In this document: one piece after another, positions 1 through 32,653 of the stretch
How the letters are laid out: each line of letters begins with the position of its first letter
Numbering within the stretch: the stretch's first letter is position 1
From: Patescibacteria group bacterium
GTDB taxonomy: Bacteria > Patescibacteriota > Minisyncoccia > Phycocordibacterales > UBA2100
Direction of reading: 5' to 3'
Assembly (NCBI GenBank): GCA_021731295.1
Contig: JAKFXQ010000012.1
Location: 1 to 32,653, forward strand
Length of the DNA: 32,653 nt
Program-made: the position numbers and the translations under genes
The notes under the pieces: generated by a model
The model's database searches: none
Seen by the model: the letters and a program-made list of their open reading frames with translations, nothing else
Told to the model about the DNA's origin: nothing

Positions 1-366
1 GCGCCGCGCGGCGAATTGGTGCGCAATCTCATTCAAGCATTGTCGGAGAAGAACGCCGAGAAAGCGCTCGCTGCCATTGAACAGGCGGTCGCCGCGAATC
101 TCGACATGCGCACGCTCACGCGTCTTCTCATTCACCGCATGCGCGTCGTTCTTTTGATGCGCTATGCGCCGCCCATCGCAGACCAGCTTTCGAAAGAGCT
201 GGCCGAGGCAGACATCGCACTCGCTAAAGACATCATGAAGAATCCGGGCGTTACGTCCGAGACTCTTCGCGCACTCCTCAAGGCCTATGGCGAGATGGCA
301 TATTCTGCCGTCCAGCATGTGCCGCTAGAACTCGCAGTCATTGAATTGTGCGCACCGCAAACGTGA
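1..366 (+). CDS. dnaX: DNA polymerase III subunit gamma/tau, C-terminal part (5' truncated by window)
   Basis: The reading frame is open from base 1, so the gene enters from outside the window; the TTG at 16 in the ORF track is not a real start. The visible residues form an all-helical segment (LIQALSEKNAEKALAAIEQA, then LTRLLIHRMRVVLLMRY) typical of domain III of the clamp-loader gamma/tau subunit, which oligomerises and holds delta and delta-prime. The ATPase domains would lie upstream and cannot be seen. The frame ends with TGA one base before the next start, so the next gene is probably co-transcribed. The call rests on the helical pattern and is fairly but not completely certain. Confidence 0.7.
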   Translation, partial: APRGELVRNLIQALSEKNAEKALAAIEQAVAANLDMRTLTRLLIHRMRVVLLMRYAPPIADQLSKELAEADIALAKDIMKNPGVTSETLRALLKAYGEMAYSAVQHVPLELAVIELCAPQT

Positions 367-367
367 T

Positions 368-802
368 ATGCCGGACGTTGCGACACTGGCGCGCGAAGTT
401 CTGAACGATGCGTATCTGATGACCCTCGCAGTGAACGACGCACAGGGCCCTTGGGCCGCGCCGGTGATTTTCGTTACGGACAGCGACATGAAGCTGTACT
501 GGTTATCAAAACCGGAGACACGTCATTCGATGGCGATAGCGGCGAGCGGACACGTCGGTATTTCGATTGCCGCCGCGTGGAAGAAGGGAGAAGAGCGTGC
601 AGTGCAGATAGAGGCAGTCGCATCGAAAGTTGAAGGACAACTGTTTGAGCAGGAGAAAGCACTTCGCCTCAAAGTAGGCGATATGCCACCTGCCGTTGCC
701 GGCGAGACGACCACGGGTCATCTGTGGTACGTTGCGATGCCTAAGCGGGTAGAGCTCATCCACGAGAAGCATTTCGGGTGGGACCGGCAGAGGGTTTTAT
801 AA
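368..802 (+). CDS. pyridoxamine 5'-phosphate oxidase-like flavin-binding protein
   Basis: This 144-residue protein fits the split-barrel PNPOx-like family. It has an N-terminal helix (DVATLAREVLNDAYLMTLAV), a strand with AAPVIFVTDSDMKLYWLSK, the RHSMAIAASGHVGISIA segment typical of FMN-binding barrels, and a C-terminal KRVELIHEKHFGWDRQRV tail. Such proteins usually bind FMN, F420 or haem; the substrate cannot be deduced. The ORF track starts at 341, but the ATG at 368 lies two bases after the dnaX stop codon begins to be read out (stop ends at 366) and gives the family's usual N-terminus. I infer coupling to dnaX. Genuine pyridoxamine phosphate oxidase activity is not implied. Confidence 0.75.
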   Translation: MPDVATLAREVLNDAYLMTLAVNDAQGPWAAPVIFVTDSDMKLYWLSKPETRHSMAIAASGHVGISIAAAWKKGEERAVQIEAVASKVEGQLFEQEKALRLKVGDMPPAVAGETTTGHLWYVAMPKRVELIHEKHFGWDRQRVL

Positions 803-832
803 CGCCCAACACCCTGCTAGTATCTGCCGTAT

Positions 833-869
833 TGCCGGATCGTCCCTGGCCGAGCAGGCTAATGGTAGG
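833..869 (+). pseudogene. partial tRNA-Gln 5' copy with a 15-nt insertion
   Basis: The first 12 bases of the tRNA-Gln downstream (TGCCGGATCGTC) occur here too, followed by 15 foreign bases and then TAATGGTAGG, which continues the tRNA D-arm. No anticodon or T-arm follows. A TAGTAT -10-like hexamer at 818-823 sits about one helical turn upstream. This looks like a broken duplicate of the tRNA 5' half that keeps the promoter position. It may be debris from integration events at this locus. Confidence 0.5.
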
Positions 870-893
870 TCAGCAATACTTCTGTTTTCACAT

Positions 894-964
894 TGCCGGA
901 TCGTCTAATGGTAGGACTGGAGCCTTTGAAGCTCTCTATCTTGGTTCGAATCCAAGTCCGGCAG
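894..964 (+). tRNA. tRNA-Gln (anticodon TTG)
   Basis: A complete cloverleaf can be folded by hand. The acceptor stem is 894-900 with 957-963, the D-stem is GTC/GAC, the anticodon stem is GGAGC/GCTCT around loop CTTTGAA (anticodon TTG at 926-928), and the T-arm is CTTGG-TTCGAAT-CCAAG. The discriminator is G964 and CCA is not encoded. The 3' part from 948 is duplicated twice downstream, as expected for an integrase attachment site. Confidence 0.95.
948..964 (+). repeat. att-like repeat copy A (tRNA-Gln 3' end)
   Basis: This 17-bp stretch, GAATCCAAGTCCGGCAG, runs from the T-loop to the discriminator base of the tRNA. It recurs identically at 1121-1137 and 1915-1931. A tRNA 3' end repeated at the far side of inserted DNA is the usual mark of tyrosine-integrase insertion. 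Confidence 0.8.
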
Positions 965-991
965 AAAATAACGGTAGTGATTTTCTGCCGG
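958..991. repeat. 12-bp inverted repeat overlapping the tRNA 3' end
   Basis: CCGGCAGAAAAT (958-969) and ATTTTCTGCCGG (980-991) are perfect reverse complements around a 10-nt loop. The left arm includes the last seven bases of tRNA-Gln. It could be a transcription terminator or tRNA-processing element, or part of a recombination site. Confidence 0.7.
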
Positions 992-1045
992 AAGCAGGAT
1001 GCCGGGGGCATACTGCGCCTTGGATTCGAAAAGTCGGAGCAGGGC

Positions 1046-1065
1046 TCCCGCTCACCAGAGCGGGA
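1046..1065. repeat. small hairpin, 8-bp stem
   Basis: TCCCGCTC and GAGCGGGA pair around an ACCA loop. It lies between att-like copies A and B in a stretch with no convincing gene. Confidence 0.6.
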
Positions 1066-1085
1066 AGCGAGACTCGGCTGGAGAG

Positions 1086-1111
1086 CATTCTTGCGCGACG
1101 GCGCAAGAATG
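1086..1111. repeat. REP-like hairpin, 11-bp stem
   Basis: CATTCTTGCGC and GCGCAAGAATG pair perfectly around GACG. With the neighbouring hairpin at 1046 it fills the A-B interval, which otherwise holds no recognisable gene. It resembles a palindromic intergenic repeat, though no second copy was found in this window. Confidence 0.6.
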
Positions 1112-1120
1112 ACTCGACAG

Positions 1121-1137
1121 GAATCCAAGTCCGGCAG
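1121..1137 (+). repeat. att-like repeat copy B
   Basis: This is an identical 17-bp copy of the tRNA-Gln 3' end. It lies 173 bp after copy A and 794 bp before copy C, and forms the left border of the islet carrying the SinR-like and membrane genes. Confidence 0.75.
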
Positions 1138-1227
1138 CCAGCTTGAGACAGGTTCGGGCCGAGGACTATCGGAAGCAAGTAAATGTGGCAGTGGAGCTAG
1201 CAATCAAAAGTTGATATCATGTTTCGT

Positions 1228-1497
1228 ATGAAGACTTTCTGCGTAGCATATGACTTAAATTCGCCGTCGCAGGATTACGCGCGGTTAATCGAAGCCATTA
1301 AGTCATATGGGACATGGTGGCATCATCTGGACTCAGCGTGGTTCATTAAAAGCCCACACAGTGCTAGCGAAATACGAGATCACCTCGGTAGGCTGATAGA
1401 TTCGAATGACGAACTCCTTGTGTTCGAAGTGGGCACTCACTGGGCTGGTAAAGGATTTGAGCAAAAGGGATATGACTGGCTGAAGAGCAATTGGTGA
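1228..1497 (+). CDS. SinR-family / Cas2-fold small protein
   Basis: The 89-residue protein starts MKTFCVAYDLNSPSQDY and continues with KSYGTWWHHLDSAWFIK and DELLVFEVGTHWAGKGF. This is the pattern of the small ferredoxin-fold proteins annotated SinR family, related in fold to Cas2 and VapD. Some relatives are RNases, but activity here is unproven. The ATG at 1228 gives the family N-terminus; the ATG at 1219 adds three residues. The stop is one base before the next gene, so the two are surely co-transcribed. The pair lies between att-like repeats B and C in visibly AT-richer DNA, which suggests acquisition. No cas1 or CRISPR array is near. Confidence 0.72.
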   Translation: MKTFCVAYDLNSPSQDYARLIEAIKSYGTWWHHLDSAWFIKSPHSASEIRDHLGRLIDSNDELLVFEVGTHWAGKGFEQKGYDWLKSNW

Positions 1498-1498
1498 T

Positions 1499-1834
1499 AT
1501 GGACATCCTCACACTTTTTACAATCATTGTCTCAGTGGTATCGATAGTGCTAGCAATTGTGGCAATTGTTTTGTCGATTCTATTTTATCGCTGGAGTGTT
1601 GAGTCCAATAGACAAATTGTTGCTGCTGCCGCGAAGATAGATAGTAATACCGAACGGTTGCAAGAGTTATTTAACAAATTTTATTCGGACACATTCGGGA
1701 TAATGAAGGCGGCATTCAATGCACTACAACGTAAAGCGTTAAATGAAGAGAATACTGATTCTGCAAGCGAAAAAACAGAACCGAGTCCTACTGTTACCGA
1801 CGAGGGAGCTCGCGCGCCAGCAAATTCAAATTAA
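1499..1834 (+). CDS. membrane-anchored coiled-coil protein, partner of the SinR-like gene
   Basis: The 111-residue product has one strongly hydrophobic segment at about residues 3-30 (LTLFTIIVSVVSIVLAIVAI). A charged helix follows (SNRQIVAAAAKIDSNTERLQ) that looks coiled-coil-forming, then a polar, Pro/Ser/Glu-rich tail. It starts one base after the stop of the SinR-like gene, so it forms a two-gene unit with it. The AT-rich codon use differs from the chromosome around it. I do not recognise a named family. A membrane-tethered partner of a Cas2-fold protein, for example in a toxin-antitoxin or phage-defence module, is a guess from context only. Confidence 0.7.
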   Translation: MDILTLFTIIVSVVSIVLAIVAIVLSILFYRWSVESNRQIVAAAAKIDSNTERLQELFNKFYSDTFGIMKAAFNALQRKALNEENTDSASEKTEPSPTVTDEGARAPANSN

Positions 1835-1914
1835 CTCAAGTATCATTCCGAATGAACGTCGCGATGATAAAATGGCACCAGAAAACCCGTATGGGGCTTG
1901 ACGGAAGATTATCC

Positions 1915-1931
1915 GAATCCAAGTCCGGCAG
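1915..1931 (+). repeat. att-like repeat copy C
   Basis: This third identical 17-bp copy of the tRNA-Gln 3' end marks the right border of the islet. Together with copy A it also matches one extra base (C) on the left. The next chromosomal gene begins 25 bp later. Confidence 0.75.
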
Positions 1932-1940
1932 CAGCGAAGT

Positions 1941-1949
1941 TGTTACAAT
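1941..1949 (+). promoter_or_regulatory. extended -10 of the leaderless type
   Basis: TGTTACAAT has the TGn extension and a TACAAT hexamer ending six bases before the ATG at 1956. That is the same spacing as many other genes in the window. No clear -35 box is visible. Confidence 0.55.
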
Positions 1950-1955
1950 TGTCGT

Positions 1956-2240
1956 ATGAAAGCGACACGAGCATCAGACGTTCAAGCATTCAAGGACATT
2001 CCCAACATTGGCCCAGCGATGGTGCGCGATTTTGCACGCTTGGGACTCAAAACGCCGCAGGACCTGAAGAAGCAGGACGCTTTCACTTTGTATAAAAAGA
2101 CGTGTCGTGTAAGCGGCGTGCGCCAAGATCCGTGCGTGCTTGATACGTACATGGCCGCAGTGGATTTTATGAACGGAGCACCGCCGCATCCCTGGTGGCA
2201 CTACACAAAGGAAAGAAAGCGACAGTATCCTAATATCTAG
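1956..2240 (+). CDS. Cdd1-like helix-hairpin-helix protein
   Basis: The 94-residue protein contains DIPNIGPAMVRDFARLGLKTPQDL, a helix-hairpin-helix turn. It continues TLYKKTCRVSGVRQDPCVLDTY and ends WWHYTKERKR. This order matches the Cdd1 (pathogenicity locus) family of small HhH proteins. HhH units bind DNA backbone non-specifically, but the role of this family is unknown. It begins 25 bp after att-like copy C and has a -10 hexamer six bases upstream, so it is probably transcribed alone as a leaderless message. Confidence 0.75.
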   Translation: MKATRASDVQAFKDIPNIGPAMVRDFARLGLKTPQDLKKQDAFTLYKKTCRVSGVRQDPCVLDTYMAAVDFMNGAPPHPWWHYTKERKRQYPNI

Positions 2241-2243
2241 CAT

Positions 2244-2546
2244 ATGCTCCGAAGACTCATCGCTCACTACCGACACAACCCGCAGGGTTACTGGTTCAAG
2301 CGTGCGCCCTTTGGCTGGGGCTGGGTTCCTGTAACGTGGCAGGGCTTGCTCGTGACCCTTTCTTCTGTTGCCCTTATCGCAGGCGGCATCTACGTTGGTG
2401 AGACTGATGACGCTCCGGGTGCGGCACTCTTAGGCATAGTGCTCGGTGCACTGCTCACGTATTGGTTTGGCACTAGGAAGGGAGAGAAAGCGTGTTTTCA
2501 GTGGGGATTACCGGACGAGACGCCAACACGTACGCCGGCGCCATGA
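2244..2546 (+). CDS. small two-helix membrane protein
   Basis: The 100-residue product starts with a basic, aromatic N-terminus (YRHNPQGYWFKRAPFGWGW). Two hydrophobic helices follow at about 35-51 and 60-75, and the tail is polar. The Tyr-Trp-Phe-Lys/Gly-Trp-Gly-Trp pattern looks familiar from CPR hypothetical proteins, but I know no function. It starts four bases after the HhH gene, and TAATAT lies seven bases before its ATG. It could therefore be in an operon with that gene or have its own start. Confidence 0.65.
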   Translation: MLRRLIAHYRHNPQGYWFKRAPFGWGWVPVTWQGLLVTLSSVALIAGGIYVGETDDAPGAALLGIVLGALLTYWFGTRKGEKACFQWGLPDETPTRTPAP

Positions 2547-2580
2547 TACGCTTACCGCATTAGCCACCAGCATCAACCAT

Positions 2581-2646
2581 ATGGGAAAAGGGAATAACGC
2601 CCAGAGAAAGGAGAAGAAGAAGCCGAAGAAGGATAAAAAGAAATAG
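2581..2646 (+). CDS. 21-residue Lys-rich small protein
   Basis: MGKGNNAQRKEKKKPKKDKKK is encoded in a clean short frame that ends just before a strong terminator. Short basic proteins of this composition, with Asn-Ala-Gln-(Arg/Lys)-Lys-Glu-Lys-Lys near the start, recur in many bacteria. The terminator position supports a real gene. RNA or ribosome binding would be expected from the charge but is a guess. No Shine-Dalgarno site is seen. Confidence 0.6.
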   Translation: MGKGNNAQRKEKKKPKKDKKK

Positions 2647-2650
2647 TCAC

Positions 2651-2674
2651 GAGCGCCCCTTACGGGGCGCTCTT
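2651..2674 (+). terminator. intrinsic terminator hairpin
   Basis: GAGCGCCCC and GGGGCGCTC pair around TTAC, followed by TT. It sits five bases after the Lys-rich small ORF. Confidence 0.8.
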
Positions 2675-2734
2675 CAGTCACGCGGTATTCTGGCGGTTCA
2701 CAAAACGCCATATCTAAGCTACTCTGTCCAACTT

Positions 2735-4186
2735 ATGGGCCGAGAAGAAGCACTCGTCCGATTTGAGGACGTGTCATTTGAATACAGTCGTGCCAAACCC
2801 ATCCTCGATGAGGTGAATTTCGCTGTGCGTCGTGGCATCAAGCTCGCCATCATGGGTCAGAACGGCGCAGGGAAGAGCACGATTCTTTCACTCATCACCG
2901 GTGAACATATGCCGGAGAGTGGTTCTATCCACACACAGGCGCGGCTCTCCATCGCGATTGCGCGGCAGGTAATCCCGCGCGACGAGCTCGACCTCACGGT
3001 GCGCGAGTTCTTTGAGAAGTGCTTTTCAGACAAGGTGTACGACATTGACCCGCGAATCGATGAAGCGCTCGAGGTGGTGAACCTCAAAGCCCCGCATGAC
3101 CGGATAGTGCGCTCGTTCTCCGGCGGCCAGCAGGCGCGCCTTCTCCTTGCATCCGCGCTCATTCAGATTCCTGATTTACTGCTCCTCGACGAGCCGACCA
3201 ACAACCTCGATGCCGCAGGTATCGAGCACCTCACGAAGTTTCTGAAGGATTACGACAAGACGGTGATGGTGATTTCGCACGATGCGGAGTTCCTCAATGC
3301 GTTTACGCACGGCGTGCTGTACCTCGACGTGCACACCCGCAAAGTCGAGCAATACCCGGGCAACTACAACAATGTCCTGAAAGACATCGCTGCACGCATC
3401 GAGTCGGAGAACCGGAAGAATGCGCAGCTTGAGAAGGAGATACAGCGAAACAAGGACAAGGCGAACTTCTTTGGCCAGAAAGGCGGCAAGATGCGTGTCA
3501 TCGCGAAAAAGATGCGCGACAAGGTGGAAGAGATGGAAGAAGAGATTGTGGACGTGCGCCAAGAGGACCGTACTATCCGTGAGTTCTCCATTCCCGTCCA
3601 ACCTGACTTGCCAACGGAAGTCATGACCATCACCTCGTTCAGCATCATCAAGGACCACAAGCCGAAGAAGCAGAAGGCGTCACTGCGCCTCAAGAAGAAC
3701 CAGCACCTTCTTCTCAAGGGCCCGAACGGCATCGGCAAATCAACGCTGTTACAGTCAATCGTGGATAAGACCGCAGAAGGTGTAGTCATTGCGCCAGATG
3801 TGCGCATTGGGTACTACCGTCAAGATTTCTCAACTCTCGATTTCGAGCAGACGGTGTTCGAGTCCCTGATGACAATTATGAAAGTGAAGGACGAGGAGCG
3901 CATGCGCCGCGTGGCGGCTGGGTTCTTGCTTAGCGCAGAGGTAATGAAGACGCGCGTCGGCGCGCTCTCTGAGGGGCAGAAGGGACTTTTGGCGTTTGCT
4001 CGCTTGGTGCTGTGGGAACCTGGTCTCTTGATACTCGACGAGCCGACGAACCATATAAACTTCCGCCACATACCGGTCATTGCGAAAGCACTCCATGAGT
4101 ACAAAGGGCCGCTCATTCTTGTTTCGCACGTACCCGAGTTCGTCGCCCAAGTACGCATAGACGAAACGTTAGAGTTGGGGGCGTAG
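2735..4186 (+). CDS. ABC-F family ATPase
   Basis: This 483-residue soluble protein has two ABC ATPase domains and no membrane part. Domain 1 shows Walker A GQNGAGKST, signature SFSGGQQARL and Walker B LLLLDEPTNNLD with VISHDAEF. A charged linker follows at about residues 215-290. Domain 2 shows GPNGIGKST, a divergent signature LSEGQKGLL and LILDEPTNHIN with VSHVPEF. ABC-F proteins act on ribosomes, resolving stalled translation or conferring antibiotic protection. Which subgroup this is cannot be told here. The degenerate second signature and Asn in the second D-loop are unusual. TACTCT lies nine bases before the ATG. Confidence 0.9.
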   Translation: MGREEALVRFEDVSFEYSRAKPILDEVNFAVRRGIKLAIMGQNGAGKSTILSLITGEHMPESGSIHTQARLSIAIARQVIPRDELDLTVREFFEKCFSDKVYDIDPRIDEALEVVNLKAPHDRIVRSFSGGQQARLLLASALIQIPDLLLLDEPTNNLDAAGIEHLTKFLKDYDKTVMVISHDAEFLNAFTHGVLYLDVHTRKVEQYPGNYNNVLKDIAARIESENRKNAQLEKEIQRNKDKANFFGQKGGKMRVIAKKMRDKVEEMEEEIVDVRQEDRTIREFSIPVQPDLPTEVMTITSFSIIKDHKPKKQKASLRLKKNQHLLLKGPNGIGKSTLLQSIVDKTAEGVVIAPDVRIGYYRQDFSTLDFEQTVFESLMTIMKVKDEERMRRVAAGFLLSAEVMKTRVGALSEGQKGLLAFARLVLWEPGLLILDEPTNHINFRHIPVIAKALHEYKGPLILVSHVPEFVAQVRIDETLELGA

Positions 4187-4200
4187 AAGTACACTCGCGT

Positions 4201-4206
4201 TATAAT
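4201..4206 (+). promoter_or_regulatory. consensus -10 box, leaderless spacing
   Basis: A perfect TATAAT ends six bases before the ATG at 4213, so transcription should begin at or next to the start codon. Confidence 0.65.
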
Positions 4207-4212
4207 GGCCCG

Positions 4213-4821
4213 ATGTTCGACAGTGTCATCTGGGGACTTTCCGTCGCTCACTGGCTTGTAGTTGTTTCAGCGCTCATAAGCCTTAGCGGGGCAGTCGCGT
4301 ATATCCGCGACATGCGTCGTGGAACATCCAAACCTAATCTCGTCTCGTGGGGACTGTGGGCATTTGCGCCGCTTATTGCCACAGGTGCCGCGCTATCGAT
4401 TAATGCCGACCATTGGTCTACGGTGCGCATTTTCATGGCCGGTTTCGGGCCGCTGCTGGTGTTCAGCGCGGCGTTTCTTGTAAAGCAGGGATACTGGAAG
4501 CTCACGGGATTCGATTATGGATGTGGCGCGCTCTCACTTGTCGCGCTTGCGGCGTGGCTCGTGGCCGACTCTCCGGTGCTTGCCATATTACTCGCAGCAA
4601 TCGCGGACCTGCTGGCAACGTTACCAACCGTCATCAAGGCTTGGAAACATCCCGAAACCGAAACGCTCTACACATATTTCGTCGGGCTCTTCACGGCGAG
4701 CATAGTCATTCCGGCTATTCCTGTATGGAACATTGAAAATGCGGCATTCCAGGTCTACCTGCTCGTCGCAAATCTAGCACTATTCGGTGTCGTACTACGC
4801 GGGTACTTGCGACGGTCATGA
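4213..4821 (+). CDS. multi-pass membrane protein, PQ-loop-like
   Basis: The 202-residue protein has about six or seven hydrophobic helices. The segments SKPNLVSWGLWAFAPLI and ATLPTVIKAWKHPETETLYTY each have a Pro near a helix start. This resembles the PQ-loop/SWEET layout of two three-helix bundles, where such prolines act as hinges. The resemblance is by eye only, and transport activity is not established. The perfect TATAAT six bases upstream predicts a leaderless mRNA. The next gene starts three bases after this stop, so the GIY-YIG fusion is probably on the same transcript. Confidence 0.65.
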   Translation: MFDSVIWGLSVAHWLVVVSALISLSGAVAYIRDMRRGTSKPNLVSWGLWAFAPLIATGAALSINADHWSTVRIFMAGFGPLLVFSAAFLVKQGYWKLTGFDYGCGALSLVALAAWLVADSPVLAILLAAIADLLATLPTVIKAWKHPETETLYTYFVGLFTASIVIPAIPVWNIENAAFQVYLLVANLALFGVVLRGYLRRS

Positions 4822-4824
4822 GCC

Positions 4825-5427
4825 ATGTACTTCGTTTACATACTCCAGTGCGCGGATAAGAGTCTCTACACCGGAATCACAACGGACTTGAAGCGTCGGC
4901 TTGATGAGCACAAGCGTGGTGAAGGCGCTCGGTACACGCGCGCGAAGGAAGCGGTGCGCGTGGTCTATTCGGAAAAAGTGGCCAATAGAAGTGAGGCGTC
5001 GAAGCGTGAGGCGCAGATTAAGAAGTTGTCGCGTGAGAAGAAGTTGGAACTCGTACGTTCTGCCGCAGGGAGCGCTCGTCCAAATGAAAAGTCGCACACA
5101 GCAGCAATGAAGTCCTTTAGCGACCGTGTTGTTGAGATAGCACTTTCCATCCCGCGCGGGCGTGTGAGTACCTACGGCGCGATAGCTCGTGCCGCCGGTG
5201 GTGGCGGTATGGCCGCGCGCAGCATCACCGCAATACTTGGTAAAGCACACGACAGGGGCGTGCGCGACATTCCGTATCATCGCATCGTCTACAGCGACGG
5301 AAGCATCTGGGTAAACGAAGACCGCCGAACGAAGCGCTTGGCGTTGTACAAGAAAGAGGGAATCAAAGTAGATTCACGAGACCGTATCGTGGATTTTCGA
5401 GACAAGCTGCTCGATTTCCGCGAGTAG
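4825..5427 (+). CDS. GIY-YIG nuclease fused to an alkyltransferase-like (ATL) DNA-binding domain
   Basis: Residues 1-80 are a GIY-YIG endonuclease domain: MYFVYILQC, then SLYTGITTDLKRRLDEHKRG, and SEASKREAQIKKL carrying the expected catalytic Glu. Residues about 95-185 match the DNA-binding domain of O6-methylguanine methyltransferase: FSDRVVEIALSIPRGRVSTYGAIA and ARSITAILGKAHDRG. The methyl-acceptor Cys of PCHR is replaced by Tyr151 (IPYHRIV). The second half is therefore alkyltransferase-like rather than a repair enzyme. ATL proteins bind O6-alkylguanine and recruit nucleotide-excision repair, whose UvrC subunit carries a GIY-YIG domain. A self-contained lesion-recognising nickase is a reasonable inference. 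Confidence 0.85.
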   Translation: MYFVYILQCADKSLYTGITTDLKRRLDEHKRGEGARYTRAKEAVRVVYSEKVANRSEASKREAQIKKLSREKKLELVRSAAGSARPNEKSHTAAMKSFSDRVVEIALSIPRGRVSTYGAIARAAGGGGMAARSITAILGKAHDRGVRDIPYHRIVYSDGSIWVNEDRRTKRLALYKKEGIKVDSRDRIVDFRDKLLDFRE

Positions 5428-5452
5428 CGCGAGGTGCGGTAAGATACACACC

Positions 5453-5920
5453 ATGAATCCGCTCATCAAAATTGTTCCGCCACTCTGGATGACTGCACTC
5501 ATAGTCGCAGGAATCGTGACACATTTGTATGTGCCGAGTCTCCGCGCGTTCGACATCGTTGTTCCAACAGTGAGCACCATCGTTGCCGTCGCACTTCTCA
5601 TGTTGGGGCAAATACTCATCCTGCGTTCGAGCTATCTGTTTGCAAGGGAAAAGACCGAGATACTGCCAGCTTCAGAGAAGAACAGTGCCCTTGTCACGGA
5701 GGGGCCGTACCGCTTCACACGAAACCCAATGTATCTCGGACTCGTCGCAAGCGTACTTGGTTTCGCTGTCTACTTTGGCACATTGCCACTCTTTGTTTCT
5801 GCGGTTGTATTGTTCCTCATTCTGAATACGCTTTTTATACCGTTCGAAGAAGCCAAGATGCGCCGCCAGTTTGGTGCCGAGTACGATGCGTACGTAGCTC
5901 GCGTGCGTCGCTGGATATAG
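5453..5920 (+). CDS. isoprenylcysteine carboxyl methyltransferase-like membrane protein
   Basis: The 155-residue protein has four or five membrane segments. It carries the family block GPYRFTRNPMYLGLVASVLGF followed by FIPFEEAKMRRQFGAEYDAY, where Arg-x-x-Arg-Asn-Pro-Met-Tyr and the Glu-Glu pair form the S-adenosylmethionine site of ICMT/PEMT-type methyltransferases. Bacterial members methylate lipids or other membrane-embedded acceptors; the substrate is unknown. TAAGAT lies seven bases before the ATG, so the gene probably has its own near-leaderless transcript. Confidence 0.85.
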   Translation: MNPLIKIVPPLWMTALIVAGIVTHLYVPSLRAFDIVVPTVSTIVAVALLMLGQILILRSSYLFAREKTEILPASEKNSALVTEGPYRFTRNPMYLGLVASVLGFAVYFGTLPLFVSAVVLFLILNTLFIPFEEAKMRRQFGAEYDAYVARVRRWI

Positions 5921-5936
5921 GGTATCCTACTGACAT

Positions 5937-6326
5937 ATGGCGCCTGACATCCGTAAGTACCACAAAGCGTTGAAGGGCGAGACAAAGAACATTTGTGACG
6001 TGCTCGCAAAAGAGATTGCCGGCGTCCTCACGAAAGCCGAATCAAAAGTGTGGCATGGGCATCCAGTATGGTTTTTAGAAGGGAATCCTATTGTCGGCTA
6101 TGCACCGCGGAAGAAAGGCGTGACGCTGTTGTTCTGGAGCGGTCAGTCGTTCACGACGCCGGGTCTGAAAAAAGAAGGCTCGTTCAAGGCTGCACAAGCA
6201 GTGTATGTGACAGCTGTGGACGTGAAGGCGACACTCTTGCGCAAGTGGCTCCGCGAATCCAAAAAAGTGCAGTGGAACTACAAAGACATAGTTAAGAACA
6301 AAGGGAAGTTGAGTCGCTTGCCGTAA
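5937..6326 (+). CDS. DUF1801-family protein
   Basis: The 129-residue soluble protein contains AESKVWHGHPVWFLEGNPIVGYAPRKKGVTLLFWSG. This is the core of the DUF1801/YdhG-like fold, a small alpha-beta domain distantly related to frataxin-like folds. The C-terminus is basic (WNYKDIVKNKGKLSRLP). The function of the family is not known. TATCCT sits eight bases before the ATG. The gene ends 12 bp before the promoter of the next, differently organised gene. Confidence 0.75.
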   Translation: MAPDIRKYHKALKGETKNICDVLAKEIAGVLTKAESKVWHGHPVWFLEGNPIVGYAPRKKGVTLLFWSGQSFTTPGLKKEGSFKAAQAVYVTAVDVKATLLRKWLRESKKVQWNYKDIVKNKGKLSRLP

Positions 6327-6338
6327 CCCGGAACCGTT

Positions 6339-6367
6339 TGACACCGGCGTGTTTCGACGTGTAGTAT
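6339..6367 (+). promoter_or_regulatory. sigma70-type promoter of the 6404 gene
   Basis: TTGACA and TAGTAT are separated by 17 bp, giving a start near 6374 and a 5' UTR of about 30 nt. This contrasts with the leaderless layout of neighbouring genes. Confidence 0.7.
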
Positions 6368-6403
6368 CGCCACGGACGATCCCGTCCTTTAGAGGAGAAC
6401 GTC

Positions 6404-6802
6404 ATGTCACTGCATGACAGTATTCAGACGGTCTACGAGTACGTAGCCGCGCATGGCACGCGCTCAGATGAGCATGCCGGTGATCGCTCGCCGTCGGGCT
6501 CGTATGCCGACGGGTGGCGTCGGGAGACGACGACCTATACGCACACGGTCGGCGCGTTCACGCTCATCGCCACAAAGGTGACGAGCCAGCGTTTCAATCC
6601 GGCTCTTGATCACTACACGGAGAAGTTCAGCCTCAAGATACTGGACGCCGGCGCGGAGATTGTCGTTGCCAGTCGGACCGGCGTTGAGACGACAGAGCGC
6701 TTCGGCGCGGAAGAACGTCCCATAGGTCGCGAGCAGACGCCAGAAGCCGAATGGCACGTTATGATCGGCGGCATTCCGCCTGAGCTTCAGGCGCTGTTCT
6801 GA
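6404..6802 (+). CDS. unrecognised soluble protein in a self-contained cassette
   Basis: I do not recognise this 132-residue protein. It is polar, has no signal peptide or membrane segment, and reads as a mixed alpha-beta domain (TYTHTVGAFTLIATKV, then EKFSLKILDAGAEIVVASRTG). The gene is unusually well equipped: a TTGACA-17-TAGTAT promoter, a 5' UTR, a Shine-Dalgarno site (AGGAGA, 7 nt before ATG) and a terminator 23 bp after the stop. The 5' end (AGGAGAACGTCATG) closely resembles that of the 11514 gene. The translation signals make the ORF and its start secure even without a family. Confidence 0.8.
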   Translation: MSLHDSIQTVYEYVAAHGTRSDEHAGDRSPSGSYADGWRRETTTYTHTVGAFTLIATKVTSQRFNPALDHYTEKFSLKILDAGAEIVVASRTGVETTERFGAEERPIGREQTPEAEWHVMIGGIPPELQALF

Positions 6803-6824
6803 ACCGACCTCATTCGAGCATCAG

Positions 6825-6849
6825 CAAGCCGCCCCACAAAGGCGGCTTG
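6825..6849 (+). terminator. intrinsic terminator hairpin
   Basis: CAAGCCGCC and GGCGGCTTG pair around a 7-nt loop, just after the 6404 gene. Confidence 0.75.
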
Positions 6850-6885
6850 TTCGTTACTGCGACGATGCGTGATACAGTTGCTCCC

Positions 6886-7794
6886 ATGAAAAACGCACTT
6901 ATCGCATTCATCGCACTCATACTTATCGCAGGAGGAGCCTATTGGTATTCGAATCAGCGGGAATCCGCACAGAATGAAGCCCTGCCGCCGCAAGAAGTAG
7001 TTCAAGAGACACCACAGGCAACGACAACTCCTGAAATGGAGGACAAGACACGCACAACGCTCGGACAGTCTGTTGGAGGACGCGACATCATTGCGTATCA
7101 CTACGGCGAGGGCGAAAAGGAAGCCGTATTTATCGGCGGCATTCACGGGGGCTACGAGTGGAACACGGTGCTTCTCGCATACGAGCTGATGGAGTATCTT
7201 GCGATGCCGTCTACCGTCATACCGGCAGGTGTAAAAGTAACGGTCATTCCCGTGATGAATCCGGACGGTCTCTCTAAGGTCGTCGGAACGACATCGCCGT
7301 TTGCCGCCGCGGACGTACCCGCTGCGCAGGACGTACAGATTTCAGGACGCACTAATGGCAATGGCGTGGACCTGAACCGCAACTTCGATTGCGATTGGCG
7401 AGCTACAGGCACCTGGCGCAACACACCAGTGAAGGGAGGCGCCGAACCTTTTTCCGAGCCAGAAGCAGAAGCAGTGCGCGCGTATCTGGAAGCTGCAACG
7501 CCAGAGGCTGTCGTCGTCTGGTTTAGCGCGGCTGACGGTGTGTACTCATCGAGCTGTGGTGGCGCGGCATCTGCGGCAACAAAGGCGCTCACCAAAACGT
7601 ATGCAACGGCAAGTGGCTATGCTTCTCACGATACGTTCGACGCATACGCGGTTAATGGCGACATTACGAATTGGCTCGCGAAGATAGATATTCCCGCAAT
7701 CAGCGTCTTACTCACGACGCACACCGATATCGAGTGGATAAAGAATAGAAATGGCGTTCGTGCCGTTCTCGAAGCCATTGTTGCTGATGAGTAA
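6886..7794 (+). CDS. M14 carboxypeptidase homologue, probably catalytically inactive
   Basis: The 302-residue protein has an N-terminal signal anchor (NALIAFIALILIAGGAYWY), a short Pro/Gln/Thr linker and an M14 zinc-carboxypeptidase fold. The HxxE zinc motif (GGIHGGYEWN), NPDG and NGVDLNRNFDC substrate-site motifs are present. Alignment with the adjacent paralogue shows that the third zinc-ligand His is Phe213 (VVWFSAAD versus IFWHSQAN). The catalytic Glu is Leu275 (ISVLLTTH versus ITVELSSH). Both losses argue for a pseudoenzyme. The ORF track extends to 6847, but the ATG at 6886 begins the signal sequence, with GATACA nine bases upstream. The stop overlaps the next gene's start region. Confidence 0.9.
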   Translation: MKNALIAFIALILIAGGAYWYSNQRESAQNEALPPQEVVQETPQATTTPEMEDKTRTTLGQSVGGRDIIAYHYGEGEKEAVFIGGIHGGYEWNTVLLAYELMEYLAMPSTVIPAGVKVTVIPVMNPDGLSKVVGTTSPFAAADVPAAQDVQISGRTNGNGVDLNRNFDCDWRATGTWRNTPVKGGAEPFSEPEAEAVRAYLEAATPEAVVVWFSAADGVYSSSCGGAASAATKALTKTYATASGYASHDTFDAYAVNGDITNWLAKIDIPAISVLLTTHTDIEWIKNRNGVRAVLEAIVADE

Positions 7795-8662
7795 CATGCG
7801 CTCTCCGTACCTCGTAGGGGCTGTAGTCCTGATTGCGGTGGGGATTGGCCTGTACTTCTATTTGGACCGAGTTCCGGTACCAGACATGCCGCTTCCTATC
7901 GTCGAGACACCGATGCCAAAAGTGCGGCACGAGATCATTGGCCGTTCTGTCATGGACCGCTCAATTGACGCGTATACGTATGGTAGTGGCTCGACCACGC
8001 TCGTATTTGTTGGTGGGCTGCATGGCGGCTACGAGTGGAACTCGACGCTACTTGCGTATCAGTTTATGGATTACTTAGAGACGCGTCTCGGTGTTATTCC
8101 GGCTACTCTCTCTATTGTCGTCGTGCCGAACGCCAACCCTGATGGCATGGTGCGTATCATTGGGAAAGAGGGACGCTTCGCGCTCGCTGACGTCCCAGAC
8201 GGCGACCATTCAGAAGGGAGGTTCAACGCCAATGGCGTGGACCTGAATCGCAACTTCGACTGCAAATGGGAAGAAAGCAGTATGTGGCGCGGGCGCACGG
8301 TGAGCGCAGGTACAGAACCGTTTTCCGAGCCCGAGGCTAAAGCGCTGCAGAATCTCGTGTCGCGCATCAAACCTGACGCCGTGATTTTCTGGCATAGTCA
8401 GGCAAATGCGGTGTATGCCTCGGAATGTGAAGACGGCGTGCTCCCCGAGACGCTGGAGATTATGCATGCGTATGCAAAGGCGTCAGGATATGAACCTGTC
8501 GAATCTTTTACGAGCTACTCTGTAACGGGTGATGCGGAAGGCTGGCTCGCTTCTATTGGCATACCAGCCATTACCGTGGAACTTTCTTCTCACGAGACAG
8601 TTGAGTGGGAGCAAAACATTGCGGGCGTTGAGGCTCTGTTTGAACACTACGGCAATCGGTAG
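7787..8662 (+). CDS. M14 zinc carboxypeptidase, membrane-anchored
   Basis: This paralogue of the preceding gene keeps every expected catalytic position: the HxxE pair in GGLHGGYEWN, NPDG, NGVDLNRNFDCKW, the third zinc His203 (FWHSQAN) and catalytic Glu265 (TVELSSH). Residues about 5-25 form a signal anchor, so it should act outside the cytoplasmic membrane, perhaps trimming peptides or peptidoglycan stem peptides. The ATG at 7787 overlaps the upstream stop by eight bases; the ATG at 7796 is an alternative start. Either way translation is coupled to the inactive copy, so the two proteins should be made together. Confidence 0.9.
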   Translation: MSNMRSPYLVGAVVLIAVGIGLYFYLDRVPVPDMPLPIVETPMPKVRHEIIGRSVMDRSIDAYTYGSGSTTLVFVGGLHGGYEWNSTLLAYQFMDYLETRLGVIPATLSIVVVPNANPDGMVRIIGKEGRFALADVPDGDHSEGRFNANGVDLNRNFDCKWEESSMWRGRTVSAGTEPFSEPEAKALQNLVSRIKPDAVIFWHSQANAVYASECEDGVLPETLEIMHAYAKASGYEPVESFTSYSVTGDAEGWLASIGIPAITVELSSHETVEWEQNIAGVEALFEHYGNR

Positions 8663-8664
8663 CG

Positions 8665-8670
8665 TATAAT
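8665..8670 (+). promoter_or_regulatory. consensus -10 box, leaderless spacing
   Basis: A perfect TATAAT ends six bases before the ATG at 8677. Confidence 0.65.
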
Positions 8671-8676
8671 TCACGT

Positions 8677-9633
8677 ATGCGGCACCCGCACACGCAGCTG
8701 CCACGCGAGTTCCTGATAGCAGTCGCCGTCGTCGCGGTCTTTTTGGCGGCGATTGCGTACGCATTTGTACGCATGTTTGCGCTAGAAGCACGCGTTGCAG
8801 AACTTACCGCCGAGCTCGCATCAACGACGGCGGTTGTAGATGCAAACCGAACGCTTCTGGCGAGCGACCTTCTTGCGCTTCGCGCAGAAACCGTTGGTAT
8901 CTCCGAAACTCTCGCGGGGACGAAGGCAGATGTTATGGCAGCGCAGAGCAACATTAGCGACGTGCGCAATCAAGTCGGTGGAGTGCAGCAAACTGTGGGC
9001 TCTATTTCCGGCGCAGTGACAACACTGGAAAAGCTGACCAAGACTGACCCAGAGCTATTGCAGAAATATTCAAAAGTGTTCTTCCTGAATGAAAACTACC
9101 GTCCTCGTTCGCTCACGAACATTCTTCAAGATTATGTGTACAGCAATTCAAAGCCGGAAGCCGTAGCCACCGAGGTTGCCCCGTTCATGAACGACATGCT
9201 GGCGGCGGCGAAATCCGCCGGGCTGCAGTTGTACGTAAAATCTGCGTACCGTTCATTCGAGGATCAGCAGGTTGTAAAAAGTCAGCACGTGACGGCCTTC
9301 GGCGCCGGTACGGCAAATGCATTTTCTGCGGACCAAGGATATTCAGAGCATCAGCTCGGCACGACGGTAGATTTAGTCACGAACGGTATGAACGGACAGC
9401 TCATCGAAGCGTTTGATGACACGCAGGCGTTCCAATGGCTTTCGCAGAACGCGCACCGGTATGGCTTCATCATGTCGTATCCGCAGGGGAACTCGTTTTA
9501 TGAATATGAACCCTGGCACTGGCGCTTTGTGGGTGTGAAGCTTGCGACCTATATGAAGGAGCAAAATAGGAACTTTTATAACCTCGACCAGCGCGAGATT
9601 GACGCATATCTTGCGGAACTCTTTGACCGATAG
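8677..9633 (+). CDS. VanY-like D-alanyl-D-alanine carboxypeptidase (M15B) with coiled-coil stalk
   Basis: The 318-residue protein has an N-terminal membrane anchor (about 12-33) and a long Ala/Thr/Val-rich helical stalk likely to form a coiled coil (about 38-125). The C-terminal domain is an M15 peptidase. Its motifs are KSAYRSFEDQ, SEHQLGTTVDL (the His/Asp zinc-site block) and EPWHWRFVG (catalytic Glu and last zinc His). M15B enzymes remove the terminal D-Ala from peptidoglycan stems. With the M14 pair upstream this forms a cell-wall peptide-trimming group. TATAAT lies six bases before the ATG, and a strong terminator follows the stop. Confidence 0.92.
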   Translation: MRHPHTQLPREFLIAVAVVAVFLAAIAYAFVRMFALEARVAELTAELASTTAVVDANRTLLASDLLALRAETVGISETLAGTKADVMAAQSNISDVRNQVGGVQQTVGSISGAVTTLEKLTKTDPELLQKYSKVFFLNENYRPRSLTNILQDYVYSNSKPEAVATEVAPFMNDMLAAAKSAGLQLYVKSAYRSFEDQQVVKSQHVTAFGAGTANAFSADQGYSEHQLGTTVDLVTNGMNGQLIEAFDDTQAFQWLSQNAHRYGFIMSYPQGNSFYEYEPWHWRFVGVKLATYMKEQNRNFYNLDQREIDAYLAELFDR

Positions 9634-9640
9634 GTCACAA

Positions 9641-9672
9641 AAGCAAAACGCCCCTTTCGGGGCGTTTTGCTT
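9641..9672. terminator. bidirectional terminator between vanY-like and cold-shock genes
   Basis: A perfect 14-bp stem, AAGCAAAACGCCCC with its reverse complement, surrounds TTTC. Both sides end in T-rich tracts on their own strand, so it can serve the two convergent genes. Confidence 0.88.
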
Positions 9673-9686
9673 CGAGCTCCCGTGCC

Positions 9687-9890
9687 TTAAGAGGCGCGAG
9701 AAACGCGAACTGCGCTTGGGCCCTTTGGGCCGTCTGCGACTTCGAAGGTCATGAGGTCACCCTCGCGAAGCGAGTCAAAAGTGACACCCACAAGCTCTTT
9801 CGAGTGGAAGAAGAGATCCTTCTCCTGACCATCTATTTTGATGAACCCGAAACCCCTGTCGGTGATACGGGCGATACGTCCTGTCTGCAT
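9687..9890 (-). CDS. cold-shock domain protein
   Basis: The 67-residue product is a single cold-shock domain: MQTGRIARITDRGFGFIKID carries RNP1 (GFGFI) and KDLFFHSKEL carries RNP2. The C-terminal strand is MTFEVADGPKGPSAVRV. Such proteins bind single-stranded RNA or DNA and act as RNA chaperones. The ORF track extends the frame to 10100, but the domain begins at the Met at 9890 and the upstream residues are low-complexity. The 222-bp gap to the divergent gene could hold a structured 5' UTR; arms GTGAT/ATCAC enclose CGGC-TTAC-GCCG just before the start codon. Confidence 0.9.
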   Translation of the reverse strand: MQTGRIARITDRGFGFIKIDGQEKDLFFHSKELVGVTFDSLREGDLMTFEVADGPKGPSAVRVSRAS

Positions 9891-10039
9891 ATGCGTACGT
9901 GTGATGCGAATAAGCGGCGTAAGCCGAATCACATCAGTGCGAGGAGTCGTAGGTCGATCCCTGCTTCTCTGGATCTGCCCTGAAGATGACTTCGGAACAC
10001 TACCACGAATGCCTCCAGAAGTCGATGTGCTTGCATCAG

Positions 10040-10084
10040 CGCGACATGTCGCGACTTGCGCTGCATAGAGGGTAGGCACATAGT
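10040..10084 (+). promoter_or_regulatory. 14-bp palindrome next to a promoter for the 10113 gene
   Basis: CGCGACATGTCGCG (10040-10053) is perfectly self-complementary. TTGCGC (10056-10061) and CATAGT (10079-10084) with a 17-bp spacer follow directly. The palindrome is placed like an operator or activator site in the gap between the divergent cold-shock and 10113 genes. Confidence 0.5.
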
Positions 10085-10112
10085 CGTAGTGGATAGGCAA
10101 TCGGAGGTGCCC

Positions 10113-10358
10113 ATGAAGACAGTCAAGGAATTCTTCAATCGCGTACCGGCTGGGTGGACGAGCTTGGCGGTACTCGTTTCGGCCGCCATAGTTGCAAGCG
10201 AGAAGGGACTAGGTATGCATCTGGGTCTCTGGATGGCTGTACTGCTCGCCATCCCCGGGCTCTTGATGGGACTACTCGAGGACCAGGACTGGGCAGCTAT
10301 AGCGTTCTTCCTCATCCTGATACTCGGTCCCGCGCTCATCCTTCTCGGCTACGTCTGA
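10113..10358 (+). CDS. small multi-pass membrane protein in a cassette
   Basis: The 81-residue protein has three hydrophobic helices (about 15-30, 37-54 and 58-80) with Trp and Gly-Leu-rich faces and a short basic N-terminus (MKTVKEFFNRV). I recognise no family. The start is secured by a strong Shine-Dalgarno site, GGAGG five bases before the ATG; the longer frame in the ORF track is not supported. The gene has its own promoter and a terminator 20 bp after the stop. Membrane stress or envelope roles would be guesses. Confidence 0.75.
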   Translation: MKTVKEFFNRVPAGWTSLAVLVSAAIVASEKGLGMHLGLWMAVLLAIPGLLMGLLEDQDWAAIAFFLILILGPALILLGYV

Positions 10359-10378
10359 CGCGCCGTCAGACCCAACAC

Positions 10379-10404
10379 CAAGCGCCGCCTCCGTGCGGCG
10401 CTTG
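10379..10404 (+). terminator. intrinsic terminator hairpin
   Basis: CAAGCGCCGC and GCGGCGCTTG pair around CTCCGT, directly downstream of the 10113 gene. Confidence 0.8.
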
Positions 10405-10420
10405 CTATATTCTGTGAACA

Positions 10421-10449
10421 TTGCCATGTGAGCTCTTACATGTTCTAAT
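10421..10449 (+). promoter_or_regulatory. sigma70-type promoter with extended -10
   Basis: TTGCCA and TCTAAT are 17 bp apart, and TGT precedes the -10 hexamer. The predicted 5' UTR is about 38 nt and contains the Shine-Dalgarno site of the 10495 gene. Confidence 0.65.
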
Positions 10450-10494
10450 GCGCGCAATGCGGTACGTTGCCGCGGTGTACAAAAGGAGAACAGA

Positions 10495-10986
10495 GTGGAA
10501 ACCATCGGACTCTTGTTAGACGGTCCGTCAATGCGAGAAGCTTCTCGTGCGTGTGGCTTCGAGGTCGACCTCACCCGTCTGCACGATTACTTTGCGAAGA
10601 TGCCGGAAAGGCGATTGGTGAAGCCAATGTATGTGGCGGATGCCGGCACGAGCGAGGGCGGTCTGCACAAGAATCTGCTCTTCCTCGCGCTCTCTGGGTA
10701 CGACGTCGACGAGGTGACGTACGCGGTCCGTGACGACGGCACAAAAGTGGGCAACATGCAGATGCTGTTCACACATCGCATGCACATGCTCGCGTACACG
10801 TGTGAGCACCTGTTCGTCGTTACGAATGACGGTGTGTATGCGCCGGTGATGAAGGACCTCAAGCTCGACGGCAAGAGGTTTTCAATCATCTCGACCGTGA
10901 AAGACGGCATCGTGTCTCGTACTCTGCGAGACATAGCGGATTTCATCGAGATTGCCCGACTCAAGGACCATATCGCGGTACGGTAA
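10495..10986 (+). CDS. NYN/LabA-like (PIN-fold) domain protein
   Basis: The 163-residue protein starts at GTG (METIGLLLDGPSMREASRACG), set by AAGGAGA six bases upstream. IGLLLDGPSM matches the first strand and Asp of NYN domains. HLFVVTNDGVYAPVMKDLKLDGKRFSIIST matches the SGDSDFxPLV...GKxV block that carries the second acidic site. NYN proteins are metal-dependent RNases related to PIN nucleases, but the usual second Asp pair is weak here, so activity is uncertain. The gene is a self-contained cassette with an extended -10 promoter and a downstream terminator. Confidence 0.7.
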   Translation: METIGLLLDGPSMREASRACGFEVDLTRLHDYFAKMPERRLVKPMYVADAGTSEGGLHKNLLFLALSGYDVDEVTYAVRDDGTKVGNMQMLFTHRMHMLAYTCEHLFVVTNDGVYAPVMKDLKLDGKRFSIISTVKDGIVSRTLRDIADFIEIARLKDHIAVR

Positions 10987-11014
10987 CTGCGGTGTGCTCG
11001 CTCGCTTACGCCAT

Positions 11015-11043
11015 ACGGCCCCGCCCACACAGCGGGGCCGTTT
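11015..11043 (+). terminator. intrinsic terminator hairpin
   Basis: ACGGCCCCGC and GCGGGGCCGT pair around a 7-nt loop, followed by a short T run, 28 bp after the NYN gene. Confidence 0.85.
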
Positions 11044-11078
11044 GCTACACTAGAGCCTTAACGGCTAGCACAACGATT

Positions 11079-11450
11079 ATGGCGAAAGGCATGTATGTGG
11101 ATGGATTCGTGCTCGTGGTACCGAAGAAGAACGTTGCCGCGTACTCGAAGATTGCAAAAGAGGCGGGTAAGATATGGATGAAGTGTGGAGCGCTCTCGTA
11201 CTATGAGTGCAAGGGCGATGACATGAAGCCAAAGTGGACCGTCGCTACATTCCCCAAGGTCGCGAAAGCAACAGCGAGTGACACGGTCTGGTTCTCCTTC
11301 ATTGTTTTTAAGAATAAGAAGCACCGCGACATGGTTAATGCGAAGGTCATGAAGGATCCGTACATGACTAATCAGGACCCTAAGAAGCCCATGCCGTTTG
11401 ATATGAAGCGGATGAGTTACGGTGGGTTCGAAGCTGTTGTCGCGATGTAA
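11079..11450 (+). CDS. DUF1428 protein (YbaA-like)
   Basis: The 123-residue protein has the DUF1428 pattern: YVDGFVLVVPKKNVAAYSKIAKEAGKIWMKCGALSYYEC near the start, WFSFIVFKNKKHRDMVNAKV in the middle, and MPFDMKRMSYGGFEAVVAM at the end. It is a ferredoxin-like dimeric alpha-beta barrel family with no established function. The ATG at 11079 gives the family N-terminus; the track's start at 10992 runs through the preceding terminator. TACACT at 11046-11051 is a possible -10, which would leave a UTR of about 20 nt. Confidence 0.88.
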   Translation: MAKGMYVDGFVLVVPKKNVAAYSKIAKEAGKIWMKCGALSYYECKGDDMKPKWTVATFPKVAKATASDTVWFSFIVFKNKKHRDMVNAKVMKDPYMTNQDPKKPMPFDMKRMSYGGFEAVVAM

Positions 11451-11452
11451 TG

Positions 11453-11480
11453 TAGACAACAACGGGATGCGCGGTAGTAT
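11453..11480 (+). promoter_or_regulatory. promoter of the 11514 gene
   Basis: TAGACA and TAGTAT are 16 bp apart. The -10 context GTAGTATCG is identical to that of the 6404 gene's promoter. Confidence 0.6.
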
Positions 11481-11513
11481 CGGTGCGGGAAACGCAACAG
11501 GAAGGAGGGCGTC

Positions 11514-11720
11514 ATGCTCATGCGCAATCCCGCATATGAACGGCGAGAAGACCCGCCATATGTGCCGCGCCGAAATCGACTTGGCGATACGCTGATGATT
11601 CTCGCGTACGTCGGCATCGGTATATCGGCAGGTGTGCTGTGGGTGTACCTGGTGTATGTCTTTATGGATGCGTTCATCGCGCACTATCACAATGCCCTAC
11701 GTGCATCGCTCCTACGGTGA
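11514..11720 (+). CDS. 68-residue single-pass membrane protein in a cassette
   Basis: The protein has a polar, Arg/Pro-rich N-terminus (NPAYERREDPPYVPRRNRLG), one strong membrane helix (about 26-52) and a short C-terminal tail. No family is recognised. The start is fixed by GGAGG five bases before the ATG; the leader AGGAGGGCGTCATG is close to that of the 6404 gene. The gene has a TAGACA-16-TAGTAT promoter and a hairpin terminator. That terminator is nearly repeated on the far side of nirK. Confidence 0.72.
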   Translation: MLMRNPAYERREDPPYVPRRNRLGDTLMILAYVGIGISAGVLWVYLVYVFMDAFIAHYHNALRASLLR

Positions 11721-11739
11721 GTGCACACGCTGAGCACGA

Positions 11740-11763
11740 AGAAGGCGCCCACGGGCGCCTTCT
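11740..11763 (+). terminator. terminator hairpin, left copy flanking nirK
   Basis: AGAAGGCGCC and GGCGCCTTCT pair around CACG. The surrounding 32 bases (11733-11764) recur with one difference at 13036-13067, on the other side of the nitrite reductase gene. Confidence 0.82.
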
Positions 11764-11776
11764 GCACAGGAAGACG

Positions 11777-11804
11777 TTGTCTATTACTAGTCAGGGTCTA
11801 GTAT
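11777..11804 (+). promoter_or_regulatory. leaderless promoter of nirK-like gene
   Basis: TTGTCT and TAGTAT are 16 bp apart, and the -10 ends six bases before the ATG at 11811. Confidence 0.65.
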
Positions 11805-11810
11805 TGCCGA

Positions 11811-13031
11811 ATGGAAGTTATTGCATACTTGTGGCAGTACATAGTGCAAAGTGCTGGGTTGGCTATTGCATATGTATTTGCGGGCCTCTTCATCTATCTA
11901 ATGTTGCGGCGCCTGCACTCACGTGCGATGACAGTGACGCTGGTCGCAATGTTCGTAGCGGCCTCCATTGCGTTTTACGTCCCTAATGGCATGCCGCATG
12001 CGTTCGAGTATCCATTCTTCATGCGTTCTTATGGGCCGGCTTCGGGACCCGTACTTCCGCTCAAAAATGTGTGGGAGTTTGTCCAACGTTTTGATGAATT
12101 CGAGCGGCCCGATGATATCTCTCGAGATCCGCGTGATGTGCCGGCGCAGATTGTTTATGCGCAGGATGGTGTAATTGAAGTATCACTGACGGCAAAAGAG
12201 GTCATTGCTGAAATGGCGCCGGGCGTCTCATTCAACTACTGGACCTTCGATGGCACCGTACCTGGACCGTTTCTCCGTGCGAAAGTTGGCGATACCATTC
12301 GTCTGTCACTCACCAATGATGCGACAAGCCTGCACCATCACAACATCGACCTGCACGCGGTAACCGGTCCTGGTGGTGGTGCGGCGGCAACAAACGTGGC
12401 ACCCGGGGAAAGCAAAACCATAACGTTCAAAGCGCTGAATCCCGGTATTTACATTTACCACTGCGCGCACCCGAACGTAGCCAATCATATGGCGCACGGC
12501 ATGTATGGTCTTATTCTCGTAGAGCCCGAAGGAGGTCTCCCACCAGTTGACCATGAGTTTTATGTCGTGCAGGGCGAGTTCTATAGCGTTGGGTCACTCG
12601 GACGCAAGGGACTTCAGTTGTTTAATACACAGGCAATGTTGGACGGGGATGCACAATATGTCGTTTTCAATGGCCGCACGGGAGCGCTCGTGGACACTAT
12701 GAACGCGCAAGTAGGTGACACGGTGCGAATGTATGTAGGTAATGGAGGCGTCAACTATATCTCCAGCTTCCACGTCATAGGAGAAATTTTCGACACAGTG
12801 TATCGAGAGGGTGATTTAGTGTCGCCTCCTGCGATGAGTCTTCAGTCGACCATGATTCCGGCTGGGGCAGCGGCAGTCGTGGAGTTCAAAGTTGACTACC
12901 CTGGTAAATACGTACTGGTAGACCACGCACTCGCTCGGGTAGACAGAGGAGCCTGGGGACTTCTCAATGTCTCTGGCAACGCGGACCCGGGAATTTTTGA
13001 CGGAGTGATTACGCCCGGAGGGGGGCACTAG
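11811..13031 (+). CDS. nirK: copper-containing nitrite reductase (NirK type), membrane-anchored
   Basis: The 406-residue protein starts with two hydrophobic segments (about 8-30 and 38-56), then two cupredoxin domains. All copper ligands can be placed. Type 1: His177, Cys218, His226 and Met231, in LHHHNIDLH, YHCAHP and NHMAHGM. Type 2: His182, His217 and His372 (VLVDHAL). The catalytic Asp180 and His321 (SSFHVIGEIFD) are also present. The layout matches NirK, which reduces nitrite to nitric oxide, rather than three-domain oxidases. The N-terminal membrane helices are unusual, since NirK is normally soluble. No other denitrification gene is seen. A leaderless promoter and two near-identical terminators frame the gene. 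Confidence 0.88.
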   Translation: MEVIAYLWQYIVQSAGLAIAYVFAGLFIYLMLRRLHSRAMTVTLVAMFVAASIAFYVPNGMPHAFEYPFFMRSYGPASGPVLPLKNVWEFVQRFDEFERPDDISRDPRDVPAQIVYAQDGVIEVSLTAKEVIAEMAPGVSFNYWTFDGTVPGPFLRAKVGDTIRLSLTNDATSLHHHNIDLHAVTGPGGGAAATNVAPGESKTITFKALNPGIYIYHCAHPNVANHMAHGMYGLILVEPEGGLPPVDHEFYVVQGEFYSVGSLGRKGLQLFNTQAMLDGDAQYVVFNGRTGALVDTMNAQVGDTVRMYVGNGGVNYISSFHVIGEIFDTVYREGDLVSPPAMSLQSTMIPAGAAAVVEFKVDYPGKYVLVDHALARVDRGAWGLLNVSGNADPGIFDGVITPGGGH

Positions 13032-13042
13032 TTTCAGCACGA

Positions 13043-13066
13043 AGAAGGCGCCCTCGGGCGCCTTCT
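13043..13066. terminator. terminator hairpin, right copy flanking nirK; shared with the convergent gene
   Basis: AGAAGGCGCC and GGCGCCTTCT pair around CTCG. It lies just after nirK on the plus strand and just after the 13546 gene on the minus strand. Confidence 0.82.
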
Positions 13067-13087
13067 GTCATTGTCGTACTGGGCGCA

Positions 13088-13546
13088 CTACCGGCCTAGC
13101 GATGCCGAAAGGCTCAAACCAGTGTCCGTGCTTACGGTGACGAGCATGCGAGCGCCGTTCCTCCGCGCGGTTACCGAACCAGTGAACGCGCTTTCAAGAA
13201 GTTTCGCTGCAAGCACTCCGGGCGATGCCGTCCCTGAGAGCTTCCCGCTGTAGCTCGGGTCAACAACGCTCCATGTGCCGCTCAGTCGGCCGCCGCTCTC
13301 GCGCATGTCGACGCGCGCGGCAAACTTCACACTTGCGCTGGCGCAACGGAGCGAGATGGTGAGTGTCCCGTCGCGCAGGCGATTGTACGACCTGCACGTG
13401 AGAGACTCTGGCTTGCCATCGGCCTTTCTGCCGCTCGCCGTCCCACTCCAATTGCCGTCAAACAACGAGAGTGGGCTTGCGTGTGCAGCAGACGATGCAG
13501 TGAAGAGTAGCAGTACTACCGCAAGTGGTATGAGTAGTTTTTTCAT
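13088..13546 (-). CDS. secreted small protein of unknown function
   Basis: The 152-residue product has a clear signal peptide (MKKLLIPLAVVLLLFTASSAAHA). The mature, strand-rich domain has Trp-Ser-Gly-Thr-Ala and Leu-Ser-Gly-Thr-Trp-Ser repeats (FDGNWSGTASG, GRLSGTWSVVD, SGKLSGTASPG), suggesting a small beta-barrel. Two Cys could form a disulfide. No named family is recognised. The start is set by GAGGAGG seven bases upstream, as in the other cassette genes. It converges on nirK and shares its terminator. Confidence 0.75.
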   Translation of the reverse strand: MKKLLIPLAVVLLLFTASSAAHASPLSLFDGNWSGTASGRKADGKPESLTCRSYNRLRDGTLTISLRCASASVKFAARVDMRESGGRLSGTWSVVDPSYSGKLSGTASPGVLAAKLLESAFTGSVTARRNGARMLVTVSTDTGLSLSASLGR

Positions 13547-13611
13547 CAGACGCCTCCTCGCGTTTCTCCACCCCTACTCATTCTGTGCACATCGTTCATG
13601 TCTGTCGATGG

Positions 13612-13639
13612 TTGCGTGTGCGTATGTTCGGGCTACCAT
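13612..13639 (+). promoter_or_regulatory. leaderless promoter of the His-rich small gene
   Basis: TTGCGT and TACCAT are 16 bp apart, and the -10 ends six bases before GTG at 13646. This promoter decides the start of that gene. Confidence 0.55.
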
Positions 13640-13645
13640 AGGCAG

Positions 13646-13933
13646 GTGTCCAGACACTCACTCAGTATCGTACCCCTCGCGCTCACCGCACTCTTTGTCA
13701 TTTCTCCGGTTCTCCATAGCCTGCTCCCGCACGCGCACATGCATGGGGCACATTGGGATGCGCTTCATGCCGCACTCGCGGGGCAGTACGTCGAACCAGA
13801 TGAGCACACAGATAGCGATGATGACGATCGAATCATGTCGGCAGCTGTGTCGGTTTTACCGGCTGGAATTATTCCGTGGGATTACACGTCGTGGCTCAAG
13901 AGTGGCAAAGCGAAGCATCGAGCTTTCGGATAA
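13646..13933 (+). CDS. His-rich membrane-anchored small protein, copper region
   Basis: From the GTG at 13646 the 95-residue protein has a hydrophobic N-terminal segment (IVPLALTALFVISPVLHSLL), then PHAHMHGAHWDALHAALAG with five His in a short span. A poly-acidic stretch (DEHTDSDDDD) and a polar C-terminus follow. The His cluster directly after the membrane segment looks like a metal-binding site facing outward, and the neighbours are copper genes, so copper binding is likely but inferred. The ATG at 13598 in the track would put Cys-rich sequence before the membrane segment and lies upstream of the -10 box. No family is recognised. Confidence 0.55.
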   Translation: MSRHSLSIVPLALTALFVISPVLHSLLPHAHMHGAHWDALHAALAGQYVEPDEHTDSDDDDRIMSAAVSVLPAGIIPWDYTSWLKSGKAKHRAFG

Positions 13934-13969
13934 GTACGTTCGTGAGCTTACTAACGTATCAATTCACTC

Positions 13970-14707
13970 ATGAATAAAACATACCTACTCGGTGCGCTCG
14001 CGCTATTGGCGCTCCCCGCACTTGTTTCCGCAGATCATCCACCAGAAGCCATGACCACCACGCACAGTTCGTGTCACATAGAAGAAAACCTCTCCCTCGG
14101 CAGTCGTAGTGACGCTGTTTCGTGCCTCCAAATCGCGCTTATCGCGGCGGGGCATCTCGAGATTAGCGCGCCCACGGGTTACTTCGGAGATATGACGAAG
14201 ATGGCAGTCATGCATTGGCAAGAAGCGGCAGGAGTACCCGCGACGGGTTACTTTGGTCAGCTCTCTCGTGCGGCATATGCCGGAGGGACGATGGTCCACG
14301 CAGAAGACTCAAATGCTTCCAAGATGCAGGAATCGACACAAGTTGCAGAGGCAATGCATGCACATGAACCGATTGATGTCGCGGCATGGCCTACGGTTCC
14401 GAAAGTAACACTCACGCTACATTCGGACAGTCTAGCGGGCTTCAACGCGGAGATAACAACCGAGAACTTTGCCTTCGCGCCGCAGCACGTAAATGGTGCC
14501 GTAGTGCCGAATGAGGGACACGCGCACATTTATGTCGACGGCAAAAAGCATGCCCGCGTCTATGGCAATTGGTTCCATGTTCCGGGCGAATTGTTCGCGG
14601 CACACGGCACGCACACTGTCGTCGTGACCTTAAACGCCAACGATCATAGCGACCTTGAGTATCAGGGGACACGCGTCGAAGCGTCGCAGGTTGTTACCAC
14701 TGAATAA
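13970..14707 (+). CDS. exported peptidoglycan-binding protein with His-rich C-terminal domain
   Basis: The 245-residue protein has a signal peptide (TYLLGALALLALPALVSA). A peptidoglycan-binding domain follows at about 35-105 (LGSRSDAVSCLQIALIAAGHL, then ATGYFGQLSRAAYAGG), with a Met/His linker. The C-terminal domain (about 145-245) includes NFAFAPQHVNGAVVPNEGHAHIYVDGKKHARVYGNWFHVPG. His-rich strands of this type occur beside copper-resistance genes in other bacteria, so a wall-attached copper-handling role is likely; this is inference. It starts 36 bp after the His-rich gene, with TATCAA seven bases upstream of the ATG. Confidence 0.72.
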   Translation: MNKTYLLGALALLALPALVSADHPPEAMTTTHSSCHIEENLSLGSRSDAVSCLQIALIAAGHLEISAPTGYFGDMTKMAVMHWQEAAGVPATGYFGQLSRAAYAGGTMVHAEDSNASKMQESTQVAEAMHAHEPIDVAAWPTVPKVTLTLHSDSLAGFNAEITTENFAFAPQHVNGAVVPNEGHAHIYVDGKKHARVYGNWFHVPGELFAAHGTHTVVVTLNANDHSDLEYQGTRVEASQVVTTE

Positions 14708-14715
14708 TCACTACC

Positions 14716-15384
14716 ATGACCGCACGAATCGTAAGCATCATTGCAGCTACGCTCGTACTTCCCGCGTTCGTTACAGCGCACGAAACACATGTGTACGACG
14801 TTGGAGGAACTCACTATCAGTTCGTGATTGGATCGCTCAACGAGCCCCTAACAGTGGACGATAAGACGGGCGTTGATTTACGCATCGCAAAACTCGGTGA
14901 CGCGGATGCGCACGCTGACCACGACCATTCTGCTGGCGATCCACTCTCTGGCCTCGAGTCATCCCTAAAAGTAGAGCTGATTGCGGGGGAGAGTCGTCGC
15001 ATATTGGACTTGTCGCCGCAGTATGGCGTTCCGGGCGGCTACAAAGCCCCGTTTTACCCAACGGTCGCGACCACGCTTTCGTATCGCGTGTTTTGCGAAC
15101 TGGAGGGAGAGAAAGTTGACCTGACGTTTACGTGTTCCCAGCGCGGCCACACGGCTGCGGAGGAAAGTGACGAGGAAGTTGAAGTTTCCCCGGGCGTGAC
15201 CCGCGTCTCGAAGACGGGCTCGTACGGATGCCCCGTGCCAAAAGCAGACGCAGGCTTTCCGGAGCCGAGCACGGACCTTGTGACGCTCACTGCCCTCGCT
15301 GGTACTCCGAAGGATGGCATGATTGCCTACGGAGCACTCGTCGTCGCGTTTCTCGCGATGTTACTTGCATGGCGCCGTCGTTAG
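14716..15384 (+). CDS. exported His/Asp-rich protein with C-terminal membrane anchor
   Basis: The 222-residue protein has an N-terminal signal peptide ending at about residue 21 (PAFVTAHETHVY). The extracytoplasmic domain has GGTHYQFVIGSLNEPLTVDDKTGVD, an insertion AHADHDHS, and SPQYGVPGGYKAPFYPTVATTLSYRVFC. One C-terminal membrane helix is followed by WRRR. The His/Asp insertion suggests metal binding. I recall similar genes beside copC in other bacteria but cannot name the family with confidence. It starts eight bases after the previous stop. It is followed 11 bp later by the hairpin at the start of the CopC-CopD gene. Confidence 0.7.
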   Translation: MTARIVSIIAATLVLPAFVTAHETHVYDVGGTHYQFVIGSLNEPLTVDDKTGVDLRIAKLGDADAHADHDHSAGDPLSGLESSLKVELIAGESRRILDLSPQYGVPGGYKAPFYPTVATTLSYRVFCELEGEKVDLTFTCSQRGHTAAEESDEEVEVSPGVTRVSKTGSYGCPVPKADAGFPEPSTDLVTLTALAGTPKDGMIAYGALVVAFLAMLLAWRRR

Positions 15385-15395
15385 ACACACTACAA

Positions 15396-18023
15396 ATGGC
15401 GCAGCCTGCCGTGGGCAGGCTGCGCCAGTGGGCGTTACTCCTCATGCTGTTGTGCGTACCATTTACGGCGCACGCACACGCAACACCCATTGAGCAGCAT
15501 CCAGGAGCAGGGGCGAATGTCACTGCTGTCTCGGAAGTTTCCATCACCTTCTCCGAGCGCATAGAAGAGAAGGCGAGTCGGATGAGGATTCTGAAGGACG
15601 ACACTGTTATCGCAGAGACTATGTATGTGGACGACTCGAACCCGCGTCGCTCCATCGTCCCTGTTTCCACGCCACTTGAAGACGGTGTGTATTTAGTTAG
15701 CTGGAGCGTTGTCTCGTCGGACGATGGACACTTTACGAAGGGCACGTACGCCTTCGCTGTCGGCTCGTCTACCGCGCCACTCGCTGCAGATTCCATGGTA
15801 GTTCCAATTCGCTCCCCGCTTGAAGTGTTTACGGTCTTCGTCGAGCTTGCGGGGAACAGTCTGCTCTGGGGAGCACTCGTCGCCTCGGTATTGATTCGTG
15901 GCATCGGCACGGTGCTCATCAATCGTGTCGCCATACTCGGCGTTATCTTTGCGCTTTCGGGCGCGGCCGTGCACGTGTTGGTGAAATCATACGAACTCGC
16001 GGGAGTGCAAGTGGAGCCGTTTACTACCGCGACACTTTCGTACGTCCAGACATTTGGCGGCACAATGACGCTTGGACGCATGGCTGCGGTCACTGGTGTG
16101 GCACTGTTCTTCTTAGCGTTCTCCGGACGCACGAGACTCTACTTGTCTGGGGCATGCCTCATCGTTTTTGCAGCCCTGCGCGCGGTGATGAGTCATGCAA
16201 CCGCAAATCCCTTCCATCCAGAATTGTCGGCCGTCGTCAACGTATTTCATCTTATCGAAAAGGACCTCTGGTTCGGGCTATTGGTCGTCGTTGTAACTGG
16301 CCTGCTCTCGTCGGGGCGCTCCCATATTCTCGCGGCACTCCCGCGCATTAACCGCCTCCTTGCGTTCAATCTAGCAGCGGTATCGCTGACCGCGTCTTAC
16401 ATCATCTGGCTGCACCTCAAGGCATTTGAGAACTTCGCGTCGCAATGGGGGGATGTAGTTATTCCACTCATCGTAGCCGCAGTCATTCTTGTCACGCTGC
16501 GTTGTTTCAACGTACTGGTGCCCCGTGCCATTAGTGCCATCGTGCCGTTTACGCTGACGCTCGAGGCGGTTGCTGCAGGCTTTGTCGTTTTTTTCTCATC
16601 GGTAGTCATTCTCACTTCACCGCCGCACGGACTCGATACGACAATTTCGCGCTCTGACACGCCGTACGTGGCGCTGCAGTATTCACGCTCGCACGATAGC
16701 GAACTCGTGCTCGACACCAGTGAACGCAAAGAGCCAATCGTTACACTGGGGGATATCGCGATACCGCTACGGCGCTACGGGGAGACCGCTTACGCATTGC
16801 CACGCGCATTGTTGGAGAGTGGCGGCTCTCTGCGCGTGATTATCGTGAGCGACGACGGGTATGATGCGCATGCGACGCTTGCTGTGCCGCCACTCACCGT
16901 CGAAGACGAGTCGAAACGACCACTCGATTTCTTTGCACTTGGATTCATTCTTCTCGCTCTCTCTGGTGCGGCACTCGGCCTCATGCTCTCGCGCGTTCGC
17001 GGTGCACATGACGCGGGGCGCATTCGTCCGCATGCCTCGGTGACGTTCGCCGTTGTAACGGGACTTGTTGTCATTCCAATTCTCACGCTCGCAGCACAGA
17101 GCACATTGGGGAACCGATTCCAGGCGCAATGTGAGGCAGACGGGAATGCGTGGCACATGATGCAACCGACGCATGCGTATCGCACCACCGCGGCGACATC
17201 ACGCGAGGGCTGCATGCTCGCTGGTGGTGCATATCACATTCCTGATGCGCGGCAGTACGACTACCTGCGCTCGCTTGGCGAGGCGGAGGTCGCTCTCACG
17301 TCGGAACCCACCGCACTTCGCTCGGGTTCTCCACAGACACTGACACTGACCTTTACGGATGCTGAAGGAAACCCCGCGACACTGCGCGAAATTCATGAAC
17401 GTCTTATCCATGTCATTGTCGTAAGTCAGGACATGTCGCATTTTGCACACATACATCCGGACGATTTTGCGCCAATCTCAGAGGAGAATGTACGCACAGG
17501 AGTATTCCAAGTACGTCATGAGTTTTCCACGGGAGGTACATATATTATTGCCATCGACTTCATGCACGGACTCGTGCAAGAATCTCGCACATTTATTGTT
17601 GATGTGGCGGGCCCAGACCAAGGACAGCAACGCATCTACACATCTGTTGCGCATAGTGGGGATTACACGGTCGAGCTTGATCACGTTAATCCATTCGCAG
17701 AAGACCTGTCGACCTTGTATTTCAATGTCCTCAAGGATGGTGAGCCTGTTCGTGACCTGTCGCCGTATTTGGGCGCCGCGATGCACATAGCGCTGGTCAA
17801 AACCGATCTGTCAGAATTTGTGCACGGTCACGGCGAAGTGCACCCTCCAGGAACGCCGCCTCCAACGGCCGTCAACCATGTTCACGCACCGCCGCCACCG
17901 CGCTTTGGGCCGAATATCGAAGCGCATCTTGTGTTTCCGCGGGAGGGCGCCTACACCATATTCGGTGAGTTCATGCACGAAGGGGAAGTCGTCACTGTTC
18001 GCTTCACTACGCGTGTCAGATAG
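15396..18023 (+). CDS. CopC-CopD fusion with two extra His-motif domains
   Basis: From the ATG at 15396 the protein has 875 residues. A signal peptide with basic n-region (VGRLRQWALLLMLLCVPFTAHA) precedes a CopC domain that begins HATPIEQHP and ends SSDDGHFTKGTYAFAVG, the Cu(II)-binding DGH motif. A CopD-like multi-helix membrane part follows (about 135-370), then further helices around 510-570. At about 634-730 lies a beta domain with IHVIVVSQDMSHFAHIHPDDF. A second similar domain has MHIALVKTDLSEFVHGHGEVH and a His/Pro tail (about 765-875). CopC/CopD proteins bind and import copper; the tandem His domains are extra. The ATG at 15369 is an alternative start; the track's 15228 start is not credible. 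Confidence 0.88.
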   Translation: MAQPAVGRLRQWALLLMLLCVPFTAHAHATPIEQHPGAGANVTAVSEVSITFSERIEEKASRMRILKDDTVIAETMYVDDSNPRRSIVPVSTPLEDGVYLVSWSVVSSDDGHFTKGTYAFAVGSSTAPLAADSMVVPIRSPLEVFTVFVELAGNSLLWGALVASVLIRGIGTVLINRVAILGVIFALSGAAVHVLVKSYELAGVQVEPFTTATLSYVQTFGGTMTLGRMAAVTGVALFFLAFSGRTRLYLSGACLIVFAALRAVMSHATANPFHPELSAVVNVFHLIEKDLWFGLLVVVVTGLLSSGRSHILAALPRINRLLAFNLAAVSLTASYIIWLHLKAFENFASQWGDVVIPLIVAAVILVTLRCFNVLVPRAISAIVPFTLTLEAVAAGFVVFFSSVVILTSPPHGLDTTISRSDTPYVALQYSRSHDSELVLDTSERKEPIVTLGDIAIPLRRYGETAYALPRALLESGGSLRVIIVSDDGYDAHATLAVPPLTVEDESKRPLDFFALGFILLALSGAALGLMLSRVRGAHDAGRIRPHASVTFAVVTGLVVIPILTLAAQSTLGNRFQAQCEADGNAWHMMQPTHAYRTTAATSREGCMLAGGAYHIPDARQYDYLRSLGEAEVALTSEPTALRSGSPQTLTLTFTDAEGNPATLREIHERLIHVIVVSQDMSHFAHIHPDDFAPISEENVRTGVFQVRHEFSTGGTYIIAIDFMHGLVQESRTFIVDVAGPDQGQQRIYTSVAHSGDYTVELDHVNPFAEDLSTLYFNVLKDGEPVRDLSPYLGAAMHIALVKTDLSEFVHGHGEVHPPGTPPPTAVNHVHAPPPPRFGPNIEAHLVFPREGAYTIFGEFMHEGEVVTVRFTTRVR
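15397..15427 (+). repeat. 14-bp perfect hairpin overlapping the CopC-CopD start codon
   Basis: TGGCGCAGCCTGCC and its exact reverse complement surround GTG. The left arm begins with the last two bases of the ATG at 15396. There is no T tract, so it may control translation rather than terminate transcription. The inner CCTGCC/GGCAGG palindrome also occurs at 32586-32605. Confidence 0.75.
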
Positions 18024-18043
18024 CCATTCGTCAAGTGTTCGTG

Positions 18044-18049
18044 TAAGAT
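18044..18049 (+). promoter_or_regulatory. -10 box, leaderless spacing
   Basis: TAAGAT ends six bases before the ATG at 18056. No good -35 is seen. Confidence 0.5.
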
Positions 18050-18055
18050 GGCGCC

Positions 18056-19258
18056 ATGAAGATCGTCATACCGAGTATGAAGCGAATAGCGCTTGCGATA
18101 GCTATCGTGGCACTCTTGCCACAATTTTCGCATGCGCAAGTCTGGTCCTCGCCGTTTGAGGTCTCGGGCTGGATTCCGTACTGGCGCCAAGCTACGGGGA
18201 CACAGGACTTCATCGCGCACGCTGATTTGTTCAAGGAGATAAATCCATTCGGGTACACAGTGAAGCAGGACGGGCGCCTCTACGATGCGGCTGGTCTCCA
18301 TACAGATCCGTGGCCGGCGGTTCGTCAAATCGCCAAGGAAAAGCACATTCGCTTTATCCCTACGGTGATGTGGTCAGATGCAGAAGCCATTCACAACGTC
18401 CTTTCTGACCCGACCTTACGCCGGAAGCATATCGCGATGATTGTCGATGAGGTGAAGACGAACGGCTGGGACGGAATCGATATTGACTACGAGGGAAAGT
18501 ACGCAAAGACGCGGCCGTTTTTTTCATTGTTCCTAAAGGAGTTGTATGCGGCAATGGGCGACAAGTGGGTACAGTGCACTATAGAGTCGCGGACACCACT
18601 CGATAGTCGCTATCTGAAACCTGAAGACGTGCCGGACGATATCGAATATGCAAACGACTTTGTTGAGATAAACAAGTATTGCGACCGTGTGCGCTTCATG
18701 ACCTATGACCAGCAAACGATTGACGTGAAGCTCGGCAAGGAGGCAGACGACCGTGGCGAGGTGTACGGCCCTGTGTCCGACGTACGGTGGGTTGAAAAGG
18801 CAATTCGCGAAGCGATGAAGACGATTCCTGCGCGCAAGATAATGGTCGGTATTCCGACGTACGGTTATGAGTGGGACGTGAAGGCATATGCAGACGGCTA
18901 CACCTATAAACTGCTCTGGACGTTCAATCCGGGATACGGGTTTGAGCTCGCGCAGAAACACAATGTAACGCCGGTGCGAAATATTGGCGGCGAGCTTGGC
19001 TTTACCTATATCCCCGAAGGTAGTCCGTTTGCACTCACACGCCCCTCAAACGCATGGCCGGGAAATCTCGTGGCCGCCGCGGCACTTTCGCTTGCCTCGG
19101 CGAGCAACACAAACATGGGCTTCCGCATGGTGACCTGGAGTGACGCGAACGCGGTCAAACAAAAAGTGGACTTGGCGAAGCGACTTGGTGTGCGCGGCGT
19201 CTCGGTGTTCAAGATTGACGGCGGGCATGACCCTGCGCTCTGGGACGCGCTGAAATAA
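18056..19258 (+). CDS. secreted glycoside hydrolase family 18 protein
   Basis: The 400-residue protein has a signal peptide (about 1-27, ending FSHA) and a GH18 barrel. The DxxDxDxE motif is intact as WDGIDIDYEG with Glu146 as the acid. Other family marks are SGWIPYWR at the first strand, VRFMTYDQ, IMVGIPTYGYEWD and GVSVFKIDGGHDPALW. GH18 enzymes cleave chitin or peptidoglycan-type GlcNAc linkages; the overall look is closer to spore/peptidoglycan GH18 proteins than to true chitinases, which is a judgement by eye. The TAAGAT -10 favours the ATG at 18056 over that at 18077. Confidence 0.9.
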   Translation: MKIVIPSMKRIALAIAIVALLPQFSHAQVWSSPFEVSGWIPYWRQATGTQDFIAHADLFKEINPFGYTVKQDGRLYDAAGLHTDPWPAVRQIAKEKHIRFIPTVMWSDAEAIHNVLSDPTLRRKHIAMIVDEVKTNGWDGIDIDYEGKYAKTRPFFSLFLKELYAAMGDKWVQCTIESRTPLDSRYLKPEDVPDDIEYANDFVEINKYCDRVRFMTYDQQTIDVKLGKEADDRGEVYGPVSDVRWVEKAIREAMKTIPARKIMVGIPTYGYEWDVKAYADGYTYKLLWTFNPGYGFELAQKHNVTPVRNIGGELGFTYIPEGSPFALTRPSNAWPGNLVAAAALSLASASNTNMGFRMVTWSDANAVKQKVDLAKRLGVRGVSVFKIDGGHDPALWDALK

Positions 19259-19301
19259 GTTTCGTCTGTGCATAAAGGTTCGCGACGTACATCTTCTGTG
19301 G

Positions 19302-19307
19302 TATTAG
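19302..19307 (+). promoter_or_regulatory. -10 box, leaderless spacing
   Basis: TATTAG ends six bases before the ATG at 19314; a weak TTCGCG lies 17 bp further upstream. Confidence 0.5.
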
Positions 19308-19313
19308 TTACCC

Positions 19314-20330
19314 ATGGAGACCTTTTCAGCAGGCAGGAAGGAGCTCGCAGAGCTCCATTTTCATTTGGGACAGTCAGTTGATCCACACATTCTGTGGTCA
19401 ATTGCGCATGAGCAGGGCATCAAGCTGCCTTCGAAAGATTATTGGGAGTTTTACGAAATGGTAACGCTGACGAAGCCAGGCGAAATTACCTGGGCGGATT
19501 ATCACGAGCTCTTCAAATGGACGGAACTCATTCAATCCTCGCCGGTGGCGATGGAACGCGCGGTGTATGAAGTTATTAACGGAGCATATCGCGCAAACAA
19601 CATCACGCTGCTCGAGCCATCGTTCAACCCAATCTTCCGTAATCGCTCGGGCGAACGCGACCTAGACCACATCATTCTCGCGGCTCTGCGCGGCATGGAG
19701 CGCGCCCTCATCGAGTTCCCAATGATTCGTGCTGGCCTAATCTTCCTGCTCGATCGTCGTTCTCCGTTTTCGCTCAACGAAATCATTCTAAAAAAGGCGA
19801 TTAAGTACCGCACGCGTGGTGTCGTCGGCATCGATATCGCTGGACCGAATGCCGACGGATTTAAGTATGACGACTATGCTGACCTGTATGCCCGGGCACG
19901 CGCAGCGGGCCTCAAAACAACGGTGCACACGGGAGAAGATGGCGATGCTGCCGAAATGGCCCACGTGGTCTCGGTCTTGCCGCTAGACAGACTAAACCAC
20001 GGCTTCCGCGCATACACAGACAAGGCACTCATGGAAACCGTTCAGAAGAAAAATCTCACGATGTGTTTGTGTCCTACCTCAAACATGCGCGTCGGGTTTA
20101 TCAAGGATTCACAGCATCTCGGAGAAGTGCTGCGTGCTCTGTATGACAATGGTGTGAAATTCTGCATCAACACCGACAATCCCGCGATGCTCCGCACCAA
20201 TCTATCCAAGGAAATTGAACTGGTACGTCAAACGGGCGCTCTGACCGAGGCGGAGATTGACCAGACGGTGAGGTGGGCATTTGATGCCTCGTTTGTGCCC
20301 ACAGAGGCAGGACGAAACCTCTACTTATAG
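19314..20330 (+). CDS. adenosine deaminase-like metallohydrolase
   Basis: The 338-residue protein keeps the catalytic set of the adenosine/AMP deaminase family: HxH zinc ligands in ELHFHLGQSV, GIDIAGP, TVHTGEDG (zinc His and catalytic Glu), RLNHG and INTDNPAM with the last zinc Asp. Two positions that contact the nucleoside in classical adenosine deaminase differ. The Asp of HLDGS is Gly, and the second Asp of TDDP is Asn. Zinc chemistry should be intact, but the substrate may not be adenosine. It is cytosolic with no signal peptide. The TATTAG -10 supports this start. Confidence 0.85.
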   Translation: METFSAGRKELAELHFHLGQSVDPHILWSIAHEQGIKLPSKDYWEFYEMVTLTKPGEITWADYHELFKWTELIQSSPVAMERAVYEVINGAYRANNITLLEPSFNPIFRNRSGERDLDHIILAALRGMERALIEFPMIRAGLIFLLDRRSPFSLNEIILKKAIKYRTRGVVGIDIAGPNADGFKYDDYADLYARARAAGLKTTVHTGEDGDAAEMAHVVSVLPLDRLNHGFRAYTDKALMETVQKKNLTMCLCPTSNMRVGFIKDSQHLGEVLRALYDNGVKFCINTDNPAMLRTNLSKEIELVRQTGALTEAEIDQTVRWAFDASFVPTEAGRNLYL

Positions 20331-20417
20331 ACGTGGGGATAACGTAGATGCGCTCAAAGAGCAATGCAGGTACTCTGGATAGGGAGGTCGATTTTACTAC
20401 TCAACCACACACATTTT

Positions 20418-20624
20418 ATGCAGTGGTTACACACGATCGCGTTCATTCTCGTCATCGTCGGAGGCATCAATTGGTTGCTTCTCGCGGTTACGGGATGGGA
20501 GATCGGCGCCTTGTTCGGTGGCATGAGTGCCATGCCGAGCCAGGTCATCTACATACTCGTAGGTCTGTCTGCGATTTATCTCGCAGTCATGCACTTCAAG
20601 GGAAAGAGCGGAGACTCAATGTAG
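20418..20624 (+). CDS. DUF378 small membrane protein
   Basis: The 68-residue protein starts [24 protein letters not shown] and has a second helix, [20 protein letters not shown]. This is the two-helix DUF378 layout with the conserved Gly-x-(I/L)-Asn-Trp motif. The function is unknown. The track begins at 20364, but the ATG at 20418 gives the family N-terminus. A terminator-like hairpin lies 24 bp after the stop. Confidence 0.85.
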
Positions 20625-20648
20625 CGTTGCTCAGCCGGTTCCCGCACA

Positions 20649-20668
20649 GCGCCCGCACTCGCGGGCGT
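20649..20668 (+). terminator. terminator-like hairpin
   Basis: CGCCCGC and GCGGGCG pair around ACTC, followed by TTG. It separates the DUF378 gene from the regulator downstream. Confidence 0.65.
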
Positions 20669-20677
20669 TGTGCTTTG

Positions 20678-20706
20678 TGGACAACAACGGCTTCAGACCC
20701 TATGCT
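20678..20706 (+). promoter_or_regulatory. leaderless promoter of the XRE regulator
   Basis: TGGACA and TATGCT are 17 bp apart; the -10 ends six bases before GTG at 20713, so it supports the GTG start. Confidence 0.65.
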
Positions 20707-20712
20707 CGACCT

Positions 20713-20922
20713 GTGTCTGACATAATCTACAATCGCGTCGCTCAGCTGCGCGCACAGGCGGGAGAAACACAGCAAGAACTCGCTGATGCGGTTGGCGTGT
20801 CGCGCCAAACCATCATTGCTATTGAGAAGGGCAACTACACGCCGTCTGTCGCACTGGCCTTGAAACTGGCAACACATTACACTGTCCCGGTGGACGCGCT
20901 GTTTTCTCTAAAGCGAATATGA
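20713..20922 (+). CDS. XRE-family HTH transcriptional regulator
   Basis: From the GTG at 20713 the 69-residue protein is a single helix-turn-helix domain: [40 protein letters not shown], then [19 protein letters not shown]. It matches the small YozG/Xre-type regulators that usually sit in front of a membrane-protein gene, as here. The next gene's ATG overlaps this stop (ATGA), so the pair is translationally coupled. The track's upstream Met at 20668 lies in the terminator and promoter. Confidence 0.9.
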
Positions 20923-21269
20923 AAGAAGCCGCCTCAGCTAGTGCCCTCATTGTGCTCCTGATTTTCGCGGTTAATCCGATGCATTTTTGGATGCCCGATA
21001 GTGCACACATGATGCTGCTCGCGGCATTGGTGGGATCCTTTGGAGCGCTCGCCGTTTTTATACTGCGCGAACGTCCGCGCGACGAGCGCGAGGAGGCACA
21101 TCGCGCCGTGGCGGGGCACAGCGCATTTCTTGTGGGTGCGGGAGTACTCCTCGTCGGTGTCATTTTGCAGGGACTTCAGGGAGACGCGGACCCATGGTTA
21201 GGTGCTGCGCTCGGGGCTATGGTAGCCGTAAAGGTAGGTGCGCATTTGTACGCTGATAGGTATCGCTGA
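20919..21269 (+). CDS. membrane protein coupled to the XRE regulator
   Basis: The 116-residue protein has three or four membrane helices (about 8-20, 30-48, 68-85 and 92-108). A charged loop, [14 protein letters not shown], lies after the second. Membrane proteins of this size next to a YozG-type regulator are common, and the acidic/basic loop is typical of them, but no function is established. Its start overlaps the regulator's stop by four bases. The pair may form an autoregulated unit; this is inference. Confidence 0.78.
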
Positions 21270-21294
21270 TGTCCACACGGCATGTAAAGACGAC

Positions 21295-21322
21295 TTGACA
21301 TGCATGTGTATGGCCGTACCAT
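21295..21322 (+). promoter_or_regulatory. sigma70-type promoter of the Met-rich thioredoxin operon
   Basis: TTGACA and TACCAT are 16 bp apart. The predicted start is near 21329, leaving a UTR of about 23 nt with no strong Shine-Dalgarno site. Confidence 0.6.
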
Positions 21323-21351
21323 GAGGCTATTACGATGCTAATGTCTACAGT

Positions 21352-21954
21352 ATGAACACAGGTCTTATTGCACTGATAATTATCGTACTCGCGGGAGGCG
21401 GGTTTTGGTTGGCCACCTCTGGTGCGCCTGAGATGGACGACGCGATGATGCAGAAGGATGAAATGATGGAGAAGGACGCGATGGAGAGCGATTCCATGAT
21501 GGAGAAGGATGCGGCGATGGAGGGGGATGCAATGATGCAGAAAGACGAAATGATGGAGAAGGAGAGCATGAATGATGAGGCCATGATGAAGGATGACGCG
21601 ATGATGGAGAAGGACGCGATGATGCAAAAAGAGACGATGATGCACAAAGGAACCATTGAGGCGTATAGCCCCGAGAAGCTCGCCATGGCAGAAAGCGGAA
21701 AAGTGCTTCTTTTCTTTCACGCCGCATGGTGCCCAATCTGTCGTTCACTGGATGCTCAGGCGGCAGCAAATGGATTCATGATTCCTGACGGCGTTCACGT
21801 TCTCAAAGTTGATTTCGACACGGCATTAGACTTACGCAAGAAGTACGGTGTCACCGTACAGCACACGTTCGTGCAGGTGGACGCTTCGGGAGCCTCGCTC
21901 GGAAAATGGAGCGATGCATCTACGTATTCACAGGTCTTCGCGCGGGTAAAATAG
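21352..21954 (+). CDS. membrane-anchored thioredoxin with a Met-rich acidic stalk
   Basis: The 200-residue protein has a signal anchor (about 4-22). A low-complexity stalk at about 28-100 is built of units like MMEKDA and MMQKDE, with 22 Met among about 73 residues. The C-terminal thioredoxin domain has LLFFHAAWCPICRSLD (Cys127 and Cys130) and KYGVTVQHTFVQVD, but Thr in place of the usual cis-Pro Pro-Thr context. Met clusters bind Cu(I) in other copper proteins, so copper trafficking or oxidant scavenging is plausible but unproven. It lies one base upstream of the DipZ-like gene, so they form an operon. Confidence 0.85.
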   Translation: MNTGLIALIIIVLAGGGFWLATSGAPEMDDAMMQKDEMMEKDAMESDSMMEKDAAMEGDAMMQKDEMMEKESMNDEAMMKDDAMMEKDAMMQKETMMHKGTIEAYSPEKLAMAESGKVLLFFHAAWCPICRSLDAQAAANGFMIPDGVHVLKVDFDTALDLRKKYGVTVQHTFVQVDASGASLGKWSDASTYSQVFARVK

Positions 21955-21955
21955 C

Positions 21956-23701
21956 ATGCTGTTACTCCTGACATCCTTCGTTGCAGGACTTCTGACGGTT
22001 CTGGCGCCGTGTATTCTTCCACTGCTTCCAGTAATCGTCGGTGGCTCTGTAGGTGCACACGGTAGCGGCGGCCGTCAACGTGTCTTCGTCATAGTCGGCA
22101 GTCTGGCAGTCTCGGTAATCCTCTTCACACTGCTGCTGAAGGCCTCTACAGCGCTCATCGGTATTCCACCAATGGTGTGGATGTGGCTCTCTGGGGGGAT
22201 TGTCATTCTTTTCGGCATCACGCTTCTGTTTCCCGGCCTGTGGGAACGTGTTCCGTTCCTCGCTAAGGCGAGTATCGCCGCTAATAAGGCAGTCGGGGCA
22301 GGACACACACGGCAGTCGTTTTTGGGCGATGTGCTTGTCGGAGCGGCGCTGGGACCAGTCTTCACGACCTGTTCACCGACGTACTTTATCGTTCTGGCTA
22401 CTGTGTTGCCCGTCAACTTCACACTCGGCATGGTCTATCTGCTCGCGTATGCCGGTGGACTTGCCCTCGCACTTATTGCGATCGGGCTGCTTGGGCAGAG
22501 GCTTGCGGATAAACTCGGCGTCCTCGCGAACCCACAGAGCGCCTTCAAACGCGGTCTTGGCATCATCTTTATTGCTGTTGGAATCATTGTAGGAACTGGA
22601 CTCGATAAAGATATTCAGGTACGTCTGCTCGACGCGGGATTCTTTGATGTCACCAAAGTAGAACAGTGGTTGTTGCGACAGGGAGAGGAGTCCGCCGAGC
22701 GGCCGACGGTACGTGAGCCGGTCATTATGGACGAAGGCCTTCGCACGGCGCGTAAAGCTGAACTGTATGAACGTGTTCCTGAAATAAAATCTCCCGCGGG
22801 ATTCATCAACACGCAGCCCCTGACGCTCGAACAGTTTCGTGGCAAGGTCGTTCTCCTCGACATTTGGACCTACAGTTGCATCAACTGTGTGCGCACAATT
22901 CCGTATCTGAATGCATGGCATACCGCATACGAGCAAGATGGTCTCGTCATTATCGGACTGCACACGCCGGAGTTCGCCTTTGAGAAAGAAATTGAGAATG
23001 TGCGATGGGCGGTAGAACAACTCGGTATCGAATATCCCGTCGTGCTCGATAACGACTACGCGACTTGGCGGGAGCTGGGCAACAATTTTTGGCCGCGAAA
23101 GTACCTGATAGATGTTGATGGCTTCATTGTGTACGATCATATTGGAGAGGGTGCCTATGAAGAGACAGAGATTGCCATCCAACAGGCACTGATGGAGCGT
23201 GCGGCGCTTCGCGGAGCCGAAGCAGATGCGAAGCGACCTGTCGCAACGGCTGTTGCCGCCGACGAGCGGCAGTATGCACACTCGCCTGAAATATACTTTG
23301 GCGCATGGCGCAACGAGCGTCTGGGCAACGGCGTGCCAGGACTTGTCGGCACGCGCGCGTATGAGCTACCGCAAATTCTAGAGCGCGACACACTGTATTT
23401 AGAAGGCATGTGGCAGACAACGGATGAATACGCATCAGGTGTCGCTCCCGCTCGTATACGTTTTGAGTACACGGGTAAGGACGTCTTTATGGTCGCGAGT
23501 GGGAATGGGGCGGTCGTGCGCGTTCTCGTAGACGGTCAGCCTATTTCGACGGCTGCCGGCGTAGACGTCGTGAACGGCGATTTACGGGTTACTGAAGAGC
23601 GCCTTTATCACATCATTGACGACGGCGCTCCGGGAGCGCACGTGCTAGAGCTACAGATTATCGAGGGGACGCTCGAGGCCTATACGTTTACCTTTGGATA
23701 G
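21956..23701 (+). CDS. DipZ-like protein: CcdA membrane domain, TlpA thioredoxin and C-terminal beta domain
   Basis: The 581-residue protein begins with a six-helix CcdA/DsbD-type membrane domain (about 1-225) whose redox Cys are Cys19 in LAPCILPLLP and Cys139 in FTTCSPTYF. A TlpA/ResA-like thioredoxin follows at about 280-420, with LLDIWTYSCINCVRTIPYL (Cys308 and Cys311). The last 150 residues (about 430-581) form a beta domain as in mycobacterial DipZ. CcdA passes electrons from cytoplasmic thioredoxin outward, and TlpA domains reduce exported disulfides. With the thioredoxin upstream it forms a complete exported redox route. The gene ends just before a bidirectional terminator. Confidence 0.9.
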   Translation: MLLLLTSFVAGLLTVLAPCILPLLPVIVGGSVGAHGSGGRQRVFVIVGSLAVSVILFTLLLKASTALIGIPPMVWMWLSGGIVILFGITLLFPGLWERVPFLAKASIAANKAVGAGHTRQSFLGDVLVGAALGPVFTTCSPTYFIVLATVLPVNFTLGMVYLLAYAGGLALALIAIGLLGQRLADKLGVLANPQSAFKRGLGIIFIAVGIIVGTGLDKDIQVRLLDAGFFDVTKVEQWLLRQGEESAERPTVREPVIMDEGLRTARKAELYERVPEIKSPAGFINTQPLTLEQFRGKVVLLDIWTYSCINCVRTIPYLNAWHTAYEQDGLVIIGLHTPEFAFEKEIENVRWAVEQLGIEYPVVLDNDYATWRELGNNFWPRKYLIDVDGFIVYDHIGEGAYEETEIAIQQALMERAALRGAEADAKRPVATAVAADERQYAHSPEIYFGAWRNERLGNGVPGLVGTRAYELPQILERDTLYLEGMWQTTDEYASGVAPARIRFEYTGKDVFMVASGNGAVVRVLVDGQPISTAAGVDVVNGDLRVTEERLYHIIDDGAPGAHVLELQIIEGTLEAYTFTFG

Positions 23702-23703
23702 CG

Positions 23704-23727
23704 AAGGGCAGCCGTGTGGCTGCCCTT
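23704..23727. terminator. bidirectional terminator hairpin
   Basis: AAGGGCAGCC and GGCTGCCCTT pair around GTGT, between the convergent DipZ-like and 23955 genes. Confidence 0.82.
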
Positions 23728-23739
23728 GCCCGTCCCGCG

Positions 23740-23955
23740 TTAGCGGACTTGGCGTATGGAGAGCTCGTAGCGTCTGCCGCGAGCGTGGATGACGATTGTC
23801 TCGTCGGTACTCGCGCCGGCCTCAACGCCGATGCCGAAGCTTGAGTGATGAATAGCTGCTCGGATTTGCTGCATGACCACGCTCTGATGGTCTCGTTCGT
23901 CGGCGGGAAGCTCAACGAGCCGCCCACGGTCGCTCATTGCACTCAGTGAAGACAT
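23740..23955 (-). CDS. small unrecognised protein in a cassette
   Basis: The 71-residue product (MSSLSAMSDRGRLVELPADE) is soluble with no signal peptide. Its second half, ETIVIHARGRRYELSIRQVR, reads as two strands. No family is recognised. GGAGG five bases before the ATG at 23955 fixes the start, so the upstream Met at 23967 is unlikely. The frame ends just before the shared terminator. It belongs to the group of small Shine-Dalgarno-led genes in this window. Confidence 0.62.
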   Translation of the reverse strand: MSSLSAMSDRGRLVELPADERDHQSVVMQQIRAAIHHSSFGIGVEAGASTDETIVIHARGRRYELSIRQVR

Positions 23956-24051
23956 GGTGTCCTCCAATTCGATGCACGTTGGTCAGCCCAACATGCGTAC
24001 GGTCCCACACAAGTGCGGACTGCGCAACTCGACAAGCCTGGTCATGCCTCG

Positions 24052-24057
24052 TATCCT
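24052..24057 (+). promoter_or_regulatory. -10 box, leaderless spacing
   Basis: TATCCT ends six bases before the ATG at 24064, and supports that start over the upstream ATG at 24013. Confidence 0.5.
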
Positions 24058-24063
24058 GTGCGA

Positions 24064-25290
24064 ATGTCATATATGCCGCCCAAGCAGATATTAGAAAGGT
24101 ATGCGGATGTGCTGGTGAGGTTTGCGCTTAACAGCGGCAAGGGGATAAAAAAAGGAGAGGTCGTGCACCTCAACGCCACGGAGTCAGCAAAGCCGCTCTT
24201 TCTTGAAACGCGAAACGCAATTCTGCGCGCAGGTGGTCATGTGATCGCCAACTTTCTCCCGGACGGGACGTCGGACAGACGCTCGATTTCGAGAGAGTTC
24301 TACGAAATTGCACAGCCACATCAAATAGAGTGGTTTCCGAAAAAATATGTGCGCGGTTTGGTGGACCAGATAGACCACTCCATCCACATTTTGGCTCAAT
24401 CCAACCCGCATGAACTGAAAGGAGTAGATCCAAAGAAAATCATGACGCGTGGTCGCGCGTGGAAGCCATTCCGCGATTGGGAGAACGTAAAGGAACGTCA
24501 CGGCAAGTTCACGTGGACCATCGCGCTCTATGGCACAGCCGCCATGGCAAAGGAGGCCGGTATGAGTGAGAAGGAGTATTGGAAGCAAATCATCCAAGCG
24601 TGCTTTCTCGATGATAAGGACCCGATAAAGCGCTGGCGCGAAGTATTTGCGATGGTTGAGAAATATCGCAAGAAGATGAACGCGCTCGCGCCGAAAGTTG
24701 AACGCCTTCACATGACAGGAGCGGACGTGGACTTATGGATTACCCCTGGGGAGAAACGTCAGTGGCTCGGCGGATCGGGACGCAATATTCCATCGTTTGA
24801 AATTTTCACGTCGCCCGACTGGCGCGGTACAAACGGCTGGATACGGTTTAACCAGCCGCTGTACCGGTACGGAGCCAAGATTACCGGCATCCAGCTGTGG
24901 TTTAAGGATGGCAGAGTTGTGAAATCAAGTGCGAAGACAAACGAAAAGCTGCTGAAAGAGATGATAGCGACTCCGGGCGCCGACAAAGTGGGTGAGTACT
25001 CGCTCACAGACCGACGATGCTCGCGCATCACCAAGTTCATGGCAGAGACACTCTATGATGAGAACATGGGCGGCCCCTTTGGGAACTCGCACATCGCTCT
25101 CGGCATGGCGTACAAAGATACGTGCACGGGACCCATTGCAAAGATGACCGAAAAACAGTTTGCCAACATGGGCTTCAACGACTCGTCTGTGCACACCGAC
25201 ATCATAACGACGACGGATCGCACCGTAACCGCGCACCTCAAAGACGGCTCTCAGAAGGTTATCTACAAAAAGGGTCAGTTCACGTTGTAG
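24064..25290 (+). CDS. M29-family aminopeptidase
   Basis: The 408-residue cytosolic protein matches the thermophilic aminopeptidase family M29. The metal-site blocks are visible: SGRNIPSFEIFTSPDW (first Glu), VGEYSLTDRRCSRI (second Glu region), ENMGGPFGNSHIALGMAY and SVHTDIITTT with the His/Asp pair near the C-terminus. M29 enzymes release N-terminal residues from peptides using two metal ions. Peptide use would fit a host-dependent CPR cell, though that link is inference. The ATG at 24073 is a close alternative start. Confidence 0.88.
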   Translation: MSYMPPKQILERYADVLVRFALNSGKGIKKGEVVHLNATESAKPLFLETRNAILRAGGHVIANFLPDGTSDRRSISREFYEIAQPHQIEWFPKKYVRGLVDQIDHSIHILAQSNPHELKGVDPKKIMTRGRAWKPFRDWENVKERHGKFTWTIALYGTAAMAKEAGMSEKEYWKQIIQACFLDDKDPIKRWREVFAMVEKYRKKMNALAPKVERLHMTGADVDLWITPGEKRQWLGGSGRNIPSFEIFTSPDWRGTNGWIRFNQPLYRYGAKITGIQLWFKDGRVVKSSAKTNEKLLKEMIATPGADKVGEYSLTDRRCSRITKFMAETLYDENMGGPFGNSHIALGMAYKDTCTGPIAKMTEKQFANMGFNDSSVHTDIITTTDRTVTAHLKDGSQKVIYKKGQFTL

Positions 25291-25302
25291 TCGTCCGCGT
25301 GG

Positions 25303-25308
25303 TAGGCT
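25303..25308 (+). promoter_or_regulatory. -10 box, leaderless spacing
   Basis: TAGGCT ends six bases before the ATG at 25315; the hexamer is weak. Confidence 0.4.
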
Positions 25309-25314
25309 ACGCGA

Positions 25315-25962
25315 ATGAAACTCGTCTACTTTGTCAGACACGCGGAGTCTGAAGGAAACATCGGCCTGCATTTCCAGGGACATCACACATCGCTTACTGA
25401 GAAGGGCATGGCGCAAGCACGACACGTAGCGCTGCGTGCGAAAAATCTCGACATTGCCGCGCTCGTTTCGAGCCCAATGGTTCGTGCTATGGATACCGCG
25501 AAAGTTATAGGCGAGGAGATTGGTCTCGTGCCCGAGAGCTGTGAACATGTCTCTGAACGCCGACGACCGTCGCGTATTATCGGTACGGCAATGTCTGATA
25601 CAGAGGCCAAAGTACTCAACGACACGTGGACAGAGAGCCTCTTTACGGGAGGGGCTCGTGTGGAAGACGGCGAGAACTACGACGATATATATCTGCGCTC
25701 TGGAAAGGCATTGTCGTTCCTCGCGGAGCATCCGGCGGAGTCATTGCTTGTGGTCACACATGGGTTCTTTCTCTGTTTTCTTTTGGCGCGCGCCATGCAT
25801 GGCGATGCACTCACTCCTGACATCGCTCGTAGAGTCTTCACTACGTTCCACACAAGTAATACCGGCATCACGCTCATGAGGCAGGGTGGGCGCTGGTCCG
25901 AATGGGAAGTCATCATCTGGAACGACCACGCGCATCTGGGCGAGTTGCAATCGACGAGATAG
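25315..25962 (+). CDS. histidine phosphatase family protein
   Basis: The 215-residue protein carries the phosphoglycerate mutase-like signature: VYFVRHAESEGN with the phospho-accepting His, SSPMVRAMDTAKVI, and LLVVTHGFFLCFLL with the second catalytic His. It is soluble. Members dephosphorylate many small molecules or act as mutases; the substrate cannot be read from sequence. It starts 24 bp after the M29 gene and may be co-transcribed or use its own weak -10. Confidence 0.88.
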   Translation: MKLVYFVRHAESEGNIGLHFQGHHTSLTEKGMAQARHVALRAKNLDIAALVSSPMVRAMDTAKVIGEEIGLVPESCEHVSERRRPSRIIGTAMSDTEAKVLNDTWTESLFTGGARVEDGENYDDIYLRSGKALSFLAEHPAESLLVVTHGFFLCFLLARAMHGDALTPDIARRVFTTFHTSNTGITLMRQGGRWSEWEVIIWNDHAHLGELQSTR

Positions 25963-25972
25963 GGTGTACTGT
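25945..25972 (+). promoter_or_regulatory. promoter of pyrB
   Basis: TTGCAA and TACTGT are 16 bp apart, and the -10 ends nine bases before the ATG. The boxes lie inside the 3' end of the phosphatase gene. Confidence 0.5.
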
Positions 25973-25981
25973 GTATTTTTA

Positions 25982-26881
25982 ATGCTTCCCCACATCATAG
26001 AGACGCAGCAGTTCGATAAAGAACTACTGACGAAGGTTTTTGATACGGCAACACATTTAGAGAGTACTCGCGATGATTCGCTGCACGGTAAGATTCTCGC
26101 ATCACTCTTTTTTGAGCCATCAACGCGCACTCGTTTTTCGTTTGAATCGGCCATGTACCGTTTGGGCGGACATGTCATCACCGCGGAAAATGCGAACGAG
26201 TTCTCTTCCGCCTCGAAGGGCGAGACACTCGAGGACACTATCCGTGTCATGAGCACGTACGCAGACGTGATCATCTTGCGCCACCCAGAGATTGGTTCGG
26301 CCGAGCGCGCGGCAGCAGTGTCGTCAGTACCGGTTATAAATGCAGGGGATGGCGCAGGTCAGCACCCGACGCAGGCGCTCTTGGACATCTACACCATCAA
26401 GCGCGAACTGGGCAGACTGGACGACATCCACGTAGCGATAGTTGGTGACGTACGTTTCTATCGGGCGGCTCGCTCGCTTGCGTATCTCTTGGGTAAGTAC
26501 GAAAAAGTGCACTTGTCGCTCGTATCAGCGCCCGAATTACGGATGAGCGAGGAAATGAAGACGTATTTAGATAAACATGGCGTCACCTATGAAGAGACCG
26601 ACACGCTCGATGGGGTCATGAAAACGGCAGACGTCATATATCAGACGCGTGTGCAGAAAGAGCGTCTCACGCCGGAGGTCTACGCACAGACCAACGGTAA
26701 GTACGTCATTACGCGCGAGCGCGCCGACTCGATGAAGGAGGGAGGCATCATCATCCATCCACTGCCTCGGGTTGGCGAAATTTCGGCTGAAGTGGATGAC
26801 TCACCTCATGCAGTCTACTTCCGACAAGTGCGCTATGGACTCATGGTGCGCATGGCCCTGTTGCATCTTCTCTTTGCATGA
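25982..26881 (+). CDS. pyrB: aspartate carbamoyltransferase catalytic subunit
   Basis: The 299-residue protein has the carbamoyl-phosphate site [21 protein letters not shown], the motif [20 protein letters not shown], and the late HPLPRVGEI block with the aspartate-site residues. It catalyses the first committed step of pyrimidine synthesis. No other pyr gene is in the window, so the pathway cannot be judged complete. The track's start at 25886 runs through the previous gene; the ATG at 25982 begins the family N-terminus. Its stop overlaps the msrB start (ATGA), so the two are coupled. Confidence 0.93.
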
Positions 26882-27264
26882 CCGACGATTCCCACCTCAC
26901 TCCCGAGCAGATTCGCGTGATGCGCGAGAAGGGTACCGAAGCGCCCTTTACAGGCAAGCTGCTGCACGAAGATCGCGACGGCATGTTTCGGTGCGCCTCG
27001 TGCCGCACGCCGCTGTTTTCTTCAGATACCAAGTTTGATTCTGGAACTGGCTGGCCATCGTTTGATGCAGCGCTGCCGGGGGCAGTAGAGTACGTCCGCG
27101 ACGACTCGCACGGTATGGAGCGAACCGAAGTGGTGTGCGCGACCTGCAAAGCACACTTAGGGCACGTATTTAATGACGGGCCAACGGCTACCGGTAAGCG
27201 CTACTGCCTCAACTCTGTGTGTCTGGATTTTGAGACTAAGGAGGGCGGCACAGCGTCAGTGTGA
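26878..27264 (+). CDS. msrB: peptide-methionine (R)-S-oxide reductase
   Basis: The 128-residue protein is a complete MsrB. It has two CxxC zinc motifs ([10 protein letters not shown] and [13 protein letters not shown]), [10 protein letters not shown], and [12 protein letters not shown] with the catalytic Cys. It reduces methionine-R-sulfoxide, using thioredoxin. No signal peptide is present, so it is cytosolic. It overlaps the pyrB stop by four bases. Its last nine bases overlap the end of the convergent ZIP gene, leaving no room for a terminator. Functionally it suits a region with a Met-rich redox protein, but that link is inference. Confidence 0.95.
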
Positions 27265-28086
27265 CGACCGCTCGGAGAGCAGATGAACCGCGAGCCCCTC
27301 TTGAATTTCGGCGTCATCTTCCTCATGAGGCGTCAGTGTTTGCGCGGTCATCATGAGCGCTACGCCAAGTGTGGCAGCGATTACGTGGAGCAGGGGGCTA
27401 CCGCCTTTACGCGCCGACTGAACCGCGTGCGGAATCAGGTCCTGTAGAAGAATTGCCAAGAATCCACCCGCGGCAATTCCGGCAAACAGTACGGCAATTT
27501 CATGCGCCGATGAGAGGAATGCGGCGATAGCGACGCCAATAAATATCGTAGATGCAGACGCGAGATTGCGCGAGAGTGCCTGCCACGTGCCGTAGCCTGC
27601 CTCACGAAGAACGAAGTACTCGGAAATCTCTTGAACGAGCTCGTGAACGACGATGCCTATCGTTGCCGCAATGCCAATCGGCACGCTGACTGCGTACGAT
27701 GCCACGAGCAGTACACCGTCACCGACGTTGTGTATGGCGTCGGCCAGGAGTACGCGGCGACCATCAATAGGGGAGTGTTCGTGATCGTGCGTCGTGTCAT
27801 GGTGGTGATGGTGATGCGCTTCGGGGATGAGGTGATGGAGTGCCTGCATGAGTGCCGCGCCAAAGAGCACGGAGCCTGCGACGAGTGCGAACGAATCGCT
27901 CTCATGCAACGACTCTTCAAGCAGGTGATAGACCACAAGCAGAAATACGCCGCCCGAGAATGATGCCAGGTACTTTAAGTTTTTATGCATGAATCCTCCC
28001 AGAAATCCCGCGGAGAAGAGCACACCACTTAATGACACCAGTGCGACAATGAGAGCCGCGCCAAGTGCCCACAAAATCGATTCCAT
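27256..28086 (-). CDS. ZIP-family metal transporter
   Basis: The 276-residue protein has about eight membrane helices and the ZIP metal-path motifs [14 protein letters not shown] and [11 protein letters not shown]. Between helices 3 and 4 lies a His-rich loop ([15 protein letters not shown]) typical of zinc or broad divalent transporters. It moves metal into the cytoplasm. The ATG at 28086 lies six bases after its -10; the track's extra Met at 28107 is upstream of the promoter. It is divergent from the Fur-family regulator, with which it shares a -35 element, so repression by that regulator is likely. Confidence 0.92.
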
Positions 28087-28148
28087 GTGGGCACTATACG
28101 CACTCACCCATTATTTGCAAGTGATTTGCATATACGTATACTGGGGAT
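28087..28148. promoter_or_regulatory. divergent ZIP/Fur promoter with one shared palindromic -35
   Basis: TTGCAA at 28115-28120 is self-complementary. On the plus strand it is 16 bp from TATACT (28137-28142), which ends six bases before the Fur-family ATG. On the minus strand it is 16 bp from TATAGT (plus-strand 28093-28098), which ends six bases before the ZIP ATG. The direct repeats ATTTGCAAG and ATTTGCATA around 28113-28132 are candidate Fur/Zur binding half-sites. Confidence 0.78.
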
Positions 28149-28550
28149 ATGTCTGACATTGAAGCGACGTTACGAAATGGAGGTATTCGAGTCACCGAAG
28201 CGAGGCGGGTACTGCTGAGACATCTACGAGCGGTCGGTAAGGCCCAAACGGTGCAAGAATTGCACGATGCCGTTGGTGGAGATTTGGTAACGATATACCG
28301 CACGGTCGCGCTGTTTGTCGCTCACGGTCTCCTGCGCGAAATCAAACTCGCCGGCACCGCCGTTCTGTATGAGGATGCGTTGCTGGATCATCACCACCAT
28401 GCGATTTGCACGGGCTGTGGCGTTGTCGCCGAGTTGCCCGAATGCGACGTTGCTCGTCACCAGATACCCGCACCTAAGGTGCCGGGATTTCGAGTCATTA
28501 CTGCCCATACATTAGAATATGCGGGACTCTGCGTGCGGTGTGGTGCATAG
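28149..28550 (+). CDS. Fur-family metal-responsive regulator (Zur-like by context)
   Basis: The 133-residue protein has a winged-helix domain (GIRVTEARRVLLRHLRAVGKAQTVQEL, then VTIYRTVALFVAHGLL). The metal domain has LLDHHHHAICTGCGVVAEL and a C-terminal CVRCGA, which give the structural Cys4 zinc site and His metal sensor. It should repress when metal-loaded. The divergent ZIP gene suggests a zinc (Zur) role, but iron or manganese cannot be excluded. The shared promoter would let one bound dimer block both genes. Confidence 0.92.
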   Translation: MSDIEATLRNGGIRVTEARRVLLRHLRAVGKAQTVQELHDAVGGDLVTIYRTVALFVAHGLLREIKLAGTAVLYEDALLDHHHHAICTGCGVVAELPECDVARHQIPAPKVPGFRVITAHTLEYAGLCVRCGA

Positions 28551-28552
28551 CG

Positions 28553-28558
28553 TATACT
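28553..28558 (+). promoter_or_regulatory. -10 box, leaderless spacing
   Basis: TATACT ends six bases before the ATG at 28565. The same hexamer and spacing are used by the Fur-family gene. Confidence 0.6.
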
Positions 28559-28564
28559 CGCGGT

Positions 28565-29671
28565 ATGCACGGCCTAGTCATTGGGGCACTTCTGCTTGTA
28601 CCTGCCACTGTATCGGCACAGGAACTCGCTGTTGATCACAGCGAGGTCATGCGTGCCGAAGTAACTCGTGTCGTATCGCAGGAAGTGGGCCCTGTACCGG
28701 GCACTGACCTCCAGGTGCTTTTTCAGGATCTTGAAGCACGAATTGTGAGCGGCTCACTCTCCGGTCAGCGTATTACACTGGAAAACGACCATCTGGAGCT
28801 GCGCGAGGGAGATGTATTCTATCTGCGCCACACGAAGGACGGGGTATCGGGCGCGGACTATTACACGGTGCTCGAACCGTATCGAATACCACAGCTTATC
28901 TGGCTTACACTCGCGTTTGTGCTCGTCACCGTCATCTTTGGGGGCCTGCAAGGCGCTCGCGGCATACTGTCGCTGATTGCCAGCATCGCTTTCATCATGT
29001 ACGTCCTCTTGCCGGCAATGCTTGCCGGCTACTCACCAGTGCTCGTTTCGGTCTTCGCGGCCTCGGCCATCGTTATACTGGGTTCATACATCACGCACGG
29101 GTTTAGTCGTATGACCTCGACTGCCGTCGCCGGCATGGTCATCACCATTGGCGCAACCGGCCTACTCTCATACGGTGCCATTGTCTGGACGCGCATGACC
29201 GGAGGGGTCGCTGAAGCGTCGACATACCTACTCCTCAATTCACGCGGAGAGCTGGACCTAGCCGGCTTGTTTCTCGGGGGCATCCTCATCGGACTCCTTG
29301 GCGTTCTCTATGACGCGGCCATAGGCCAAGCGGTGGCTGTTGAGGAACTTAAACGTGCCGACCCTGACGCTTCGACAAAGCATATCTTCACCAGAGCACT
29401 TCGAATAGGGAGGGAACACATAGGCGCACTCGTCAATACGCTCGCCATTGCCTACGTCGGCGCATCCTTACCGCTACTTCTCTTTTTCTACGGCACAGAA
29501 TCTTCCAGTATTCTTGAAATCGTAAACAGAGAGATATTCAGTTCAGAAATTGTACGCATTCTGGTCTCATCTATCGGCGTTATTGTCGTCGTCCCCGTTA
29601 CCACCATAATCGCGGCCCATTTCCTCGCTGTTTCCGGCACACAGAGTCATAAAGGACACTCGCATTCCTGA
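28565..29671 (+). CDS. YibE/F-family membrane protein
   Basis: The 368-residue protein has a signal-like first helix (HGLVIGALLLVPATVSA). An extracytoplasmic strand-rich domain follows (about 20-110, with HLELREGDVFYLRH), then a membrane part of seven or eight helices. The YibE/F core includes FGGLQGARGILSLIASI, LLGVLYDAAIGQAVAVEEL and GREHIGALVNTLAIAYVGASLPLLLFF. The family is widespread and its function unproven. The C-terminus is His-rich (SHKGHSHS). It starts 14 bp after the regulator with its own leaderless promoter. Confidence 0.87.
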   Translation: MHGLVIGALLLVPATVSAQELAVDHSEVMRAEVTRVVSQEVGPVPGTDLQVLFQDLEARIVSGSLSGQRITLENDHLELREGDVFYLRHTKDGVSGADYYTVLEPYRIPQLIWLTLAFVLVTVIFGGLQGARGILSLIASIAFIMYVLLPAMLAGYSPVLVSVFAASAIVILGSYITHGFSRMTSTAVAGMVITIGATGLLSYGAIVWTRMTGGVAEASTYLLLNSRGELDLAGLFLGGILIGLLGVLYDAAIGQAVAVEELKRADPDASTKHIFTRALRIGREHIGALVNTLAIAYVGASLPLLLFFYGTESSSILEIVNREIFSSEIVRILVSSIGVIVVVPVTTIIAAHFLAVSGTQSHKGHSHS

Positions 29672-29855
29672 TGTCCGTTACTGTCCGATAGTCTACTGAG
29701 TCGCGAATGCCTGCCCAAAATGGTGCGCCGTGCGTTGACACGCAGGGTGCGCCGTGTCACGTAGGCCCATAGCGCCTTGATGCGACTGTCGTGCGCGTAT
29801 AGCATGCGGTAAGCGAGCTCTCTCCAGATTACTTTATAAATTATAGGTAACTCAT
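29672..29855. other. intergenic region with short repeats
   Basis: No gene is seen here. GGTGCGCCGTG occurs twice, at 29722-29732 and 29746-29756. TGACACG and CGTGTCA form arms at 29736-29742 and 29753-29759. An AT-rich stretch with TATAAA and TATAGG (29835-29847) sits eight or more bases before the next ATG and is the likely -10 region. Confidence 0.5.
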
Positions 29856-30941
29856 ATGACGTCAGTACAGCGGGCGTGCGCCGCAGCCACGATCGGTTTG
29901 ATCGCGATTGCGTTTGCCCTCATGACGCAGCGATCCGTTCACGCGGATACGGTACCGGTGTCCGGTTCCGAAATCGTTTGCGAAGTATTCGAACAATTAC
30001 TCGCCCTTGGTCAGCCAATCCCAGAAGGACTCGATGCATCAGGCTGCATGGGTGACGGTGGAGGAGGTGACGGTGGCGGAGATGGAGGAGGTGATAACGG
30101 CGGAGGTGATGGTGGTGGCGATAACGGTGGAGGCGGAGGTTCCGGAGGCGATGGCGGCTCCGGCGGCAACCCTGGCGGAGGTGGCGGAGGCGCCCCACAG
30201 TGTGAAGACAGTATCGACAATGATGGCGATGGACTCATCGATATAAACGATCCAGGTTGTGAGAATGCTGCTGATACTGACGAGTCTAATCCTGCTCCAA
30301 CGAGCGGCGGTACAGGAGCTCAAGAAGGAGAGCTCACGCTGGTAGCGACGTCTTCGGACTCAGGCGATGTAGAAGAAGTCGCGGTCGTTGAGGAAGCACC
30401 GGCGCCTTCGTGCGACTGGTATCTGACAGGCTTCATCCGTCAGGGACGCCAGAATGACGAAGAACAAGTGCGACGCTTGCAGAGTGTTCTGAAGGACATC
30501 GAGGGCATGACGCTTGAGATAAACGGTACGTTCGACACAACGACTGTTGCCGCGGTACATGCCTTCCAAAGCAAATATGCGAGCGACATTCTCACTCCGT
30601 GGGGAGAGACGCGCTCGACGGGATATGTCTATCTGACAACCCGGAAGAAGGTCAACGAAGTCTACTGTAAGGATAAGTCCTTCCCGCTGTCGGAGGCCGA
30701 GATGGAAGAAGTCCAGCGTGTTGCTTCGCAACGTCGCGAAGCGCCGGCAACTCCGACGCCAGCGCCCGTTGCAACTCCTGCAACAGAGGTCGTCGAGGCA
30801 GTTGAGGCTCCCGTAATCGAAACCGATGAGGTAGGCGCAGTAGAAATAGTGCCGACAACGCAGACGGCTGCAGCAGGTTCAACGGAGCGACCGTTCTGGC
30901 GTCCGATAGTCGACATTTTTTCTCGAATCTTCGGCCGCTAA
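29856..30941 (+). CDS. exported Gly/Asp-rich protein with calcium-type loop and peptidoglycan-binding domain
   Basis: The 361-residue protein has a signal peptide (about 1-30). A Gly/Asp-rich segment follows at about 65-112 (GGGDGGGDNGGG). Next is QCEDSIDNDGDGLIDINDPGC, a thrombospondin-type-3-like calcium loop common in CPR surface proteins. A peptidoglycan-binding-like domain lies at about 185-275 (EEQVRRLQSVLKDIEGMTLEINGTFDTTTVAAVHAFQSKY). The C-terminal part is Pro/Thr/Glu-rich and ends WRPIVDIFSRIFGR. Attachment to the cell wall is likely; the ligand of the Gly-rich arm is unknown. A strong terminator follows. Confidence 0.82.
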   Translation: MTSVQRACAAATIGLIAIAFALMTQRSVHADTVPVSGSEIVCEVFEQLLALGQPIPEGLDASGCMGDGGGGDGGGDGGGDNGGGDGGGDNGGGGGSGGDGGSGGNPGGGGGGAPQCEDSIDNDGDGLIDINDPGCENAADTDESNPAPTSGGTGAQEGELTLVATSSDSGDVEEVAVVEEAPAPSCDWYLTGFIRQGRQNDEEQVRRLQSVLKDIEGMTLEINGTFDTTTVAAVHAFQSKYASDILTPWGETRSTGYVYLTTRKKVNEVYCKDKSFPLSEAEMEEVQRVASQRREAPATPTPAPVATPATEVVEAVEAPVIETDEVGAVEIVPTTQTAAAGSTERPFWRPIVDIFSRIFGR

Positions 30942-30959
30942 AGGAAAAAGCAAAAGGAC

Positions 30960-30992
30960 ATATAAAAGACCGCCTCTGGCGGTCTTTTATAT
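30960..30992 (+). terminator. strong intrinsic terminator
   Basis: A 15-bp stem, ATATAAAAGACCGCC and its reverse complement, surrounds TCT and ends in TTTTATATT. Confidence 0.9.
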
Positions 30993-31017
30993 TGCGTGTG
31001 CTAAACCAAAAATATGA

Positions 31018-31137
31018 TTGACACCACAAATCATTCTGCGACTATGCGCGTACCGACAAAGGACATGTCGGAAGTCGAGATGGGCCCAAAGCCACAGCTT
31101 TACGCTGGTTTCCCTAGGTTTCGGGCCCATCTCGACT
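31018..31137 (+). ncRNA. candidate structured RNA with nested hairpins
   Basis: A TTGACA at 31018-31023 with a weak GACTAT 16 bp away could start a transcript near 31052. Two hairpins follow. CCGACA/TGTCGG lies at 31053-31071. A perfect 15-bp stem, AGTCGAGATGGGCCC with its reverse complement (31073-31087 and 31123-31137), encloses 35 nt that hold a smaller hairpin CAGC/GCTG. The loop contains 13 nt complementary to the tandem repeat at 31384. No protein frame is convincing. The right arm lacks a T tract, so the 3' end is unclear. Confidence 0.45.
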
Positions 31138-31276
31138 GTAGACAACAAATTCGTCCGTTATATTGCGCAGTTGGTAGAGACGCTGTTGAAGCTAATTCAC
31201 GCACACTTCAGCACAAAAGTATGTTTGACACGATGTCCCTGAACGTACTGCAGTGAGATATTCACACCCCAAGTCG

Positions 31277-31304
31277 TTGACACATATCTAGGACAGACGA
31301 TAAT
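31277..31304 (+). promoter_or_regulatory. strong promoter upstream of the Gly-rich surface gene
   Basis: TTGACA and GATAAT are 16 bp apart. The predicted start near 31311 gives a leader of about 380 nt. A weaker TTGACA-15-TACTGC lies at 31225-31251. Confidence 0.65.
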
Positions 31305-31311
31305 GCCGTTA

Positions 31312-31689
31312 CGTTTTCGTCGCGTGCGCCGCTTCGGGAACAAAGCGAGTAGTCATTCGTACTTCACGAACGATTACTACACATACAGGGAAACCAGTAC
31401 AGGGAAACCAGCGGTTTTAATCTATGACCGCTTTCACCAAGCGTACCTCGGCATCCGCGCTATTGGCGTGCGTGCCGATTTGTATTTTTGGGGTTTGCGA
31501 TCGCGCGTGAAGTGTGCGGCGCGATCCCTCCTCCGAGGGACCGCGCCGTGGACTGCACGGGCTGGCCTTCGGGTCGGAGGACGAAGTTCACAAGTCTGGT
31601 CGATACCTGTATCACGCGGACCGTACGGGCGCGGGATGCAGATTACAAAGTGCAACACGCACATTAGAAACAATTCAAAAAGCAAACAT
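31312..31689 (+). other. long structured 5' leader of the Gly-rich gene
   Basis: No convincing gene lies here; the track's ORF from 31303 begins inside the -10 box. The leader holds the 14-bp tandem repeat, AGCGGT/ACCGCT arms around 31410-31433, TCGGCA/TGCCGA arms around 31449-31479, and a long hairpin at 31516-31549. That hairpin pairs CGGCGCG with CGCGCCG and TCCCTC with GAGGGA, with one mismatch. No Shine-Dalgarno site precedes the start codon. Confidence 0.5.
31384..31411 (+). repeat. 14-bp perfect tandem repeat
   Basis: TACAGGGAAACCAG is repeated twice without a gap. The segment 31401-31413 is an exact complement of 31103-31115 in the loop of the upstream hairpin. Two units only, so it is not a CRISPR array. 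Confidence 0.8.
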
Positions 31690-32547
31690 ATGACAAAGGC
31701 AATGGGTCTCACAGCAGGCGCAGTTGTCGCAGTCGCGCTTCTCGCAGCTTCTCCGGCTTTCGCCTACCAGAAGGGCGGGAACAACAACAACGACTGCGGC
31801 TGTGTCGGCGAGACTGACAACGGCATCAAGATCAAGGTTATCAACTTCGGTGAGGTCTACAGCGGCACTGCTGCTGTTGCGAACACCGGCGGTAACTACG
31901 CAGGTGGTTCTTACGGCGGTGAGGGTGGCGATGGCGAGGAAGGCGGCAATGGCGGTGAAGCCAACGTCGACGGATACGGCCTCGCAGACGGTGGTGAGGG
32001 CGGCAATGGCGGCCATGGTGGCCAGGGTGGCGACGGCGGTGCAGGCGGTCTCGTTGAGACTGGCGACGCAGAAGCTGACGCTGGTTCTATGAACGCTGTC
32101 AACTCGACTGACATCGATGTCACGCAGGCAGACTGTGGTTGTGACGAAGAGGTCAGCGGTTGGTACGACTCGTTGGGCAACTTCCATCCTTTCAAGGAGG
32201 GAGATGTTGATAACGAAGTTGAAATCGAGGTTGTCAACGCAGGTGGCGTCATGGACGAAACTGTTGCAGCAGCAGACACGGGCAACAACAAGGCCAAGGG
32301 CAGCTACGGCGGTGAAGGAGGCAAGGGCGACGACGGCGGCAACGGCGGCGACGCAAATGCATCTGAAGGCAACGAGTGTGATTGCTACACCTACCCAGGT
32401 GAAGCTTACGGCGGCAATGCTGGCGACGGCGGCGTCGGAGGCAACGGTGGTCACGGCGATGTCGGTGGCACGATCCGCACGGGTCGCGCAACGGCAAACG
32501 CAGGCTCGATCAATGTCGTTAACACGAACTTGATCCGCGTTCGTTAA
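31690..32547 (+). CDS. exported Gly-rich surface protein with internal duplication
   Basis: From the ATG at 31690 the 285-residue protein has a signal peptide (GLTAGAVVAVALLAASPAFA). Two copies of a module follow. Each begins DCGC, has an alternating strand (IKIKVINFGEVYSG; VEIEVVNAGGVMDE), then SYGGEGG and a long Gly/Asn/Asp-rich stretch. Each ends TGxAxAxAGSxNxVN, as in TGDAEADAGSMNAVN and TGRATANAGSINVVN. This repeated Asn/Thr-Gly pattern is common in CPR surface proteins and suggests a beta-solenoid or fibre. Function is unknown. The ORF track's 129 extra N-terminal residues are not credible. Confidence 0.8.
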   Translation: MTKAMGLTAGAVVAVALLAASPAFAYQKGGNNNNDCGCVGETDNGIKIKVINFGEVYSGTAAVANTGGNYAGGSYGGEGGDGEEGGNGGEANVDGYGLADGGEGGNGGHGGQGGDGGAGGLVETGDAEADAGSMNAVNSTDIDVTQADCGCDEEVSGWYDSLGNFHPFKEGDVDNEVEIEVVNAGGVMDETVAAADTGNNKAKGSYGGEGGKGDDGGNGGDANASEGNECDCYTYPGEAYGGNAGDGGVGGNGGHGDVGGTIRTGRATANAGSINVVNTNLIRVR

Positions 32548-32583
32548 TTCACGCAAGTGAACGTGTTTATCGAAAGGTAAACA

Positions 32584-32626
32584 TGCCTGCCGGTGCGCAG
32601 GCAGGGAAGGAGGAGCTTGCTCCTCC
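32584..32626 (+). terminator. two hairpins after the Gly-rich gene
   Basis: TGCCTGC/GCAGGCA (32584-32603) is followed by GGAGGAGC-TT-GCTCCTCC (32609-32626). Neither has a clear T tract, so termination is likely but not certain. Confidence 0.55.
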
Positions 32627-32653
32627 CCTCCCTAGAGACTCTGCACTTTAGTC

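Follow-up and report, generated by a model that had tools for sequence, protein, structure and literature searches.

In the UCCC-motif sRNAs of Gram-positive bacteria, such as the Rsa RNAs of S. aureus, the UCCC in an accessible loop makes the first contact, and ChiX of E. coli acts together with Hfq. LhrC of Listeria monocytogenes binds positions -19 to -11 of lapB and blocks translation, and Hfq is not needed (PMC4132741). In the ChiX/chiP/ChiZ system of E. coli the sRNA finds its pairing site in a 5' UTR, and transcription that ends early leaves a short leader RNA with this site (PMC7815308).

The putative sRNA locus described here resembles each of these systems in part. The likeness to LhrC lies in the pairing of a C-rich (UCCC) loop with a G-rich site of a surface-protein mRNA and in the dispensability of Hfq (PMC4132741). 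However, LhrC is multicopy, has three redundant sites and has no adjacent target leader, whereas here we found one copy per genome with a single 12-nt seed, next to an attenuator-like leader, and the identical box recurs in several genes. Membership in the LhrC family was rejected, as Rfam scans of the window and of the related loci gave no LhrC match and the hairpin pattern occurred in single copy per genome. With ChiX the locus shares pairing in a 5' UTR and a short terminated leader containing the pairing site, but ChiX uses Rho; the terminator of the present leader is intrinsic, Hfq was not found, and the sRNA lies next to its leader. The Rsa RNAs share the UCCC in an accessible loop; they differ in structure, lineage and targets, and the seed here is longer and exactly conserved. 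Hfq was detected in none of the 20 sRNA-bearing genomes, and in control genomes it was detected by the same search. In the open literature and Rfam, no described sRNA network was found for these ultra-small bacteria.

The locus and its complementary segments

The whole stretch of DNA that was analysed, called the window below, comprises 32,653 nucleotides of a very small, uncultured Patescibacteria group bacterium (contig JAKFXQ010000012.1). The features discussed are as follows.

29856-30941, + strand: upstream gene for a secreted protein, with a weak PG_binding_1 (peptidoglycan-binding) match just below the curated cut-off
30960-30992, + strand: terminator-like hairpin of the upstream gene, 15-bp stem, bidirectional shape
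31018-31045, + strand: predicted sRNA promoter, TTGACA-16-GACTAT; probable start site near 31052
31062-31151, + strand: putative sRNA hairpin, matched by covariance model R1 with 81.9 bits; stem 31073-31087/31123-31137
31103-31115, + strand: predicted sRNA pairing region (seed) CGCUGGUUUCCCU, with its 5' part in the apical CAGC/GCUG stem and GUUUCCCUA unpaired
31277-31304, + strand: predicted leader promoter, TTGACA-16-GATAAT (promoter-like at 11/12); probable start site near 31311
31387-31397, + strand: first copy of the target box, 11 nt complementary to the sRNA
31401-31413, + strand: second copy of the target box, AGGGAAACCAGCG, 13 nt complementary to the sRNA
31410-31432, + strand: leader hairpin, with the 3' half of the target box as its 5' arm and an AUG (31424-31426) at the loop
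31424-31510, + strand: leader ORF of 28 codons, crossing the terminator
31448-31489, + strand: intrinsic terminator in the leader, hairpin 31448-31478 and U tract
31504-31649, + strand: second conserved leader domain after the terminator, with a long hairpin (31504-31558), a CGUGGACU...AGUUCAC helix, an invariant GGUCGA and a hairpin around CCGUACGG
31690-32547, + strand: downstream gene for a secreted glycine-rich repeat protein, without a Pfam match

The two stem arms were fully complementary and form a perfect 15-bp hairpin; the only other perfect 15-bp hairpin within the window was the terminator at 30960-30992. The preliminary description had this stem exposing a 35-nt loop. The perfect stem stood, but the loop is not fully open, since AAGCC/GGTTT-type pairs and an apical CAGC/GCTG stem (CAGC-UUUA(C)-GCUG) form inside it and leave GTTTCCCTA as an exposed asymmetric bulge of a partly structured loop. 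The complementarity reported there proved exact. Bases 31103-31115 of the loop were the 13-nt complement of 31401-31413, a match reached in 0 of about 4,800 trials with random 35-mers against 553-nt stretches of the same window, and eleven of them (31105-31115) also matched the first repeat unit at 31387-31397, the downstream repeat consisting of two 14-nt copies of TACAGGGAAACCAG at 31384-31411. The promoter that had been placed between hairpin and repeat was likewise recovered as the TTGACA-16-GATAAT sequence listed above.

Several other features of the neighbourhood were recorded. No relatives of the glycine-rich protein were found when they were sought, and its reading frame is open for 387 nt 5' of its ATG across the whole leader (31303-32547), probably by chance. 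A Y1 (IS200-like, RAYT-type) transposase gene lies directly 5' of the sRNA locus in L028 (4904-5596) and likewise in L031, L037 and L202, and in L034 and L036 large inverted repeats (GCATAGGATACGCC... and CACCCCGTGCCGTG...) lie between the sRNA hairpin and the leader promoter.

Conservation of the hairpin and of its pairing

A DNA search of the genus identified the hairpin loop and a leader hairpin as the best-conserved pieces of 30940-31700. The pattern CAGCUUU(N0-2)CGCUGGUUUCCC occurred once per genome in 11 genus genomes, and together with a real hairpin it was also present in further contigs of Kaiserbacteria, Nomurabacteria and other Parcubacteria; 12 of the 25 genome-contig matches of the pattern, from unrelated phyla and without the hairpin, were discarded as chance. 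A covariance model added two members of the genus (G001 and G032), bringing it to 13 genomes, and gave matches in three further families of the order (f8, f52 and f58). Among 380 genomes drawn across the phylum and searched with strict filters, no member besides the window's own genome was detected. As the seed was the search pattern with which the first 15 sRNAs were gathered, its invariance in these is partly by construction; the members found by the model, and the boxes, are independent of that collection.

In an alignment of 20 sequences, 95.8% of the pair cells were kept and 19 of the 24 stem pairs showed double (compensatory) changes. The covariation score was 0.547; shuffled alignments gave 0.255 (0/500), and sliding the structure gave no more than 0.17. 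The stem was rich in G-U pairs and the loop was better conserved than the stem. With the gathering thresholds of Rfam 15 the window gave a tRNA only and six related loci gave nothing, and relaxed thresholds returned chance-level matches, none of them on the hairpin. The hairpin is a new family of putative sRNAs, absent from Rfam. The preliminary description had called it a candidate undescribed regulatory RNA and had pointed to covariation in relatives as a check; that proposal is strengthened by the compensatory changes, by the lack of an Rfam family and by a complementarity to the leader that was kept in 22/22 loci.

A GGGAAACCAGCG-type box was present downstream of the hairpin, on the same strand, in all 22 loci having enough downstream sequence, at a distance of 102-505 nt, and the seed/box duplexes ranged from -23 to -29 kcal/mol across loci. 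Tandem boxes were found in the window and in G028, G035 and G036, the leaders often having two or three. In G032 the seed was one base shorter (GGCUGGUUCCC, lost U) and the target was matchingly shorter (GGGAACCAGCC, lost A), and a further paired change converted CGCUGG/CCAGCG to GGCUGG/CCAGCC; its own duplex reached -25.8 kcal/mol, versus a mean of -19.1 with the targets of other genomes. A smaller co-change, AGCUGG/CCAGCU, was seen in G076 (-25.0 with its own target versus -22.4), and in G001 and G273 the pairing was maintained through G-U pairs. Relatives that keep hairpin and leader with the complementarity lost, which the preliminary description had named as evidence against its proposal, were looked for among these loci and none appeared. 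The comparative evidence supports the pairing well, and we have little doubt that the hairpin is a real base-pairing sRNA.

The leader and other genes carrying the box

A TTGACA/-10 site (score of at least 9) preceded the hairpin in 13/23 loci versus 1.4 in shuffles, and such a site preceded the box in 19/22 loci versus 2.0. Terminator-like sites followed the hairpin in 10/22 loci versus 3.3 in shuffles; directly after the window's own hairpin, none was recognised. An AUG lay 12-28 nt after the box start in 22/22 loci (6.2 expected, maximum 12 in 500 shuffles), and in 21/22 the CAGCG of the box was paired, as part of the 5' arm of a hairpin around this AUG. The leader ORF extended to the U tract of the terminator in 12/22 loci (3.9 expected, maximum 9), and the leader peptides were not conserved. 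The layout of an attenuator with a leader ORF was found, namely an AUG in every locus followed by an intrinsic terminator before the gene in 21/22, versus 3.5 in shuffles. When the target was blocked in folding, the predicted terminator was unchanged, with 18/19 formed either way, which makes direct refolding unlikely; regulated attenuation, if any, should therefore act through translation of the leader ORF. Conservation of the second leader domain reaches the start codon of the secreted protein; 10 of its 19 predicted pairs have double changes, and the domain could be a separate cis-regulatory element or a protein site. Its helix CGUGAACU/AGUUCACG shows matched changes (GUGGAC/GUCCAC) in leaders of several families.

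The target 11-mer occurred 36 times in 11 genomes versus 3 times for a reversed control, 11 of the 36 being the sRNA genes themselves. Beyond the sRNA, the 12-mer of the box was present in 11 of 13 sRNA-bearing genomes of the family versus 4 of 55 others (Fisher 6e-8, with kinship ignored). Of these four, G019 carries two good boxes, and the boxes of the remaining three resemble chance matches. On its contig C4 (L162), perfect boxes at 143-154 and 1720-1731 precede genes for secreted proteins; the sRNA was not found in G019, and one of the boxes lies within 150 nt of a contig end. The boxes in G022, G042 and G044 were set aside as apparent chance matches in coding sequence, and so were about ten of the extra boxes in sRNA genomes.

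Boxes just 5' of the AUG of secreted or membrane proteins were identified in the window's own genome (L094), in L101, L218 and L228 and twice in G019, and further start-codon boxes belong to genes for a camelysin-like protein (L211), a polysaccharide deacetylase (L099) and a glycosyltransferase (L108). In L218, L101 and L232 the box directly adjoins the start codon. In G076 and G032, polysaccharide deacetylases are encoded downstream of the leader. The box also falls within coding sequence. Secreted proteins encoded upstream of the sRNA carry L-GNQR (Gly-Asn-Gln-Arg) in the signal peptide, 70-80 nt into the gene. Among 14 GNQR genes found by protein pattern, the exact codons GGA AAC CAG CGT were used in 11 and GGAAACCAGCG in 12, and one more gene with GNQR codons was found in family f58. 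The near-invariance of these codons, versus mixed codons for the other invariant residues of GNQR proteins (in a set chosen by DNA motif), suggests that the signal-peptide box is under selection at the RNA level. The upstream gene of the window is without the box (MTQR), and its orthologs or paralogs elsewhere have it. In L202 (G010:C40) a homologous locus has a GNQR gene and the sRNA was not detected, an absence that is uncertain because of a run of N nearby.

Proposed mechanism and its alternatives

The reading that we favour, and hold to be probable, is that of a separate sRNA that pairs, without Hfq, with the mRNAs of cell-surface genes, most likely represses them and feeds a leader attenuator. 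The hairpin would be a small RNA of its own, roughly 100 nt long and with its own promoter, presenting the conserved pairing segment CGCUGGUUUCCC in its loop. It would pair with the 12-nt box GGGAAACCAGCG that marks cell-surface and exopolysaccharide mRNAs, the targets being the adjacent leader of the glycine-rich protein gene, the 5' UTRs of other secreted-protein and polysaccharide deacetylase genes, and signal-peptide codons. Relative to the leader AUG the duplex spans about -22 to -10; in other genes it touches or overlaps the start codon. With the box some 10-22 nt upstream of a conserved AUG, pairing at the leader would be expected to keep ribosomes from entering and so to repress; the leader ORF would then be untranslated and the following intrinsic terminator would act. 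Repression by blocking initiation, argued from LhrC and from the position of the box, we put slightly above an even chance, and the attenuation step somewhat below one. Blocking of initiation does not apply to the signal-peptide boxes, as these lie 70-80 nt into the gene. Comparative sequence evidence supports the RNA structure, the co-changing complementarity and the conserved promoters, AUG and terminator. Transcription, repression as opposed to activation, the attenuation step and the number of targets in the cell are inferred. In its widest form, which we offer tentatively, the model would be an Hfq-free regulon in which one exact 12-nt tag in 5' UTRs and signal-peptide codons unites secreted and exopolysaccharide genes, with the neighbouring leader as target, attenuator and sponge at once.

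The sign of regulation could be the opposite. As the AUG sits within a hairpin built from the box, pairing could also uncover it. The CGCUG of the sRNA is identical to the 3' arm of the leader hairpin; the sRNA would invade that hairpin and free the start codon, and translation of the leader ORF would suppress the terminator and turn the gene on. The involvement of the 3' half of the box as the 5' arm in 21/22 loci, with arms that co-vary (GGU/ACC, GAC/GUC), favours such activation. However, about -22 to -10 of the AUG, within the 30S footprint, would remain inside the duplex, and the boxes of L218, L101 and L232 abut the start codon with no room for this; we regard activation as unlikely. The short terminated leader RNA could also be the product itself, soaking up the sRNA and relieving other surface-gene mRNAs. 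The strong terminator shortly after the box, the tandem boxes in the window, G028, G035 and G036 and the ChiZ/ChiX precedent (PMC7815308) speak for this sponge, which can act alongside the repressing sRNA; yet alone it leaves the universal AUG after the box and the second leader domain unexplained, and as the explanation we consider it improbable.

The preliminary description had left a choice between two RNAs that pair and one RNA that refolds. Hairpin loop and repeat are on the same strand, close together and perfectly complementary, as a single long refolding transcript would have them, but the intervening promoter is kept in 19/22 loci, terminator-like sites follow the hairpin in 10/22, the spacing is variable, the box is present in unlinked genes, and blocking it leaves the predicted leader terminator as it was. 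Two separate RNAs, with promoter-like sequences for both, are better supported by these comparisons, and the single refolding RNA is very improbable. Equally improbable is a DNA-level element, either a protein-binding inverted repeat or the target of a transposase. In G003, G023 and G041 a Y1 transposase gene does immediately precede the hairpin, but it adjoins the hairpin in a minority of loci only; moreover, the stem contains many G-U pairs, conservation is higher in the loop than in the stem, the box always points the same way with respect to the gene at those targets that were checked as functional, and the pattern finds one hairpin per genome. A REP/RAYT or IS200 element was rejected on the copy number and on the presence of an adjacent transposase in some genomes only. 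TATAAT-like sequences come after the hairpin in some genomes and prompted the idea that it is read from the opposite strand, with the box as a shared protein site; this was dropped, as TTGACA/-10 pairs lie ahead of the hairpin on the + strand in 13 of 23 loci, and the loop read from that strand is the complement of the targets.

The hairpin, the tag and their match, kept in related bacteria, point to control of the cell surface by an RNA regulator that had not been described. If this is true, the regulator would have a target tag that can be read, so that its regulon could be listed from sequence alone, and it would belong to a lineage in which few regulators are known and Hfq was not detected. 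The targets, which include secreted glycine-rich, SpaA- or camelysin-like and peptidoglycan-binding proteins and polysaccharide deacetylases, are plausible surface parts for cell attachment. A general question would also become testable, namely what length and exactness of seed an sRNA needs without Hfq.
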